Positions 1-64,000 of a stretch of DNA of 64,000 nt are shown in pieces. Position 1 is the first letter of the stretch. The number at the start of each line of letters is the position of its first letter. The notes beneath the pieces are model-generated. The model searched no databases. It was not told the DNA's origin and saw only the letters and a program-made list of their open reading frames with translations. Made by a program: the position numbers and the translations under genes. The stretch comes from Capnocytophaga haemolytica (lineage in GTDB: Bacteria; Bacteroidota; Bacteroidia; Flavobacteriales; Flavobacteriaceae): assembly GCF_001553545.1 (NCBI RefSeq), contig NZ_CP014227.1, forward strand, positions 1,594,501 to 1,658,500, in the 5' to 3' direction.

Positions 1-1277
1 CTACTATCGAGAATATGGGAGGCAAGCAACAAGAGCGTAGGGTAAAGGTACCTCTTTTTGTTAATAAATTAGGGGCTAATGACCAAGAACAAGTGCAGAA
101 TTCCGTACAGCGACTGGAATATAACTTCACTGATGCTCTTTATAAGCTCACGCTACACAAGCAAAAGAAAATAGCGATCTTAAAGAGTAATGGCACTCTC
201 GAAGATATTTATATGGCTGACTTTATCAAGATGGCACGTGAGTATTACTACATTGCGCCTTTCACACTTGATTCGGTAAAGACCAATGCTGAGAAGACAC
301 TTAGAGATCTTCAGGAATATAACTTATTAGTAGTGCCCAAACCCACTGAACCTTTTACTGACCCTGAAAAGCAAGTACTCGACCAATATGTGATGGGTGG
401 TGGACGCGTGTTATGGCTCATTGATAATGTAAATATCACGCTTGACGACCTCTATAAGGCTGGCGGTGCAGCCGTAGCAATGCCTGTAAATCTCAACCTT
501 ACAGATATGTTTTTTAGCTATGGGTTTAGGATTAATTACACGCTGGTAAACGACTTGTATTTCTCAGAAATTGTCATTGCTACTGGCGAAGGTTCGCAGT
601 CGCGCTATATGCCTATCCCGTGGGTGTACAACCCTTTAGTGCTTTCAAAGAATAATCACCTTATTACAAATCATTTAGATGCGGTACGTTTGCAGTTTGC
701 CAATGGGATAGATACCCTGAAGAACGATATAAAGAAAACTGTATTACTATCGAGTTCAAACTTAGCAAAGGCAGATGGCACCCCGCGTGAAATTAGCTTA
801 CGTATCAATCCTGATCAGATGGATAAAAACGCTTATAAGAAAGGCAATATACCAATGGGAGTGCTCTTAGAAGGCGAATTTACATCGGTTTATAAAGATA
901 GGGTTCGCCCTATTGACCTAAAAGAAAAGGCAGATAAGAGCCTTCCTACAAAGATGATTGTAGTTTCTGATGGTGATATTATTAAGAATGACATTAGTGG
1001 CGGTCAACCTTTAGAGCTCGGTTTTGATAAGTGGACGAGTAAGTACTACGATAATAAAGCATTTTTACAGAACGCTGTAAACTATCTCTTAGATGATACC
1101 GCCTTCTTGCAGTTGCGCAATAAGAAAGTGCAATTGGCTTTCTTGGATAAGGAAAAGGTAGTTGAGAGTAAGAAGGCTTGGCAAGTAAAAGTATTTGTTA
1201 TCCCTCTTGTCATACTTATTGTCACTGCCATAGCCCTCTTATTAGGATACAGAAAGAAGTATCGAAAGAAGTGTTGA
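1..1277 (+). CDS. gldG: GldG, gliding-motility ABC transporter substrate-binding component (5' end outside window)
   Basis: The reading frame is already open at the left edge, so this is the C-terminal part of a longer protein (GldG proteins are roughly 550 residues). GldG is the extracytoplasmic component that works with GldA (ATPase) and GldF (permease) in gliding and secretion in Flavobacteriia. Visible here are the conserved stretch around IENMGGKQQER, the DQYVMGGGRVLWLIDN segment of the GldG/ABC_transp_aux domain, and a single C-terminal membrane helix (about the last 30 residues) followed by a basic tail. A strong bidirectional terminator follows. The family assignment is by recognition of this domain order; the start cannot be seen. 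Confidence 0.85.
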   Translation, partial: TIENMGGKQQERRVKVPLFVNKLGANDQEQVQNSVQRLEYNFTDALYKLTLHKQKKIAILKSNGTLEDIYMADFIKMAREYYYIAPFTLDSVKTNAEKTLRDLQEYNLLVVPKPTEPFTDPEKQVLDQYVMGGGRVLWLIDNVNITLDDLYKAGGAAVAMPVNLNLTDMFFSYGFRINYTLVNDLYFSEIVIATGEGSQSRYMPIPWVYNPLVLSKNNHLITNHLDAVRLQFANGIDTLKNDIKKTVLLSSSNLAKADGTPREISLRINPDQMDKNAYKKGNIPMGVLLEGEFTSVYKDRVRPIDLKEKADKSLPTKMIVVSDGDIIKNDISGGQPLELGFDKWTSKYYDNKAFLQNAVNYLLDDTAFLQLRNKKVQLAFLDKEKVVESKKAWQVKVFVIPLVILIVTAIALLLGYRKKYRKKC

Positions 1278-1300
1278 TCTTTTTGATTATTACAGATAAT

Positions 1301-1334
1301 AAAGTCCCAAGAGTTTTTATGCTCTTGGGACTTT
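1301..1334. terminator. Bidirectional terminator between gldG and S46 peptidase gene
   Basis: A perfect 13-bp inverted repeat (AAAGTCCCAAGAG / CTCTTGGGACTTT) with an 8-nt loop lies between two convergent genes, with T-rich sequence on both sides. It can end transcription from gldG and from the S46 peptidase gene. Confidence 0.85.
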
Positions 1335-1365
1335 CGTTTATAAATCTATTTAATTTTACCCTGTT

Positions 1366-3504
1366 TTATTGGGCGATAGTCATCTCATCGATGATATTTT
1401 TTGCTCCTGCGTAAATGTCAATTACCCAAAGCACATAGCGGATATCGACGTTGATGGTGCGTTGTAACTTTTTGTCGAAGATTACATCGCCTGCCATTGC
1501 CTCTATATTGCCATCGAAAGCCAGCCCTATGAGCTCTCCTTTGCCGTTCATCACGGGCGAGCCTGAGTTACCTCCTGTGATGTCATTATTGGTAAGGAAG
1601 TTCAGGTGCATTGAGCCATCTTTATCTATATACCTGCCGAAATTATTACTCGAATAGAGGTCGAGCATACGCTGTGGCATATCGAATTCTGGGTCGTCCT
1701 TTTTGTATTTGGCAACCATTGTTTTGAAAGTAGTGTAGTAATTTTTGCTCACATCAGCATTTCGGCTGTCTGTCGCAAGTGGATCGACCGTTCCGTAAGT
1801 CAGTCGGAGGGTTGAATTAGCATCAGGGTAGCGTATCGCACTAATCTTTGATACTCTCATACCCTCTACGAATCGGCGGAATGCCCCTTTGTAGCTATCA
1901 TTCAAAGCTACTAACTCAGGCGATTGGTCGCGGTATTTATCCAGCAGAGAGGATGAGAGCACAAACAGTGGGTCTTTCTCCAACTCAGCAATAGAAGTGC
2001 TGGTAGTGACTAAGGCAGCGTTATCTTTGCTCTTGAAGGCGCTGCCGGCTACTGCCTCATCCACATAGCGATTGAAGTCGCCATTGTAATCCGCCTTGAT
2101 GCGCGCCACCTCATCTGCAATATGGGTGCCTTTGGTAGCATAGAGCTTCAGTGTGTTTGCCAGAATGGCTTTTTCAACCTCTATATTTATATCGTCATAC
2201 GGGGCGAGTATCTCAGCAAGTCGCTCGCGCACCATCTCTGGGCTTGCGCCTGCCTTTTCAGCAGCACGTAGCAGCATCACAGTACGGTACGGGATGATTG
2301 CCAATGCTGAGGCGCGGATGATTGAAATCAGATAGTTATCGTCAGCAGCCTTTATGTTGGTCTTTTCAAAGTAGTTTGCCATCGTATTGAGTACGTCGCC
2401 ATACTCAGCTTTGTTTTTCTTTTTATTAGCCCACTTAGCGAACTTAGCTTCAGCGGCGCGCTTGGTATCAGCTGTTTTGTACTTAGTAAGGGCATCGATC
2501 ATCCCTTGGCGGTTCTTCCAATAGTTGGCGATCTGCGAGTATTGCGAGGCATATTTAAGGCGGATGGCATCATCCTTATCCATAAACTGTTTCATAGCAT
2601 CCATAGCGGTTTTTGAACCTTCTACCCAGGCAGGATAAGCATATTTTACCTTCTGATCTACCCAATACGATGCCTCCCAACGGTTGGTCGTCCCAGGATA
2701 GCCCATAATCATTGCAAAATCTTTGTCCTTCACCCCATTGAGGCTTACCTTTAAATAGGTTTTGGCTTGCATCGGGATATTATCAGGAGCGTACTCAGCA
2801 GCTTCACCATTCTTATTTGTGTATACGCGGAAGAGGGAGAAGTCGGCAGTATGGCGTGGCCATTCCCAGTTATCGGTATCACCGCCGAATTTACCCACAC
2901 TTTCGGGGGGTGTACCCACAAGGCGCACATCTTTAAAATCTTGGTATACAAAATAGTAAAACTCATTTCCTTGGAAGAAAGAACGCACTGATACGGTGTA
3001 TTTGCCGCCGCCGTCGTTCTCCTTCTGTATTTTAGCGATTTCGCGATTCAGTGCTGCCTCTCGCTCACTCTCGCTCATAGATTTGTCCACCACCGCGAGC
3101 ATACGCTTCGTTACGTCGTCCATACGCACAAAGAAGCGCACGTACGATTCCTTTGGGTGCAATTCCTCACTGTGGTTCTTTGCCCAGAAGCCATTCTTGA
3201 GGTGATTGCTTGCAGGGGTCGATAGCTCAGCAATGTTCTCATAGCCACAGTGGTGATTGGTGAGCACTAAACCATCTTTGGAGATGATGCTCGCTGTGCA
3301 ACCTCCGTTGAATTGCACGATGGCGTCCTTCAAACTGTTGTGGTTAATGGAATAAATCTCTTCTGGGGTAAGCTGGAGCCCTAATTTTTGCATATCGCGC
3401 CCATTGAGTCGCTTGATAAACATCAAGAACCACATTCCTTCATCGGCTCTTGCTACTGGAAATAGCAGTAACAGCGCCAGTAATGTTATACTTATTCTCT
3501 TCAT
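1366..3504 (-). CDS. S46 family dipeptidyl-peptidase (DPP7-like)
   Basis: A 712-residue exported serine exopeptidase that removes N-terminal dipeptides from oligopeptides in the periplasm, feeding amino-acid metabolism of asaccharolytic or oral Bacteroidota. A signal peptide covers about residues 1-20 (ending ARA, then DEGMW, the usual mature N-terminus). The catalytic triad is readable: His85 in TNHHCGYE, Asp221 in HTADFSLFR, Ser647 in GGNSGSP. The S1-pocket position after the serine reads AFDGNIEAM, with Gly where DPP11 carries Arg, which argues for DPP7-type (hydrophobic P1) rather than DPP11 (Asp/Glu P1) specificity; that substrate call is inference. A TACCTTTG box on the minus strand (3535-3542) supports the annotated start. 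Confidence 0.9.
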   Translation of the reverse strand: MKRISITLLALLLLFPVARADEGMWFLMFIKRLNGRDMQKLGLQLTPEEIYSINHNSLKDAIVQFNGGCTASIISKDGLVLTNHHCGYENIAELSTPASNHLKNGFWAKNHSEELHPKESYVRFFVRMDDVTKRMLAVVDKSMSESEREAALNREIAKIQKENDGGGKYTVSVRSFFQGNEFYYFVYQDFKDVRLVGTPPESVGKFGGDTDNWEWPRHTADFSLFRVYTNKNGEAAEYAPDNIPMQAKTYLKVSLNGVKDKDFAMIMGYPGTTNRWEASYWVDQKVKYAYPAWVEGSKTAMDAMKQFMDKDDAIRLKYASQYSQIANYWKNRQGMIDALTKYKTADTKRAAEAKFAKWANKKKNKAEYGDVLNTMANYFEKTNIKAADDNYLISIIRASALAIIPYRTVMLLRAAEKAGASPEMVRERLAEILAPYDDINIEVEKAILANTLKLYATKGTHIADEVARIKADYNGDFNRYVDEAVAGSAFKSKDNAALVTTSTSIAELEKDPLFVLSSSLLDKYRDQSPELVALNDSYKGAFRRFVEGMRVSKISAIRYPDANSTLRLTYGTVDPLATDSRNADVSKNYYTTFKTMVAKYKKDDPEFDMPQRMLDLYSSNNFGRYIDKDGSMHLNFLTNNDITGGNSGSPVMNGKGELIGLAFDGNIEAMAGDVIFDKKLQRTINVDIRYVLWVIDIYAGAKNIIDEMTIAQ

Positions 3505-3740
3505 AAAAATTGGTATGATAAATTAATTTGACGGCAAAGGTAGTAAATAATGATGAATAGGCAATAAGTGATGCGTAATTTTTTTAGTTTTTTCTTGGTA
3601 GACACAAGTATGTTAGCTCTTAGTTGTCATCCGTAGGTTGCTTCCTAATAGCTGGCTACTGACCCCTAATCACTGACCTCTAAAAGTGCTTTTTTGGTAG
3701 CTTTTTAATTCGTTGATTATTCGATAGTTTTTCGCTAAAC

Positions 3741-3916
3741 CTAATACTAACCTAATACCAACCTAATACTATAGTAATACCTTCCTTCAGCGTTCCTTCA
3801 CTCTTCCTATACCGTTCCTATACTCTTCCTATAGAGTTCCTTCGGTTGCCACAGTGAGTACGCTCGCCAAATATTCGAGATCCACTCGAGATCCATTCGG
3901 GGCGCATCTGCGATTG
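3741..3916. repeat. 11-bp-period degenerate tandem array in divergent promoter region
   Basis: Between the divergently transcribed S46 and kdsD genes, successive 11-mers keep exact register: CTAATACTAAC, CTAATACCAAC, CTAATACTATA, GTAATACCTTC, CTTCAGCGTTC, CTTCACTCTTC, CTATACCGTTC, CTATACTCTTC, CTATAGAGTTC, CTTCGGTTGCC; after two poorly matching units, ATTCGAGATCC and ACTCGAGATCC continue in phase. Unit sequence drifts along the array while the period stays 11. A segment of about 100 bp (3681-3782) recurs inverted at about 27797-27896. No ORF covers this 673-bp gap; the remainder (3543-3680, 3917-4129) shows nothing I recognise apart from the kdsD promoter. Confidence 0.8.
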
Positions 3917-4107
3917 GTCGATGGATCCTTGTGTACAGATGTAGCCTTAATGTGAGATTAGGACATTTTGGCTTCGTTACGTCTCCGTTCGGTTGCCGTA
4001 TACTTCGTAGTCTTGTCGGTGTATCTACTTATAATATTTATCTTATTGATAATGAATTTTTAAGAAATAAAAGCTATGTTTTTTATATATTTGTTGTCCT
4101 TTTGCAC

Positions 4108-4137
4108 TTGTTTATTCATAGGAATATCGTAATTTTG
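4108..4137 (+). promoter_or_regulatory. kdsD promoter (TTG / TAATTTTG)
   Basis: TAATTTTG at 4130-4137 fits the Bacteroidota -7 element TAnnTTTG, with TTG at 4108-4110 about 19 bp upstream. It lies about 40 bp before the kdsD ATG. Confidence 0.6.
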
Positions 4138-4177
4138 CACGATTTGAAGTTTATCACCAATAAAAATACGTTTAGAA

Positions 4178-5140
4178 ATGAACCATAAAGATATTATTAC
4201 AATTGCACAGCAGACCATCGCTGAAGAGGGTAAAGCAGTGTTGGGGCTGGCTGATTATCTCACGAACGACTTTGTGCAGGCGGTGGAGCATATCCTCGCT
4301 AGCAAAGGACGCGTGGTGATTACGGGCATAGGCAAAAGTGCCATCATTGCCAACAAAATCGTGGCTACGATGAACTCCACAGGCACGCCTTCGATATTTA
4401 TGCACGCTGCCGATGCTATCCACGGCGATTTGGGTATTATCCAAGCCGACGATGTGGTGATTTGTATCTCCAAAAGCGGTAATACACCTGAGATAAAGGT
4501 GTTGGTGCCACTGCTCAAGCGTGGAGCTAACAAGCTGATTGCCATCACCTCGAATCGCAATTCGGTGTTGGCACAACAGGCAGATTGGGTGCTCTACGCT
4601 CACGTAGAAAAGGAGGCCTGTCCGAACAATCTCGCCCCGACTACCAGCACTACGGCACAACTCGTGCTGGGCGATGCGCTGGCGGTATGTCTCTTGGAAA
4701 TGAAGCACTTCGGCAAGGAAGATTTTGCCAAGTATCACCCTGGGGGGGCACTGGGCAAACGGCTGTACTTAAAGGTGTCGGACATAGTAACCCATAACCA
4801 AAAGCCTGCGGTGAGCCCTGCAACAGATGTGAAGCAAGTGATTGTGGAGATTTCGGAGAAGATGCTCGGGGCTACGGCGGTGATTGCCGAAGGTAAGATT
4901 GTAGGGGTGGTAACCGATGGCGATATTCGCCGTATGCTCAGTCGCACCGATAGCATCAGTGGCTTGACGGCAGCCGATATTATGTCGCCCAACCCTAAGA
5001 CCATCGACCTTGATGCCCTTGCCATCGACGCCTTAGAGCTGATGCAGCGCAATAAGATCACCCAGCTGTTGGTGACCGAGGGAGGCACTTATGTTGGCAT
5101 TGTGCACCTACATAACTTAGTGCAGGAAGGACTTTTATAA
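4178..5140 (+). CDS. kdsD: Arabinose-5-phosphate isomerase (SIS + 2 CBS domains)
   Basis: Interconverts D-ribulose 5-phosphate and D-arabinose 5-phosphate, the first step towards Kdo of lipopolysaccharide, in the cytoplasm. At 320 residues it has the standard KdsD/GutQ length. An N-terminal SIS domain (about residues 35-170) shows VVITGIGKSA and the phosphosugar-binding CISKSGNTPE motif; the HPGGALGKRL linker leads into two CBS domains (about 205-320). A kds-type assignment is favoured over GutQ because no sugar-alcohol genes lie nearby. The 3' end and downstream flank of this gene recur as a broken copy at 35184-35350. Confidence 0.9.
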   Translation: MNHKDIITIAQQTIAEEGKAVLGLADYLTNDFVQAVEHILASKGRVVITGIGKSAIIANKIVATMNSTGTPSIFMHAADAIHGDLGIIQADDVVICISKSGNTPEIKVLVPLLKRGANKLIAITSNRNSVLAQQADWVLYAHVEKEACPNNLAPTTSTTAQLVLGDALAVCLLEMKHFGKEDFAKYHPGGALGKRLYLKVSDIVTHNQKPAVSPATDVKQVIVEISEKMLGATAVIAEGKIVGVVTDGDIRRMLSRTDSISGLTAADIMSPNPKTIDLDALAIDALELMQRNKITQLLVTEGGTYVGIVHLHNLVQEGLL

Positions 5141-5333
5141 TGATTAATGAGCAATGAGTAGAGAGTAAATTGCTAACGCGCCTTTAACATTACTGTAATG
5201 TATGCTAAGGGTACGTTAGTCCTAAACGCTAAAAGCTATTGCCTAAAAGCTGAAACTGTAATCATTATTTTGCTTATATACAGTGGGTTATATATTTTAC
5301 AAGAACTTTTTTAGTAAAAAAGTGATGAAATAT

Positions 5334-5364
5334 TTTGTCGGGTGGAAAAATAGTAGTACTTTTG
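5334..5364 (+). promoter_or_regulatory. rpsF operon promoter
   Basis: TTTG (5334-5337) and TACTTTTG (5357-5364) with a 19-bp spacer form a near-ideal Bacteroidota promoter 33 bp upstream of rpsF. It is the only such pair between kdsD and rpsF. Confidence 0.75.
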
Positions 5365-5396
5365 CGCCCTGAAATTAATTTTTTATTTATTGAATT

Positions 5397-5738
5397 ATGA
5401 ATCAATACGAAACTGTTTTCATTTTGAATCCCGTTTTATCTGAGACCCAGATAAAGGAAGCAGTAGAAAAGTTCGAGAGTTTTCTTACTTCGAGGGGTGC
5501 AGAATTTGTAGCAAAAGAGAATTGGGGGCTAAAGAAGTTGGCTTACCCTATTCAGAACAAGAAAAGCGGATTTTATCACCTCTTTGAATTCAAAGCACCA
5601 GGTGAGATTATCGAGGCTTATGAATTGGAATTTCGCCGCGATGAGCGCGTGATGCGTTTCCTTACTGTAAAGTTGGACAAACACGCAATCGCTTGGGCTG
5701 AAAAGAGAAGAGCAAAGTTGAACACTAAAAAAGCGTAA
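5397..5738 (+). CDS. rpsF: 30S ribosomal protein S6
   Basis: Ribosomal protein S6 binds 16S rRNA as a heterodimer with S18 in the small-subunit platform. The 113-residue product has the S6 hallmarks: the [12 protein letters not shown] opening, [10 protein letters not shown] near residues 42-51, the [10 protein letters not shown] strand and [16 protein letters not shown] near the C-terminus. First gene of the rpsF-rpsR-rplI operon, with rpsR beginning 4 bases after its stop. The promoter at 5334-5364 and order S6-S18-L9 match the usual bacterial arrangement. Feedback control by the S6:S18 complex is known in other bacteria; I did not identify the motif here. Confidence 0.97.
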
Positions 5739-5742
5739 GAAA

Positions 5743-6021
5743 ATGGCAGTAGAACAGAAAAAAGGAGACATTAAGTATCTTACTCCACTGAACATCGACA
5801 CATCAAAGCAAAAGAAGTATTGTCGTTTTAAAAGATCAGGCATTAAGTATATCGACTACAAGGATGCTGACTTTTTGTTGAAGTTTGTGAATGAACAAGG
5901 CAAGTTGTTACCACGTCGCCTGACTGGTACTTCGCTAAAATTCCAACGCAAAGTGGCTACTGCTGTAAAGCGTGCACGCCACTTGGCATTGATGCCTTAC
6001 GTAGCTGATTTATTAAAGTAA
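5743..6021 (+). CDS. rpsR: 30S ribosomal protein S18
   Basis: S18 is the partner of S6 in the 30S platform. The 92-residue protein is slightly longer than the common 75-80 residues because of an N-terminal tail ([19 protein letters not shown]), then the core with [16 protein letters not shown] and the conserved C-terminal [29 protein letters not shown]. It sits 4 bases after rpsF and 17 bases before rplI, so it is co-transcribed and probably translationally coupled to rpsF. Confidence 0.97.
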
Positions 6022-6038
6022 TTAAAGGAGTAGAGACT

Positions 6039-6566
6039 ATGGAAATTATATTAAAACAAGACGTACAGAACTTAGGTTTTAAAGACGATGTCGTTACAGT
6101 AAAGAACGGCTACGGTCGCAATTACTTGATTCCACAAGGGTTTGCTGTATTGGCTACTCCATCTGCAAAGAAGGTATTGGCTGAAACTTTAAAGCAACGC
6201 GCTTACAAAGAACAGCATATCATCGATGAGGCTAAGAAAACAGCGAAGTCATTGCTTTCATTGGCAGTGAAGATTGTGGCAAAGGTAGGTGCTGGCGATA
6301 AGTTGTTCGGGTCTATCAATCACGGCGACTTGGCAAGTGAGCTTTCAAAGGCAGGTCACGAGATTGATAAGAAGTTCATCAACATCCCAGGGAACACTAT
6401 TAAGCGTACAGGTAAGTATAATGCGGCAATCCGTTTGCACCGTGAAGTAGTGGTTGATTTCCCATTTGAGGTGGTTGCAGAAGCGGTAGTGGTAGAAAAA
6501 CCAGCTGTGGCAGTTCCTGAAGTGAAAGCGGAGGAAGTGGTTGCAGAAGCTACTGTAAATGAATAA
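6039..6566 (+). CDS. rplI: 50S ribosomal protein L9
   Basis: L9 binds domain V of 23S rRNA near the base of the L1 stalk. The N-terminal domain shows the L9 signature MEIILKQDVQNLGFKDD followed by VKNGYGRNYLIPQGFA (about residues 22-37), a long central helix, and the C-terminal domain with LFGSINHGDLASEL. At 175 residues it exceeds the usual 150 because of an acidic Val/Glu/Ala-rich tail after about residue 148, as often seen in Bacteroidota L9. Last gene of the operon; a clear terminator follows. Confidence 0.97.
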   Translation: MEIILKQDVQNLGFKDDVVTVKNGYGRNYLIPQGFAVLATPSAKKVLAETLKQRAYKEQHIIDEAKKTAKSLLSLAVKIVAKVGAGDKLFGSINHGDLASELSKAGHEIDKKFINIPGNTIKRTGKYNAAIRLHREVVVDFPFEVVAEAVVVEKPAVAVPEVKAEEVVAEATVNE

Positions 6567-6609
6567 TTTAGCGAGAAGTTTAAATAGTTCATATCAATTA
6601 TAATTTTTG

Positions 6610-6647
6610 TACCTACAAAGTTTTTTTAATTTTGTAGGTATTTTTTT
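6610..6647 (+). terminator. rpsF-rpsR-rplI operon terminator
   Basis: Perfect 10-bp stem TACCTACAAA / TTTGTAGGTA (6610-6619 with 6631-6640), 11-nt T-rich loop, then a run of seven T. It ends the ribosomal operon 44 bases after rplI. Confidence 0.9.
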
Positions 6648-6656
6648 GCAAAAAAA

Positions 6657-6688
6657 TTTGGTGGTGTCACAAAATTACTCTACCTTTG
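6657..6688 (+). promoter_or_regulatory. Promoter of the 892-residue protein gene
   Basis: TTTG (6657-6660), 20-bp spacer and TACCTTTG (6681-6688) lie 29 bp before the ATG at 6718. The gene is therefore transcribed independently of the ribosomal operon. Confidence 0.7.
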
Positions 6689-6717
6689 CGTAAAATTTTA
6701 ACACACCCGTAAATATT

Positions 6718-9396
6718 ATGGAGTCAAAAATAGATACAATTGGTTTATCGATCTGGGGTTATAAGCAAGGTTGTAAAGTGCTTGCTGCTCACGGGGTTGA
6801 TTTTCAGTCACAAGAAATACGAGAGCGACTAAAAGACATTAGTTCTTTTATTCGAATTCATATTCCGAGTGTGGATTTTTATACATTAGAATTTACACAG
6901 AATTACAAGATATATACACAATATCGTTCTTCACGCGACATCAATGGTCAGACGGGAGTATATATTGCTATTTCATTGTATATACCCCACGTGCTACAAT
7001 GGAGAGGAGTTAGGCAAGTGCTTAATTTGATGATGGATATGTATTTTGCAGAGCGCATCAATGCTGATACAAATGCTCCAATGCAAAGTGAGAGAGATGA
7101 TATCAGTCCGTATTACCATATCTTACGTGGCTATGAAAAGCAAATTACAGAGGATTACAGTGTAAAAAGCCCACAATCACAGCCTGTTACAATGCCTAAG
7201 TTCTTAGGTTATGAAGATGTGTATGAGGTAGATAAATACTTCAATACACCTTATCAACACGGGTTTTTAGCGGGACAGCAAATAATGTTCTTGCGCACTG
7301 ACTTTATTGAAAATCCTATTGCACATCGCATTGATTTCCCAATGTTGCAGTATCAGGAAATACAGCGTCAGAATGATACGCCAGCAAGTAATACTCAGGC
7401 TACTGAAAGATCACACTTTATAGTTACACAGTTGGGGATCAAGATCCTTGCCTTTATGAAGAATGGGCAGGATATCAGTGCAACTTATACCAATGAGTAC
7501 TTTGATGAGAATGATGAAATAGAGTTATTGCTTGAAAAATCAAAGTATTACGAGGTATTTTCTTTCCGTGACACACTTAAGAAAGGGCTTGAAAGAGGTA
7601 TTTTTAGGAAGACGTATAATAACTACACCTTTGATACTATTCCTTTTGTAGAGAAGGAGTTAAAACTATATATAAGGACACCTCAGTTGGAATACGAAAG
7701 GTATATTCCTCTTTTAGCTTTAGAAAGTAATTATTTTAAACCTAAACTTTATTCGGATAGTAGGGGGTATTATTTCCTTCTAAAAGGGGATGAAGTCCAT
7801 AGGATATTTGATTTGAGCTATAATAATATTGTTTTCAAGAGTCATATTTCTGTTGAAGATAAGGAGTTTATTTCCGTTCCTTTTCAGAGATATAACTTTA
7901 CAATTGCCTCAAATCAACTAATTACTGTTTCTTTGAGAATTAATGGGATATCATTCAGTAAAAAATTACGTAGTGATGCACCTATAGAGATTATTTTACC
8001 TGAACATCAGTATCATTTTGAATTTGAAAGTACAGATTTAAACAAGGTAGTGAGTGTTTCAGAGAGTGGTATAGTTAATTTTGATGTAGTTTCAAGAGAT
8101 ACAACCCCTCAAGAGAGTACTTATGAAACTTATACAGCCCCTAATGAAATAACCTTAGCACAGCAAGATTTAGCTTCATTTGATGATGAAGACGAGGAAT
8201 ATGAAGACGAGAAAACACCTATCATAAAGCAGTTGTGGTTTAAGATTGCCTCAGTGGCTTGCATCATATTACTATTGGTGGGCATTGGCTACTGGTTCAT
8301 ATTCCCTATGCTTAAGGACCCTGTGAAGGCTTATATTGAAATTGCCTCAGAAAGCCCAATCAAGGATATGCGTTTCCTCACAAATATTGATGAACGCACT
8401 TACGACATTGATAATTCGTATATCCGATTGAAGAACAACCTGCCTTTTGATGAAGTGAAGCTCATTGTCAATTATGATGAAGAAGGGCAAGATACAATAG
8501 CCATTGATAAAGCTCAGTTGGGCAAACTCTCTCAGATGATTGACCAAAAGACGAAGGATACACTCAAAATAGAGACTATGTCACCAGCTCGGGCATTCCT
8601 TGCTGAGGTAGGACATTGGAAGGAGACCCACTCTGATCCTAATGGGAATCTATTTTGGGCAGAAGCACAAAGAAAGCATTATCTTACGGATAAACTTCGC
8701 CCTGAGTTTGAGAAAGCTGTATGGGAAAACTTCTTAAAAGATTTTGACTATTCAGCCTTTAATAGCGAACAAGTGGACAGCCTTTTAAAACCTTATTTGA
8801 AAGGTAGTGCTACGGAGTTCAAAACCTATCAGAAGGATTTGGAGCGTATTATTGCAGACAGTAGAAGCCGTGATAACCAAACTGTTGTAGAAAATGAGGG
8901 GCCTATCAGAAGAGAACGTGTGGTAGTAGATGAACCTCGCAGAACAGAACCTAAACCCGCTGCTCCTTCACGTGTGGATAGGGTAGAGGAGACCCCTAAA
9001 AACACGGCTTCTAATAGAGCAGCCACTACTTCCTTTATCACTGATATGAAGGTTTTTAACTCATTGGCTTGCTCTGAGGATGTAGTTGATAGGGTGAAAC
9101 TCAATGCAGGTAGAATAGGAGGCTCAGATTGGGCAGTAGTTAAGAAAGAGTTCAACCAAGAAAAGAAGGAGATTGATGCGCGTATTGCTGAGTATCAGAA
9201 GTTCTTCACAGCACTCAAGCGAGGTGGCTCTATTGCTGATGTGAAGCCATTCTATTTCGGCGGACAGTCAGGGCTTATCAACTATCTGAAGAAAGGTAAT
9301 AACTTTGATGCCGTGAAAGGTAAGAACCTCAAAACCTTTGCTGAAATACGCAAGGCTTTGATTGACTCAGGTGTAGACCCTAAGAACATCCGTTAA
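6718..9396 (+). CDS. Large protein of unknown function with one central membrane helix
   Basis: I do not recognise the family. The 892-residue product has no signal peptide. Residues 1 to about 500 form a soluble, mixed alpha/beta-looking region; a strongly acidic stretch (DDEDEEYEDE, about 483-496) precedes a single hydrophobic helix (about 506-530); after it comes a second region whose middle (about 725-770) is Arg/Glu/Pro-rich and low-complexity. The last 110 residues look compact and conserved (LACSEDVVDRV to SGVDPKNIR). The topology suggests two domains on opposite sides of the inner membrane, possibly linking a cytoplasmic process to the periplasm; this is inference. Own promoter at 6657-6688 and own terminator at 9421-9452. 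Confidence 0.6.
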   Translation: MESKIDTIGLSIWGYKQGCKVLAAHGVDFQSQEIRERLKDISSFIRIHIPSVDFYTLEFTQNYKIYTQYRSSRDINGQTGVYIAISLYIPHVLQWRGVRQVLNLMMDMYFAERINADTNAPMQSERDDISPYYHILRGYEKQITEDYSVKSPQSQPVTMPKFLGYEDVYEVDKYFNTPYQHGFLAGQQIMFLRTDFIENPIAHRIDFPMLQYQEIQRQNDTPASNTQATERSHFIVTQLGIKILAFMKNGQDISATYTNEYFDENDEIELLLEKSKYYEVFSFRDTLKKGLERGIFRKTYNNYTFDTIPFVEKELKLYIRTPQLEYERYIPLLALESNYFKPKLYSDSRGYYFLLKGDEVHRIFDLSYNNIVFKSHISVEDKEFISVPFQRYNFTIASNQLITVSLRINGISFSKKLRSDAPIEIILPEHQYHFEFESTDLNKVVSVSESGIVNFDVVSRDTTPQESTYETYTAPNEITLAQQDLASFDDEDEEYEDEKTPIIKQLWFKIASVACIILLLVGIGYWFIFPMLKDPVKAYIEIASESPIKDMRFLTNIDERTYDIDNSYIRLKNNLPFDEVKLIVNYDEEGQDTIAIDKAQLGKLSQMIDQKTKDTLKIETMSPARAFLAEVGHWKETHSDPNGNLFWAEAQRKHYLTDKLRPEFEKAVWENFLKDFDYSAFNSEQVDSLLKPYLKGSATEFKTYQKDLERIIADSRSRDNQTVVENEGPIRRERVVVDEPRRTEPKPAAPSRVDRVEETPKNTASNRAATTSFITDMKVFNSLACSEDVVDRVKLNAGRIGGSDWAVVKKEFNQEKKEIDARIAEYQKFFTALKRGGSIADVKPFYFGGQSGLINYLKKGNNFDAVKGKNLKTFAEIRKALIDSGVDPKNIR

Positions 9397-9420
9397 AATA
9401 AAATAGTTTGATAAATACAG

Positions 9421-9452
9421 AAAGGGCTTAGAACCACAGTTCTAAGCCCTTT
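9421..9452. terminator. Bidirectional terminator (892-aa gene / cysK)
   Basis: A perfect 13-bp stem AAAGGGCTTAGAA / TTCTAAGCCCTTT with a 6-nt loop lies between two convergent genes. Confidence 0.85.
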
Positions 9453-9482
9453 CCCATTTATAAAAGTTATGATACATATTTA

Positions 9483-10394
9483 TTATTCGTAAAGTCCTTC
9501 AACTGACCAGTAACGCTCGCCAGTATCGTAGTTTACTGTGAGGATACGAGCCTTAGGGTCACGTTGTAGCACCTTGCTAACGGCTGCCAAGGCTGCCCCT
9601 GTAGAGATACCTGCCAAGATACCTTCTTTCTTAGCTAAATTGCGGGCAAACTCATAAGCCTCTTCTTTTGAGATAGGAATTACCTCATCTACTACCTCAG
9701 GGTTGTAAGTCTTAGGGACAAAACCTGTACCTAAGCCCTGCAAAGCGTGTGGACCAGGTTTTCCACCGCTGAGCACTGCCGATTGGTCGGGCTCTACAGC
9801 TACTGTCTTAAGCTTAGGGAAGTGCTGCTTGAGTACCTTTGAGATTCCCGAGATATGCCCACCAGTGCCCACTCCTGTTACAAAGTAGTCAAAACCTTCA
9901 GGGAATGACTTGAGTATTTCCTGTGCTGTAGTACGCTCGTGTACAGCTGGGTTTGCAGGGTTCTCAAACTGCTGAGGTATCCACGAGTTAGGAATGCCTT
10001 CTGCAATCTCTTTGGCTTTAGCAATTGCTCCACCTGTGCCTTGTTCTTTAGGGGTGAGCACTATTTCAGCTCCATAAGCTGTTACGAGCTTACGGCGCTC
10101 CACGCTCATCGACTCTGGCATTACCACTATGAGCTTATAGCCCTTTACAGCAGCTACCAGCGATAGCCCTACGCCTGTGTTCCCTGAGGTAGGCTCTACG
10201 ATTACGGTGTCTTTTTTGAGTAGACCCCGCGCCTCAGCATCTTCGATCATCGCCAATGCGATACGGTCTTTGATGCTCCCCCCTGGGTTTAAACGTTCCA
10301 ACTTGATGTAAACATTCGCATTTTCACCAAACAATCTGTTGATCTTCACCTCGGGAGTGTTCCCGATGACTTCTAAAACATTTTTGTACGCCAT
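9483..10394 (-). CDS. cysK: Cysteine synthase A (O-acetylserine sulfhydrylase)
   Basis: PLP-dependent enzyme that makes L-cysteine from O-acetylserine and sulfide in the cytoplasm. The 303-residue protein shows the PLP lysine K42 in [10 protein letters not shown], the substrate-binding TSGNTG loop (about 69-74), the phosphate-binding [10 protein letters not shown] loop (about 175-183) and the late ISTGAALAA motif. Length and motifs fit CysK/CysM; CysK is favoured by the neighbouring serine acetyltransferase gene 76 bp upstream in the same direction, which supplies its substrate and commonly forms a complex with it. Confidence 0.93.
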
Positions 10395-10470
10395 TTTTAT
10401 ATAGTTTTTAATTAAGTTACTTTTTTACTATTCTCACTCTTACTCCTTCCTGTTCTCTCGTCTCTGATCT

Positions 10471-11313
10471 CTATATGATATAATTAATCGGCTCTTCCTT
10501 TATTTCTACTCCTTTTACGGTGATGAGGCTCTTATGGAAGACCTTCGTATACGGCTCAATGCTACTTGTAAGCCATACATTTCCACCAATGATGCAATCG
10601 TGCCCTACCACAGTATCGCCGCCAAGCACTGTTGCCCCTGAGTATATCACGGTATTATCGCCGATAGTAGGGTGTCGCTTGGTGTTTGCCTTATCCAGCG
10701 ATACTGATAATGCTCCTAACGTTACTCCTTGATATACTTTCACATAGTTGCCTATCACCGTCGTTTCGCCGATGACGATCCCTGTGCCGTGGTCAATCAT
10801 AAAGGGAACGCCAATCTCTGCCGCTGGGTGTATGTCTATCCCTGTTTTGCTATGGGCGTACTCAGTGAGAATACGCGGCAGCAACCGCACCCCTCGCACC
10901 CATAGCTCGTGTGCCATACGGTAGACCATAATGGCAAAGAAGCCTGGGTAAGTGATCTGCACCTCACGCACTGAGGTCGCTGCGGGGTCGCTTTGTGTGA
11001 AAAATACCGCATCTTCCTTCAATTTGTTGTATATCTCTGGTAATATACAATCATAGTAATCAGCTACTTGTGCCTTTTGCTCCTCATTCTCTAAGAAGTT
11101 ATTGACGATATGTACAAAATCATACTTCAGTTCCTCATACCGTGCTTCAATAGTCGCCTTTGAGATACAGGTGCGTTCTTCTATAAGGAAGAGAAACCTA
11201 AATATCCCTTCAATAAAATGCTCAATACGCTGCTTACTAGTGTGGTGGGTTATGGCACTGCTCTGCTCATATAGCTCACTTAGCAGGCTCTCTGCACAAT
11301 TTACTTTATTCAT
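10471..11313 (-). CDS. cysE: Serine O-acetyltransferase
   Basis: Transfers an acetyl group from acetyl-CoA to L-serine, giving O-acetylserine for the adjacent cysteine synthase. The 280-residue protein has an N-terminal helical domain (to about 140) and a C-terminal left-handed beta-helix with hexapeptide repeats, including HPAAEIGVPFMIDHGTGIVIGETTVIG with the catalytic His of the DHGTG motif. The layout resembles the EpsC/SAT-like form common in Bacteroidota. The end reads EEPINYII, so a C-terminal Ile is available for docking into CysK. The gene has its own promoter (11486-11516) and a leader of about 165 nt with a terminator-like hairpin. Confidence 0.9.
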   Translation of the reverse strand: MNKVNCAESLLSELYEQSSAITHHTSKQRIEHFIEGIFRFLFLIEERTCISKATIEARYEELKYDFVHIVNNFLENEEQKAQVADYYDCILPEIYNKLKEDAVFFTQSDPAATSVREVQITYPGFFAIMVYRMAHELWVRGVRLLPRILTEYAHSKTGIDIHPAAEIGVPFMIDHGTGIVIGETTVIGNYVKVYQGVTLGALSVSLDKANTKRHPTIGDNTVIYSGATVLGGDTVVGHDCIIGGNVWLTSSIEPYTKVFHKSLITVKGVEIKEEPINYII

Positions 11314-11326
11314 ATAGGTATAAAAA

Positions 11327-11479
11327 TAAAACTCACTACCTTAAAAGCAGTGAGTTTGTTATGATATATGGTCTTTTTAGCTCCGACTTCAATATATAAC
11401 ACAAGCAGCACTGCTCGCTTTTGGCGTGCACCACATACACATTATGTTACAAATTGAATACATCTGTTTGTCTTATTTA
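11327..11479 (-). promoter_or_regulatory. Structured 5' leader of cysE with possible attenuator hairpin
   Basis: From the promoter-predicted start (about 11479) the cysE leader runs about 165 nt. Just before the start codon it folds a 9-bp stem (AAACTCACT / AGTGAGTTT) followed by a T-rich tract (TTTTATTTTTAT), which looks like an intrinsic terminator between promoter and coding region. Upstream are further self-complementary stretches such as GCAGTGCTGC. This arrangement suggests transcription attenuation; no known riboswitch class is recognised. The hairpin could instead be a plain terminator of gltX readthrough. Confidence 0.4.
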
Positions 11480-11485
11480 TCGGGG

Positions 11486-11516
11486 CAAAGGTACAAATTA
11501 TTTTCTAACTACCAAA
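11486..11516 (-). promoter_or_regulatory. cysE promoter
   Basis: On the minus strand TTTG (11516-11513) and TACCTTTG (11493-11486) are about 20 bp apart, matching the Bacteroidota consensus. It lies in the gltX-cysE gap, so cysE need not depend on readthrough from gltX. Confidence 0.7.
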
Positions 11517-11544
11517 CTTTTTTGCAAAATATTTTTATAAAATT

Positions 11545-13056
11545 TTACCCTTTGGTAGCTAACTGTATGTTTTTCAACCGATCAAGTGTTTCCTCTTTAC
11601 CGATAATTTCCATAATATCAAAGATATGAGGACCCTTCATCTCGCCTACAAGGGCTAACCGTAGAGGTGGCATCACCTGTCCGAAGCCGTAACCTTTCTC
11701 TTCAATATATTGCTTGATGCGTTCTTCCAAAGCTAATGAACTGAAACTCTCTGCATTGCGGAGAATATCGCTCACCTCGTCGATGATTTCGGAGGTATTG
11801 TCCTTCCATTGCTTCTTAAGTGCCTTTGCATCGTACTCAGTGGGGCGTACGAAGAAGTAACTGCCGAGCTCCCAAAAGTCTGCCACAAAGGTAGCCCGCT
11901 CCTTAATCAGCCCTACCACGCGCGCTAAGGCAGCAGTAGGGTAGGAGAGACCCTTCTCTTTTAGTATAGGTTGGAACAGTTCCGCAAGTGCAGTGTCGCT
12001 CTTCATCTGTAAATATTGATGGTTGAACCACTTGATCTTCTCAGGATCAAAGCGCGCTCCTGCCTTGTGTACTTTCTCCAAATCGAACAGCTCAATAAGC
12101 TCCTCTATGGAGAAAATCTCCTTATCGCCACCAGGGTTCCAGCCTAGTAGTGTCAAGAAGTTAATGAGTGCCTCAGGGAAGTAGCCTTCGCCTCTAAAGC
12201 CTTTGAGCAGTGTGCCTTCCTCTTCCCATTCCATTGGGAAGACAGGGAAGCCGTACTTTATCCCATCGCGCTTGCTGAGCTTCCCGTTGCCCACAGGCTT
12301 GAGTATCAGTGGTAGGTGTGCAAACTCAGGTGCCTGCCAGCCAAAGGCTCTATATAATAATAGGTGTAGTGCCATCGAAGGCAGCCATTCCTCACCGCGG
12401 ATCACGTGTGTGATCTCCATTAGGTGGTCGTCGACGATATTTGCCAAGTGATAGGTAGGCATTCCATCGCTCTTGAAGAGCACTTTATCGTCGAGCGTAC
12501 TTGTATCAATAGTGACATCCCCACGAATCATATCGTGCATTTGCAGGGTTTCGCCCTCAGGCATCTTAAAGCGTACCACGTAGGCATCGCCGCGCTGCAA
12601 TCGCTTTTCAACCTCTTCCTTAGGCAGCGAGAGCGAGTTCTCCAAACTACCACGCGTTGCCCAATTATATATAAAGGTATCTCCCTTTGCCTCAAATGCC
12701 TTACGCTGTGCCTCCAAAGCCTCGGCACTATCGAAGGCGTAATACGCCCATCCATTTGCCAAGAGTGCCTCAGCATACTCGCGATAGAGAGCCTTGCGCT
12801 CACTCTGGCGATAAGGCGCGTGTTTGCCGCCTTTGCCTACGCCTTCATCGTAGGTCAATCCGCACCACTCAAGCGACTTAATAATGTAATCCTCAGCACC
12901 TTCCACATAGCGGTTCTGGTCGGTATCCTCAATGCGGAGCAGGAACTCGCCGCCGTGTTTCTTTGCAAATAAATAATTGAATAGTGCTGTGCGCACCCCG
13001 CCTATGTGCAACGCTCCCGTCGGGCTGGGTGCAAATCTTACTCTTACCATCTTCAA
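11545..13056 (-). CDS. gltX: Glutamyl-tRNA synthetase
   Basis: Charges tRNA-Glu with glutamate. The 503-residue class I synthetase shows the HIGH-type motif in APSPTGALHIGG (HIGG at 17-20), the RIEDTDQNR segment at 41-49 and the KLSKR motif at 259-263 (GKLSKRDG), followed by the alpha-helical anticodon-binding region. Length is typical. It is the last gene of a tight minus-strand cluster (yraN, ACT-domain gene, gltX) with 7 bases between it and the upstream gene. Confidence 0.96.
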   Translation of the reverse strand: MKMVRVRFAPSPTGALHIGGVRTALFNYLFAKKHGGEFLLRIEDTDQNRYVEGAEDYIIKSLEWCGLTYDEGVGKGGKHAPYRQSERKALYREYAEALLANGWAYYAFDSAEALEAQRKAFEAKGDTFIYNWATRGSLENSLSLPKEEVEKRLQRGDAYVVRFKMPEGETLQMHDMIRGDVTIDTSTLDDKVLFKSDGMPTYHLANIVDDHLMEITHVIRGEEWLPSMALHLLLYRAFGWQAPEFAHLPLILKPVGNGKLSKRDGIKYGFPVFPMEWEEEGTLLKGFRGEGYFPEALINFLTLLGWNPGGDKEIFSIEELIELFDLEKVHKAGARFDPEKIKWFNHQYLQMKSDTALAELFQPILKEKGLSYPTAALARVVGLIKERATFVADFWELGSYFFVRPTEYDAKALKKQWKDNTSEIIDEVSDILRNAESFSSLALEERIKQYIEEKGYGFGQVMPPLRLALVGEMKGPHIFDIMEIIGKEETLDRLKNIQLATKG

Positions 13057-13063
13057 AAATCTT

Positions 13064-13726
13064 CTATAATAATTTTAAATCCTTAATCACTTTAAAAGCC
13101 ACATCTACCTGCTCCTCAGGCACTACGATGGTGAACTCATTTGCAGTGGAAATCACCTCGTTCATACTCACCCCTTCCCACGCCAATCGTTGGAAGATAA
13201 AGTAATAAAGCCCTGAGGTAGAGACGTTTTCTTCTGGCAACTTCACGCTGATAGAGCCTAAGTCGGTAAACTTGTGCAAGCATTTTTCCTTACTGAAAAT
13301 CTTCTCTACCAAGCTCTCAACGCTATTGCTGACAATGATGGTAGACTCGTTTACACCGCGTGTAGTAGCACAGAACACATCGCTTTTGTGTTGTAGGTTC
13401 TTCAACAGTTCCGCCTGACAGTTCATCAGTGTCTCCGATACCAAGAAGGTGTAGTCCGTCAGGTTAGGACGGATGATGATGTTGCCTATATTCTTGAGTA
13501 CCTTTACAATACGGTGTGTAGAGCGGAACTCCATATCGGTAGAGAGGCGTTTGAGTGCCATCACTATCGCTCCATTGCGCACCTCACGATGCGATGTCTC
13601 ACCCTGTATCTCTTTGCGGATAATACGCGCCAAAGAGGTCAGGTTGATGATCCCTTGCGAAAGTGCCGTTTGTAGAAACGGTTTCGACTTAATGTATTGC
13701 TCAACGGCTGCGGATACTGTTTTCAT
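13064..13726 (-). CDS. ACT-domain protein related to aspartate kinase regulatory region
   Basis: The 220-residue protein lacks the catalytic kinase domain of aspartokinases but resembles proteins annotated aspartate kinase in Flavobacteriia. An N-terminal helical portion (TALSQGIINLTSLARIIRKEI, about 19-39, then REVRNGAIVMALKRL) suggests a nucleic-acid- or ligand-binding module, and the C-terminal half carries two ACT-like beta-alpha-beta segments (about 95-150 and 150-220, including LGSISVKLPEENVSTSGLYYFIFQRLAWEGVSMNEV). ACT domains usually bind amino acids. It lies between yraN and gltX, so a link to amino-acid or tRNA charging status is plausible but unproven. Confidence 0.75.
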   Translation of the reverse strand: MKTVSAAVEQYIKSKPFLQTALSQGIINLTSLARIIRKEIQGETSHREVRNGAIVMALKRLSTDMEFRSTHRIVKVLKNIGNIIIRPNLTDYTFLVSETLMNCQAELLKNLQHKSDVFCATTRGVNESTIIVSNSVESLVEKIFSKEKCLHKFTDLGSISVKLPEENVSTSGLYYFIFQRLAWEGVSMNEVISTANEFTIVVPEEQVDVAFKVIKDLKLL

Positions 13727-13747
13727 CTTTACACTTATTTTATACGT

Positions 13748-14107
13748 TTAGAACGGATAAAACGCATCTTCAATATACGTAATATCGTATTCCACACTGT
13801 TTTTCACAATCGAAATAATATCAAATTGCACCTCCATATCCAAGTTTTTCACACTCACATAGTGGTTTGCCGCCTTGATGAGCAGCCCCATCTTCTGCTT
13901 GTTCACAAACGACTCTGGCGCACCATAAGCAGTTGAATTGCGTGCTTTTACCTCTGTGATATGCAGCACATTAGCCTTTGTGGAGATGATGTCGATCTCC
14001 GCGTGCCCAAATCTGTAGTTGCGTTCCAAGATGCTATGCCCGTTGTCAACGAGGAACTGCACTGCATCCTCTTCGCCCTCTTTGCCAAAATCATTATGCG
14101 CTGCCAT
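13748..14107 (-). CDS. UPF0102 / YraN family endonuclease-like protein
   Basis: A 119-residue member of the YraN family, with a restriction-endonuclease-like PD-(D/E)XK fold. Visible are the start FGKEGEEDAVQFLVDNGHSILERNYRFGHAEIDII, where the ERNYR and EIDII segments are diagnostic, then ITEVKARNS (E-x-K) and the VNKQK helix. It heads the yraN-ACT-gltX cluster: a TACCTTTG box at 14134-14141 on the minus strand lies 26 bp upstream. Biological role in the family is unresolved. Confidence 0.88.
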   Translation of the reverse strand: MAAHNDFGKEGEEDAVQFLVDNGHSILERNYRFGHAEIDIISTKANVLHITEVKARNSTAYGAPESFVNKQKMGLLIKAANHYVSVKNLDMEVQFDIISIVKNSVEYDITYIEDAFYPF

Positions 14108-14376
14108 CGCGATAGTATATGATATTCCAAGTGCAAAGGTACGAATAATATTTGAGATATCAATATAAATTATTGAAAAAAAACTTTATACAGCTTTTGT
14201 ACAGTTTTGCAAGTGTTATTTTCTCAGCAAAAAAGGAAGGTAAATTGAGGAGCTATCTTAGGCGGAACTCTGCTCTAAGTAGTTTTTGTCATATTTTTAT
14301 TAAAATGGATTTATAATTGAATAATATGTAATGGCTAATAATACCAAAATACCCCCTTTTTGGGTAGGTAGAAAGT

Positions 14377-14464
14377 CCGTATTGCAACCGTACTCCATCC
14401 GTATTGCAACCGTAGTTGCTCTTACGTTCCTCTTACCTTGCTCTTAGGTTCCTCTTACGAGGAG
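14377..14464. repeat. 11-bp-period degenerate tandem array between yraN and mnmA
   Basis: Eight in-register 11-mers: CCGTATTGCAA, CCGTACTCCAT, CCGTATTGCAA, CCGTAGTTGCT, CTTACGTTCCT, CTTACCTTGCT, CTTAGGTTCCT, CTTACGAGGAG. Two unit types meet in the middle. The array lies in a 559-bp divergent intergenic region; the rest of that region holds only the two promoters and AT-rich sequence. Confidence 0.85.
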
Positions 14465-14635
14465 GGGTCAGAGGTCAGTAATCAGAGGTAAGAAAATTAA
14501 GCTGTGGAGTTATGTTGTGGTATTGTTAAAAAGATGCGGCAAAGTTATGAAATAATTCATAATACGCAAAACTATTTTTGAGGTATTTATGCTAAATTCA
14601 TTGTTGATCATTGACCATTAATCATTTAAAAGTTG

Positions 14636-14643
14636 TACCTTTG
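14636..14643 (+). promoter_or_regulatory. mnmA promoter -7 box
   Basis: TACCTTTG lies 23 bp before the mnmA ATG, with TTG at 14611-14613 as a weak -33 element. Confidence 0.6.
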
Positions 14644-14666
14644 CACCCTCAAAAGTTAAAATACAG

Positions 14667-15860
14667 ATGAAAAGAGTAGTAGTGGGCTTAAGTGGGGGAG
14701 TGGATAGCAGTGTGGCTGCGTATCTACTTAAGGAACAGGGGTATGAGGTTATAGGTCTGTTTATGAAGAATTGGCACGACGATTCGGTTACCATTTCGGA
14801 TGAATGCCCTTGGCTTGAGGATAGCAACGATGCCCTTTTGGTAGCTGAAAAGCTCGGCATTCCTTTCCAAACCGTGGATATGAGTGAACCTTATAAGCAG
14901 CGTATTGTCGATTATATGTTTGCCGAGTACGAGTGTGGGCGCACGCCTAACCCTGATGTGCTCTGCAATCGCGAGATAAAGTTTGATGTCTTTATGCAGT
15001 TGGCACTGAGCCTTGGTGCTGATTACGTTGCCACAGGGCATTACTGCCGCAAAGAGGTAATTGAGATAGGAGGAAAGCCTGTATACCGCTTGCTGATGGG
15101 GGTAGACCCTAATAAGGATCAGTCGTATTTTCTTTGTCAACTCTCACAGGATCAGCTCAGTAAAGCATTATTTCCGATAGGGGAGATGCTCAAGCCCGAA
15201 GTGCGTACCATTGCTAAAGCCCAAGGGTTAGTTACTGCTGAAAAGCGTGATTCTCAAGGGCTTTGCTTTGTAGGAAAAGTACGCTTACCCGATTTCCTTC
15301 AACAGAAATTACTACCCAAAGAAGGGGCTATTATAGAAATACCTGCTACTTGGCACGGCTATGCAGAACGCGCTGAGCAGCGTCTTTTTGAGTGCTATGA
15401 AGATGAGCTCAAATACTTATCGCAACGCTATGTGTATCAACCTTCTGATGGAAAGAGAGTCGGCACACATCAGGGGGCGCATTTCTTCACCAAGGGGCAA
15501 CGTAAAGGCTTAAATGTCGGTGGCACACCCGAGCCGTTGTTTGTGCTGGAAACCGATGTAAATGAGAACGTTATCTATGCAGGGCAAGGACACACGCACA
15601 GCGGTCTGTTCAGGAGTGCCTTATTTATTAAGAAGGAAGATGTGCATTGGGTTCGCGAAGATTTGCGATTGCAGCCTTATGAGAATAAAGATGCTATGGT
15701 ACGCATTCGCTACCGTCAGCCATTGCAGGAAGCTAAATTATACGCTGTCCCTGATGGATTGTATATTCATTTTAAAGAACCTCAAAGTGCCATCACTGAA
15801 GGGCAATTTGCCGTCTGGTATGAAGGCGAGGAACTATTAGGTAGCGGGGTGATTGCATAG
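14667..15860 (+). CDS. mnmA: tRNA-specific 2-thiouridylase MnmA
   Basis: Makes the 2-thio group of wobble uridine 34 in tRNA-Lys, -Glu and -Gln, using ATP and sulfur relayed from cysteine desulfurase. The 397-residue protein begins with the PP-loop [15 protein letters not shown] (about residues 8-22). The two functional cysteines are visible in [12 protein letters not shown] (about 103) and SQGLCFVGK (about 200). [11 protein letters not shown] near residue 50 is typical of the Bacteroidota form. It is transcribed alone from the promoter at 14636-14643. Confidence 0.95.
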
Positions 15861-15986
15861 GCTATTTACTCAATATTCTTTCCTCTATTTTACATAATGT
15901 AAATTATGAATACATAATATACTGAGCTTCAGAGACTTGTGTATTTATGATTTTCGACAGCACAATTTCTGAAAACTACATAAATA

Positions 15987-16020
15987 AAAAGCGGTTATTC
16001 ATCATTGAATAACCGCTTTT
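15987..16020. terminator. Bidirectional terminator (mnmA / ettA)
   Basis: A 15-bp perfect stem AAAAGCGGTTATTCA / TGAATAACCGCTTTT with a 4-nt loop between convergent genes. Confidence 0.88.
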
Positions 16021-16045
16021 CTGATTTATAATTTCTAATTTTTAT

Positions 16046-17737
16046 TTAGCGTATTAACTTCTTATACTTAATGCGTGTTGGTGTTACTTCTTTGCCGAGG
16101 CGTTTTTTCTTGTTTTCTTCATATTCTGAGAAGCTACCTTCAAAGAAATACACCTGTGAATCGCCTTCAAATGCTAAGATATGGGTACATATACGGTCGA
16201 GGAACCAACGGTCGTGAGAGATGACTACAGCACAACCTGCAAAGTTCTCTAAGCCTTCCTCTAAGGCACGTAAGGTGTTTACGTCCAAGTCGTTGGTAGG
16301 CTCATCCAGCAGTAGCACGTTGCCTTCTTCCTTGAGGGTCATCGCTAGATGCAAGCGGTTGCGTTCACCTCCTGAGAGAGTCGCCACCTTCTTGTTTTGC
16401 TCGCTGCCACCAAAGTTAAACTTACTCAAATATGCCCTTGAGTTCACCTGACGTCCACCCATCATAATGAGATCTTGCCCCTCAGAGAAGTTCTCCCAAA
16501 TCGTCTTTTCAGGGTCGATATTCTTATGCGATTGGTCTACATAGGCGATCTTGACGGTGTCTCCAATGGTAAAAGTGCCGCTATCGGGTTGCTCTTCGCC
16601 CATAATCATACGAAAGATGGTGGATTTACCCGCTCCATTAGGACCAATCACACCCACAATGCCCGCTTGTGGCAATACAAAGTTCAAATCCTCATAGAGA
16701 ATCTTATCACCAAAGGCTTTGGATACCCCTTTTGCCTCAATGACATTCGTGCCCAGTCGCGGTCCGTTAGGTATGTATATTTCGAGTTTTTCCTCAAGTT
16801 GCTTAGCATCCTGATTCATCAGGCGGTCGTAGTTTTGTAAACGTGCTTTCTGCTTTGCTTGGCGACCTTTAGCTCCCTGACGTACCCATTCCAGCTCGCG
16901 TTCAAGCACTTTTTGTCGCTTGTTTTCACTCTTTTGTTCCTGTGCCAATCGCTGTGCCTTCTGTTCCAGCCACGAGGAGTAGTTCCCTTTCCACGGAATA
17001 CCCTCTCCCCTATCGAGTTCAAGTATCCAACCTGCCACGTTATCAAGGAAATAGCGGTCGTGCGTTACAGCGATTACTGTCCCTGCATACTGCTGTAGGT
17101 GCTGCTCAAGCCACAATACCGATTCAGCGTCTAAGTGGTTAGTAGGCTCATCAAGGAGCAATACATCGGGTTGCTGTAAGAGCAATCGGCAGAGTGCCAC
17201 GCGTCTACGTTCACCTCCTGAGAGTACTTTTATGGGTGTATCAGCCTCAGGGGTACGTAGCGCATCCATAGCCACTTCGAGTTTATTGTCGATTTCCCAC
17301 GCACCGAGGGCATCAATCTTATCTTGCAACTCCGCCTGACGATCCATCAGTTTCTGTATCTTGTCAGGGTCGGAATACACCTCTTCTAAACCAAATTGAT
17401 CGTTGATAGCATTGAACTCCTCAAGGATTGCCATCGTATCGGCTACTCCCTCACGCACCACTTCTATTACGGTTTTATTCTCGTCGAGATGTGGCTCCTG
17501 CTCTAAGTAGCCCACGGTGTAATTGGGGGCAAAGACCACATCACCTTGGTAGTTTTTGTCTACTCCTGCAATAATCTTCAAAAGGGAGGATTTGCCTGAG
17601 CCGTTAAGCCCGAGTATGCCTATTTTAGCCCCATAGAAGAAACTCAAGTAAATATCCTTGAGCACCTGCTTGCCCGTTTGTGAGTAGGTCTTACTGACCT
17701 TACTCATTGAAAAAATAACTTTCTTATCGTCTGCCAT
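16046..17737 (-). CDS. ettA: Energy-dependent translational throttle EttA (ABC-F ATPase)
   Basis: ABC-F protein that binds the ribosomal E site and gates entry into elongation according to the ATP/ADP ratio. The 563-residue chain has two intact ABC domains with Walker A GLNGSGKSS (about 41-49) and GPNGAGKST (about 360-368), signature LSGGERRR and LSGGERNR, Walker B LLLDEPTNHLD and [11 protein letters not shown], and the arm/linker rich in Gln/Lys between them. The C-terminus reads RLGKEVTPTRIKYKKL, diagnostic for EttA. Third gene of a minus-strand cluster behind the hotdog and yciO-like genes (20-bp gap). Confidence 0.93.
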   Translation of the reverse strand: MADDKKVIFSMSKVSKTYSQTGKQVLKDIYLSFFYGAKIGILGLNGSGKSSLLKIIAGVDKNYQGDVVFAPNYTVGYLEQEPHLDENKTVIEVVREGVADTMAILEEFNAINDQFGLEEVYSDPDKIQKLMDRQAELQDKIDALGAWEIDNKLEVAMDALRTPEADTPIKVLSGGERRRVALCRLLLQQPDVLLLDEPTNHLDAESVLWLEQHLQQYAGTVIAVTHDRYFLDNVAGWILELDRGEGIPWKGNYSSWLEQKAQRLAQEQKSENKRQKVLERELEWVRQGAKGRQAKQKARLQNYDRLMNQDAKQLEEKLEIYIPNGPRLGTNVIEAKGVSKAFGDKILYEDLNFVLPQAGIVGVIGPNGAGKSTIFRMIMGEEQPDSGTFTIGDTVKIAYVDQSHKNIDPEKTIWENFSEGQDLIMMGGRQVNSRAYLSKFNFGGSEQNKKVATLSGGERNRLHLAMTLKEEGNVLLLDEPTNDLDVNTLRALEEGLENFAGCAVVISHDRWFLDRICTHILAFEGDSQVYFFEGSFSEYEENKKKRLGKEVTPTRIKYKKLIR

Positions 17738-17757
17738 AATTCTTTATAAATATTATT

Positions 17758-18378
17758 CTAAAAAATATCTGTGCTGCCCTTACCTTCACGAAGGACCTTT
17801 GGCTCATCACCTGAGAGGTCAATCACCGTGGAAGCCACATTATCACCGTAGCCTCCATCAATAACCATATCAACTCTGTTTTGCCATTTTTCAAAAATTA
17901 GTTCTGGGTCGGTGGTGTACTCAATCACATCGTCTTCGTCATAAATGGATGTAGAGACGATGGGATTGCCCAACAGCTCCACAATACGGCGTGCTATAAG
18001 GTTGTCAGGCACACGGATACCAACTGTTTTCTTCTTCTTAAAATCCTTAGGAAGATTATTGTTTCCCTGCATAACAAAAGTATAAGGACCTGGCAATACA
18101 CGCTTTAGCAACTTGAATGTAGTTGAGTCAATCTGTTTTACATAATCTGACAGGTTCTTCAGGTCAGAACATACAAACGAGAAGTTAGCTTTCTCTAACT
18201 TTACTCCTTTAATACGTGCAATCTTCTCAAGTGCTTTTGTGTTCGAAATATCACAGCCTAAGCCATATACAGTGTCAGTTGGATAAATGATAAGTCCACC
18301 GTTCTGCAGTACCTCAACTACCTTGTTGAGTTCTTTTTCATTTGGATTTTCCTCGTAGATTTTTATAAACTGAGCCAT
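17758..18378 (-). CDS. YciO/Sua5/YrdC-family protein (threonylcarbamoyl-AMP synthase-like)
   Basis: A 206-residue single-domain member of the YrdC superfamily, which makes threonylcarbamoyl-AMP for tRNA t6A37; this subfamily matches YciO more closely than TsaC (NFSFVCSDLKNLS, then GPYTFVMQG and TVGIRVPDN). IIYPTDTVYGLGCDI marks the nucleotide pocket. The start at 18378 (MAQFIKIYEENP) is chosen over an in-frame upstream start because the longer version would run through the neighbouring hotdog gene, whose stop is 4 bases upstream. YciO is poorly characterised and may not replace TsaC. Confidence 0.82.
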   Translation of the reverse strand: MAQFIKIYEENPNEKELNKVVEVLQNGGLIIYPTDTVYGLGCDISNTKALEKIARIKGVKLEKANFSFVCSDLKNLSDYVKQIDSTTFKLLKRVLPGPYTFVMQGNNNLPKDFKKKKTVGIRVPDNLIARRIVELLGNPIVSTSIYDEDDVIEYTTDPELIFEKWQNRVDMVIDGGYGDNVASTVIDLSGDEPKVLREGKGSTDIF

Positions 18379-18382
18379 AGTA

Positions 18383-18799
18383 CTAAATTTTAATCGTTGT
18401 AAATTTACAAAAAGAAATAAGCTTACCCTCTTGGTTAGTGATAGGGATTTCCCACAGTTGGAGTGTTTTACCAGCATTGATACACTTTGCCTTAGCAAAA
18501 ACAGTATCCCCTAACTTAGCTGCCCGCAGGTGATTACCACTGAGCTCTATTCCTCTTATTGACTCACCCTCATTGCGGTAAAGTAGGAATGCTCCCACGC
18601 TGCCTGCCGTTTCAGCCAAGGCTAAGGTAGCTCCTCCGTGTAGCACCCCATCTACTTGGGTAACTTTTTCAGTCACTGGCATTCTGAAAGTTACGCTTGT
18701 TTCATCAATGGATATCAATTCAATTTCCCAGAACCGCATTAAGTTGTCCTCTGAGAGTTCATTCCATTTTTTTAATAAAGCTTCTTTATTTGCTTCCAT
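18383..18799 (-). CDS. PaaI/YbgC-type hotdog thioesterase
   Basis: A 138-residue acyl-CoA thioesterase-like protein with one hotdog fold. The motif QVDGVLHGGATLALAETAGSVGAF (about residues 54-77) with HGG and the downstream Glu is that of the PaaI/DUF4442-like group; the usual Asn or Asp near the helix is followed by GIELSGNHLRAAKLGDTV. I place the start at 18799 (MEANKEALL) because an upstream in-frame ATG falls inside the TACTTTTG promoter box (18821-18828). First gene of the hotdog-yciO-ettA cluster. Substrate unknown; in many Bacteroidota similar enzymes act in menaquinone synthesis. Confidence 0.82.
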   Translation of the reverse strand: MEANKEALLKKWNELSEDNLMRFWEIELISIDETSVTFRMPVTEKVTQVDGVLHGGATLALAETAGSVGAFLLYRNEGESIRGIELSGNHLRAAKLGDTVFAKAKCINAGKTLQLWEIPITNQEGKLISFCKFTTIKI

Positions 18800-18820
18800 T
18801 GTATATACGGTTAAATGCGG

Positions 18821-18828
18821 CAAAAGTA
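18821..18828 (-). promoter_or_regulatory. -7 box of the hotdog-yciO-ettA cluster
   Basis: TACTTTTG on the minus strand, 22 bp before the chosen start of the hotdog gene. It decides the start, since the longer ORF would begin inside this element. Confidence 0.55.
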
Positions 18829-18873
18829 CGAATTAATGAGTAATAAGCAATGAGTAATAACTAATTTTTCCAA

Positions 18874-19959
18874 CTATAACCATTTCTTTCGCCTAAAATA
18901 CCCCAACATCCATAGCGAGATGAGCACCATCACTGCCCACACGGCAGGGTATGCCCACTTGTAATGTAGCTCTGGCATAAATTCAAAGTTCATACCATAA
19001 ACCCCTACGATGAAAGTCAGCGGGATAAAGATAGTAGAAATGAGTGTTAGCAGACGCATAATGTTGTTCATTTTGTTGCTCATTGCCCCCATATACGTAT
19101 CGGTGAGCCCCCAGAGGATATCGCGATAGGTGCCGAGCGTCTCCACAATCTGTATGGTATGGTCATAGAGGTCTCTCAGGTAAGGCTTGGCTTCATTGAG
19201 CAACAGAGAGTGCTTACTTTTCTCTAACTTACTGACCACCTCACGTGAAGGCACTATCATCTTCTGCAGGAAGATAGCCCGCTTTTTAAGTAGCTGTATC
19301 TCAGAGATCATATCCTCACGGGGATTATTGATAATCTCATCTTCTATCACCTCTATTTTATCGCTCATCTTATCCAAAATCATAAAGTAATTGTCGATGA
19401 TAGCATCCAACAGCCCTACCATAATGAAATTATGATTACTCAGGTTACGCTCTTTAGGGTTCTCCAACCTCCTACGAACAGGGTCGAACACATCGCCGCC
19501 TTCACTCTCTTGGAAAGTAATCAGATAGCCTTTGCCCAATAGCATTGCCACGTGCTCTGATACAAGTTGCTCCTCTTGGTTGTGATAAAGCATTTTGATG
19601 ATCACTAAGATATGCTCATCAAGCAGCTCAACCTTAGGACGGTGCTCCGTATCGAGCACGTCCTCTAACAGCAGATTATTCAGATGGGTATACTCCGCAA
19701 ACACCTTCATCTCTTCAATAGCATTGAGCCCATTGCAATTGATCCAAGTGCGCTTGTCAGGACTGATATAGGAGAGTGCCTCACGTGCCGAGCTTACTTT
19801 CTTATGGAGGTAATGCTGCTCCTCTACTTGTATCACATCAATGGAAGTGTTGATCTCCTTGTTACCAAAGTAGACCAAACTCCCTGGTGGTAAACCTACC
19901 TTTTTAGCCCTATTGGTACGTCTCTTTTTCTTGTTAGATATAACTGTATTTTTACTCAT
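18874..19959 (-). CDS. corA: CorA-type magnesium/cobalt transporter
   Basis: Pentameric inner-membrane channel for Mg2+ and Co2+. The 361-residue protein has a basic N-terminal extension (NKKKRRTNRAKK), the long cytoplasmic funnel domain, and two C-terminal helices. The pore signature GMN is present in VGVYGMNFEFMPEL (about residues 323-336), followed by the second helix and a basic RRKKWL end. DHTIQIVETLGTYRDILWGL fits the stalk helix. Transcribed alone on the minus strand. The 271 bp upstream of it (19960-20230) is AT-rich and holds nothing I can name. Confidence 0.93.
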   Translation of the reverse strand: MSKNTVISNKKKRRTNRAKKVGLPPGSLVYFGNKEINTSIDVIQVEEQHYLHKKVSSAREALSYISPDKRTWINCNGLNAIEEMKVFAEYTHLNNLLLEDVLDTEHRPKVELLDEHILVIIKMLYHNQEEQLVSEHVAMLLGKGYLITFQESEGGDVFDPVRRRLENPKERNLSNHNFIMVGLLDAIIDNYFMILDKMSDKIEVIEDEIINNPREDMISEIQLLKKRAIFLQKMIVPSREVVSKLEKSKHSLLLNEAKPYLRDLYDHTIQIVETLGTYRDILWGLTDTYMGAMSNKMNNIMRLLTLISTIFIPLTFIVGVYGMNFEFMPELHYKWAYPAVWAVMVLISLWMLGYFRRKKWL

Positions 19960-20230
19960 TTTTATATTTCATCTTAACTATATGGTAAACAATAATTTAA
20001 ACAATATTTTTAAAGTATTAGTTTTACTATAAAATGTTATTTACAACATATACGTAGTGTGTTTCATTAGAAGCTATTATAAGCATTAACCATTTGTATT
20101 TGAATACATTAAGGTGCTAAAACAGTACTATAACCACTCTTTCTATACTAACAACTTCAACTGATAGTTTATATAATTGTTATAATAACTTTTATTTCAG
20201 TGAATTAAAAGTTAAATAAGAGTGAAATAA

Positions 20231-20911
20231 TCACGGTGTACTATTAGCCACTTGCAGGGTTTTTCCGTTGAAGAGCTTTGCCCCACTAAGGGCAAATTCG
20301 GTGATGTAACGCGCCATCTCCTCAGGGGTTACGGTAGCTTTGTAATCAGGAAAAGCCTCACTGAGCATCTCGGTCTGCACCGCACCAAGGGCTAAAGTGT
20401 TGCAGACAATACCACGCTCTTTAAGTTCCTCTGCCAATACCTCCATAAGGGTGATAAGTGCCCCTTTGGACGAGCTATAAGCTGCCAGCCCAGCAAACTT
20501 CACACTGCCCTGCACCCCGCCCATACTGCTGATACTAATGATATGTGCCCCCGCCTGCATAAAAGGCAACATCACCTGCGTAAGCCGCACCACACCAAAG
20601 AGATTTACAGCATACACTTCTGAAAAATCCGAGAGCGTCAGTGCCTCAAAAGGCTTATTGATAAGTCGCCCCGCATTGTGAATCAGCACCTCTACCCTAC
20701 CCCACGCTGTTGCGATATAGTCTCTTACGCGCCCCATAGCCTCCTCAGAGGTAATGTCAAAAGGCAAGGCAGTAATATTTGGGTACCCCAATGCCTCAAT
20801 TGGCGCTACATTGCGCGAAAGCGCCAACACCTTGTGCCCCAAGTCGGCACATTGCTTCGCCATCTCAAAGCCTATGCCTCTGCTGGTGCCTGTGATGATA
20901 ATATTACTCAT
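20231..20911 (-). CDS. Short-chain dehydrogenase/reductase
   Basis: NAD(P)-dependent oxidoreductase of the classical SDR family, 226 residues. The Rossmann motif TGTSRGIG (about 7-14), NAG (about 78-80), the catalytic Ser in HIISISSMGG, and the catalytic pair in YSSSKGALI (Tyr-x3-Lys, about 145-149) are all present. The substrate cannot be read from sequence; the neighbours give no pathway. An 11-bp tandem array (20976-21019) sits about 65 bp upstream of the start, in the expected promoter region, where no good TAnnTTTG box is seen. Confidence 0.88.
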   Translation of the reverse strand: MSNIIITGTSRGIGFEMAKQCADLGHKVLALSRNVAPIEALGYPNITALPFDITSEEAMGRVRDYIATAWGRVEVLIHNAGRLINKPFEALTLSDFSEVYAVNLFGVVRLTQVMLPFMQAGAHIISISSMGGVQGSVKFAGLAAYSSSKGALITLMEVLAEELKERGIVCNTLALGAVQTEMLSEAFPDYKATVTPEEMARYITEFALSGAKLFNGKTLQVANSTP

Positions 20912-20975
20912 TCCACTAATTTTTATATAAATACTACTTATCGCTGCTTATACAGAAAATACTTCTTTTATAGCC

Positions 20976-21019
20976 ATTTCGAAGTCATCTCGAACACATC
21001 TTGAACACATCTCGAACAC
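20976..21019. repeat. 11-bp-period tandem array upstream of SDR gene
   Basis: Four in-register units: ATTTCGAAGTC, ATCTCGAACAC, ATCTTGAACAC, ATCTCGAACAC. It lies 65-108 bp upstream of the SDR start. Confidence 0.8.
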
Positions 21020-21123
21020 AGAGAATCAAAAACACAAAAAAAATATTACTATAAAAACTTCTTTTATTAGTTCTTTATTCATTAACCATATTCCACGTAT
21101 CTGCTGCCTCTGTTAAATGAATT

Positions 21124-21569
21124 TTACTCATTCCACACATCTGTTATAGTTCTTAGTACTTGTATATACGGAATATCCCTGAGCAACACCCGCACTTTTT
21201 CTGCCTCTTTACCAACTATCTCCTTAGTTAGTTTAATGTATCACCCGTCTCCTCTTTTTCCACTATATTGCAAGTAATCAAATAATTAGGGTACAAAACT
21301 TCCGTCTCACTGAGATGATACTCCTCAATAGAAGCATCGCTAATACAAAAGTATTTAATATGATAAGGCGCGTTGCTATAGTCTTTTATCACAGATAGCT
21401 CATAATCTTCGTACATATAATCGTCATCATCAGTAAGCTCTATACGTAAAGCCGTTTCTAATGCTTTGGTTAGCGTATTAAAATCCTCTATAAAAGCCCC
21501 AAAAGTCATATAAACTCCTGCTCCCACTGAGTGAGCCAAACTCTCCATCTTGCTTAGTCCTTTTGCCAT
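21124..21569 (-). pseudogene. Small unknown gene, apparently frameshifted near 21240
   Basis: The intact part (21228-21569) encodes 113 residues beginning MAKGLSKMESLAHSVGAGVYMTFGAF, with acidic stretches and no recognised domain. Its stop directly follows EETGDTLN, but the next frame continues with clear coding character for about 38 more codons (KLTKEIVGKEAEK, then VRVLLRDIPYIQVL, ending TDVWNE and TAA at 21126-21124). Inserting one T at about 21240 (GAT-TAC-ATT) would join them into about 150 residues. So the gene has lost one base, or the sequence has an error there. Function unknown. It is followed 40 bases downstream by nothing on its own strand; its upstream neighbour is the flippase gene. 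Confidence 0.6.
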
Positions 21570-21609
21570 ATATTATTTTGAATGTTGTTATAAAAATACT
21601 GCTCACTGC

Positions 21610-23061
21610 TCAACTCCGCAGACGGCGTCCGTCCTCACTTCTCACTACTAATTTAATCCTAAAACCTACCCCCACATACACCGCCGCTATTGCCACTGAC
21701 TTCAAGGCGATATTCACCAAGGGCGAGAAGCTAAAGTCCCAAAAGGTAAAGGCAGCTACACAACCCACGCCCAAAAGTGTGGTCTTTATAGTGGCGGGAT
21801 AGAGAGGCGTCAGTTGGTATTTGTAGTACACAAAGTAAGCCTTCAGCAGGTTATAGGCAATAAAGGCACATAGGGTCGCAAATCCTGCCCCATTGATGCC
21901 ATAGAGGGGTATGAGCCACATATTGAGTAAAACCGCCGAAATCACCAAGAAAACGCTCAAATAAAGCACCGTACGATAGTAGGGTGAGTTGAGCAACACG
22001 GCATTGTTAAACCCAAAAAAGCTGTCCGAGAGTTTTACGAGCGATACGAGCACCAGCACGGCAATACCACTGCTGTAATCCTTATCGGGCAAGAGTGCAT
22101 AAAACTGCTTGGCATTGGCGATAATCAGCACAAAGATGAGCATACTCAACAGGTAGGCAACCGTAGTGCTGCGGCGGTAAAGATCGTGCAAGGATGCCTC
22201 CTCGCCTCGGTTCATAAACTGCGCCGTCAGCGGACTGACAATCTGGTACATACTCCTGTAAGGTATCGCAATGACCGTAGCAGTAAAGATCGCCACGTTA
22301 TAGACGGCAATCTCCCCAATGTTCACATACTGATTGAGCATAAACTTATCGATGTCCATTAGCAGTGAGGCTATTGACCCCGAGAGGATGATAAACAGGC
22401 TGTAGAGCAGCACCTCCTTATGCCCTGCGGGTAGCCCCCATACAAAGCGCGGCGACTGCAACCGAAAAGCGGCAATCATCATTAAAAGCATACGCACGAA
22501 GTACACCCAGAACACGCCCCACATCAATTGCTCAAAAGTGATGATTTCTAAGTAAATACATACCAACAATGCGCTGATGCCCACGCGGTGAAACACTTCT
22601 TTTAGGAAATTGCCATACACCGTGCGAAGTTGCACCTTTGCCCACGCATAAGCCACTTCAAAATAAGCCATCACCACTGAGGTGAGGAATATCAGCAGCA
22701 AGTAATCGCCCACAATGGGGTTGGTAGCCGAGAGCCAGCCTGCGATATGCTCATACCCCACAATGCCTATCAAGGCACAAGGTACAATCGCCAATAGTGG
22801 CAAAAGCCACAGCATCAAGCTGAGTTTGCCCTGCTCGCGCGCCTCGGGGTAAGCACTGTAATAGCGTATCAGCGTGTTGCCTACCCCAAAGCTCAGCAGA
22901 GGGGCTAAGATAGTAGCTACCGAACTGACGTAGCTCACCAAGCCATACTGCTCTTTGCTGAGGAAGTAGGTAAACAAAAACAGCGTATTCACCGCCCCAA
23001 AAGCAAAGCCTAAGTAGGTGAATACGAGGTTCTTTACCGATTGCCGAAGTACGATACCCAT
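21610..23061 (-). CDS. Polysaccharide biosynthesis flippase (Wzx/MOP superfamily)
   Basis: A 483-residue integral membrane protein with about 12-14 hydrophobic helices and short loops, beginning with the amphipathic KNLVFTYLGFAFGAVNTLFLF helix of the MOP/PST family. Such proteins flip lipid-linked sugars (O-antigen, capsule or peptidoglycan precursors) across the inner membrane. The start codon abuts the stop of the upstream TPR gene, so the two are translated together. No glycosyltransferases flank it, so the sugar cargo is unknown. Confidence 0.85.
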   Translation of the reverse strand: MGIVLRQSVKNLVFTYLGFAFGAVNTLFLFTYFLSKEQYGLVSYVSSVATILAPLLSFGVGNTLIRYYSAYPEAREQGKLSLMLWLLPLLAIVPCALIGIVGYEHIAGWLSATNPIVGDYLLLIFLTSVVMAYFEVAYAWAKVQLRTVYGNFLKEVFHRVGISALLVCIYLEIITFEQLMWGVFWVYFVRMLLMMIAAFRLQSPRFVWGLPAGHKEVLLYSLFIILSGSIASLLMDIDKFMLNQYVNIGEIAVYNVAIFTATVIAIPYRSMYQIVSPLTAQFMNRGEEASLHDLYRRSTTVAYLLSMLIFVLIIANAKQFYALLPDKDYSSGIAVLVLVSLVKLSDSFFGFNNAVLLNSPYYRTVLYLSVFLVISAVLLNMWLIPLYGINGAGFATLCAFIAYNLLKAYFVYYKYQLTPLYPATIKTTLLGVGCVAAFTFWDFSFSPLVNIALKSVAIAAVYVGVGFRIKLVVRSEDGRRLRS

Positions 23062-24411
23062 CTATGGTAACTTAAAGTTGAATTTATTCTCGAAAAACGA
23101 CTGCCATTCAGGGGCTTCTGCTACGGCGATTTCGTAGAAGGTAAGCGCATTCTCGTGCTCTTGCATCCCCTCGTAAGCCATTGCCACGCGATAGAAATTG
23201 CTGGTCTCGTGGGGGTATATCTGCTGAATATCCGAGAGTATGGGCAAAGCCTCATCGTAATGCTCATTAGTGAGCATCAAGTCCACCCACGCCGTGAGGG
23301 TGTTGTAGGAGTAATCGCCGCTTTGCACCGCCCGTCGATAGCCGTACTCCGCCTGCTCTAAGTTGCCGAAATGCAGTCGGTTGAGCTCTGCATAGCGTAC
23401 CCAAAAGTAAGGCTCGCCTTCTTCAAAACTGAGTACTTTGAGGATGTACTTCAGTGCTTGGTCGTGCTTGCCGCGCAGGTAGTAAAAGTCCGCCAGCGTA
23501 ATCCACGCCTTGCTCAACTGCGGATCCTCGTGAGTGGCTTTGAAGTAGTATTCCTCAGCCCGCTTATCATCGCGCATCTTCTCATAACAACGTCCGATAT
23601 GCAGGTACACCACCGCCGAAGGGTCGTCCAGCGTGAGGGTAATCTTGTAATTGTCAATTGCCTTTACGAAGTCGCCCATTATCTCCAGCACACGCGCCTT
23701 CTCAAAGTACGCCCCCGTGAAAGTATCATCGCTGATGATGGCAAAGTCAAAGCAGCGCAAAGCCTTCTTGTGCTCCTCTTGCGAGAGGTAAATACGCCCC
23801 AAATAATACCACGCCACTTCGCAATAAGGGTTCTTGTCGAGATACTTATTGAGGAACTCCATTGCCCCTTGCGTATTGTTCAGCATATCGTAGCAGTAGA
23901 GCAGTTGTTGTAGCGAGGCATAGTCCTCAGCATCTTCCTTTATGGCAAGGATAAAGAACTCCTTAGCCCGCTGATAATCATCGCGGTAAAGGTGCTCCAT
24001 ACCGATGAGGGCATAGATATAGCCGCGCTCGGGTGAAAACTTAGTCGCGTAGGTAAGCAGCTCGATCGCCTTAGGGTGATTGTTGAGTTTGGAGTACAGA
24101 TTAGCGCGCTGCACGTACACCTCAGCGTTCATCGGCTCAATGGACTCCAATTCGTCGAGGAGGTCTGTTGCCTCTTCGAGTTTATCTTCAAGGAGGAAGA
24201 GCTCCGCCTGCAAGAGTTTCAACGACGAGGCATCGGGGTGCTGCGAAAGTGCAATCTCCAAAGCCCGCTTAGCCTTGCTCATCTTGCCGTTTTCCAAGTA
24301 ATAGCCTACGATATCCTCAAACTCATCAACATCAAAAAAGGAGATATGCTTCTCCCTGAGCATCGCCTCGAACTTAGCAATAGAATAGTTTTCGTCTTCT
24401 TCTTCAAACAT
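23062..24411 (-). CDS. Tetratricopeptide-repeat protein
   Basis: About 449 residues, made almost wholly of TPR-like helix pairs (for example AEVYVQRANLYSKLNNHPKA, CEVAWYYLGRIYLSQEEHKK, KAWITLADFYYLRGKHDQAL). No signal peptide, so it is a cytoplasmic scaffold; TPRs mediate protein-protein contacts. I choose the start at 24411 (MFEEEDENYSIAKFEAML) since the preceding in-frame ATG lies within or next to the promoter element AAAAGTAC-type box (TACTTTTG on the minus strand at 24430-24437). It directly abuts the flippase gene downstream. Confidence 0.85.
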   Translation of the reverse strand: MFEEEDENYSIAKFEAMLREKHISFFDVDEFEDIVGYYLENGKMSKAKRALEIALSQHPDASSLKLLQAELFLLEDKLEEATDLLDELESIEPMNAEVYVQRANLYSKLNNHPKAIELLTYATKFSPERGYIYALIGMEHLYRDDYQRAKEFFILAIKEDAEDYASLQQLLYCYDMLNNTQGAMEFLNKYLDKNPYCEVAWYYLGRIYLSQEEHKKALRCFDFAIISDDTFTGAYFEKARVLEIMGDFVKAIDNYKITLTLDDPSAVVYLHIGRCYEKMRDDKRAEEYYFKATHEDPQLSKAWITLADFYYLRGKHDQALKYILKVLSFEEGEPYFWVRYAELNRLHFGNLEQAEYGYRRAVQSGDYSYNTLTAWVDLMLTNEHYDEALPILSDIQQIYPHETSNFYRVAMAYEGMQEHENALTFYEIAVAEAPEWQSFFENKFNFKLP

Positions 24412-24574
24412 CACAAAACATTTAAAGCGCAAAAGTACAAATTAATTTTTAATGAGCAATGAGTAGAGAGTAATTAGAAGTGAGAAAAGAGAAATGAGAG
24501 ATCTGCATTGTGAGCTGTGAACTCTGCCCTGTGGACTACCCCTGATCTTGCTGCTTATCTGCTGTTCATATCAA

Positions 24575-24662
24575 GAAATAAAGCCAAGATAAAGCCGAGA
24601 TAAAGCCGAGATGGTAAAAGGATAGTAAGAAGATAGTAAGAGGATAGTAAGAAGATAAGCGG
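24575..24662. repeat. 11-bp-period tandem array between TPR and Crp-like genes
   Basis: Eight in-register units: GAAATAAAGCC, AAGATAAAGCC, GAGATAAAGCC, GAGATGGTAAA, AGGATAGTAAG, AAGATAGTAAG, AGGATAGTAAG, AAGATAAGCGG. As in the yraN-mnmA array, two unit types meet within one array. It lies between divergent genes; the rest of the gap is low-complexity AT-rich sequence and the Crp-like gene's promoter. Confidence 0.88.
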
Positions 24663-24858
24663 ATTGTAATAGAATAAAACCCTATTTTTCAATAGGTTAT
24701 AAAAGAAGATTTTTAGTAATAAGAAGCAAGCAGTTAGCTCGCACACCTGAAGCCTTAAGACTAAGGCCTGAATGCAAAAGTACAAAGAATATTCCTTCCC
24801 ACCAAATAAAACCACAAAAAAATTACGCATTATGTATTGTGCATTACTCATCATTCAC

Positions 24859-24866
24859 TACCTTTG
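24859..24866 (+). promoter_or_regulatory. -7 box of the Crp-like gene
   Basis: TACCTTTG 24 bp before the ATG at 24891; it excludes the longer in-frame start at 24837, which lies upstream of the box. Confidence 0.6.
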
Positions 24867-24890
24867 CAACCTCACTATACACTATACATT

Positions 24891-25421
24891 ATGCACTATA
24901 CACTATTTGAAGAGCATTTTACTTCCGTACACTTCGCTAAGGGCGATTACATTACCCGCGCAGGCGACGTCGAGCACAACCTCTATTACATCGAGGAGGG
25001 CATTGTGCGCTACTTCTATTACAACCCCGAGAGTGATAAGGAAACCACAGTGGATTTTACTTTTGCGGGGGAGTTCTGTCTCTCCTACGCCTCTTATGTG
25101 CAACAGACGCCCTCATTAGTCAATATGCAAGCCTTAGAGGAAATCACCGCCTATAAGATAAGTCGCGAGGAATTAGAGCAGCTACTCACTCACCCCGATT
25201 ACCTAAAAGTAAAAGTGGAAATCCTTGAAAAGCTTCTTATCGAAAAGATGCAAAAAGAAGCCCAATTGCTCACCCAATCGCCAGAGGAGAACTACCGCTA
25301 CCTCCTTGAGAAAGAACCCCGCCTGTTGCAGTGTGTGCCGCTGAAATACATCGCTTCGTATATTGGCATCACCCCACAAGCACTCAGTAGAATACGAAAC
25401 AGGATAGTGCATAGTTTATAG
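24891..25421 (+). CDS. Crp/Fnr family transcriptional regulator
   Basis: A 176-residue regulator with an N-terminal cyclic-nucleotide-binding-like barrel (VHFAKGDYITRAGDVEHNLYYIEEGIVRYFYY) and a C-terminal winged-helix HTH (LKYIASYIGITPQALSRIRNRI). It lacks the FNR cysteines and the Arg-Ser pocket of true cAMP receptors, so the ligand is unknown; this short form is common in Flavobacteriia. The start at 24891 follows the promoter box at 24859-24866. The flanks contain many copies of phrases such as CACTATACATTATGC, low-complexity material common in this genome. Confidence 0.87.
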   Translation: MHYTLFEEHFTSVHFAKGDYITRAGDVEHNLYYIEEGIVRYFYYNPESDKETTVDFTFAGEFCLSYASYVQQTPSLVNMQALEEITAYKISREELEQLLTHPDYLKVKVEILEKLLIEKMQKEAQLLTQSPEENYRYLLEKEPRLLQCVPLKYIASYIGITPQALSRIRNRIVHSL

Positions 25422-25503
25422 TGTATAGTGCATAGTTAGCGGTTAGTTAGTGTAATAACAAAAATTATTCACTGTGCACTATTCATTATTCACTAAAAAA
25501 TTG

Positions 25504-25511
25504 TACCTTTG
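25504..25511 (+). promoter_or_regulatory. -7 box for structured RNA copy 1
   Basis: TACCTTTG followed by GCCGCCGTGAAATG. The purine-rich GGCGT-AAAT start also follows the TACATTTG box of RNA copy 2, suggesting equivalent start sites. Confidence 0.5.
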
Positions 25512-25517
25512 CCGCCG

Positions 25518-25762
25518 TGAAATGAACTAATCGGATTGTTTAATAACTCAAATAAAGAATTATCGAGATAAAACAAATATAACATATCGAACATAACGCG
25601 TTTAAGCTAACAGACCCTTAAAGTGAAATCTCCAAATTTCAAAAAATGTAGCAGTCAGTTAGTAAATGCTCACGCCGCGAGCGTGGGCTTTTGCTTGTAC
25701 TTATAGCTACATTAGGGATTGGAGACCCTCACTTTAATAAGTAAGCAAAAGCCCTTTTTTTA
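25518..25762 (+). ncRNA. Structured RNA, copy 1 (pseudoknot-like, terminator hairpin)
   Basis: About 245 nt from the promoter-predicted start to a T-run. Three helices nest: 25619-25626 with 25729-25736 (TAAAGTGA/TCACTTTA), 25629-25635 with 25719-25725 (TCTCCAA/TTGGAGA), 25645-25652 with 25706-25713 (AATGTAGC/GCTACATT). Inside is a short hairpin (GCTCACGC/GCGTGGGC). A 12-bp helix 25685-25696/25743-25754 (GGGCTTTTGCTT/AAGCAAAAGCCC) followed by seven T interlocks with the first set, giving a pseudoknot. Copy 2 (37012-37221, minus) has different bases in all three nested helices but still pairs. I do not recognise an Rfam family. It lies 58 nt before the 25820 gene and could be its leader. Confidence 0.75.
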
Positions 25763-25819
25763 TGGCTATACGTTAGCTACGTAACGCACCCTAAGTACGT
25801 AATTTAAACAAATACCATA

Positions 25820-26458
25820 ATGAAAAAACTCGTATTATTATTCGCAGCAGTGTGTCCACTTATCACTTTAGCACAGGACAAAATTATCACTAAAAAAGGC
25901 GAAACCATCACCGCAAAGGTCTTAGAAATCTCTACTAATGAGGTAAAATACAAAAAGGATGACAACCTCAAAGGACCTACTTACATCGCTCAAAAGGCAG
26001 AACTCCAAGCTATAGAGTACGAAAATGGGGCAAAAGAAATATATAGCACAACAACAGCCCCTAAATCCATAACAATAGAGCGTGATGATTACTACGCCGA
26101 TGGTAAACTACTATCCAAGAAATGGGAATTGGAAGAAGTACTTAAAAATGACCCAGAAGCCTACCGATTGTTTCGCAAATCAAATGTTATGAATACTATC
26201 GGTAAAATAATGGTATTTAGTTCAGCAGGATTAGGCTTAGCTACTTTAATTGTCGATAACAATACTGAAAACTTTCCCAGTGGCTTTGTTTATTCCTCTT
26301 TATTGATAGGAGGATTTATTCCAGGAGTGGTCATTAGTCTTACTTCTTCAAATAGATTTGATGAAGCCATAGAGGTCTACAACCACAATCAACAAAAGAA
26401 CATCACTCTTAGCCCTATCATAGGTACAAATAGCATAGGAGTAGCGGTTAAGTTTTGA
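25820..26458 (+). CDS. Exported protein of unknown function
   Basis: A 212-residue protein with a clear signal peptide (MKKLVLLFAAVCPLITLAQ, cleavage after about residue 19). The mature part starts DKIITKKGETITAKVLEI, a small beta-domain seen in many Bacteroidota exported proteins (expression-of-endogenous-signal-type repeats GETI-KVLEI, EVKYKK). Two hydrophobic segments follow (about 132-150 and 158-180), so it may be anchored in a membrane rather than free in the periplasm. It begins 58 nt after structured RNA copy 1. Function not recognised. Confidence 0.65.
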   Translation: MKKLVLLFAAVCPLITLAQDKIITKKGETITAKVLEISTNEVKYKKDDNLKGPTYIAQKAELQAIEYENGAKEIYSTTTAPKSITIERDDYYADGKLLSKKWELEEVLKNDPEAYRLFRKSNVMNTIGKIMVFSSAGLGLATLIVDNNTENFPSGFVYSSLLIGGFIPGVVISLTSSNRFDEAIEVYNHNQQKNITLSPIIGTNSIGVAVKF

Positions 26459-26485
26459 TATTAGAAAATTAGAAAAATAGTAGCC

Positions 26486-26530
26486 AGCGAGTAGTGAGAA
26501 CCCCATCCTCTCACTACTCGCTACTTTTTA
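26486..26530 (+). terminator. Terminator after the 25820 gene
   Basis: A 14-bp perfect stem AGCGAGTAGTGAGA / TCTCACTACTCGCT, 9-nt loop, followed by ACTTTTTA. It lies 28 bases after the stop. Confidence 0.75.
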
Positions 26531-26671
26531 TTCCCTATTCCCTAATCCTTAAAAGAACACGAAATTAACCCAAGTTCATTTTTATTCCACCAAGCCGCCG
26601 TTACTTTGCAGCGTAATAACAAACTCCTTTAATACCCCTTTGAAGGGGCTGGGGGTGTAATAATCAGTAAA

Positions 26672-27691
26672 ATGAAATCAATTATGTTTACCGTTTTATC
26701 ACTAATTTTCGCTATGAAAACTGTTGCACAAGAAAATGAACTGTACCAGATGGTACAATATGCTACTAAAGCCCCCTCAGGGCACAATACCCAGCCTTGG
26801 CAATTCACCATTGGGAAGGATACGATTACTATCACGCCCGTGCTTGCTAAAAGTCTGCCCGAAGTAGACCCGCATAACCGAGAACTTTTTATTAGTCTGG
26901 GGTGTGCGGCTGAAAACCTGCGCATTGCTGCCTCTCACTTCGGTTATACTACTTCTACCGCTGTGAGTGCTGAGGGCATCATCACTATTGCGCTAAGCAA
27001 AAGTACGGGTGCAAGTGCTGACCCACTTTTTGAGCAAATTTCTAAGAGACAGACTAATCGTTCTCTTTATGATGGGCGTGCCATTCCACAAGAAACCTTA
27101 GATAGGCTGCTCGATGCGTTACCTACTACTGGCACGCACCTCCGCACTTGGGCGGTAAATGCTCCTGAGGTGGAAACGCTTACCCGCGCCGTAATGGATG
27201 GTAATACTTACCAAATGAATGACAAAGGCTTTAAGAAAGAACTCCTCTCGTGGATACGCTTTAACAAACGCCATAGCGAGCAGACTTCAGACGGACTGAG
27301 TTACGCCGTAATGGGTGCCCCTAACCTACCCCGATGGATTACCAAGCCTATCATCACCCTGATGCTCAAAGGCAAGACGCAGAATAAATCTGACCACAAG
27401 AAGATAGCCTCCTCTTCACATCTCTTGCTCCTCTCCACCGATGAAGACACTATCCCCGCGTGGATTGCCCTTGGTGCTACCTTACAACGAACGCTCCTCG
27501 CTCTCACTGCACAAGGTATCGCTAATGCTTACCTCAATCAACCCTGTGAAGTACCTTCCTTACGTGAGAGGCTGCGTGCCCAACTTTTGGGTAACAAAGA
27601 GTACCCTCAAATCTTGCTGCGTATCGGTTATGCCCAACCTATGCCCTACTCTAAACGCAAACCGATGGAAGAGGTAGTGAGAAAGGAGTAG
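26672..27691 (+). CDS. Nitroreductase-like (Acg-type) exported protein
   Basis: A 339-residue flavin-fold protein. After an N-terminal hydrophobic signal (to about VAQ, residue 19) the nitroreductase features appear: TKAPSGHNTQPWQF (about 31-44), the EVDPHNRELFISLGCAAENL segment, KRQTNRSLYDG and a late VLPYNERSSLS-equivalent region with ALGATLQRTLLALTAQGIAN. The Acg family binds FMN or ligands in unusual ways and often lacks measured nitroreductase activity. Substrate unknown. The gene stands alone; 27692-28153 downstream holds repeats and a hairpin. Confidence 0.8.
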   Translation: MKSIMFTVLSLIFAMKTVAQENELYQMVQYATKAPSGHNTQPWQFTIGKDTITITPVLAKSLPEVDPHNRELFISLGCAAENLRIAASHFGYTTSTAVSAEGIITIALSKSTGASADPLFEQISKRQTNRSLYDGRAIPQETLDRLLDALPTTGTHLRTWAVNAPEVETLTRAVMDGNTYQMNDKGFKKELLSWIRFNKRHSEQTSDGLSYAVMGAPNLPRWITKPIITLMLKGKTQNKSDHKKIASSSHLLLLSTDEDTIPAWIALGATLQRTLLALTAQGIANAYLNQPCEVPSLRERLRAQLLGNKEYPQILLRIGYAQPMPYSKRKPMEEVVRKE

Positions 27692-27784
27692 TGAGAGGAC
27701 AGAGGTCAGCCTGCACCGCCAGCAACCTGCCCCCTGTTATTCTCTATTCACATCGGATACAACTCGAACAAACGCCGAAGGATA

Positions 27785-27840
27785 GCTATTGAATGGTATT
27801 ACCACAGTATTACGATAGTATTAGGTTAGTATTAGGTTTA
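27785..27840. repeat. 11-bp-period tandem array (inverted relative of the 3.7-kb array)
   Basis: Five in-register units: GCTATTGAATG, GTATTACCACA, GTATTACGATA, GTATTAGGTTA, GTATTAGGTTT. Read on the other strand they match the CTAATACTAAC units at 3741-3784, and flanking sequence to about 27896 matches 3681-3740 inverted. It lies upstream of the outer-membrane barrel gene. Confidence 0.82.
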
Positions 27841-27939
27841 GCGAATAACCATCGAAAAATGAACGGATTATAAAACCACCCAAAAAGCCCCTTTTACACA
27901 CATTATTCTTTTAGAAAATAGAAATAAGAAATTAGAAAA

Positions 27940-27988
27940 TAGCAGCCAGCAGACAGTAGTACGATGATCTACTGCTTGCTGGCTGCTA
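27940..27988. repeat. Long inverted repeat (hairpin) upstream of the barrel gene
   Basis: A 20-bp stem with one mismatch (TAGCAGCCAGCAGACAGTAG against its partner at 27969-27988) and a 9-nt loop. No T-run follows on either side, so it is not a standard terminator. Its GTAGCCAGC-like core resembles the stem at 26486-26522, hinting at a small dispersed palindrome family. Confidence 0.55.
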
Positions 27989-28191
27989 ACCACTAATCCC
28001 TATTCCTTAGAAAATCACCCTTTAGCGTTTAGTATATTATCCTATAAAACCATGCTAACATAGAAATACCCCCCCAGTTTAACATTCATTAGCATAAATT
28101 TATTTTAACATAAAAAAACAATCATTATTCCTTGTGCATTAAAGATTATTCACTAATTTTGCCTCCAATAATTCGCTAAAAACAAACCATT

Positions 28192-30648
28192 ATGAAGTTT
28201 TTCTTTACCCTCATCGTTATGCTGCTTTTCTTCTGTGGCAGCGCGGCGTATGCACAAAGTGCTTTTACCCTTACGGCAAAGGTAGTCGATAGTGCGGGCG
28301 AGGGCGTTCCGCTGGCAGTGGTGCGGCTCATCGCTGAGGGAGAGGTCATCGCCCAAGAGGTTACCGCCCTCAACGGGTCAGTACGACTGACACCCCATAC
28401 CTCAAACCCCACCCCTCAGACCTTAACCCTCACCATTGAGGCGTATAACTTTCAGCCTTACGAGCAAACGATTCACCGCTATTCCACACCCCAAGACCTT
28501 AGCACTGACCTCGGCACGATTCGTCTAAGCGAGGCTATTACTGCCTTAGAGGGCGTTACTCTCACAGGTGAGAAGCGTCCCTCAGCAGTGCGCGTTGAGG
28601 CGGGTAAGGTGATTTTCAATCCACAACAAAGTCTTACCACGGCAGGGAGCTCGGCATTAGAAATCCTCAAAAAGACCCCAGCAGTTACGGTGGACAACCA
28701 GAGCGGCATTAGCATCATCGGCAAGCGAGGTACGCTGGTGCTGCTTAACGATAAGCCTACCTATATGCAGGCGGAGGAACTCAAGTCCTTTCTGCAATCA
28801 CTGCCAGCCAGTCGTGTTGCCTCCATTGAGGTGATGCCTACCCCGCCCGCTTCCTACGATGCGCAAGGTGCGGCGGGGGTTATCAACATTGTCCTAAAGC
28901 AGAGCAGTTTAGAAGGTACGTACCTCTCTGTGGGCAATGGGGTGGCTTATGGTACGCACCTACATCAGAACACGGATATCTACTTCCAGCAGTCTACCGA
29001 GAAGGCGAGTATTTACGGCAGCTACGGACACCAAGTGGGGCACTTTGGCAGTCGCTATGGCAATAAGCGTACCCAGAGTGAGGGAGGGCACATTGGCGGA
29101 CAGCAGTTTATCTATAATGCCGACTCTGAGGATACTGATAAGCGCAGCAGTATTGCAGGCAGTCTTGGGGGTGAATATCGCTTTACTACGCAGCATACGT
29201 TGGGCTTTAACGCCTCATTGAACAGTCTTTTTGGCAGGGGCGACATCTTTACGTACACCGATAAACTGAGCAATACAGGCTCTTTGCTCAAACGCACTTA
29301 CTCTTATAGCGATGCCTTGCATCAGAAAGCCAATCAGTACAGCAGTGCTTTGCAGTATCTTTACAAACCTTCCGATAAGGCGCAGTACCAATTCGATGCC
29401 GATTATATCTTCTTTGATGGCTTTACTGATAACGCGCTCTCTAACTACGATGTAAATCTTACTAATGGCAGCCACAGCCTTACCGATGGGCAGCGAGTAC
29501 TGAACCATCGCAACATACATATTTTTGCCCTACAAGCGGGACAGACTTTTGCGCTCTTTGGTGGAGAGATGCAGACAGGGGCAAAGTACAGCCGCGTGCA
29601 ATCGCGCAACGGATTGGACTATTTCACGGGCATTCCTGTGGCAAATACACTTGATGCAGACGCTTCTAATGCATTTACCTATCGTGAGCAAATCAGCGCG
29701 ATTTACGGAAGCTATGAGCACAATTTCGGGGCGTGGAGGCTTGCAGCAGGCTTACGCATAGAACACACCGATACCGATGGACAACTTACCCCTCACATAG
29801 GTAGCACGCTCACCCCAGAGCACCACACGCACCACTACACGGATTTCTTCCCTACTGCTACCCTTGATTATGCTTTTACCGATGAACAACATTGGTCGCT
29901 GGCGTACAGCAGTCGCATCGAGCGACCCGCTTATGAGATGCTGAACCCTGTGGAGTTCTTTTTGGATAATTATTCCAAGTGGAAAGGCAATCCTTTTTTA
30001 TCACCTCAGAAGATACACAAGCTAAGTCTGAGCGCACCACTTGGCAAAACACAATGTGCGCTCTCTTATACCCTTGCCAACGACTATTACGCGCAAATCG
30101 CTGAGAGTGGCACAGGGGGATTGCTCACTTACATACACCGTAATATCGGGCAACAGCAGCACCTCTCGCTCACGCTCTTCCGTGAGTTTACTTTTGCCCC
30201 GTGGTGGAAAGCCTCGGCAAATGCCGCCATCTTCTACATCGATAACCAGCTGCGCGAAGACCTCTTTGTGGGGGCACTCCGCCAGTGGAGCGTAATGGGT
30301 GCGATGCAACACTATTTTACCTTGTCCTGGGGCATACGCGCGGAAGTCAGTGGGGAGTACAACAGTCGCCGCCTGACCCAAGTGGGCGAGTTTGCGCTCC
30401 CCTCAGGCAGCGTAGATGTAGGTTTACAGCGCGATTGCTGGCACGACCGCCTCAGTGTAAGCCTCACCCTCAGCGACCTCTTCCACACCAACCGCTGGGA
30501 CAACGAGAGTAGGCTGAGAGACACCCACATCGCTGCTTATGGCAATATGGAGTCGCGGCAACTCAAACTGCAAGCCGTCTACAAGTTCGGCAAACAACGT
30601 GAGCGCAGCGTTGAAATATTGGAAGTAGAAGAGCGGGAAAGACTTTGA
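28192..30648 (+). CDS. Outer-membrane beta-barrel, TonB-dependent-receptor-like (OMP_b-brl_3)
   Basis: An 818-residue outer-membrane protein. A signal peptide (about 1-22, ending AYAQ) precedes a carboxypeptidase-regulatory-like beta-sandwich (about 25-120), a plug-like domain (about 140-235; GKVIFNPQQSL, LLNDKPTYM, ASYDAQGAAGVINIVLK), and a long C-terminal barrel rich in alternating aromatic strands. The plug plus barrel match the family annotated outer membrane beta-barrel or TonB-dependent receptor in Bacteroidota. No partner SusD gene is adjacent, so it is not a classical SusCD pair. A TAATTTTG box lies at 28154-28161. Ligand unknown. Confidence 0.85.
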   Translation: MKFFFTLIVMLLFFCGSAAYAQSAFTLTAKVVDSAGEGVPLAVVRLIAEGEVIAQEVTALNGSVRLTPHTSNPTPQTLTLTIEAYNFQPYEQTIHRYSTPQDLSTDLGTIRLSEAITALEGVTLTGEKRPSAVRVEAGKVIFNPQQSLTTAGSSALEILKKTPAVTVDNQSGISIIGKRGTLVLLNDKPTYMQAEELKSFLQSLPASRVASIEVMPTPPASYDAQGAAGVINIVLKQSSLEGTYLSVGNGVAYGTHLHQNTDIYFQQSTEKASIYGSYGHQVGHFGSRYGNKRTQSEGGHIGGQQFIYNADSEDTDKRSSIAGSLGGEYRFTTQHTLGFNASLNSLFGRGDIFTYTDKLSNTGSLLKRTYSYSDALHQKANQYSSALQYLYKPSDKAQYQFDADYIFFDGFTDNALSNYDVNLTNGSHSLTDGQRVLNHRNIHIFALQAGQTFALFGGEMQTGAKYSRVQSRNGLDYFTGIPVANTLDADASNAFTYREQISAIYGSYEHNFGAWRLAAGLRIEHTDTDGQLTPHIGSTLTPEHHTHHYTDFFPTATLDYAFTDEQHWSLAYSSRIERPAYEMLNPVEFFLDNYSKWKGNPFLSPQKIHKLSLSAPLGKTQCALSYTLANDYYAQIAESGTGGLLTYIHRNIGQQQHLSLTLFREFTFAPWWKASANAAIFYIDNQLREDLFVGALRQWSVMGAMQHYFTLSWGIRAEVSGEYNSRRLTQVGEFALPSGSVDVGLQRDCWHDRLSVSLTLSDLFHTNRWDNESRLRDTHIAAYGNMESRQLKLQAVYKFGKQRERSVEILEVEERERL

Positions 30649-30776
30649 TAATGAATAATGTATAATGCACAATGTATAATGAGAAGTGAGCTAAGGGAGT
30701 AGTTATTCCCTGAAAAGTTAAGCTTTAATCATTATTTTCGTATCTTTGCGACCAAATAATAACATTAAACATTGTT

Positions 30777-31778
30777 ATGAATATACTTATCATTGGTTTA
30801 GGAACTATAGGTAGCATTTACGGCTACTTGTTCCATAAGGCAGGACATAAAGTAGAGCACTTTTTAAGAAAGGATAGTCCCAAGGCAGGGATTGCTGAGC
30901 TTAAAGTAGCTATGCTTGATGGAAGACGACACCCCAAGGGAGAAGCCTACACGGACACGTATCCCATAGCTCATTGTAGCCAAAAAGCGTATGACTTTAT
31001 CTTTGTGAGCGTCCCCTCAGGAGGTATTGAGGGAGTGCTGAAGAGCTTGCAGGCAGAGGGTATCACGGGGCAGTTGCTCTTGTGCTGCGGTCTGTGGGAA
31101 GATCGCAAGGCTTTGGAAAAACTATTGGAAGCCTATCACTACATAGAGGCACACTGGGACGGGCACGAAATGTTGCAGAAGAAGGACTATATCTTGGGTT
31201 ATCCCGTAGCGGGAGGCAATATTGAGGGTGACATACTCAATGGCTGTGTATTCGACCATTTTATGTTAGAAAAAGAGAGCAAAGCAGGCTCTGTAAACTA
31301 CACAAAATTAAAGTCCCTCTTTGCTGATGCCCAGCTCAAGTTAGAATGTCCTTACGATATGCTCGAATGGATACAGTTGCACCTTTGTATCAACGCTGCT
31401 GTGCAGGTAGTAGCAGGCAGCAATGGCAATATACACAACACTTCCGCGGCTGCCGAAGCACTGATGCAAAGTTCAAAACAACTCAAACAAGTGGTGCGTA
31501 CCATTCGCCAGACGGCAAAGATAGCTGCCGCACGCGGAATAGACCTAAAGCACTACCGCAATGAACTCTGGGCATACCACCTGCCGACTTTTATCTCAGT
31601 GCCTTTGATGAAGCGTATGTTCGCCAAAAACATTCTCACCCGCAAAATAATGACCCTCCACAACAACCTCTCTGACCTGCTCTACGTATGCAAAACTGTA
31701 TACGACTTTGGCAAAGAGAAAGGCGTAAAAGCCCCTATATTCTACACCGCTTACGAAAAGATTTTGGAAAAGGTTTGA
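30777..31778 (+). CDS. Ketopantoate-reductase-like oxidoreductase (PanE/ApbA family)
   Basis: A 333-residue NAD(P)-dependent reductase with an N-terminal Rossmann motif LIIGLGTIGSIYGYLF (about 3-18), a middle region with SVPSGGIEGVLKSL, and the C-terminal helical ApbA domain (INAAVQVVAGSNGNIHNTSAAAEAL). PanE reduces ketopantoate for pantothenate and CoA synthesis. The length and low overall similarity to classic PanE leave room for another 2-hydroxy or keto-acid substrate. Own promoter box TATCTTTG at 30741-30748; a strong terminator follows. Confidence 0.75.
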   Translation: MNILIIGLGTIGSIYGYLFHKAGHKVEHFLRKDSPKAGIAELKVAMLDGRRHPKGEAYTDTYPIAHCSQKAYDFIFVSVPSGGIEGVLKSLQAEGITGQLLLCCGLWEDRKALEKLLEAYHYIEAHWDGHEMLQKKDYILGYPVAGGNIEGDILNGCVFDHFMLEKESKAGSVNYTKLKSLFADAQLKLECPYDMLEWIQLHLCINAAVQVVAGSNGNIHNTSAAAEALMQSSKQLKQVVRTIRQTAKIAAARGIDLKHYRNELWAYHLPTFISVPLMKRMFAKNILTRKIMTLHNNLSDLLYVCKTVYDFGKEKGVKAPIFYTAYEKILEKV

Positions 31779-31830
31779 GGTATGGGGTATGGGGTATGGG
31801 GTGTGAGGGCTAACGCAGCAATAAAACAGT

Positions 31831-31881
31831 AAAAACAGGAACAGTTAATCGCCTAAAACACGATTAACTGTTCCTGTTTTT
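31831..31881. terminator. Strong 21-bp hairpin terminator
   Basis: A perfect 21-bp stem (31831-31851 with 31861-31881) with a 9-nt loop, starting AAAAACAGGAACAG and ending CTGTTCCTGTTTTT. It separates the ketopantoate-reductase-like gene from the AbiE genes. Confidence 0.85.
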
Positions 31882-31936
31882 ACTACTTGCTTCTAAGAAA
31901 TTATACATTGTGCATTGTCCATTATAAATTATTCTG

Positions 31937-31944
31937 TATCTTTG
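31937..31944 (+). promoter_or_regulatory. AbiE operon -7 box
   Basis: TATCTTTG lies 20 bp before abiEi. AbiEi antitoxins usually repress their own promoter by binding inverted repeats; I did not find a clear pair here. Confidence 0.5.
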
Positions 31945-31963
31945 TCCCCATAAATCGAACGCA

Positions 31964-32608
31964 ATGTTACAGGATTTACATACCATTCCCATAAATACCG
32001 CTGTGGTAGCAGGGCTTTACCCGCATATCAAGAGCAAGGCGCAAAAGGTTGCCGACTTAGAGCGTGCGGGCAGTCTGATACGCCTGAAGCGCAACCTCTA
32101 TGTGGTTTCGCCCTCTTTAAGCGGCGTGCCACTTTCTACGGAACTTATCGCCAATCAGCTCTATGGTCCTTCGTACCTCTCGTTGCAATCGGCATTGCGC
32201 TATTACGGACTGATACCTGAGGCAGTGTATCAGCACCTATCAATGACCATTAAGCACAGCCGCAGTTTCACCACTCCTGTGGGGCACTTCCATTACCAGC
32301 AATGCACGCGCGATTATTTTGCTATTGGGCTTACTATTGTGCAGCGTACGGGCTATGCTTTTATTATTGCTACCCCCGAAAAAGCCCTTGCCGACCTTAT
32401 CACCTACACTAAAGGACTCAATATGCGCTACCGCAAGGAAATACTCACCTACCTCAAGGACGACCTTCGCCTTGATATGGACGCCTTTTTTGCTATGGAT
32501 GCCACTATATTCGAAGCGTGTGCTGCACTCGGCAAAAAAGCTACCACAATGAAGGCTATTGCTAAGTTGTTGAGGGATCAGAGATCAGAACTGAGTCCTG
32601 ACTTCTGA
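31964..32608 (+). CDS. AbiEi-type antitoxin of a type IV toxin-antitoxin system
   Basis: A 214-residue protein of the AbiEi_4/DUF-type antitoxin family. The N-terminal winged-helix part (QKVADLERAGSLIRLKRNLYVVSP, about 27-50) is the DNA-binding module that represses the operon; ANQLYGPSYLSLQSALRYYGLIPE (about 63-86) and ATPEKALADLI (about 136-146) are diagnostic for AbiEi. It is followed 41 bases later by the nucleotidyltransferase toxin gene. In type IV systems the antitoxin counteracts the toxin without direct binding; phage abortive infection is the known role in some members. Confidence 0.85.
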   Translation: MLQDLHTIPINTAVVAGLYPHIKSKAQKVADLERAGSLIRLKRNLYVVSPSLSGVPLSTELIANQLYGPSYLSLQSALRYYGLIPEAVYQHLSMTIKHSRSFTTPVGHFHYQQCTRDYFAIGLTIVQRTGYAFIIATPEKALADLITYTKGLNMRYRKEILTYLKDDLRLDMDAFFAMDATIFEACAALGKKATTMKAIAKLLRDQRSELSPDF

Positions 32609-32649
32609 CTACTGACCTCTGCTCCCTAATCACTAACCACTAAGAAAAA

Positions 32650-33474
32650 ATGAACAACATCTATCAATCGATGCTCGCCCCTTACGACCTCAGCAGTGAG
32701 GAGGCACGCCGCAACGCTACCTTTGAGGTCAATCAGTGCCTCATACTCGCAGGGCTTTATCGTGGAGGGTTCTTTGAGGAAGCCGCCTTCTACGGAGGCA
32801 CGTGTCTGCGTATTTTCTATGGCTTAGACCGCTTTAGTGAGGATATGGACTTCTTGCTCTTGCGTCCTCAGCCCGATTTTAACTTTGAGCGTTATTTTCC
32901 TGCTATCCTCGATGAGTTTGCCTTAGTAGGGTGCGATGTGTCGCTCACACGCAAGGATAAAAAGCAGCATACACGCGTAGAATCAGCTTTTCTCAAAGAC
33001 AATATCCACGTATACGACTTGCAGTTCCAAACCGAAAAGAGTATCAAAATAAAGATTGAAGTGGATACCACCTCACCTTTGCAGTTCGAGACTGAGGAAA
33101 AGCTTCTGCTACTGCCCTCATCGTTTATGACGCGTTGCTTCACCCTCCCTGACCTTTATGCAGGTAAGATGCACGCCTTAGCTTTCCGCTCGTGGCGTGG
33201 ACGCGTAAAAGGGCGCGATTGGTACGACTTTGAGTGGTATGTGCGCCATCGTACGCCGCTGAATTTCACGCACCTCCAAGAGCGTATCCGCGAGTTTAAC
33301 CACACTGAGATGACCCGTGAGGAGTATCTTTTGCACTTCAAGGAACGCCTTGCTACCACCGACATCAAAGCCGTAAGGCAAGATGTATTGCCGTTTATCA
33401 AAAATTCGCAAGCACTTGCTATATGGAGTAATGACTATTTTTTACAATTAGCAGATCGTATCGTATGGCAGTAA
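32650..33474 (+). CDS. AbiEii/AbiGii nucleotidyltransferase toxin
   Basis: A 274-residue member of the AbiEii toxin family, whose studied members transfer nucleotides to tRNA acceptor ends. The nucleotidyltransferase core is present: FYGGTCLRIFYGLDR (GGT at 49-51), the Asp pair in RFSEDMDFLL (about 62-70), IKIEVDTT further on as the third acidic site, and the conserved KMHALAFRSWRGRVKGRDWYDFEWYV segment (about 173-199). All key residues are intact, so it is probably active. The 33465 gene begins within its last codons. Confidence 0.88.
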   Translation: MNNIYQSMLAPYDLSSEEARRNATFEVNQCLILAGLYRGGFFEEAAFYGGTCLRIFYGLDRFSEDMDFLLLRPQPDFNFERYFPAILDEFALVGCDVSLTRKDKKQHTRVESAFLKDNIHVYDLQFQTEKSIKIKIEVDTTSPLQFETEEKLLLLPSSFMTRCFTLPDLYAGKMHALAFRSWRGRVKGRDWYDFEWYVRHRTPLNFTHLQERIREFNHTEMTREEYLLHFKERLATTDIKAVRQDVLPFIKNSQALAIWSNDYFLQLADRIVWQ

Positions 33475-33956
33475 ATAACCTTTGTAAGTATCTTTTGCTC
33501 TTCGCAAGCGTTTTTTGCAAGGGACAAAACCAAGCACTCATCAGCGCGACCTATGCAAAGCTGAAAAGCGATGCCAAATCCTTTGAGCAATTCGCCTTTT
33601 ATGGGTTTTGCAATTGTAACGACACCTATCTGTACTCAGAGATGTACGACAGTCAGTACACCACCACCTTCAACCACTTAGAACCACTGCCTCGCTTCTT
33701 TGAAAGGGAGGTGATAAGGGCGGCGTTAAACAACTATCACACGGCTTATAACAACCGATTTGATGCCCTGCAAAAGACGTATTATAACGGTTATCAAATA
33801 ATTGCTGAATGCTATAAGCTGTACCGTACATCGAATAAGAAATTAAGGAAGACCTATCTTCGCCTGCTCTCTGATGAGAAGCAACAAAAACAGTGGATCG
33901 AGGAGTATATGAGTGATTACTTAACGCAGTATTTTATTACTATAGAAACTGAATGA
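33465..33956 (+). CDS. Small protein of unknown function, coupled to abiEii
   Basis: A 163-residue protein starting 10 bases before the abiEii stop, so translation is probably coupled. The N-terminus (LCKYLLLFASVFCKGQNQ) looks like a signal peptide with a basic-hydrophobic run, predicting export. The rest is Tyr- and Lys-rich and helical (YNNRFDALQKTYYNGYQIIAECYKLYR). No family recognised. The link to a toxin-antitoxin operon may be only positional, since an exported protein has no obvious role there. Confidence 0.55.
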   Translation: MAVNNLCKYLLLFASVFCKGQNQALISATYAKLKSDAKSFEQFAFYGFCNCNDTYLYSEMYDSQYTTTFNHLEPLPRFFEREVIRAALNNYHTAYNNRFDALQKTYYNGYQIIAECYKLYRTSNKKLRKTYLRLLSDEKQQKQWIEEYMSDYLTQYFITIETE

Positions 33957-34423
33957 TGCATAACACCCCACAAATTACCTTTACGAAAGATTGCGGCATT
34001 GCCACTTCTACGGAGGCAATCTTCATTCCCCTCATTGGCGAGGCTATGGAGCTATGGATATACACCGAAAGCGAGCGTTTTGCCGACTTTTCGCCGCACC
34101 AGCGCACCTGCTTTGATGCCTTTGTAGCACTACCTTCGCAACGGGAGATGATTGCGCAAGCCGTTAAAGACCTCTATGAAGAGCAACTCCGTGAGAGACG
34201 TATTGAGCAGCACCCTACCGATAGCTTCTGCCCTGAGTACACTGCCTGCATCGTGCCCAACCTGAGCGATGTTACAGATAGCCATATCTTTATCATCGCT
34301 GAGACCAATTGGAGCATCGCAGGCAGCGATTGCTGTCTTGAAATAGAGTTCTATTTTATAGATAATCGCCTGCACTCCCTCAGTGAAATGACGGGAGATT
34401 ACACTTTGTTTGGTGCGGAATAG
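33953..34423 (+). CDS. Small cytoplasmic protein of unknown function
   Basis: A 156-residue acidic protein overlapping the previous gene by 4 bases (ATGA-type overlap), so the two form a translational unit behind abiEi-abiEii. No signal peptide or membrane helix. Sequence such as AMELWIYTESERFADFSPHQRTCFDAF and the late EIEFYFIDNRLHSLSEMTGDYTLF resembles small proteins near contact-dependent or immunity loci, but I cannot assign it. Confidence 0.55.
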   Translation: MMHNTPQITFTKDCGIATSTEAIFIPLIGEAMELWIYTESERFADFSPHQRTCFDAFVALPSQREMIAQAVKDLYEEQLRERRIEQHPTDSFCPEYTACIVPNLSDVTDSHIFIIAETNWSIAGSDCCLEIEFYFIDNRLHSLSEMTGDYTLFGAE

Positions 34424-34478
34424 CTTTTCTATTAGTTATTGCTACCGCCTAATTTCTAGTTTTCTATTTTCTCAAAAT

Positions 34479-35111
34479 ATGCTTTACACATTGATCATTC
34501 TCATCGCATTGTTGGACTTGCTATTCGTGCATTTGGTAAGCCAATCGAAGCGTCCTCGTGGTTTTGTGGGCGTACTGATGATGAAGTTGTGGAATAGAAC
34601 ATACCTGCCGATGGTGCGTTGGGCTTCGGGCTACATAAAGGGCAAAAAGGTAAATAATATCTTAGACGTAGGGGTGGGCAATGGCGGCTCTACTGCCTAT
34701 TTGACTGAGCTCTTTCCCAATGCGAATATTACGGGGATAGACCTCTCCGAGACGGCTATTGCAGAGGCGTATAAGCAGCCCATAAAGGGGAAAGTTAGCT
34801 TTGCTGTAAAGGACATTACGCAGACGGATTACCTCTCGGCGTCTTTTGACCTTATTTGTGCTTTCCAAACGCATTTCCATTGGCAGAACGCCGAGACTGC
34901 CTACACTGAAATCCATCGCTTGCTTACAGATAGCGGCGTACTGCTCATCGCCTGCGAGAAAAGCAAGATAAGGTACTACCTTCGCGACCTTGAAGAGACA
35001 GGGGCGTTTAGCTCTTATATGGAGCATTTTGGCTTATACTTAGAGGAGACAGCACAACAGAACGGCTGGGTGTTATTTGTGTTGCTGAAAAAGCCAGTCG
35101 CGAACAGCTGA
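34479..35111 (+). CDS. Class I SAM-dependent methyltransferase with N-terminal membrane helix
   Basis: About 210 residues from 34479 (MLYTLIILIALLDLLFVHLV). I prefer this start to one 69 bases upstream because the upstream portion looks non-coding and the hydrophobic N-terminus reads as a membrane anchor. Motif I LDVGVGNGGSTAYL, then ITGIDLSE (motif II) and FDLICAFQTHFHW (motif III region) define the methyltransferase_11/25-type fold. Substrate unknown. Downstream lies a fragment of kdsD. Confidence 0.8.
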   Translation: MLYTLIILIALLDLLFVHLVSQSKRPRGFVGVLMMKLWNRTYLPMVRWASGYIKGKKVNNILDVGVGNGGSTAYLTELFPNANITGIDLSETAIAEAYKQPIKGKVSFAVKDITQTDYLSASFDLICAFQTHFHWQNAETAYTEIHRLLTDSGVLLIACEKSKIRYYLRDLEETGAFSSYMEHFGLYLEETAQQNGWVLFVLLKKPVANS

Positions 35112-35183
35112 GCTTGTTTCACACCTATGATATTAGCAGTAAACTCCATCTCACCGAGTTGAGAAAGCTATCTTGTGAGAGTT

Positions 35184-35350
35184 ATGCCCTTGCCATCGAC
35201 GCCTTAGAGCTGATGCAGCACAATAAGATCACCCAGCTGCTGTTAACCGAGGGTGCACTTATGTTGGCATTGTGCACCTACATAACTTAGTGCAAGAAGG
35301 ACTTTTATAGTGATTAATGAGCAATGATTAATAATTAATCTGCTAACGCA
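35184..35350 (+). pseudogene. Truncated, frameshifted duplicate of the kdsD 3' end and flank
   Basis: This segment matches 5023-5188 (last CBS domain of kdsD plus about 50 bp beyond its stop) at roughly nine bases in ten, including the downstream TGATTAATGAGCAATGA and GCTAACGC phrases. The coding part is broken: a 1-base loss in GAGGGTGCACT against GAGGGAGGCACT shifts the frame, and no 5' part of kdsD is present. It is therefore a remnant left by a duplication or by recombination between regions 30 kb apart. Confidence 0.88.
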
Positions 35351-35357
35351 CAAATAA

Positions 35358-35395
35358 AAACCCCTCATTGTAAGCGTCCTTACAATGAGGGGTTT
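35358..35395. terminator. 17-bp hairpin terminator
   Basis: A perfect 17-bp stem starting AAACCCCTCATTG with loop CGTC, directly after the kdsD fragment. It may end transcription from the methyltransferase gene. Confidence 0.8.
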
Positions 35396-35630
35396 CGAAG
35401 TGTATAAAATCACTCTTCGATGATGCTCAACATTTTTATATAGCTATCATCAGCTGCAGAGGTTTTATCAACATTCTAAGATTGTCTAATTTATTAGACG
35501 TTGGAAATTCATAGCTAAAAATCGGATGTTTGTAGAAGGGTGGGTGTCGTATGTACATTACGACCTATATCTTATATTACCTTACTTGCAAACGGATTCG
35601 CACTCGAATTCTCGTTACCTTAAGATAACA

Positions 35631-36191
35631 TTACACTATCGCTTCACGCTCTGTAATGTTTCCTGGTAAGTCTTCCGCTGTTACAACTACTTTCGAGTTT
35701 GCAACAGGCGTGTTGGTAGCAGTGGCACTATAAGTCCATTTGCCTTCGAGCTTTACAGCCTTCCCTTCTTCTACCAGCGTGTCATTGGCTTTCAGGATTT
35801 TTACCGTTACGCTCTTCACTTCAACTGTGTCCGTTGCTTCAATACTTATCGTTGAACCAACAGTGCCGTCGTAGTGCGAGGTATTGATGTGCTCTATCCG
35901 TGGAGCTGTCAAAAAATCCTGCAAGATGACATTGCGTGTAGTGAGGTTTCGGCTCTTGGCAATCTGCTCATACTTTTCGTATAATTCAGAATTGCCCTCT
36001 TTGAGCGTCTTTGCATACACCCCAGCTTCCTTAAAGCGATTGCGATGTGCTTTTTGCTTATCAGAAGCAGGTTTAGTAAACTCTGGCATCTTAGCTACTA
36101 CTAATTTGCCTCGAACTCTCTTGTATACTAGCAAGCCTCCAATATTTCCTTTGAGACCTACCATAGCATAATTTCCTATTTGTATTGCCAT
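35631..36191 (-). CDS. Unknown protein with N-terminal DUF6266-like and C-terminal beta domain
   Basis: A 186-residue protein. The N-terminal part MAIQIGNYAMVGLKGNIGGLLVYKRVRGKLVVAKMPEF and the basic helix KQKAHRNRFKEAGVYAKTL resemble Bacteroidota DUF6266-type proteins; the C-terminal half (about 95-186) has Thr/Val-rich beta strands ending AEDLPGNITEREAIV. No signal peptide. It is not obviously linked to its neighbours. Assignment to DUF6266 is from memory of the motif style and should be treated as tentative. Confidence 0.55.
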   Translation of the reverse strand: MAIQIGNYAMVGLKGNIGGLLVYKRVRGKLVVAKMPEFTKPASDKQKAHRNRFKEAGVYAKTLKEGNSELYEKYEQIAKSRNLTTRNVILQDFLTAPRIEHINTSHYDGTVGSTISIEATDTVEVKSVTVKILKANDTLVEEGKAVKLEGKWTYSATATNTPVANSKVVVTAEDLPGNITEREAIV

Positions 36192-36447
36192 AGGCTTAAT
36201 TATAATTAAAAGAGTATCTAAAATGTTTAAGAACTTAATATTAGTTGTCCATTATTGTATCCTGCTTTGGCGCCTTGTGAGGTTACAATTTAGAACCTTT
36301 TATACTTTTTCTAACAACAAAAAGTGTGCCAAAGATGTTTTTTCTCTTTAACCTGACAAAATGTCCTGTATCACCTGACACAAATGATGATATATGACAA
36401 AATGTCTTAAATGTGGAATAATAAGTTACTTTTTGAAACAGACAATA

Positions 36448-36473
36448 AAAAGCCCCTCACGAAGAGAGGCTTT
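36448..36473 (-). terminator. Terminator of the lipocalin-like lipoprotein gene
   Basis: On the minus strand the stem AAAGCCTCTC / GAGGGGCTTT (one mismatch) is followed by TTATTG-type T-rich sequence, 27 bases after the stop. Confidence 0.7.
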
Positions 36474-36500
36474 AATGATTGTTAGTAATTTAATAAATCT

Positions 36501-36893
36501 TTATTTCCTAAAGACTAAGGTTGCATCTGAGGTTTTTATCTTCAGTTCTTGTGATGTCAAAGAGATGAGTTCATTCTTTGTAGTATCACCTTCAACTGTG
36601 ATAAGCAAGTACCCTCCTTCAATTGCAAAGGTTCCTGAAAGATTTTTTAAACTTCCTGTAGAGTAATCAGTCATAGTTACATTACGTTTAGAAAAGGTCA
36701 TAGACGTTTTCTTTACAGTAGCATCTGTAACTACCTGATTGTTTACGGAATAGATATTCCAAGTTCCTTGAATAAGAGCCATATTCCCAGTAAGCTCTAT
36801 TTTTTCTTCTTTTTTGTCTTCACTCTTGCTGCATCCTACAGCCAAGAATAACACACATACAACCATTACGGCAATTTTTAAAATGTTTCTCAT
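36501..36893 (-). CDS. Lipocalin-like lipoprotein
   Basis: A 130-residue lipoprotein with a type II signal peptide and lipobox FLAVGC (Cys20), then a Lys/Glu/Asp linker and a small beta-barrel domain of the lipocalin_4/lipocalin-like type (LIQGTWNIYSVNNQVV ... MTDYSTGSLKNLSGTFAIEGGYLLITVEGD). Short lipoproteins of this kind are common in Bacteroidota with unknown ligands. It lies about 120 nt downstream of structured RNA copy 2 on the same strand, as the 25820 gene lies after copy 1. Confidence 0.75.
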   Translation of the reverse strand: MRNILKIAVMVVCVLFLAVGCSKSEDKKEEKIELTGNMALIQGTWNIYSVNNQVVTDATVKKTSMTFSKRNVTMTDYSTGSLKNLSGTFAIEGGYLLITVEGDTTKNELISLTSQELKIKTSDATLVFRK

Positions 36894-37011
36894 TATAAAT
36901 TGTATTTAATTATACCTACTTGGTAAGGGCTTCGGTATTCCCTAATATATAAAACGCCCTCCGGATAGGCATTCGTATATTCATTTGGAGAACCCTTAAT
37001 TATAGGCATAA

Positions 37012-37221
37012 AAAAGGGCTTTTACTACTTCGTATCCGAGGGAGTCCAAGCCCTGTAATCAAGGTAGCAAAAGCCCACGCTCGCAGCGCAGGCATTTCAC
37101 CAACTACCCCGATTACTTTCTATTTGGACTTTCGGATACAAGGTCTGTTAGCGTAAACGCAAAAATATTTTATTGAAATCTCTTTCTTAAATCTTTCTTA
37201 TAATTCTTCTCATTTTATTTT
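37012..37221 (-). ncRNA. Structured RNA, copy 2
   Basis: Homologue of the RNA at 25518-25762, on the opposite strand. Conserved blocks include GCTAACAGACC, GCGAGCGTGGGCTTTTGCT and AAAAGCCCTTTTTT. The three nested helices re-form with other bases: 37132-37139 with 37032-37039 (GTATCCGA/TCGGATAC), 37124-37129 with 37044-37049 (GTCCAA/TTGGAC), 37111-37116 with 37055-37060 (GTAATC/GATTAC). The terminator-like helix (37062-37076 with 37016-37029) has one G-U pair more than copy 1. A near-ideal promoter precedes it (37228-37259, TTTG-20-TACATTTG). Length from predicted start about 210 nt. Confidence 0.75.
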
Positions 37222-37284
37222 ACGCCGCAAATGTACACCCATATTTTAATCTGTGCAAATTTTTTATGTTAAAAAATTATACAA
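37221..37284 (-). repeat. 64-bp direct repeat L: promoter of structured RNA copy 2
   Basis: Contains TTTG (37259-37256) and TACATTTG (37235-37228) on the minus strand. Nearly identical to 40933-40996 (about four differences, such as ATGTTAAAAA against ACGTTGAAAA). The two copies bracket the broken nuclease gene in the same orientation. Confidence 0.88.
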
Positions 37285-37466
37285 CTTATTAGCTAATTTA
37301 ATCTCAGTATGAAGAAAAAGAGATCATTAGGATAAGAAAGATTAAGATAATTAATTGAATGTCATATTTTTATTTTTTTTACAAAAATGTGAAAACTTTG
37401 CTTTTTGTGGAGTTAGTAAATATAAATGTTTTTAGTGAATTTTTATTATAACGAAATATGTTCTGG

Positions 37467-38072
37467 TTAATCTCTAAATAAGTAATATGGGTCTTTTATA
37501 AGTACAAATACAGGAATTATAGCTATAGTAGAATCATTTTCATTTGGTATATAATTATATATGGGTTCATTACGTGTAATAAAAAATGTTCTAATTCTAT
37601 AATCTTCATCAACTGATTCACAATAGCTTTTAAACTTATTAATGTTATTTTTGCACCAATCATCTCTTTTTTGAACTTTCGGGAGACTTTTTTTTATCTT
37701 TTCATTCTGTGATATATAGTCATAGACTGTTCTTGCCTCATAATAATCTTTTATTTCGATACAGATTATCTGTTTTAATTTTGTGTTTATAATGAGTAAA
37801 TCTATATCTCCCAAATCAGTATTTGCTGATAATAATTTATTTGGCTTAACTAAAACTTCTTTTTTTACTATAAGAGAAGAGTCGTCTAAGTCAATATAAT
37901 ATTGATATAGTTGTTCAGTAAAGTATTCTCCTTTTTTCTTATTGATATCACCAATAAAACTTTTCATTTCATTAGACTTTGCTCGTAGTGTTCCATTTGA
38001 TATTCTTTCTCCCAATAAAGATACACTTATATGTAAAATTTCTATTGAGAAGAATATAGTATTATTATACAA
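37467..38072 (-). pseudogene. C-terminal piece of a broken nuclease gene (PD-(D/E)XK domain)
   Basis: A 201-codon open segment with a TTG at its 5' end. It is in the same frame as the 38133-40121 segment and separated from it by one TAA; the sequence between reads on as coding (ELFFQRFNRLPQIITRPWVL). The core GDIDLLIINTKLKQIICIEIKDY carries D91 and E106-x-K108, a PD-(D/E)XK active site as in NERD-like or Card1-like nucleases; all residues are intact. I treat it as the C-terminus of one gene of about 1,120 codons beginning at 40834. Composition is AT-rich, unlike the housekeeping genes. If the stop is real, the nuclease domain could only be made by reinitiation. Confidence 0.75.
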
Positions 38073-38132
38073 TACCCAAGGTCTTGTAATTATTTGTGGT
38101 AGTCTATTAAAGCGCTGGAAAAATAATTCAGA

Positions 38133-40121
38133 TTATGGTAACTTTTGCTTATCATTTAAATCATTTTTTAGCACAAAAGACTTATAGAAAGCATTTTTTT
38201 CCACTTCATTTAACTTGTGTAAGATCGAATCAAATTTATTTTTTGATAATTCTACAAGTGAAGTATTTTTATTAATAGAATAATCTGAGCATGTAGACAA
38301 TATACTCTTATAAACATCAAAACTTATACCATATTCTTTTATAAATGCCTGAAGGAAGTTCTTATCAGATACATCTAATATAAATGGAGGAAGTAACTGA
38401 TGCTGTTTTTCAAGTAGTTTTAAGTCTGCAATCTCTCTTTTTCTTAAGGTAAGGAAATATTCATTATTTATTCTGAAAAATATATCAGGAATTACAATTC
38501 TACCATTTTTAAGTATTGTAAGTTCCGTATTTGGGATTTCATTATTAAACATATCCATATAACTTCCCATTTTAGCTATATGATACATTAAAGCAAATAG
38601 CTTATCCCTATCTTCTAATGAAGAACTGCTTGATTGATTATCAATATTATTTAGAATTATAAATTCTATAATACCTTGAGTAATAATACCTATTGTAGAG
38701 TTTTCACTATTTACACCAAATTGTTGGTCAAGTTCTGTACCAATATATCTGTATGCATTATTTATACTATTAAACCCTTTTCTTATAATCTTTGATTGAT
38801 ATAATGTGCTATAATATATTTTAATTAAAGATTTTAACATTTCTTTAGTATCAAACTTTACTATTAGTGCTTTGACTTCTTGCTGTAAATAATTAATAAT
38901 ACTCTTGATTATTTCTTTAGATTCTATTATTGATAATTTCTTCTCTTTTCCCTTAATATTAAGATATTCTGATATATCTTCGAGAATAATATCTATCCAT
39001 CTGTCATTAAGCTGATGGTTAACAATGTCATTATTTGAATATATAAGGGCATCTTCATTCGTCATTAGAAAATGTCCTGCAGATTCCTTAAACATCTCAT
39101 CAACAACATTGTTAGTTAAAGATATAGAAATCACATTAGCTGATTGTAATAAATGAGTGAAATTTAAAAATAACTTTTTCTCTATATTTTCATACTTTGT
39201 ATTTTTAAAAAGAGTATCTATATCAATAAAAACAATATAATAACCATCTTCCTTTTGTATATCATTTTTATTAGTTAAAACTAATTTAATATCTGTGTCT
39301 TTTTTTAATATATTTATTTCTTTTTTATACCAAGCTGCATACATCCATAAAGCAAAACTCCCTGCTACTTCTAAATAATGCTGTTGAGGATTTTCAGAAA
39401 AGTGAATATACAATTTTTTATTTCCAATCTCTATCATTATAAATTGCTTTTCTTTTCCTGATACTGTTGGAGCATAAATGGGAACCCCTGCAGACAAATG
39501 GAAAATTGGTATTACTTTATTATAATAGGGAGAGTACACATATCTTAAATCTTCATCCATATAATATTTTCTAAGATAAAGTCCTAATCCTATTTCTATG
39601 TATATCATACTAGAGTCAAATAAACCTTCTTGGTAGAATGTCTGCTTATTTTTGAGGTAATAGGTAATAATATCTATATCCTGAGTCATAGGAATCAGAT
39701 TTAATTTCTTCTTGTCTTGAGCATAATAATATAATGTTCTCTTATTAAAATTGATAAAATGTTGCTTAAAAAGTATAATTAAATCATCTATAGTAAAATA
39801 AAGAGTATCTTGAGGATACATTATAAAATATTCATTATCTTCTATTTGTGAACCCACTATAATATGGAGTGTATTCCTACACATAGGAAATTCTTTCCTT
39901 ATACGTGTCTCTACAATTTCTCTTGATTTATCAATACTTACTCCTTTATCTATAAATAGAGAATGAAAACAAAGTATTTTATCTATATCTATTACATAAC
40001 ATAGATATTTGATGTTATCTACTTCGCCAATAAAACCGTTATTATCTCTATTAGTAACTGCAATAATTTCTTTAAAAATACTTTTATGAAATACATTACA
40101 TACTTCTTCTCTCCCAAACAT
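38133..40121 (-). pseudogene. Central piece of the broken nuclease gene, unknown domain
   Basis: A 662-codon open segment. Its frame stays open upstream of the first ATG (40121) through about 45 more codons (KSEFGYFVLYPSGLLHSAYNQ) up to the A7 run at about 40265-40271, where the 190-codon segment ends in another frame. No recognised domain; Ile/Asn/Lys-rich with mixed alpha and beta segments, and a strand-rich N-terminal half. At the 3' end it stops at TAA 38133 while coding character continues in the same frame. It joins the two neighbouring pieces into one disrupted gene. Confidence 0.7.
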
Positions 40122-40261
40122 CTTGTAAAGTATCTCTTTACATTGATTATATGCTGAGTGGAGTAATCCTGATGGATATAAGACAAAATATCCAAACTCT
40201 GATTTGTAAAAAGGGTGTAAGCTTATTTCATCTGAATTTTCATTAGACTTTATATCTTTAT

Positions 40262-40834
40262 TTATTTTTTTAAAGACAAAACAAATTGTTTGAATTTATC
40301 TTCAGAGAGATTATACTTTGTTATTAAGTTTTTAATTTCATTATAAGTAAAAAAAATCCTATCCTTTTCCTTATTTATAGCATTAAGTGATGGGATATAT
40401 AACTCTTTTGCATTAGGCATACCTTCTTCATTACGTCTTAATTCTGAACGATCTGCAATTATTTGAGATATTTCTAACAAAAAATATACTGTAGAGAGCT
40501 CTTTTTTTCCTATACTATTTCTATCTGCTATACTTAATAATCTTGTGAGATTATGTTGAAAAAAAGCTCTTATTTCAGGAAAAACAGTATAGGAACCGTA
40601 TGGAGTACCAACTTGCCCTGTAAACATAATTTCCTGTGGGTCTTCACCAAGGAATCCATTCTTCAATATATTAAAAAATGAACTATAGTTCTGTTTTTTC
40701 TTATTTAATTGTAATAAAGTAATTCTTAAACACTCTTTCAATCTATAAATATAAAAAGAGTTTTGAGGCAACGTTTGCAAATATGCAATTAATTGTAAAA
40801 GATCCTCTCCCTTAAAATATTTTAATATAGCCAT
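40262..40834 (-). pseudogene. N-terminal piece of the broken nuclease gene
   Basis: A 190-codon segment starting MAILKYFKGEDLLQLIAYL, helical, no recognised domain. It ends LSLKK at TAA right after TTA-AAA-AAA, an A-AAA-AAA slippery heptamer in the correct phase for a -1 shift into the frame of the 38133-40121 segment (KINKDIKSNENSDEI). So it is either a programmed -1 frameshift, a lost or gained A in a homopolymer, or a sequencing error. The promoter copy at 40940-40971 lies about 105 bp upstream and should drive it. Confidence 0.7.
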
Positions 40835-40932
40835 AACTTATTAATATTTTTATACAAAATAGTAATGTCTCTAATTTTGTATTTTATAATTTATTATAAA
40901 AATAAATAGATTACCATCTATTGGGAATTTTA

Positions 40933-40996
40933 TACGCCGCAAATGTACACCCATATTTTAATCTGTGCAAATTTTTTACGTTGAAAAATTACACAA
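40933..40996 (-). repeat. 64-bp direct repeat R: promoter of the broken nuclease gene
   Basis: Second copy of the 37221-37284 sequence, with TTTG (40971-40968) and TACATTTG (40947-40940). It would drive the 40834 gene with a leader of about 100 nt. Confidence 0.85.
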
Positions 40997-40998
40997 CA

Positions 40999-41150
40999 CG
41001 TCTCTTTTTTAAGTAAAAAACAGTTTTTCAACCTGTTGTAATCTTCTCCCTAAAAGTAATAAAAACTATATTCCTTGCGCGTTATAAATATACTGCATTT
41101 ATTACTTTATGTAGTTTATTTTTCCAATAAAACTACTTTTTAAAGAGACG
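40999..41150. repeat. MITE-like 152-bp segment with 16-bp inverted ends
   Basis: The ends CGTCTCTTTTTTAAGT (40999-41014) and ACTTTTTAAAGAGACG (41135-41150) are inverted repeats at 13 of 16 positions. The interior is AT-rich and non-coding. No convincing target duplication is visible, so the mobile-element reading is tentative. Confidence 0.4.
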
Positions 41151-41173
41151 ACACATCCGAAAAAGCTACTTTC

Positions 41174-41228
41174 TTCCTATACTCATCCTGTACTCTTCCT
41201 ATACTCATCCTATACTGTTCCTATACAA
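41174..41228. repeat. 11-bp-period tandem array upstream of M14 peptidase gene
   Basis: Five in-register units: TTCCTATACTC, ATCCTGTACTC, TTCCTATACTC, ATCCTATACTG, TTCCTATACAA. The sequence closely resembles units 3807-3839 near kdsD, 37 kb away. It ends 23 bp before the -33 element of the M14 gene. Confidence 0.85.
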
Positions 41229-41251
41229 AAGAAAAATTTTCTGTGTGGGGT

Positions 41252-41286
41252 TTTGCTGCTTATCTCGGAAAATATACTTACTTTTG
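41252..41286 (+). promoter_or_regulatory. M14 peptidase gene promoter
   Basis: TTTG (41252-41255) and TACTTTTG (41279-41286). The box decides the start at 41316, since a longer in-frame ORF would begin at 41253 inside the promoter. Confidence 0.6.
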
Positions 41287-41315
41287 CCGCTCAAATTACT
41301 CATATAAATCATAAA

Positions 41316-42389
41316 ATGAATATTGATACCTATATAAAATGTAATACCCTTAGCGGTCGCTACATTACCCAAGAGATGCTCACCCCCGTACTTGAGGGCT
41401 ATCCCTTTGATGAGGTGCTGCCACTGGGGCAGTCGGTAGCGGGGCGCCCTATCAGTCTGTACCGAAAGGGTCGAGGGCAGACGAAGTTGCTGCTCTGGTC
41501 GCAGATGCACGGCAACGAATCGACCACCACTAAGGCTTTGTTCGATGTGCTGATGATGCTCGAAGGCAGCCCCTTGCTCGATCGCTTGAGCCTCTACTGC
41601 ATACCCATTTTAAACCCTGATGGAGCAATGGCTTATACACGGGTGAACGCCGCGGGGGTAGACCTCAACCGCGATGCCCTTGCCCTGACCCAGCCAGAGA
41701 GTCGTGCGCTGCGCCTTGCCTACGACAGCGTGCAACCCCATTGGTGCTTTAACCTACACGACCAGCGTACCATATTCAGCGCAGGCACAGGCAAGCACCC
41801 AGCTACCGTGTCCTTTTTGGCACCGTCGTACAATGAGGCGCGTGCGTTAAACCCTGTGCGTCAGTCGGCTATGGAGGTCATCACAGCGATGTGGCGCAAA
41901 CTCTCGCAGCACATCCCACAGCAGGTCGGGCGTTTTGACGATAGCTTTAACCTCAACTGCACAGGCGATAGGTACACCGCTCTCGGAACCCCTACCATCC
42001 TTTTTGAGGCGGGACACTATCCTGAGGATTACCCTCGTGAGCAAACGCGCCAATACGTTGCTATGGCGATGATGGAGGCACTGCAATACATCACAACGAA
42101 TAAGGTTACAGGGGCACATTACGAGGATTATTTTTCAATTCCGGAGAATGCCAAGTGCTTTTTCGACGTCATTTTGCGAGGGGATGAGGGCTATAATGTA
42201 GGCATTATGTACCGCGAAGAGCTCAAAGAGGCTAAAATAACCTTTGTGCCCTACATCGCCGAGGTAGGAGTCCTCCAAGGGAAGTACGGGCATAAGGAAC
42301 TACCTTTAAATGAATTACTTATGCACGTTCCTAAGGATAAAAAAGCCCTTGAGGACGCCATTAATTGGTCGGCGCTTTATATCAAATAG
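41316..42389 (+). CDS. M14 family zinc carboxypeptidase-like protein
   Basis: A 357-residue enzyme of the M14 fold without a signal peptide, so cytoplasmic. Zinc ligands appear in WSQMHGNESTTTKAL (H-x-x-E) and in NLHDQRTIF (His), with the substrate-binding NPDGAMAYTRVNAAGVDLNRD segment between them and a candidate catalytic Glu in ILFEAGHYPEDY. The C-terminal 80 residues form an extra domain. Related Bacteroidota proteins are annotated peptidase M14 and may cleave cell-wall or gamma-glutamyl peptides; substrate is unknown. Start chosen from the promoter at 41252-41286. It is followed about 100 bases later by an Lrp-type regulator gene. Confidence 0.85.
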   Translation: MNIDTYIKCNTLSGRYITQEMLTPVLEGYPFDEVLPLGQSVAGRPISLYRKGRGQTKLLLWSQMHGNESTTTKALFDVLMMLEGSPLLDRLSLYCIPILNPDGAMAYTRVNAAGVDLNRDALALTQPESRALRLAYDSVQPHWCFNLHDQRTIFSAGTGKHPATVSFLAPSYNEARALNPVRQSAMEVITAMWRKLSQHIPQQVGRFDDSFNLNCTGDRYTALGTPTILFEAGHYPEDYPREQTRQYVAMAMMEALQYITTNKVTGAHYEDYFSIPENAKCFFDVILRGDEGYNVGIMYREELKEAKITFVPYIAEVGVLQGKYGHKELPLNELLMHVPKDKKALEDAINWSALYIK

Positions 42390-42492
42390 ATTAAAAAAAT
42401 AGCATTATTCTGAAAAATTATGTAAATTTGTTTGCAATATATTAAAAAAAGGCGTTGCTTTGCACTTTCAAACAAATTAAAAGGTATTTACA

Positions 42493-42972
42493 ATGGGAAG
42501 ATTTAAATTGGATGAAATAGACCATCAGATTTTGGATATGCTTATTGACAATACGCGTACTCCTTTCACTGATATAGCTAAGAAGTTAGACATCTCGGCA
42601 GGTACGGTACACGTGCGTGTGCGCAAGATGGAGGAAACAGGCATTATCAAAGGCTCAACCCTCACTGTTGATTACGACAAGCTGGGGTACACCTTTATTG
42701 CCTATGTGGGTCTCTTTTTGGAGAAGAACCACCAAGCGCAGTTTGTGCTACAACGTTTGGAGGAAATCCCTTACGTAACAGTAGCACACGTCACCACAGG
42801 GCGTTATAATCTCTTTTGCAAGATCCGTGCTAAAGATACACAGCACGCCAAGGAAATCATCTATATGATCAGTGAGATACAAGGCGTATCGCGCTCCGAA
42901 ACGATGATTTCAATGGAAGAAGCCCTCAACGACAAGCGTCGCCTGTTGCACACTGCATTCAGGGAACTTTAA
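42493..42972 (+). CDS. Lrp/AsnC family transcriptional regulator
   Basis: A 159-residue regulator with an N-terminal HTH (LDEIDHQILDMLIDNTRTPFTDIAKKLDISAGTVHVRVRKMEETGII, about 6-52) and a C-terminal RAM (ACT-like) ligand-binding domain (TFIAYVGLFLEKN ... YNLFCKIRAKDTQHAKEIIYMI). Lrp/AsnC proteins form octamers and usually sense amino acids. Well conserved in Flavobacteriia. A terminator follows at 42987. No operator could be defined. Confidence 0.92.
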   Translation: MGRFKLDEIDHQILDMLIDNTRTPFTDIAKKLDISAGTVHVRVRKMEETGIIKGSTLTVDYDKLGYTFIAYVGLFLEKNHQAQFVLQRLEEIPYVTVAHVTTGRYNLFCKIRAKDTQHAKEIIYMISEIQGVSRSETMISMEEALNDKRRLLHTAFREL

Positions 42973-42986
42973 TCCATTGAGGAATA

Positions 42987-43037
42987 AAGAATGCACCCGC
43001 GCTTTGCATCATTAGTAAAGTGCGGGTGTATTTTTTT
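42987..43037 (+). terminator. Terminator after Lrp-type gene
   Basis: Imperfect stem of CACCCGCGCTTT against AAAGTGCGGGTG around an 11-16-nt loop, followed by a run of seven T (43031-43037). Confidence 0.75.
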
Positions 43038-43070
43038 GCCTAAAAAATTGTCCGTGTAATATAAATGCCT

Positions 43071-43078
43071 TACTTTTG
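43071..43078 (+). promoter_or_regulatory. -7 box of methyltransferase gene
   Basis: TACTTTTG 25 bp before the ATG at 43104; excludes an upstream in-frame start at 43065. Confidence 0.55.
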
Positions 43079-43103
43079 CAGGGTAAATTCAAATCATAAC
43101 ATT

Positions 43104-43823
43104 ATGAGTCATCAACACGATATACAGCATTTTTACGATACAATTGCAGCGAAATACGACCTTATCTTTCCGCTATCGCCATCACATAAAGCCTTTTTTG
43201 ATAGCGAACTCAGTGCGGGGCAACGCGTTCTCGACATAGGGGCTGCAACGGGAAGTCTTGCGGCTTATTTGCAGCATAAAGGCTTGGAAGTTACTGCTAT
43301 CGACCTCAGTGAGAGCCTTATTGCCCAAGCTCGTGCTAAGGGTGTAGCCGTGCTCTATAAAGATATGCTCACCATTGGCGACTTGCCTCATACCTACGAT
43401 GCGATGATTAATATAGGCAATACATTACCCCATCTAAATGGTCTTAGCACAGTGGAGCACTTTTTGCAGCAAGCCCATAGCAAACTGCGCATAGGGGGTA
43501 AACTCATCGTTCAGGTGGTAAACTTTGCCCTCTACCTTGCACAGCGCAAGGAGGATTATTTAGGCGATCTGCCCTTAATTGACAAACCAGAGGTGCGTTT
43601 TGAGCGTTCATACTACCTTAAAGATGCCCAGACCATACGCTTTAAGGCAGTGCTTGACAGTCATCTCCACGCTGAGGAAGACCTAACCATTATCACCTGC
43701 GAGCAATTCACTGAGCTACTTGCCAAAGTAGGCTTTGCACAAGTGCAGCACTATGGCAACTTCAAGAAAGAACCTTTTGATGAAAAGACTTCGAAGGCAT
43801 TGGTGGTAGTAGGGAATAAATAA
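43104..43823 (+). CDS. Class I SAM-dependent methyltransferase
   Basis: A 239-residue soluble methyltransferase. Motif I VLDIGAATGSLAAYL (about 41-55), acidic end of strand 2 in VTAIDLSESL, and motif III-like YDAMINIGNTLPHL are readable, matching the methyltransf_25/11 group. The C-terminal half has a lid with the RYYLKDAQTIRFKAVL strand. Substrate unknown; close family members act on small molecules. The start at 43104 (MSHQHDIQHFYDTIAAKYD) follows the promoter box at 43071-43078. Confidence 0.85.
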   Translation: MSHQHDIQHFYDTIAAKYDLIFPLSPSHKAFFDSELSAGQRVLDIGAATGSLAAYLQHKGLEVTAIDLSESLIAQARAKGVAVLYKDMLTIGDLPHTYDAMINIGNTLPHLNGLSTVEHFLQQAHSKLRIGGKLIVQVVNFALYLAQRKEDYLGDLPLIDKPEVRFERSYYLKDAQTIRFKAVLDSHLHAEEDLTIITCEQFTELLAKVGFAQVQHYGNFKKEPFDEKTSKALVVVGNK

Positions 43824-43895
43824 TAAGGATTAGGGGGTAGTGCTGCTCTGCAATTGTTGCCTACTGCTCTCCAAAGAAAACTTTTTCAGAAAAAG

Positions 43896-43927
43896 TTTGG
43901 TAGTTAAAAAATAAGGTTGTACCTTTG
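43896..43927 (+). promoter_or_regulatory. tRNA-Leu promoter
   Basis: TTTG (43896-43899), 20-bp spacer, TACCTTTG (43920-43927), ending 20 bp before the tRNA. Confidence 0.7.
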
Positions 43928-43947
43928 CCGCCGAAATCAGAAATGAA

Positions 43948-44027
43948 GCCTGAGTGGCGAAATTGGTATACGCGCACGTTTCAGGTACGTGTTCTTCGGA
44001 GTATGGGTTCGAGTCCCTTCTCAGGCA
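43948..44027 (+). tRNA. tRNA-Leu (anticodon CAG)
   Basis: An 80-nt cloverleaf. Acceptor stem GCCTGAG / CTCAGGC with discriminator A; anticodon stem CACGT / ACGTG with loop TTCAGGT (anticodon CAG); long variable arm around TTCTTCGGAG typical of type II tRNAs such as leucine; T-loop TTCGAGT. CCA is not encoded (CAG follows the discriminator). Followed by a short palindrome (TCTTGTTAA / TTAACAAGA) and a T-run, which can terminate it. Confidence 0.95.
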
Positions 44028-44271
44028 CAGTCAATCTCTTGTTAAAGCTTATTAACAAGAGATTTTTTTGTGTCATCATAGCTGTGTCTGCGCCTTTGTA
44101 TTCGTATTGCTTTCGTACCTCGTTCGTTATTCCTTTATCAGAGGTAGCTCTTGCATCCTAATCCCTGAACCTGCGAGATAAATTATTCATTGTATATTAT
44201 TCATTATCCATTAAAAAGTTGTATCTTTGCCGCCCGAAACCGACCCTTACCTACTAATTACTAAACACTAA

Positions 44272-45897
<1,626 letters not shown>

Positions 45898-46069
45898 TTA
45901 ACGGTTAATGATTAATGGTTAATCACGGCACTTTGGCAAAATTCGTTGTATAAAAGGGAATTAAAATGAGCTTTGTCAAAGTTTTTTTGAGGAAAATAGA
46001 CAATTAATGTTATTTTTTTTGCTGAGAGAAAGGAAAAAATAACTTATAGTATCAATTAAAAATATAGAA

Positions 46070-48151
46070 ATGGGAGTAACTATTAAAATAAAAGGGAAAC
46101 AGGACTCTAATGAATATAAAGATGCTATTGTTCTGAAAGAAATTTTTGAAGAAGAACTTAGAAAATTTCCAAGTACAAATGGAGAGATTTTAATATTAAG
46201 TAATGTAACACTTTTCGGTCAAGAAACAAAGGATGTTGATATTATTGTAATAGGAAATTTCGATAAATTTTCAATGAATATTAAAACAAAATCAAAAACT
46301 TTCCAAAATGAGAAAGAAATATTTTATCCTCAAGAAAATAGGAATCTCTTTATAAATGATTTTTGTTTTGTAATCGAAACAAAACTTCATTCTGCTGATA
46401 AAATTAAATTGGAAGGCACAACTTTATTAGTCCGTTATAACGATAAACTTCACGATGTTACAACCCAAAGTGAAAATCAGAAATATTCACTAAAAAATTA
46501 TTTTGAAGATAGACTTAACTTTTCTCCATATATATGTAATTTCATCTGGCTTCGTAATGTAAGTGCTGACACAATTAAAAAAGATTTTTTAAATAGTAAT
46601 CCTAACCTTTATGATAAGCATAATTATCTACCTAATAAATTTACTTTAAGATGGTTATTCCAATTAGCCTGCGTTCAATCAATACCTTATAATCCTATAA
46701 ATAAAGATACTAATCAACCTAAAGGATATTGTACTTTTAAAAGTTTAAAATACAATCAAAGTTATGATTTTAATGAAATGGATAGGATTTTTGATTTGTT
46801 TTCAAAAGTCAAAGAATCTATGGGAGACTTAAATAGAAGAAAATTAGAACAAATCACAAAAAAAATACTTAAAGAACAAATTTATGCACAAGCCATAGGA
46901 GAAAAACTTGTTGTTATTTCTGGAAGAGCTGGAACAGGAAAGACTATAAAACTAATTAATATTGCTTGTGATTTAGCTGAAAATAAAGGAGCAAGGTGTT
47001 TGATACTTACTTATAATCATGCTTTAGTTAGTGATATAAAAAGAATACTAGCTTTGGGTGAAATACCTGATGATATAGATAGTCGTTCCGTCAATATATC
47101 AACTCTTCATAAATTTTTTTATGAAATATTATTAGGTTTTGAAATACAAACTGAAAAAAGTAATAAAGGAAATGTCTACATACCCAATTACTTAAATCGC
47201 TATTATGATTTGTTAAATGAGTTTTATGAGTACGTAAAAAATAAACTAATAGAACATTCTGACTTAGAAAAATTAATGAAAACAAGACATCAACAAATAG
47301 CATGGGATTATGTGTTAATTGATGAAGGTCAGGATTGGAATGAAATAGAAAAGAAAATCATTTTTTTTATTTTTGGAAGACAAAAATCTATTGTAGCAGA
47401 TGGAGTAGATCAATTAATTCGTTCTCAAAGAAGATGTAATTGGATAGAAGGATTGAGGAAAGATATAGATTTTGTAAAAACAAATGAAAAAATAAGTTTG
47501 CGACAAAAAATAGTACTTGTAAATTTTGTAAATGATATAGCTGCTAAATTAAATACAAATTGGAATTTAAAAGCAAAGGAAGACTATTATGGAGGAAAAA
47601 TAATTGTCAAAATAGGAGATTATACAGAAGAACTCCATAAAAGAGAGTTTGAAGCATGTAAAGCTAACCTGAATAGTGCCTATGACATGATGTTCCTATG
47701 TCCACCTAATTTAGTTTATAAGAGAAATCAAGAAGGAAAAGAAGAAAGATATTTTATTAAAACAGAAGAATTTTTCAAAAAAGAGATTTCTATATGGGAT
47801 GGCACAAAACAAGATTTAAGGACAAATTATCCTGTAGATATTAATCAACATAGACTTTTACAATATGAATCATGTAGAGGTTTAGAAGGGTGGACTGTTG
47901 TTTGTTTAGAGTTAGATGAATTTATGAAGTATAAATTCAATACATATAAAGAAGAAATTAATCAAGAAGAGTTAGCTTTAGAATCCTTTGAAGAAAAGAG
48001 AGAAAGATTTGTAAATTTGTGGACATTAATTCCTCTTACAAGAGCAATAGATACTTTAATTATTACTATTAAAGACAAAAATACTCAAATAGCTAAAATT
48101 TTGAGAGAAATTTATTTAAAAAATCCAGACAATATAGAGTGGATAGAATAG
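46070..48151 (+). CDS. NERD-like nuclease plus superfamily 1 helicase
   Basis: A 693-residue two-domain enzyme. The N-terminal part (about 1-130) is a PD-(D/E)XK nuclease-like domain with D55/D57 in KDVDIIVIG and E103-x-K105 in FVIETKLH, as in NERD domains. The C-terminal part is a UvrD/DUF2075-type helicase: Walker A SGRAGTGKT (about 284-292), motif Ia region LILTYNHALV, DEAD-like box LIDEGQDWNE (about 417-426), QLIRSQRR, and late motifs SCRGLEGWTVV and LIPLTRAIDTLIIT. All catalytic residues look intact. AT-rich composition contrasts with its ABC-F neighbour, suggesting transfer. Nuclease-helicases of this type act in phage defence in other bacteria; that role is inference here. Confidence 0.8.
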   Translation: MGVTIKIKGKQDSNEYKDAIVLKEIFEEELRKFPSTNGEILILSNVTLFGQETKDVDIIVIGNFDKFSMNIKTKSKTFQNEKEIFYPQENRNLFINDFCFVIETKLHSADKIKLEGTTLLVRYNDKLHDVTTQSENQKYSLKNYFEDRLNFSPYICNFIWLRNVSADTIKKDFLNSNPNLYDKHNYLPNKFTLRWLFQLACVQSIPYNPINKDTNQPKGYCTFKSLKYNQSYDFNEMDRIFDLFSKVKESMGDLNRRKLEQITKKILKEQIYAQAIGEKLVVISGRAGTGKTIKLINIACDLAENKGARCLILTYNHALVSDIKRILALGEIPDDIDSRSVNISTLHKFFYEILLGFEIQTEKSNKGNVYIPNYLNRYYDLLNEFYEYVKNKLIEHSDLEKLMKTRHQQIAWDYVLIDEGQDWNEIEKKIIFFIFGRQKSIVADGVDQLIRSQRRCNWIEGLRKDIDFVKTNEKISLRQKIVLVNFVNDIAAKLNTNWNLKAKEDYYGGKIIVKIGDYTEELHKREFEACKANLNSAYDMMFLCPPNLVYKRNQEGKEERYFIKTEEFFKKEISIWDGTKQDLRTNYPVDINQHRLLQYESCRGLEGWTVVCLELDEFMKYKFNTYKEEINQEELALESFEEKRERFVNLWTLIPLTRAIDTLIITIKDKNTQIAKILREIYLKNPDNIEWIE

Positions 48152-48241
48152 TATAATATAGATATTCTAAAAAAATATGTATTTTTGCTTTTGAAAAATA
48201 ATATTTGGTAAATTTAAATCTTAATAGACTATAAAAGTTCC

Positions 48242-48377
48242 AATATTAACTCACGGGAACACAATATTAAGTCGTGGAAATACAAAATCAACTCAAGGGG
48301 ACGCAATATTAGATTATGGGAACGGAATATCAACTCACGGGAATACAATATTAAGTCATGGGAACGCAAAATCAAGT
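48242..48377. repeat. 21-bp-period degenerate tandem array
   Basis: Six units of exactly 21 bp plus a partial seventh; each begins AATATTAA/AAAATCAA and continues to a GGGAACGC-like end (for example TCACGGGAAC, TCATGGGAAC, TTATGGGAAC). Spacing equals two turns of B-DNA. It lies between the helicase gene and the 48425 gene; no spacer-like variation of CRISPR type. Confidence 0.85.
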
Positions 48378-48424
48378 AAAAAATAGTAAAAATAATTTAA
48401 TAATCATTTAAAAATTCAATCAAT

Positions 48425-49078
48425 ATGGCAATTATCCACATCTCATTCGAAAAATTCAAGAATTATTCCTTCATTTTTGAGAATATTTCCAAGAATGATG
48501 TCCTGAAAAAGGAATTAGCTGAGTACGGTTATGGCGATAAGGAAATCGCACAAGGCAAAGCCCTGTACGATACCGCCGCCCAGATATACGAAACCAATAA
48601 GCGTGAGACCTCCGAGGAAGCTCTCGCCTATAACGAGTTCTCCAAAAAGCTCGAAGCCTTTAAAAACACTTACGCTACCGACCGCAAAAAGGCTAAAATC
48701 ATTTACAAAGAGGAGCCTAAAATCCTTATTGCCCTTCATATCAAGGGAGTGGCACCTTTGCGTACCAATAAGCTCCTTGAAGACATCGAGGCGTTCTACA
48801 AAGAGCTCAAAGCTAAACCCGATTTGCTCACTCCGCTCAACAAACTTAAAATCACTGCTGAGCATATCGAAACCCAGCTCACCATCCTCGCCGATGTAAA
48901 GCAAGCCGAAGCCACTTACGTCCTCGAAAGAGGTGAAAGTCAGCAGGCTACTAAGGACAAAGACGCCGCTTTCGCCGCCTTCGAGAAGTGGGTACGCGAG
49001 TTTTATGCCATCGCTAAAATCGCTTTGGAAGACAAACCCCAACTTTTAGAGAGTATCGGGAAGTTTGTAAGAAGTTAG
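48425..49078 (+). CDS. Unknown helical protein
   Basis: A 217-residue protein, almost wholly helical and highly charged (FSKKLEAFKNTYATDRKKAKIIYKEEPKILIALHI, then DIEAFYKELKAKPDLLTPLNKLKITAEHIETQL). It resembles helical-bundle proteins of unknown function common in Flavobacteriia. No signal peptide or catalytic motif. The last 15 codons (QLLESIGKFVRS) recur in part after each copy of the following GyrI-like genes, showing that this gene's 3' end took part in a tandem duplication. Confidence 0.6.
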   Translation: MAIIHISFEKFKNYSFIFENISKNDVLKKELAEYGYGDKEIAQGKALYDTAAQIYETNKRETSEEALAYNEFSKKLEAFKNTYATDRKKAKIIYKEEPKILIALHIKGVAPLRTNKLLEDIEAFYKELKAKPDLLTPLNKLKITAEHIETQLTILADVKQAEATYVLERGESQQATKDKDAAFAAFEKWVREFYAIAKIALEDKPQLLESIGKFVRS

Positions 49079-49114
49079 AAGAGAATTTATTAAAAACGAA
49101 TTAAATACAAAAAA

Positions 49115-49561
49115 ATGAAAATAATAGGAATTAGTGTACGCACTACCAATCAGAACGGACAAGCGATGCAAGACATCGGAAACCTTTGGCAACGCTTTTT
49201 TAGCGAGCAAATTTTGGCAAAAATACCCAATAAGGTAAGCGATGCCATTTACAGCATCTACACCGATTACCAAAAGGACTATACCGAGCCTTATACTTGT
49301 ATCATAGGAGTGGAAGTTACCACGCTCAGCACGATTCCCGACGGCTTAGAAGGCAGGGAATTCCCTGAACAAACTTTTGAAAAGTTTGTAGCCAAAGGCG
49401 CAATGCCTCAAGCTGTAGGGGCAATGTGGCAACATATCTGGGACAACGACGCCACGCTCAATCGCACTTATATATACGACTATGAGCGCTACACCGAGAA
49501 GTCTCAGCAAGGTGATACCTCCGAAGTAGATATTTTTATAGGCGTAAAAGAGAACAAATAA
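49115..49561 (+). CDS. GyrI-like / effector-binding-domain protein, copy 1
   Basis: A 148-residue single-domain protein of the GyrI-like (AraC effector-binding, SHV) superfamily, which binds small hydrophobic or amphipathic ligands. Features: the start MKIIGISVRTTNQNGQAMQDIGNLWQRF, CIIGVEVTTLSTIPDGLEGREFPEQTFEKFVAKG (about 66-99), then VGAMWQHIWDNDATLNRTYIYDYERYT and the late EVDIFIGVK strand. No DNA-binding domain. Product identical to the next gene. Family members act as drug binders, hydrolases or ligand sinks; role here unknown. Confidence 0.85.
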   Translation: MKIIGISVRTTNQNGQAMQDIGNLWQRFFSEQILAKIPNKVSDAIYSIYTDYQKDYTEPYTCIIGVEVTTLSTIPDGLEGREFPEQTFEKFVAKGAMPQAVGAMWQHIWDNDATLNRTYIYDYERYTEKSQQGDTSEVDIFIGVKENK

Positions 49562-49639
49562 CCCCAACTTTTAGAGAGTATCGGCAAGTTTGTAAGAAGT
49601 TAAAAAGAATTTATTAAAAACTATTTAAATAAAAAGAAA

Positions 49640-50086
49640 ATGAAAATCATAGGAATTAGTGTACGCACTACCAATCAGAACGGACAAGCGATGCAAGACA
49701 TCGGAAACCTTTGGCAACGCTTTTTTAGCGAGCAAATTTTGGCAAAAATACCCAATAAGGTAAGCGATGCCATTTACAGCATCTACACCGATTACCAAAA
49801 GGACTATACCGAGCCTTATACTTGTATAATAGGAGTGGAAGTTACCACGCTCAGCACGATTCCCGACGGCTTAGAAGGCAGGGAATTCCCTGAACAAACT
49901 TTTGAAAAGTTTGTAGCCAAAGGCGCAATGCCTCAAGCTGTAGGGGCAATGTGGCAACATATCTGGGACAACGACGCCACGCTCAATCGCACTTATATAT
50001 ATGACTATGAGCGCTACACCGAGAAGTCTCAGCAAGGTGATACCTCCGAAGTAGATATTTTTATAGGCGTAAAAGAGAACAAATAA
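49640..50086 (+). CDS. GyrI-like / effector-binding-domain protein, copy 2
   Basis: Encodes the same 148 residues as the 49115 gene, with silent differences such as TGTATAATAGG against TGTATCATAGG. The 78-bp gap between the copies contains the C-terminal remnant of the 48425 gene plus TTTATTAAAAACTATTTAAAT before the start. Recent tandem duplication raises dosage of this ligand-binding protein, or is a transient state. Confidence 0.88.
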   Translation: MKIIGISVRTTNQNGQAMQDIGNLWQRFFSEQILAKIPNKVSDAIYSIYTDYQKDYTEPYTCIIGVEVTTLSTIPDGLEGREFPEQTFEKFVAKGAMPQAVGAMWQHIWDNDATLNRTYIYDYERYTEKSQQGDTSEVDIFIGVKENK

Positions 50087-50128
50087 CCCCAACTTTTAGA
50101 GTGTGTGGTAAGTTTATTAAGAAGAAGC

Positions 50129-51013
50129 TGTTTAAACTTTTTTTAGAGAAGTAAAAGTTCCCGAAAATTAGTAATTTTGTGTTTGAAAAAAAAAGAACAC
50201 CAAAATTCAGGAACTTTGGGCAAAGATACAATAAATAATTGGATTATTCCCTTTTTAAGTGTAGGAAAAAGAGGATTTAAAAGTAATTTTGATTTAGCTT
50301 CAATATTTTTATTGATTCTCAAGAGATTAAAAACAGGGGTACAATGGAGAGAACTTCCAATTGAAAGCTATTTTGAAAAAGGAGAAATCTCTTGGCAAAA
50401 TGTCTATTACTACTTCAATAAATAGAGTAAAGATGGTAGTTTTCAGCGAGTATGGTTGAATCTATTAAGTAAGAAGAAAAGAAAGTTAGATATGTCTTGC
50501 GTTCAATTGGATGGTAGTCATACACGTTGTCGTCAAAAAGGAGAATCTGCAGGTTATCAAGCAAGAAAAAAAGCCATAACCACAAATAGCATTTTTTTGT
50601 GTGATAATAAAGGGCAAATGATAGCAATGGGAAGTCCTAAAGCTGGAAATCACGATGACTTATATGAAATAGAAGAAGTACTAAAAGAAATCTTAGCTTT
50701 ATTAGAAGAAGCAGGAATAGAACACAAAGGACTGTTTCTCAATGCTGATGCAGGATTTGATAGTAAGTCTCTTAGAGATTTTTTAGAAAGCAAAGAAATT
50801 ATAGCAAATATTAAACCTAATCCCCGAAATGGAGAGCAACCAGATGTTTATTTTGATGAAGAATTGTACAAAAATAGGTTTAAGATTGAACAAGCAAATG
50901 GTTGGCTTGACGGATATAAAGGTTTGATAATGAGATATGAGTATCTTGATGTAACTTGGATTGGAATGCTCCTATTAGGGTTTATCTCCAAGTTCCTCAA
51001 AAAAGTTTAAACA
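50129..51013 (+). mobile_element. IS5-like insertion sequence, 885 bp, transposase interrupted
   Basis: Bounded by inverted ends TGTTTAAACTTTTTT (50129-) and its complement ending GTTTAAACA (51013). It carries one transposase gene of the IS5 family in the same orientation as its neighbours and has inserted into the third partial repeat of the GyrI unit. I see no sure target duplication. A TAG in the transposase suggests it cannot move by itself. Confidence 0.85.
50177..51010 (+). pseudogene. IS5 family transposase with in-frame TAG
   Basis: Two open segments, 50177-50425 and 50456-51010, are in the same frame, separated by TAG at 50423-50425 and then coding sequence (SKDGSFQRVWLNLL). The natural reading is NK-W-SKDGSF, so one TGG to TAG change explains the break; it is not the ribosomal-frameshift layout of some IS5 groups. 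The DDE fold is recognisable by VQLDGSHTRCRQKGES (first Asp), LFLNADAGFD (second Asp), and the late FKIEQANGWLDGYKGLIMRYE (Glu). The first 80 residues hold the usual IILSVGKRGFK-type N-terminal domain. Confidence 0.85.
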
Positions 51014-51428
51014 CGTTTATAATATAACAATTGAAAAACAACCTCACCCCTTTCACATACTTTTTCAGCGCATTAGTCACGTACTGTAGCAGTATCTCAC
51101 TTTCTTTTAAAATGGGAAATAAACATAGGTGAGATATACAAAGGCAGTATACTATAAAGGACTATTTCCTAACATAGTTCTTTAAGTAAGATTACATACT
51201 GACTTCTATGAAGTTAGTTACGTTTGTAAAATTATTTTCTTAATATGTAAACATACGCTCCACTATTTTCACACAATTTTAGATCTTAAAAAGTATTTCA
51301 CTATTGTATATAGGCTATTTTATACTATTGAAAAAAATTATAGTAAAATTATAAATATCATTGTTTCATATATTTATAAGTTTATAATAAATAAACACTT
51401 CATTCACGTAAAAATTTATAAGTTTAGA
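51014..51428. other. Non-coding stretch downstream of the IS
   Basis: AT-rich with no ORF of coding character, no structured repeat and no recognised RNA. It may hold remnants of the sequence that followed the GyrI duplication before insertion of the IS. Confidence 0.4.
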
Positions 51429-51460
51429 TTTGTGTATATGAAATATTAGTTTTACATTTG
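51429..51460 (+). promoter_or_regulatory. XRE regulator promoter
   Basis: TTTG (51429-51432), 20-bp spacer, TACATTTG (51453-51460). The -7 box is part of TTTACATTTGCAAATTATTA, which recurs at 52021-52041 with two changes, near the cytolysin-like gene. Confidence 0.65.
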
Positions 51461-51491
51461 CAAATTATTAACCCAATCTAATAGATTTACA

Positions 51492-52013
51492 ATGTTAAAC
51501 ACAAGTGATTTTGTAGTACGCCTACAAACCATAATGGATTATTACGGATTAAGTGCTTCAGCTTTTGCCGATGCACTTGAAATACAGCGCTCAGGTATCT
51601 CGCACCTACTTTCAGAGCGCAACAAGCCCAGTCTGGATTTTATATTGCGTTTAGTTGAGAAATTCCCCGAGGTAGATATGTATTGGATTACACAGGGAAA
51701 AGGTATTTTTCCACCTGTAAAAGAGGCTGAGAAGGAGCCAAAAGCGGCTTATCCTATTGATTTATTCAGTCAGGAACTCAGTCAGAGTACAGCTCAAAAA
51801 TCAGTAGTAGAGAATAAGCAAACTATCGACGTTGTAGAGAAAGAAGATTCTGACATTACAAATATAATCACATCTGTAAACAAATCTACAAAAGTTACGG
51901 CTCCTGAAACTATAAAGGCTCAAGGTAATGCTAATACAAATGTAAACAAAGAGATTCAATGTATTATTATATTTTATACCAATAAAAAGTTTGAAGTTTT
52001 CGAGAATGTATAA
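51492..52013 (+). CDS. XRE-family transcriptional regulator
   Basis: A 173-residue protein with an N-terminal XRE HTH (FVVRLQTIMDYYGLSASAFADALEIQRSGISHLLSERNKPSLDFILRLVEKFPEVDMYWI, about 7-66) of the type usual in Flavobacteriia, a low-complexity Ser/Lys/Thr linker, and a C-terminal strand IIIFYTNKKFEVFENV. It lies 90 bases upstream of the cytolysin-like lipoprotein gene on the same strand, and a near-copy of its own -7 region lies in that gap, so it may control both itself and that gene. Confidence 0.85.
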   Translation: MLNTSDFVVRLQTIMDYYGLSASAFADALEIQRSGISHLLSERNKPSLDFILRLVEKFPEVDMYWITQGKGIFPPVKEAEKEPKAAYPIDLFSQELSQSTAQKSVVENKQTIDVVEKEDSDITNIITSVNKSTKVTAPETIKAQGNANTNVNKEIQCIIIFYTNKKFEVFENV

Positions 52014-52020
52014 CTTGCGG

Positions 52021-52078
52021 TTTACATTTGTAACTTATTAAATTCTTTTGGTGATATGGATAATTAGTTGTACCTTTG
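52021..52078 (+). promoter_or_regulatory. Promoter and possible operator of the cytolysin-like gene
   Basis: TTTG (52047-52050), 20-bp spacer, TACCTTTG (52071-52078), 24 bp before the ATG. Upstream, at 52021-52041, TTTACATTTGTAACTTATTA resembles the XRE gene's -7 region, and could be an operator or a second weak promoter. Confidence 0.5.
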
Positions 52079-52102
52079 GCGAAAATTTAAATCTATTACT
52101 TT

Positions 52103-53212
52103 ATGAAGCAGAAATATTGTGGTAGCTTAGTAGTCGCCTTCCTATCGATATTCGTTGTAGGTTGTGTATTTGAAAAATCGTTTGAGGAATGGATTTCAGG
52201 TTTATACCCATTACGCTTTCACGTTGAGAGAGAACAAGTGCTCTCCTCTACTCCAACAGGGAGAGTACAAAACGGTAAAGCGGAATACACCGAGAATGTA
52301 AAAGTACAGCAAGTGATTGACCCTATTGCCGCTCTGGATATTAATGGTAATGAGGAAATTTATCCTGCTTGTGTGTTCAATGGTGATGATTTTATCAATG
52401 GGCAGCAATTGAAGCCTATAAAGATTGAGGCGGCTAAGGATGTGGAACTTAACTTGACTTTTCGAGGACGAGAAAGCCAAGTTATAAAATTTAATAGCTT
52501 AGGTTCTGTAGCCGAAGTGAATTATGAGGCACAAAAAGCTGTAAAAGCCAATGCAGGCACATTGACAGGGAATAAATCGGCTGTATACTTACAGTATGTT
52601 GGCAATGAAGTGAGTACTACAGAGAGTTTGAATAAGACGATAGGGGCTTATCTGCCTAAAAACGACTTTACCAAATGGGTACAATTTCACTTTGATTTTG
52701 ATGAAAAGGCAGTATTACAGCAAACAAAAAAGTATGTCTGTGTGAGGGTATTACAAGGTATTTACAAAGTAGGTGTAAGTGCGAAAGCCGCTGATGCGTG
52801 GGGTATTGGCAATGAAGGAACTTATTATGTGCCAGGCTACATAAGCGAGGTGCTCTACGGACAGTCGGCAGTGCTACTGATTGAAAGCAACGTTATGGCT
52901 AATGAGCTTACAGCGCAATTGCAGCAAGCAGTGGCAACTGAACTTGGTGAAGCAGCGGATACAGCTGCTGTTAGTGCTATTAACCAGCTTTTTGCTAGTG
53001 GTAAGGTGCAGGTAGTGAGCCTTTCAGGAGATGGCAGTAGCAGGCAGCGCATCAAAACGCTGAGTGCCTTAACAGACTTCTTTAAGTTGCCTTCTGCAAA
53101 CTTCCTCAGTAGTATCTGTACTCCCATTGCCTATAAAGTTTCGGATATAAGAAATCACAAAGAGGTGACTGTACTACGCAGTTATACAGAAATCAGAAGC
53201 GTTTGGAAGTAA
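52103..53212 (+). CDS. Lipoprotein related to thiol-activated (cholesterol-dependent) cytolysins
   Basis: A 369-residue lipoprotein with lipobox FVVGC (Cys21). The C-terminal half aligns with the CDC pore-forming core: GYISEVLYGQSAVLLIES corresponds to the LFVSNVAYGRTVFVKLE segment of CDCs, QVVSLSGDGSSRQRIKT to VVLGGDAAEHNK, and TPIAYKVSDIRNHKEVTVLRSYTEI to PISYTSVFLKNNKIA-type sequence at the D1-D3 end. Upstream, EEIYPACVFNGDDFINGQQL matches the VYPGALLQA strand. The protein ends where CDC domain 4 would start, so the cholesterol-binding domain with its undecapeptide is absent. That is the architecture of Bacteroidota CDC-like proteins. Pore formation is inference. Confidence 0.78.
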   Translation: MKQKYCGSLVVAFLSIFVVGCVFEKSFEEWISGLYPLRFHVEREQVLSSTPTGRVQNGKAEYTENVKVQQVIDPIAALDINGNEEIYPACVFNGDDFINGQQLKPIKIEAAKDVELNLTFRGRESQVIKFNSLGSVAEVNYEAQKAVKANAGTLTGNKSAVYLQYVGNEVSTTESLNKTIGAYLPKNDFTKWVQFHFDFDEKAVLQQTKKYVCVRVLQGIYKVGVSAKAADAWGIGNEGTYYVPGYISEVLYGQSAVLLIESNVMANELTAQLQQAVATELGEAADTAAVSAINQLFASGKVQVVSLSGDGSSRQRIKTLSALTDFFKLPSANFLSSICTPIAYKVSDIRNHKEVTVLRSYTEIRSVWK

Positions 53213-53234
53213 ATTTATATTAGAAGCTATTAAA

Positions 53235-53930
53235 ATGATGAAAAAGATACTTTTAGCCAGTACTTCTACAGTGTATGGAGGTACGTATTTATCGTATTTG
53301 AAGGAAGCAATGACAGTTTTCTTTGTAAATGTAGATGAGGTGCTATTTGTGCCTTATGCACGCCCGAGTGGGATTACACACGAAGCCTATACCGAGGTGG
53401 CACAGAGTGGATTTGAGGTAATAGGAAAGCGCATAGTCGGCTTGCACACCTTTGCAGACCCTGCTAAAGCTATAAGAACAGCACAGGCAATATTCACAGG
53501 TGGAGGGAATACCTTTTTGCTAGTAAAGCAGCTTTATGACTTAGGGCTAATGGACGTACTGCGCGAGGTGGTACTTAGCGGTACACCTTATATGGGAACC
53601 AGCGCAGGGAGTAACATCGCAGGACGGACGATGCAGACCACTAACGATATGCCTATCGTCTATCCATCGAGCTTTAAGACGCTGGGGGTGGTGCCTTTTA
53701 ATATCAATCCACACTATCTTGACCCTGACCCTACGAGTAAGCACAAGGGCGAGACACGCGAGACGCGCATCAAAGAGTTCTTAGTACTTAACGACACCCC
53801 TGTGGTAGGATTACGCGAAGGTAGTTGGCTACTTGTTGAAGGTGAGCGTATTAGTCTTGAAGGTGAACTTACGGCAAGGTTATTTGAGAAGAGAAAGGAG
53901 CCGTACGAGAGCAAAGAAATAAAATTTTAA
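53235..53930 (+). CDS. pepE: Peptidase E (Asp-specific dipeptidase, S51)
   Basis: A cytoplasmic serine peptidase that splits dipeptides with N-terminal aspartate. The 231-residue product shows the catalytic Ser123 in MGTSAGSNIAG, the preceding FTGGGNTFLLVKQL (about 87-100) and the NINPHYLDPDP segment (about 155-165) with the conserved His, all diagnostic of PepE. It starts 22 bases after the cytolysin-like gene, so may be co-transcribed, though the function gives no clear link. ATG-ATG at the start leaves one residue of doubt. Confidence 0.92.
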   Translation: MMKKILLASTSTVYGGTYLSYLKEAMTVFFVNVDEVLFVPYARPSGITHEAYTEVAQSGFEVIGKRIVGLHTFADPAKAIRTAQAIFTGGGNTFLLVKQLYDLGLMDVLREVVLSGTPYMGTSAGSNIAGRTMQTTNDMPIVYPSSFKTLGVVPFNINPHYLDPDPTSKHKGETRETRIKEFLVLNDTPVVGLREGSWLLVEGERISLEGELTARLFEKRKEPYESKEIKF

Positions 53931-53951
53931 TATAAATTTTAGATAAAAATA

Positions 53952-53982
53952 TTTGTCGTGTTAAAATAAATATGTACATTTG
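53952..53982 (+). promoter_or_regulatory. Promoter of the TPR exported protein gene
   Basis: TTTG (53952-53955), 19-bp spacer, TACATTTG (53975-53982), followed by CGGCGTGAAAT, the same motif that begins the structured RNA copies and several other transcripts. Confidence 0.65.
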
Positions 53983-54044
53983 CGGCGTGAAATAGGCACA
54001 CATAATAAAAACAAAGTGCAGTGTACTTAAAATTACAAAACGAT

Positions 54045-55304
54045 ATGAAAAAACCATTATTAATTGCATCAGCTTTACTCATTTCAGCTGTAGCTTTTGG
54101 TCAGAAAAAAGAGCTTAAAGAAATTGAGAAACAGATTAAAAGAGGTGAATTAGCAGAGGCACAGAGTGGATTGAATGCCCTGAAAGGAAACATTGATGGT
54201 ACTGAGTTTGCACCACAGTTCTACTTTTTAGAAGGTTCTGTGAATGTTGAACAGGCTAAGAAGAATACGAATGTACTCTCGTCATTGCAAGCTGCTACGA
54301 CTGCTTTTGCTAAGGTAAAACAACTGGAAGGAGGCAAAGGTAAATATGCGAGCCAAATACAAGCTCTTAGCAATGAAGCAGTGAACTTGGCAATGAAGCA
54401 AGCACAACAGACTTATGAACGCAAGGACCTTAAGAATGCAGCAGTAGCTTTTGAACAAGTATATCGCCTCAGTCCACGTGATACAGTTTTCTTGTACAAT
54501 GCCGCAGTAGTAGCCGTTGAAAACAAGGATTACAACACTGCTTTAAAGCACTATAAAGAGTTAAAAGACTTGGGATATGATGGTGCTGAAGTGCAGTATA
54601 TCGCTACCAACAAGCAAACTAATAAAGAAGAGTCATTCCCTGATAAAAATCAACGTGATATTATGGTGAAGGGTGGCACACACATCAAGCCAAGACAAGA
54701 AAAAACACCGTCACGTCGTGCAGACATCATTAAAAATATTGCTTTTATATATGTAGAGCAAGGAAAGAGTGATGACGCTTTAAAGGCTTTTGCTGAAGCG
54801 AGAAAAGCATATCCAAAAGATGCTAACTTAATACTTGCGGAAGCAAATATTTACTTGCAATTAGACAAGAAAGACGAGTTCAAGCAACGTATGCAAGAAG
54901 CAGCTCAGTTAGACCCTAACAACGCTGACCTTCACTACAATATTGGGGTAATCAATATGCAGCAGGGCAATATTGCTGAAGCCAGAAAGGGATTTGAGCA
55001 AGCCTTGAAAATCAAACCTAAATACCCAGAAGCTGCATTGAACCTTTCAACTACTTATATCAATGAGGGCAATGGACTTATTGAGGAAATGAACAAACTC
55101 GGTAACTCAGCTGCTGATATTAAGAAGTTCAACGAACTGAAAGCCCAAAAAGAAACTTTATTCAAAAAAGGTGCTGAAGTATTGGAAAACTACACCAAGG
55201 CTAATGGTAATGACAACAGCATTTTGGAACAGTTGAAAAATATCTACGGTGCGTTGGGTGACAGTGCTAACTTCCAAAGATTGAAAAAATTATTAGGTCA
55301 ATAA
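54045..55304 (+). CDS. Exported TPR protein
   Basis: About 419 residues from 54045 (MKKPLLIASALLISAVAFGQ, a clear signal peptide). The upstream in-frame ATG at 54021 adds eight residues before the signal peptide and is less likely. The mature part is built of TPR motifs (KNAAVAFEQVYRLSPRDTVFLYNAAVVAVENKDYNTALKHY; DDALKAFAEARKAYPKDANLILAEANIYLQL; ADLHYNIGVINMQQGNIAEARKGFEQAL). In Flavobacteriia such periplasmic TPR proteins serve as scaffolds, some in gliding or secretion; no specific role can be given. Followed by truA after 86 bases. Confidence 0.85.
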   Translation: MKKPLLIASALLISAVAFGQKKELKEIEKQIKRGELAEAQSGLNALKGNIDGTEFAPQFYFLEGSVNVEQAKKNTNVLSSLQAATTAFAKVKQLEGGKGKYASQIQALSNEAVNLAMKQAQQTYERKDLKNAAVAFEQVYRLSPRDTVFLYNAAVVAVENKDYNTALKHYKELKDLGYDGAEVQYIATNKQTNKEESFPDKNQRDIMVKGGTHIKPRQEKTPSRRADIIKNIAFIYVEQGKSDDALKAFAEARKAYPKDANLILAEANIYLQLDKKDEFKQRMQEAAQLDPNNADLHYNIGVINMQQGNIAEARKGFEQALKIKPKYPEAALNLSTTYINEGNGLIEEMNKLGNSAADIKKFNELKAQKETLFKKGAEVLENYTKANGNDNSILEQLKNIYGALGDSANFQRLKKLLGQ

Positions 55305-55390
55305 GAGAAATTAAAGTACAACAAAATAAGTAAGTAGGGATTGAGGTATAACTTTGGTCTCTACTTCTTTTTTACTCTCCTATTAATAAT

Positions 55391-56143
55391 ATGCGTTACT
55401 TTATTGAGTTTTCATACAATGGAAAGAATTACCACGGATGGCAAAGTCAGCCTAATGCTAACTCTGTGCAGGAAACATTGGAAAAGGCTATGAGTACCAT
55501 ACTTCGTACGCCTATTGCGCTCATAGGTGCTGGGCGTACTGACAGTGGCGTACACGCAAAGCAGATGTTCGCCCACTTTGATATAAATGAACCTCTTGAT
55601 ATGTACTTTTGTAATAGGCTCAATGCTTTTTTACCTAAGGACATAGCAATCCACCAACTGCATAAGGTAAAAGATGATGCTCACGCACGTTTTGACGCTG
55701 TAAAGCGTACCTATCAGTACTATATTAGCACTGTGAAGGATGCTTTTGCGTATGAATATAGTATGTACTTGAATTCGCCTTTAGATATAAAAGCGATGAA
55801 TACCGCAGCACAAGTGCTGTTTAAATATATCGACTTTCAATGTTTTTCTAAGACACATACAGATGTAAAGACCTATCTCTGCAAAATCTATGAGGCGCAT
55901 TGGGAACGTGTAGATTCACAGCTTGTATTTACCATCAGTGCTGATCGCTTTCTAAGGAATATGGTGCGAGCTGTGGTGGGTACTCTTATTGAGGTAGGTT
56001 TACATAAGTTATCCTTTGCTGATTTTGAAGAGATTATACACAGTAGAAATCGCTCTAATGCAGGAGCCTCAGTGCCAGCGTGTGGCTTATTCTTAACTCA
56101 AGTGGAATATCCAGAGGAGATATTTTTGAAAAAAGTAAGTTAA
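55391..56143 (+). CDS. truA: tRNA pseudouridine synthase A
   Basis: Forms pseudouridine at positions 38-40 of tRNA anticodon stems. The 250-residue protein shows the catalytic Asp51 in GAGRTDSGVHAKQMFAHF, the start RYFIEFSYNGKNYHGWQSQPN, FDAVKRTYQYYI and DRFLRNMVRAVVGTLIEVG near the end, all diagnostic. Length is standard. Its 3' end overlaps the leader of the next gene but not its coding region. Confidence 0.96.
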   Translation: MRYFIEFSYNGKNYHGWQSQPNANSVQETLEKAMSTILRTPIALIGAGRTDSGVHAKQMFAHFDINEPLDMYFCNRLNAFLPKDIAIHQLHKVKDDAHARFDAVKRTYQYYISTVKDAFAYEYSMYLNSPLDIKAMNTAAQVLFKYIDFQCFSKTHTDVKTYLCKIYEAHWERVDSQLVFTISADRFLRNMVRAVVGTLIEVGLHKLSFADFEEIIHSRNRSNAGASVPACGLFLTQVEYPEEIFLKKVS

Positions 56144-56170
56144 AAAACTTGCAGATTGGAAATAAGTTTG

Positions 56171-56178
56171 TACCTTTG
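56171..56178 (+). promoter_or_regulatory. -7 box of the 56200 gene
   Basis: TACCTTTG 21 bp before ATG 56200; shows that an in-frame longer ORF from 56080, inside truA, is not the gene. Confidence 0.6.
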
Positions 56179-56199
56179 CAAGCCGAAATAAAGATTAGA

Positions 56200-56724
56200 A
56201 TGAAATATTTACAGAATAAATATGTTAAATTAGTAGTAGCTGGGCTTATCATTCTGTGGGCTGTATATCAGTTTACTGAGCGCAATATATGGAATGGTAT
56301 CGCCCTGATATTCCTTTCATTAGTGCCTATATTCCTATATTTTAGGAACGAATATATCCTCCTTACCTTTTTAAGACTACGTAAACAGGATTTTGTTGGT
56401 ATGGAGAAATGGCTCGGAAGGATTAAAGACCCTAAAACTGCCCTCATCCGCAAGCAACAGGGGTATTACAACTATATGTATGGTGTAATCTACTCTCAAA
56501 AGAACCTTACGCAGGCTGAAAAATACTTCCGTAAGGCTTTACAATTAGGTCTGTCAATGGATTTTGACCTCGCGATGGTTAAACTCAGTCTTGCGGGTAT
56601 AATGATGCAGAAACGCAAAAAACGTGAAGCACAAGAGCTGCTTTCAGATGCTAAAAAGCTCGACAAACAGAAGATGCTCACCGACCAAATTAAGATGTTA
56701 CAGCAGCAGCTCAAAAAGATATAA
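56200..56724 (+). CDS. Small membrane protein with TPR-like helices
   Basis: A 174-residue protein from 56200 (MKYLQNKYVKLVVAGLIILWAVYQF). Two adjacent hydrophobic helices (about 10-26 and 32-50) anchor it in the inner membrane; the rest is cytoplasmic and contains a TPR-like repeat (YMYGVIYSQKNLTQAEKYFRKALQLGLSMDFDLAMVKLSLAGIMMQKRKKREAQELL). Start chosen by the promoter box at 56171-56178. No family name recognised; similar proteins occur next to truA or ABC-transporter genes in other Flavobacteriia. A hairpin around 56770-56800 (TTATAGAACTTTTA-type palindrome) probably terminates it. Confidence 0.65.
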   Translation: MKYLQNKYVKLVVAGLIILWAVYQFTERNIWNGIALIFLSLVPIFLYFRNEYILLTFLRLRKQDFVGMEKWLGRIKDPKTALIRKQQGYYNYMYGVIYSQKNLTQAEKYFRKALQLGLSMDFDLAMVKLSLAGIMMQKRKKREAQELLSDAKKLDKQKMLTDQIKMLQQQLKKI

Positions 56725-56840
56725 GCACAAACTTATTTATCAGATACTTAGATGCTGAACTGAGATACGTAAAAGTTCTATAAACCAATTGATTTATAGA
56801 ACTTTTATTATGCGCAATCCTGATGAGAGCTACCCGATGG

Positions 56841-57458
56841 TTAGCTCAGCGGCAGATAAACTACCTTCTTTGTCTCAAAAAAAGGCTCTTCGTAGAATGA
56901 ACTTATCTCAGTGAGCTGTGCCTCAGGGAATGAAGAAAGCTCAGCTGTGAGATCACCCCCTTTGAGATAAAGTATACCGTTTTTAAGCTGATGGCGTGAG
57001 TTGCGTTTTACCCTTTGCTTTACCCAAGGCACAAAGTCGCGCATTTGGGTGACCGCCCTACTGACGATAAAGTCGTACGCCTCGGTGAGCTCTTCAGCGC
57101 GTGATTGTATCGCAATTACATTCTCAATGCCTAAGACGGTAACTACTTCATTTACAACTCGTATTTTCTTCCCTATGGAATCCACTAAGGTGAAGCGTAC
57201 CTCGGGCATCAATAGGGCGAGTGGAATACCTGGGAAGCCTCCACCTGTCCCCACGTCAAGTATGTCAGTACCTTCGGCAAAGCGTATTACCTTGGCAATA
57301 GCAAGTGAATGCAGCACGTGGCGCTCGTAAAAGTCGTCCATATCCTTGCGAGAGATCACGTTGATCTTTGCATTCCAATCCTCATACAAGGCCTTGAGTT
57401 TGCCAAACTGCAACTTCTGAGCCTCGGTGAGTGAAAAATATTTCTCAATAAGTTCCAT
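56841..57458 (-). CDS. rsmG: 16S rRNA (guanine527-N7)-methyltransferase RsmG
   Basis: Methylates G527 of 16S rRNA with SAM. From 57458 (MELIEKYFSLTEAQKLQF) the protein has 205 residues, the usual length; a longer in-frame start at 57539 would overlap the promoter region of the divergent gene. Motif I ILDVGTGGGFPGIPLALLMP, then TLVDSIGKKIRVV and the SRAVTQMRDFVPWV segment are diagnostic of RsmG. Loss of this enzyme gives low-level streptomycin resistance in other bacteria. No interruption is seen. Confidence 0.93.
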   Translation of the reverse strand: MELIEKYFSLTEAQKLQFGKLKALYEDWNAKINVISRKDMDDFYERHVLHSLAIAKVIRFAEGTDILDVGTGGGFPGIPLALLMPEVRFTLVDSIGKKIRVVNEVVTVLGIENVIAIQSRAEELTEAYDFIVSRAVTQMRDFVPWVKQRVKRNSRHQLKNGILYLKGGDLTAELSSFPEAQLTEISSFYEEPFFETKKVVYLPLS

Positions 57459-57476
57459 TATTCTAAATTTTTGTAT

Positions 57477-57484
57477 TACTTTTG
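57477..57484 (+). promoter_or_regulatory. -7 box of the DUF4421-like gene
   Basis: TACTTTTG, 59 bp before ATG 57544, on the opposite strand from rsmG whose start lies 19 bp away. Confidence 0.5.
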
Positions 57485-57543
57485 CACTCGCTTTTAAAAT
57501 TGCTTTCTTCTGCAATATAAGGGAGCTTTCAGCGCGCAAAGTT

Positions 57544-58445
57544 ATGAAATTAAAACATATTTTACTTACTTTTTTAGCAATAACTTTTCTTCCTACCCTA
57601 TCGGCTCAGGATCGCGACACCACTTATATACAGCCCTATCCGCAGGATATATGGCTTAAAGCCTTTATACCCACAAAGTTACTGATGGTTTCCCAAGATA
57701 AAAAAACGTATCTCCCCAGCACTTCTTTTAGCTTTGGGGTGGCGTGGGTCTACGTAAGATTATAGGCATCAACATACTGGCTTCAACTAATATATTCCCT
57801 CTGGAGAACGATCGGAAACTGAAGAGCAACATCATTGATTTACAAGCGCATAGGTATGGTAAATACCTATTTTTCGACGCATATTATCAAGACTATGAAG
57901 GTTTCTACCTCAGGGATAGCAAACCTACCGAACCCAACTATCGCAACCTATCGATGCAGCAGGTAGGCATTGAAGCCACTTACGTATGGAATGGCAAGCG
58001 CTTTTCGGCTCGTGCCGCCTTCGAACAAAGCGAATTGCAGGTGCGATCAGCGGGTAGCTTCCTCTTTGGTAATGGGGTTTACTGGCACAGAGTTGAGCCC
58101 GACCCTGATTTACAAGGGCTTACGGACACTTCATTTGAGAACATTCAAGTGGGTTTCCACTTTGGCTACGTCTATACTTGGGTGCTTGGGCAGCGATGGG
58201 CGCTTACTTTTGGTGAAATCATCGGCGCTAATTTCGGCAACCAATCTGATGCTTTTAGAGCTTGGAAACTCAAGCTGCACCCTACGACTATGACCCGTTT
58301 ATCTGCCATTTATGCTAAAAATGACTGGCTTATTTCCTTTCAAAGTATCTTCAACAACAAATCCGTGTACCCTATCAACGGGAAACCTATACGAATAGTA
58401 GCCTCTTTGCTACAAATATCCTTCACCAAACACCTTAACTTGTAA
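57544..58445 (+). pseudogene. DUF4421-like outer-membrane protein gene, frameshifted near 57742
   Basis: The 5' segment (57544-57765) encodes a signal peptide (MKLKHILLTFLAITFLPTLSAQ) and DTTYIQPYPQDIWLKAFIPTK. It ends in a wrong frame at LWVYVRL. The next frame from about 57744 continues to 58445 with LRKIIGINILASTNIFPLEND, YYQDYEGFYLRD and a C-terminal strand-rich region. Adding one G near 57742 restores FGVGVGLRKIIG, typical of this family. The intact protein would be about 300 residues, probably a small outer-membrane barrel. Whether the missing G is real or a sequencing error cannot be decided here. Confidence 0.75.
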
Positions 58446-58525
58446 TTGTAGCGGGCTTTTGCAGCTCAAAATTCCTTCCCCTCCTCCTCTACTCCATTTG
58501 GGTACTCTTTAAAATAAAAAAAACT

Positions 58526-58580
58526 ATAACAGGGAGAAATTTCGTGATATGAAATTACCACGAAATCACTCCTGCTATAG
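58526..58580. repeat. Imperfect inverted repeat downstream of the DUF4421-like gene
   Basis: About 20 bp on each arm (CTATAACAGG ... ATTTCGTG against CACGAAAT ... CCTGCTATAG), with a 12-nt loop. It could form a hairpin in RNA; no T-run follows. Confidence 0.5.
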
Positions 58581-58666
58581 GTGCCCTAATGTTTAAATTC
58601 ACAGAAGATTAGGGACTTTAACATCTCAATTACTCTAAATCACACTACTTAAATATGTCGTATAAT

Positions 58667-59464
58667 CTAATTATTCGTAACTTTAAAAGCTGCCACAGGT
58701 TGAGGTAGCTCCTCGTCATCTAAATTGTTTTTCTTTTTGTTGGCAACCGCTATACCTACTCGTTGGCTGTGCGCTCTTACCGTGTCGTCAATGAGCTTAT
58801 TCGTTTTGGTGATAAATGCTGCTGCTTCATCTGAAGGTTCCACAATATTCTTTGCTTCAGCGTGCGCAATCAAATAAAGATAAAGATCACGAAGCTCCTT
58901 GCGTTCCTTACGTACATTGATTCTCGGGCGATTAAGCTCCTCTTCTGAACGCCCTGCTACCATCTCTTGATAACGTTTATTGGTATCCTTTAGCTTTTTT
59001 ACCGATTCAGCGAGTCGTAAAATATCTATATTCGCTAAATTCTCGGGTTTATCGATATCTTTAAGGAAAGAATCGATGATTTGCGACTTCTGACGCTTCG
59101 GTGTATTATGCGTACTGGTATAGTTTTTGAACTCTTTGTAAAGTGCACCAGCTGCAACAGCCTCATTATGAACACCACTTTTACGTGAATTCTTAAATTC
59201 AATCACTAAGTACGATAGCAAATTGCTACGTAACTTATCCAAACCTTCAATACTATCAGAGCTCTGATTTACACGACTTTGATGCGATGCTTCTGTAAGA
59301 TTATCTATCTTCTTTCGCATCTCTGTCAGTAGATCCTCAGTGATAGCCAGTTTCTCGATAGTTGCTGTAACAGCATTCGTTACTACCTCTTTCATAAACT
59401 GCGTATACTCATCATTATTGAGCTTTGCAGCATTGATCCGTTTTACTTGCAATAATGTATACAT
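58667..59464 (-). CDS. DUF6261-like helical protein
   Basis: A 265-residue, fully helical, charged protein (AITEDLLTEMRKKIDNLTEASHQSRVNQSSDSIEGLDKLR, then FKNYTSTHNTPKRQKSQIIDSFLKDIDKPENLANIDILRLAESVKKL). The start MYTLLQVKRINAAKLNNDEY resembles the Bacteroidota family annotated DUF6261; the assignment is tentative. No membrane helix or signal. Promoter on the minus strand: TTTG (59531-59528), 20-bp spacer, TACATTTG (59507-59500). Confidence 0.6.
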   Translation of the reverse strand: MYTLLQVKRINAAKLNNDEYTQFMKEVVTNAVTATIEKLAITEDLLTEMRKKIDNLTEASHQSRVNQSSDSIEGLDKLRSNLLSYLVIEFKNSRKSGVHNEAVAAGALYKEFKNYTSTHNTPKRQKSQIIDSFLKDIDKPENLANIDILRLAESVKKLKDTNKRYQEMVAGRSEEELNRPRINVRKERKELRDLYLYLIAHAEAKNIVEPSDEAAAFITKTNKLIDDTVRAHSQRVGIAVANKKKNNLDDEELPQPVAAFKVTNN

Positions 59465-59531
59465 AGCTTACTGTTATTTTAAGTTGTAATTCTATGGCGC
59501 AAATGTAGAAACAATTTTTGATACTCGCAAA

Positions 59532-59984
59532 TTTTTTTATGAAAAAATTTTTATAAATTTTATAACTATATAATTTACAATATTTTAAAATTTAAATATT
59601 TTTTTGATTATTTACTTATTCTATGAAATTTTCATTTATAAAGTTCAAGAGAGCTATCTTCTTTTCTTCTATAATATATATTAATATTAGCGTATTTATT
59701 CTCTATATAATTATTTTTTTAAGTTAAGAACATTATTTTTACACCTATATATACAGTACAATTCTATGAGATAAATAGCTTTTACTTTTATAGAGTGCAT
59801 CATTATATAAAAATAATGATTATAATGCTCCATAATTTCGTATATAAATATAAAAAAACAGTTATTATACTACTATTTTTTATAAAAAATAATAAGATAA
59901 CAGCTGTTTATTTTATTTCAATTGCAATTTTTAATGATTAAACGCTATTTTTATCATTAAAAATTACAATATATCATAAATAAA
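59532..59984. other. AT-rich non-coding region of about 450 bp
   Basis: No ORF with coding character, tandem array or recognised RNA. Its A+T content is distinctly above neighbouring genes. It could be an old insertion site or hold small RNAs I cannot see. Confidence 0.4.
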
Positions 59985-60014
59985 AAAATCGCAGCTTATA
60001 AAAACTGCGATTTT
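59985..60014. terminator. Terminator of the PG_1098-like gene
   Basis: A 10-bp stem AAAATCGCAG / CTGCGATTTT with a 10-nt loop, 36 bases after the minus-strand gene's stop and bounded by A/T runs. Confidence 0.75.
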
Positions 60015-60050
60015 AATGAATAATTAAAATATAATGAACGAATAGTTCCT

Positions 60051-61250
60051 CTAATTTGAGTGAACTATTAACTCGTTATGCTCATTTTCATCGGGATGTA
60101 CATCAATTAATTTACCTCGAAGTATCTCTATCCCACGAATGGAACGAGTAAAAATGAGATAATCTTCCCCTCCTTCGGTGAGCTTACATTTCTTCTTGAG
60201 TTCATCTACACTGAGAGGGTAGTTTTTACTGATGATATTGTATTTACCTCCGATGATTTCATCGATGTCAACCTCTTCAACCTCGAGCACTCGTCCTGCA
60301 AAGGTAGTTATCAACCGATCAGAAGTGTACAAATGGGTATTTGCTTCCAGTTTTTCCACTCCAAAACGCTGTACAATGTAGTTAAATGCCCCTGATTTCA
60401 AGATTGCGTTATTCGGAATGTACAAATAATGCTTTGGTGGAGCATATAAAGCTGCAATCTGCTCTATTTCATCGTAGAAAAAGCTAACATCGGGCTCTTT
60501 AGCCTCCAAATTGGCACAATGTACGAGCACTTCTTCGGGTTTTTTGTCGTAATGCTGCACGATAACAAGCTCTTTTACCTCATTCTTAACGGCAATGATA
60601 GCCACTATAGCTATATTTTCAAGCATTTTGAATAGGTATTTAAGGTCTGCCATCGGCGAGAGTTTCATCACCACCCTATTGGTATGCGCGCGCAACAGCG
60701 GTTGTAAGGCGATGGGGTTGGGTTCCAACTCGTCGAGAAGGAACTTTCTCGTTCCGTAAGCGTCTCTACGTGAGGGATCTAAATAAATACAATCATAGCG
60801 ATCTTTGTCGTTCTGCAAAAAGTCCTCAGCCTTATCCTGCCAGAAGTTGGCTTTCCTGCCAAAGGTTTTCCAATTATGACGCAGCAGCGTTACCAGCTCA
60901 CGGTCAGGCTCAACAATAGTAACCTCCTTGAAGCCCTCCGACATAAAGTAGGCGTCAATTCCGCTGCCGCCAGTAAGGTCTAAGTACCTGTTTCCCACCA
61001 TATCATCGGCTTTCCACTTGGCGGTCGCCTCTGAGGAAGCCTGCTCCAAATTCATTTTCTTGGGGAAAATGATCCCCTCTTTGAGCATAAATGGGAATTT
61101 CTTCTTTGCAATGGCAATTCCTTCGATTTGTTGCACCAAATCGCGGTTGGTAGTCCCTGCAAATAGGGGCTTCTGCAATAGCAACCTACTGAGGTTGCGG
61201 GGTGGATAGGAGCTTACAAACTCCTGAATTTCTTTGGTAAGATGTAACAT
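60051..61250 (-). CDS. Class I SAM-dependent methyltransferase, PG_1098/THUMP-like
   Basis: A 399-residue protein of the Bacteroidota PG_1098 group. An N-terminal helical region (about 1-60) precedes the methyltransferase core: YLDLTGGSGIDAYFMSEG (motif I, about 88-105), VTIVEPDRELVTLL and DRYDCIYLDPSRRDAYGTRKF (DPSRR in the catalytic loop, about 157-161). The C-terminal part (SKNYPLSVDELKKKCKLTEGGEDYLIFTR) matches the ferredoxin-like/THUMP-like domain. RNA is the likely substrate, by domain content; not proven. Promoter box TACCTTTG on the minus strand at 61321-61314. Confidence 0.82.
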   Translation of the reverse strand: MLHLTKEIQEFVSSYPPRNLSRLLLQKPLFAGTTNRDLVQQIEGIAIAKKKFPFMLKEGIIFPKKMNLEQASSEATAKWKADDMVGNRYLDLTGGSGIDAYFMSEGFKEVTIVEPDRELVTLLRHNWKTFGRKANFWQDKAEDFLQNDKDRYDCIYLDPSRRDAYGTRKFLLDELEPNPIALQPLLRAHTNRVVMKLSPMADLKYLFKMLENIAIVAIIAVKNEVKELVIVQHYDKKPEEVLVHCANLEAKEPDVSFFYDEIEQIAALYAPPKHYLYIPNNAILKSGAFNYIVQRFGVEKLEANTHLYTSDRLITTFAGRVLEVEEVDIDEIIGGKYNIISKNYPLSVDELKKKCKLTEGGEDYLIFTRSIRGIEILRGKLIDVHPDENEHNELIVHSN

Positions 61251-61458
61251 ATCAATTTGATTTTAAATGAATTAATAAAAATATACAAGGTTTGTGATTT
61301 CAATATCACACAGCAAAGGTAAACAGTAATTTTTAACTACACAAATATTTTTGAATAATTTTTTGTAGTAATTTATTATAATCGTTGGTAATTAGAGCTT
61401 TAAGAAATCTCTAAAAAATAAAAGTTGTGCTTTTTTTGGCTATTTGCGATGATTGTTT

Positions 61459-61466
61459 TACCTTTG
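61459..61466 (+). promoter_or_regulatory. -7 box of the acyltransferase gene
   Basis: TACCTTTG, 44 bp before ATG 61511, in the divergent region shared with the PG_1098-like gene. Confidence 0.55.
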
Positions 61467-61510
61467 CCTCAGTAAATGAGGTTGTTCACCTATAATATAT
61501 ATGCACAATT

Positions 61511-62515
61511 ATGGCACAAAAACGTAATCCACTCATTGATTTGTTAAAAGGATTTGCGATCACGCTGGTGGTGGCAGGGCACGCTTCGCAGTGGTTTTCG
61601 GGCTATGACCTTACCAATAGGCTGTTTATTACCATTTATAGCTTCCATATGCCGCTATTTATGCTGCTTTCAGGCTATGTTTGCTATAATGAATCCCATC
61701 GCGTGAACCTAAAAAAGCGATTTCAGGTGCTTGTAGTCCCTTTTTTTGTGTGGTTTTTCATAAATATACTTGTTTATCATCATATTCTCGACTATAAGGA
61801 CGTAATTTCAAGGCTCTACAACCTCATTTACGATCCTGCGACAGGCAATTGGTTCCTGTGGATACTGTTTTGGCTCTGCATTTTGCTCTATTTTGCCCTC
61901 AAAATCTCCAAAAAACACACGGAATTAGTGCTACTTTCCTTCTGGGGAGTGATCGCAATAGCCTTTTTCGCCTTAGGTTCACCCGATCCATCTTTTGGGC
62001 TCTACCAGTTGTCGTGGTGTACAGTACACTTCGCATTGGGCTACATTCTGCATAAATATGAACCTTTTTTGATCAAATATGTACGAATAGCGGGTATTAT
62101 TAGTATTTTTGCGTTCCCAATCTTGATTCTTGGGGTGCCAAAAGCCAATACATCGAGCTTTTTATCGGAAAACACACACGTTTCTGAGAGTTTCAAGCAA
62201 CTTATGCAGATCACACACCTATATTTAGTATCACTTACGGGTATTTTAGCCTCTTATAAGCTCGGTGAGTGGCTAAATGCGAGGCAAAGTAAGTTGCGTA
62301 CGCTCTTCATTTACTTAGGTACGATATCGTTGGAAATCTATGTAACGCATTATTACGCCTACTTTTTGGTCGAGAAGCTCAATACCATCATCGGCGATCA
62401 CTTTTACGTCAAGGTGCTGCTCTTTACCACACTTGCCATCGCAGGATCTGATCTATTCCAAAGGCTCGTTCGATATTGCAAACCGCTACGTAAACTGCTT
62501 TACGGTCGTGATTAG
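61511..62515 (+). CDS. Acyltransferase family 3 membrane protein
   Basis: A 334-residue inner-membrane protein with about ten hydrophobic helices. It starts RNPLIDLLKGFAITLVVAGHASQWF, the acyltransferase_3 signature with the conserved His in the GHA segment, and later FHMPLFMLLSGYVCY and TGNWFLWILFWLCILLYFAL. Family members O-acetylate surface sugars or peptidoglycan using acyl-CoA. No sugar-synthesis genes flank it, so the acceptor is unknown. Confidence 0.87.
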   Translation: MAQKRNPLIDLLKGFAITLVVAGHASQWFSGYDLTNRLFITIYSFHMPLFMLLSGYVCYNESHRVNLKKRFQVLVVPFFVWFFINILVYHHILDYKDVISRLYNLIYDPATGNWFLWILFWLCILLYFALKISKKHTELVLLSFWGVIAIAFFALGSPDPSFGLYQLSWCTVHFALGYILHKYEPFLIKYVRIAGIISIFAFPILILGVPKANTSSFLSENTHVSESFKQLMQITHLYLVSLTGILASYKLGEWLNARQSKLRTLFIYLGTISLEIYVTHYYAYFLVEKLNTIIGDHFYVKVLLFTTLAIAGSDLFQRLVRYCKPLRKLLYGRD

Positions 62516-62542
62516 TGCAAAAATCGATCAACTTTGAGATAA

Positions 62543-62587
62543 AAAAGCACCCCTCAACTTCCTTTTCTGGGAATTTTGGGGTGTTTT
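62543..62587. terminator. Terminator after acyltransferase gene
   Basis: Imperfect stem of about 18 bp (AAAGCACCCCTCAACTTCC against the GGGAATTTTGGGGTGTTTT arm) between convergent genes; two mismatches. Confidence 0.7.
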
Positions 62588-62636
62588 ATATAAATACTAT
62601 GCCCAATGAATACAATTTTAATGCTTTAGGGCTACT

Positions 62637-63353
62637 TTACTGAGATATTTTGTGCATTTCTTCGATGTATAACTTCATTTCCTTACCATATTTAGAAGAA
62701 GCTACGTCCTTTGAGAATCCATTATAGATCGAATCGAGGTATTTTACCCCTGTATCAGCTGCATCGGAAAGCACCACATAAGGAGATATATACGAATCAG
62801 GGTGGTGAAGAGCGTAGTTGAGCACAAATAAATGACGGTGCAGTTGGTTGCGTTCGGAGATTTTACCAAGTGAATCCGCCTCAGCTATATTATTAGCTCT
62901 GAGGGCGTTAACCTGCTTCTCTAAAAGTTCTGCATTGTGAAAGCTGAACCTACGTATCGTCTTGAGATACTCATCATACTGCTGTTGGGTTTCCGACCCA
63001 GAGATTTTTGCCTTCACTTCAAACATATCATACGCACTATTGATGGTAATCGTCTTAGGCTCCCCGAAGAACAACAACCGATCTCCGAGGTCAGTACCTG
63101 CTTTCTTACTCAGATCGAGGTAAATATAGAAGACCTCAGGTGATGTGAGTTTTCTCTTAAAGGTAAATTTGCCATTGCCATCCGCCTTTACCGAATCGAG
63201 ATTGACAAGTTTGCCATCTTGAATTTGCTGTAAGTAGATGGTGCCTTTTTTTAATCCTTCAATATCTCCATTTACTACCATAAGGTCTTTCTCCTCTGTA
63301 TGCGAACAACTTATGATCATTCCTAAAATAGCAAAAATCAGTATTCTTTTCAT
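62637..63353 (-). CDS. DUF4369-type lipoprotein
   Basis: A 238-residue lipoprotein with lipobox ILGMIISC (Cys16). The N-terminal domain (VNGDIEGLKKGTIYLQQIQDGKLVNLDSVKADGNGKFTFKRKLTSPEVFYIYLD, about 27-80) is DUF4369, often fused to thioredoxin-like domains in Bacteroidota; here the second half is helical (TQQQYDEYLKTIRRFSFHNAELLEKQVNAL, then a C-terminal run) and no CxxC is seen. Anchored in the membrane facing the periplasm. Function unknown. Confidence 0.78.
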   Translation of the reverse strand: MKRILIFAILGMIISCSHTEEKDLMVVNGDIEGLKKGTIYLQQIQDGKLVNLDSVKADGNGKFTFKRKLTSPEVFYIYLDLSKKAGTDLGDRLLFFGEPKTITINSAYDMFEVKAKISGSETQQQYDEYLKTIRRFSFHNAELLEKQVNALRANNIAEADSLGKISERNQLHRHLFVLNYALHHPDSYISPYVVLSDAADTGVKYLDSIYNGFSKDVASSKYGKEMKLYIEEMHKISQ

Positions 63354-63486
63354 ATTTTAAATGTTTATATCTCCAAAGTTAGATTTCAAGTGCAAAGATA
63401 CTACTTTTATGTAATACAAGTCAAATATAATAAACTTTTTTACAACAAAAGTTTTTATAAATTGCTAATCCTTTATTTTTTATTAC

Positions 63487-64000
63487 TTACAGCACCGCGA
63501 GCATTGTCTGCGCTTTGTGCTGCGTCTCGGCAAACTCGCTCTCTGGGTTAGAGTCCTTGGTGATGCCACCACCTACGTATAGATGTGCTTTGCCCTCTTT
63601 AAGCTGCATACAGCGCAGATTGACGTACAGGTCTAACTTATTTTCTTCCACAAGTCCGCAGAAGCCTGTGTAGTACTGCCTGTCATAGCCCTCGTTGGCG
63701 AGGATAAACTCACGTGCTTTCTCAGTAGGGTAACCACAGACCGCAGGCGTTGGGTGCAAGGCTTTTACTATCTCCCACACGTCTACTTCTTTCCCTACAA
63801 ACGCATTCATATCTGTACACAGATGGCATACGCTTCCTGCGGCTTTCGTATAGGTAGATGAGGCACTTACATTATTGCTGTAAAGGGCTAATTTCTGTTT
63901 GATAACATCTACGACAACCTGTTGTTCGGCGCGCTCTTTATCGCCCCACTTTGGGTGGGTATAGCCCATAAGTGGCTGTGTACCTGCCAATGCCATTGTA
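63487..64000 (-). CDS. Chorismate-binding enzyme, isochorismate synthase-like (5' end outside window)
   Basis: C-terminal part of a chorismate-utilising enzyme; the frame is open at the right edge (TMALAGTQPLMG). The conserved core elements are LCTDMNAFVG and ALHPTPAVCGYPTEKAREFI, typical of isochorismate synthase (MenF/EntC) in Bacteroidota, where the Pro-Ala-Val-x-Gly segment is near the active site. The stretch GFCGLVEENKLDLYVNLRCMQL with YVGGGITKDSNPESEFAET follows, with the Mg-binding Glu region. Isochorismate synthase feeds menaquinone or siderophore synthesis. A Cys replaces the usual Gly in AVCGYP. Full length not visible. Confidence 0.85.
   Translation of the reverse strand, partial: TMALAGTQPLMGYTHPKWGDKERAEQQVVVDVIKQKLALYSNNVSASSTYTKAAGSVCHLCTDMNAFVGKEVDVWEIVKALHPTPAVCGYPTEKAREFILANEGYDRQYYTGFCGLVEENKLDLYVNLRCMQLKEGKAHLYVGGGITKDSNPESEFAETQHKAQTMLAVL

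Follow-up and report, generated by a model that had tools for sequence, protein, structure and literature searches.

Do two similar stretches of the Capnocytophaga haemolytica genome encode one structured RNA, and what would such an RNA do for the genes behind it? Both lie in a window of 64,000 nt (the whole stretch of DNA analysed; contig NZ_CP014227.1, positions 1,594,501 to 1,658,500). A sequence-only reading of this window had described them as two homologous structured copies, at 25518-25762 on the plus strand and at 37012-37221 on the minus strand, that follow promoters, keep an interlocking fold with different bases, and may act as small RNAs or as leaders of the genes behind them.

Two copies of one element in the window

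Sequences, helices, and coordinates of both copies agree with that description. The promoter boxes, TACCTTTG of sigma-A type ahead of copy 1 (25504..25511, plus strand) and TACATTTG ahead of copy 2 (37228..37235, minus strand), were read from the sequence and fit the proposed 5' ends. The start codons, placed earlier at 58 and about 120 nt from the copies, lie 58 nt (25761 to 25820) and 116 nt (37010 to 36893) downstream. The gene behind copy 1 (25820..26458, plus strand) encodes 212 aa with an N-terminus that looks exported by eye and has no Pfam match, and the gene behind copy 2 (36501..36893, minus strand) encodes a lipoprotein-like N-terminus, also judged by eye, and a Lipocalin_4 domain.

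Along the RNA, the elements are arranged in the order P0a, A1, A2, A3, P0b, H4, Ta, A3', g, A2', g2, A1', Tb, and T-run. In copy 1 (all on the plus strand), P0a (25598..25617) is a conserved 5' element that forms the 5' strand of the first pseudoknot, as identified by pairing and covariation. It is followed by the 5' strands of A1 (25618..25626), A2 (25629..25635), and A3 (25645..25652), which were placed by the covariance model and the alignment. The A3 loop contains P0b (25653..25670), the 3' strand of pseudoknot 1, which pairs with positions 25598-25616 of P0a at -15.0 kcal/mol (5 of 2000 shuffles as good), and Ta (25684..25704), the 5' arm of the terminator helix T, or pseudoknot 2, recognized by pairing and covariation. 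Hairpin H4 (25668..25688) and the 3' strands of A3 (25706..25713) and A1 (25729..25737) were located from the alignment of members. A mini-hairpin, g/g2 (25714..25728), has the 3' strand of A2 (25719-25725) as its loop and is identified by g:g2 covariation. Tb (25738..25754), the 3' arm of the terminator helix, lies outside A1, and the T-run at 25755..25761, a usual feature at this place in members, marks the predicted transcript end.

Copy 2 has the same parts on the minus strand: P0a, the conserved 5' element (37141..37160), A1 (5' strand 37132..37140, 3' strand 37031-37039), A2 (37124..37130 and 37043-37049), A3 (37109..37116 and 37055-37062), P0b (37091..37110), H4 (37073..37093), Ta (37063..37077), the mini-hairpin with the A2 3' strand as its loop (37040-37054), Tb (37016..37029), and the T-run (37010..37015). 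P0a, A1, A2, A3, and Ta were assigned here by pairing energy, and P0b pairs with P0a at -19.0 kcal/mol (2 of 2000 shuffles as good). The interlocking terminator helix proposed earlier is found in both copies, at -22.4 kcal/mol in copy 1 (25684-25704 with 25738-25754) and -20.8 kcal/mol in copy 2 (37077-37063 with 37029-37016), and was equalled by 0 of 2000 shuffles in each. All helices of the earlier fold stand; it was incomplete in that it lacked the 5' pseudoknot P0, the mini-hairpin around A2', and H4.

Within each copy, A1, A2, and A3 pair at -5.7 to -12.0 kcal/mol. Across the copies, A1 and A3 do not pair (-1.6 to +0.4 kcal/mol), and A2 pairs weakly (-4.4 and -4.5 kcal/mol), much less well than within a copy. 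Because A1 and A3 pair only, and A2 mostly, within their own copy, the differences between the copies are compensatory, and these energies agree with the claim that the three helices keep one fold with different bases. H4 pairs equally well across copies (-12.7 and -13.0 kcal/mol) and is therefore no evidence when the two copies are considered alone.

A third copy was not found in this genome by blastn, whose other matches were short, by an exact pattern, or by either of the covariance models described below; the sole extra covariance-model match there was an antisense match of copy 1. Other features of the window were recorded as well. An AT-rich imperfect inverted repeat (25409-25497) separates the gene of a cNMP-binding regulator from the promoter of copy 1; this repeat, not the RNA, is the source of weak let-7 and mir matches (25410-25508), which were rejected. 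Between both RNA copies lies a gene pair (31964-33474), the second gene of which has an AbiEii nucleotidyltransferase domain; the first has no Pfam match, and we take it to resemble an AbiEi partner. Upstream of copy 2, adjoining genes for 201 and 662 aa (37467-40121, minus strand), both without a Pfam match, possibly form a defence pair.

Extent of the family

The covariance-model search of Capnocytophaga and wider genomes that had been suggested as a check revealed a family. A first model, built from copy 1 alone, detected copy 2 with an E-value of 1.9e-20 and gave matches in 11 of 20 genus genomes (E<=1, with the own genome, weak matches, and strand artefacts included). A second model was built from 11 relatives and contained only the pairs of A1, A2, A3, and H4, so that P0, T, and g:g2 were absent from the search. 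With this model, 17 of the 20 Capnocytophaga genomes matched at E<=1, and in 16 the best E-value was 1e-9 or less. Matches were also obtained in 58 of 299 genomes of the family sample (50 of 236 genera) at E<=0.1, in 86 of 395 genomes of the class sample (56 of 197 genera) at E<=1e-3, and in 45 of 395 genomes of the phylum sample at E<=1e-3, four of which lie outside the class. The richest genome (G404) has 11 matches, comprising nine sense copies, one antisense match, and one weak match. Antisense matches are counted in these match totals and were not taken as members, because they are due to the inverted-repeat symmetry of the RNA.

Simpler searches missed the family outside the window. Using copy 1 as the query against 397 family genomes, blastn returned, copy 2 aside, only stretches of 19-41 bases, and gave nothing in phages or plasmids. 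The exact pattern found only the two copies among the 20 genus genomes and had no match in viral contigs. Scanning genome contigs with an 18-mer yielded four Capnocytophaga records and six others, which were taken as chance (about 7 expected by our own estimate).

Some loci carry the RNA in more than one form. Two loci each have two copies a few kb apart, with duplicated starts of the downstream genes in one (L143, on G142:C1) and near-identical RNAs in the other (L270, on G731:C5), which suggests local duplication. In L101 and L092, partial repeats of the 5' half of the RNA itself can be seen by eye downstream, directly before the start codon of the next gene in L092 and within about 80 nt in L101.

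Covariation of nested helices and pseudoknots

The alignment comprises 101 members, 100 of them distinct, and leaves aside 18 further loci (among L178-L208), L092 (weak, E 0.0055), and the weak L057 and L060. Over these 101 members, 96.8% of the cells of the four nested helices are paired, and 30 of the 32 nested pairs have two-sided changes. The covariation score is 0.866, compared with 0.217 in shuffles and at most 0.111 when the alignment is slid. Homologues whose arms vary without compensation had been named beforehand as speaking against a structured RNA; among these members, compensation is nearly complete.

Since the alignment was fitted to the nested helices, pairing was tested separately by a partner swap, in which cognate partners were compared with partners permuted within groups among 88 members below 80% identity. 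The permutation groups of this first set were defined by the A2 sequence, and a second, distant set was permuted over all rows; relatedness is not fully corrected in either. The distant set consists of 28 members from families other than that of the window, used in neither the model nor the first test. Cognate partners were strongly preferred in all nested helices of the first set (z -27.4 for A1, -22.5 for A3, -9.6 for A2, and -6.3 for H4) and of the distant set (z -16.8 for A1, -13.0 for A2, -15.9 for A3, and -5.9 for H4). The same holds for the pairings that were not in the search model. P0, which joins the conserved 5' element to the stretch ahead of H4, had a z of -15.4 in the 88 members and -8.4 in the distant 28; T, between the H4-Ta side and the 3' arm, had -14.0 and -10.7; and g:g2 had -7.9 and -3.4. 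The six non-pair controls of the first set stayed within 1.6 (z -0.1 for A3:A1p), as did the five of the distant set; the control five:in3 was equalled by 99 of 2000 permutations in the first set, a borderline result, and was null in the distant one.

An energy of -10 kcal/mol or lower was reached by P0 in 87 of the 88 members and by T in all 88, with a median of 17 base pairs each. Each of the two helices interlocks with the A stem, P0 on one side of H4 and T on the other; covariation in both sets upholds the pseudoknot-like topology noted earlier. The T-run and the sequence of the 5' element, as opposed to the pairing of P0, T, and g:g2, sit in model columns, and their presence in members is therefore partly by construction.

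How one molecule could accommodate both pseudoknots is a question of geometry. P0a and A1 are joined by a short linker or none, as are A1' and Tb; a straight A stem of about 23 bp would therefore hold the P0 strands far apart. It could hardly carry P0 and T at once, and a bend at g/g2 is assumed. If g:g2 formed and A2 were a helix with the loop strand, the ends of A3' and A1' would meet, and A1 and A3 would lie side by side, which would permit both pseudoknots. Otherwise, P0 and T would alternate with part of the A stem or with a rod in which P0b pairs with Ta. This rod is present in the default fold, from a folding program that cannot draw pseudoknots. Its pairing, in5:in3, covaries with a z of -7.4 overall and -4.7 in distant members, and part of it merely extends H4; when it is split, the proximal part has a z of -5.1 and the distal part -3.1. 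Away from H4, the rod is weakly supported as a conserved alternative.

Promoter, T-run, and gene order

The box TAnnTTTG is the flavobacterial sigma-A promoter box according to PMC9723704. It occurs 20-130 nt upstream of the RNA in 71 of 101 members, where mononucleotide shuffles give 9.0, and is lacking in the other 30; among distant members, 19 of 31 have it. Tb is followed by at least four consecutive T in 95 of 101 members and 29 of 31 distant ones. The next gene lies on the same strand in 89 of 99 loci, at a median of 91 nt, and was called on the opposite strand in 10, using a simple longest-ORF script. The previous gene shows no preference (48 same, 51 opposite strand). The promoter and strand counts over 101 rows include close relatives; after dereplication, the next gene is on the same strand in 78 of 87 loci and the previous gene is split 40 to 46.

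Many loci outside Capnocytophaga have a divergent small HTH-like gene, which mostly starts about 115-148 nt upstream of the RNA (the one tested matched HTH_26), and the next gene may then be as far as 782 nt away. From the RNA to the start codon, the box is at background, with 5 of 50 near-gene loci (3.0 expected) and 1 of 21 divergent-small-gene loci (3.5 expected), counts that see TAnnTTTG only and would miss other promoter types; upstream of the RNA, the same comparison gave 37 of 59 and 25 of 28. With no enrichment of the box in this interval, transcription of the gene would depend on read-through of the terminator. The element has sequence features of an attenuator or riboswitch-type leader: an upstream promoter, a structured leader, a terminator-like helix, a T-run, and a co-directional gene. 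Right behind the promoter, most of the ten folded loci, all of one type, have a small 5' hairpin, which is weak (-2.0 to -3.9 kcal/mol). In nine loci (L108, L110, L118, L120, L121, L123, L126, L127, and L128), palindromes that differ by locus were seen by eye ahead of the promoter of the RNA, as though every divergent small regulator had an operator to itself.

Genes behind the RNA

The genes behind the RNA are diverse and include genes for lipoproteins. Pfam matches include DNA methylases (L055, L244, L248, and L249), an EcoRI methylase (L091), a NucS-like nuclease (L046), an IIGP-type GTPase (L096), a subtilase (L107), leucine-rich-repeat proteins (L050 and L085), DUF805 proteins (L157 and L197), an Hcp-like protein barely above the cut-off (L122), TonB receptor plugs (L108, L118, and L128), and sigma-70 factors (L120, L123, L127, and L173). 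In three of the scans, 13 of the 30 downstream proteins had no match. In loci with a divergent small gene, HsdM and a cytosine methylase are encoded behind it (two tested genes with a match, one without). No single pathway shared by the downstream genes was found, and this diversity argues against one metabolite pathway, unlike the situation in metabolite riboswitches.

In three loci (L131-L133), the RNA lies 98-133 nt before a sigma-70 gene, which is followed by a gene for a 365-aa protein, with a divergent small HTH-like gene opposite. The one 365-aa protein tested had a weak OrfB_IS605 match, and a search with no positive control found a homologue in 0 of the 20 genus genomes. We take this operon of sigma-70 and OrfB-like genes to resemble RNA-guided transcription loci.

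Comparisons of loci point to exchange of the cargo behind the RNA. The same site has different cargo in L071 and L073, and in L063 and L065 compared with L064, and the same cargo occurs at different sites in L062 and L064. Between L062 and L063, identity (92%) is limited to the element, from -5 to +3. Inspection of the gene maps revealed no recombinase gene that constantly adjoins the RNA.

The segment downstream of the terminator

The 3' arm of the terminator helix also pairs with the first 40-60 nt after the T-run, with a z of -7.5 in the 88 members, -7.6 in 46 non-Capnocytophaga members, and -4.0 in the distant 28. Judged by eye, this partner of Tb often lies in a hairpin loop, UUUGGnnYUG. 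At least 7 contiguous Watson-Crick pairs are present in 14 of 84 members (4.2 expected); the pairing is therefore not shared by all members, and no clear example is seen in copy 1. Through this pairing, the RNA is connected with the leader of the gene that it precedes. Other parts of the RNA gave no significant signal against the downstream sequence (z -1.5 for P0a, -0.5 for H4p+in3, and -0.8 for A1A2) or, for A2p..A1p, a weak one (z -2.6); a first duplex test of the RNA against the downstream sequence in 58 loci gave no clear signal beyond a small one for Tb. Because the partner of Tb is transcribed later than the terminator, it comes too late to prevent a first termination event. In L244, L248, and L249, an A-run directly ahead of the DNA methylase start codon can, by eye, pair with the T-run, which would form a hairpin around the terminator end.

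The Rfam motif DUF805b lies downstream of the RNA in six Capnocytophaga loci. Across the 20 genus genomes, 19 of its 66 matches are just downstream of the RNA on the same strand, and 47 have no adjoining match to the RNA. Among 21 of the latter loci that were read, one (L236) has a truncated RNA, of which only the 3' half is present, followed by DUF805b and a DUF805-like gene; no RNA copy was seen by eye in the other 20. DUF805b has no match in the genome of the window, and in the genus it adjoins the RNA and is not inside the element. Since most of its matches have no adjoining RNA, DUF805b was rejected as a candidate 3' part of the family.

Relation to known RNAs

The RNA family is absent from Rfam 15, and no description of it was found in literature searches. 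The comparison with Rfam, including the Flavobacteria motifs, had been proposed alongside the model search. At gathering score, Rfam 15 gave one tRNA only in the window. With E-values up to 10, the matches overlapping either copy stayed far under threshold: isrK (15.0 bits of 50) on copy 1, and suhB/mmgR (18.5 of 41) and BSR0626 (17.3 of 155) on copy 2. In 49 related loci (E up to 0.5), nothing matched over the RNA, and DUF805b matched downstream in six. Flavo-1 (RF01705), 6S-flavo (RF01685), and Bacteroidales-1 (RF01693), which are structured RNA candidates of Bacteroidetes according to PMC2864571, do not appear in the match lists of the window and the 49 loci. A term search of two genome surveys of new RNAs (PMC11109978 and PMC8632094) gave no mention of Bacteroid-, Flavobact-, Capnocytophaga, or Cytophag-. 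In F. psychrophilum, 64 structured 5' regions and 85 new RNAs are described in PMC9723704, and a member of the family may be among them. Rfp18, a Flavobacterium small RNA, is likewise flavobacterial, structured, conserved, and independently transcribed; it differs in that PMC9723704 describes it as conserved within its genus and predicts mRNA targets for it in trans.

Several known systems resemble the RNA in part. DUF805b (RF02914, clan CL00115, Cis-reg), reportedly first described in a 2017 survey, also occurs in leaders of accessory or exported-protein genes in the same genomes; however, it is a 35-nt hairpin that mostly has no such RNA beside it. In preQ1 and SAM-II riboswitches, the leader RNA likewise has a pseudoknot helix that can carry the expression decision, whereas here no Rfam riboswitch reaches threshold, the genes share no pathway, and two pseudoknots flank an internal hairpin. 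Nuclease-dead Cas12f together with a sigma factor performs RNA-guided transcription, and the sigma and OrfB-like pairs and the TonB receptors behind some copies resemble such loci; in contrast, this RNA is common in Capnocytophaga, whose 20 genomes gave no such protein (in the search with no positive control), and has no guide-like end.

Possible functions of the RNA

We lean narrowly towards reading the element as a cis-acting structured leader, in which a pseudoknotted terminator would gate read-through into accessory genes. A leader of about 150-170 nt plus a 5' extension would be transcribed from its own upstream promoter and fold into A1-A2-A3 with the mini-hairpin g/g2, with two interlocking helices flanking H4: P0, from the 5' element to the A3 loop, and T, from the A3 loop to the 3' end. 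As T is followed by a T-run, it would be an intrinsic terminator with its 5' arm inside the fold. Full folding would allow T to form, and transcription would end; if the fold failed or were displaced, for example by the rod of P0b with Ta, the polymerase would read into the accessory gene. In the read-through transcript, the downstream segment could hold on to Tb and might thereby keep the leader from refolding. The fold with both pseudoknots, the placement of promoter and T-run, the orientation of the genes, and the covariation of Tb with the downstream segment come out of the computations; that the RNA terminates and switches, and in which direction, is what we infer from them. The RNA probably decides whether transcription continues into the downstream genes. 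The diversity of these genes permits the speculation that the signal reflects the state of the cell or the entry of foreign DNA.

The main rival is a stand-alone, stable small RNA that is transcribed and terminated as a unit and base-pairs in trans or at its own locus, where Tb or a toehold would pair with the hairpin loop in the downstream leader and leaky termination would read the genes. The own promoter and T-run, the weak 5' hairpin after the promoter in most of the ten folded loci, the covariation of Tb with the downstream segment, and the UUUGGnnYUG loops, which by eye suggest a recognition loop, all speak for such an RNA. However, the partner of Tb occupies a fixed place in the same locus, the downstream gene is co-directional in 89 of 99 loci, a transcript carrying the partner without the RNA has no enriched promoter box to start from, and long contiguous pairing is limited to the 14 of 84 members mentioned above. 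We consider the small RNA unlikely, though the most serious competitor. Since the gene order is fixed and read-through would be needed, the leader is preferred over a free small RNA among the two options in the sequence-only reading.

It is improbable that the element is instead a recombination hinge or cassette border, that is, conserved DNA before exchangeable cargo with RNA structure as a by-product. The exchange of cargo at one site (L071/L073; L063 and L065/L064), the shared cargo elsewhere (L062/L064), the identity of L062 and L063 limited to the element, and the downstream partial repeats of the 5' half (L101 and L092, by eye) would fit a hinge, but compensatory change in every helix, together with promoter and T-run, indicates an RNA, the gene maps show no constant recombinase neighbour, and homologous recombination at a conserved leader would look identical. 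Slightly less probable still is a scaffold or guide for a protein, such as the OrfB-like protein encoded with a sigma factor. An ordered fold could bind a protein, and the gene order of L131-L133, with the weak OrfB_IS605 match of one 365-aa protein, is in line with this idea; against it, the 365-aa homologue is found in 0 of 20 genus genomes (weak evidence, given the lack of a positive control), 17 of which match the RNA model at E<=1, and the RNA has a T-run, not a guide-like tail, at its end.

Returning to the gated leader, a broader and doubtful proposal is that the family is a phylum-wide class of self-knotted leaders that acts as one common gate on horizontally moving accessory genes. 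Such a leader would have to complete itself to terminate, and its cargo (restriction-modification systems, surface proteins, receptors, and RNA-guided transcription operons) would be read only when a shared cellular state or ligand blocked folding. An RNA of such size in 86 of 395 class genomes, unmatched in the RNA library, would be a large addition to the annotation of Bacteroidota, and the fold offered for it has two pseudoknots flanking a hairpin. The RNA would also point to a common control layer over defence, surface, and other accessory genes.
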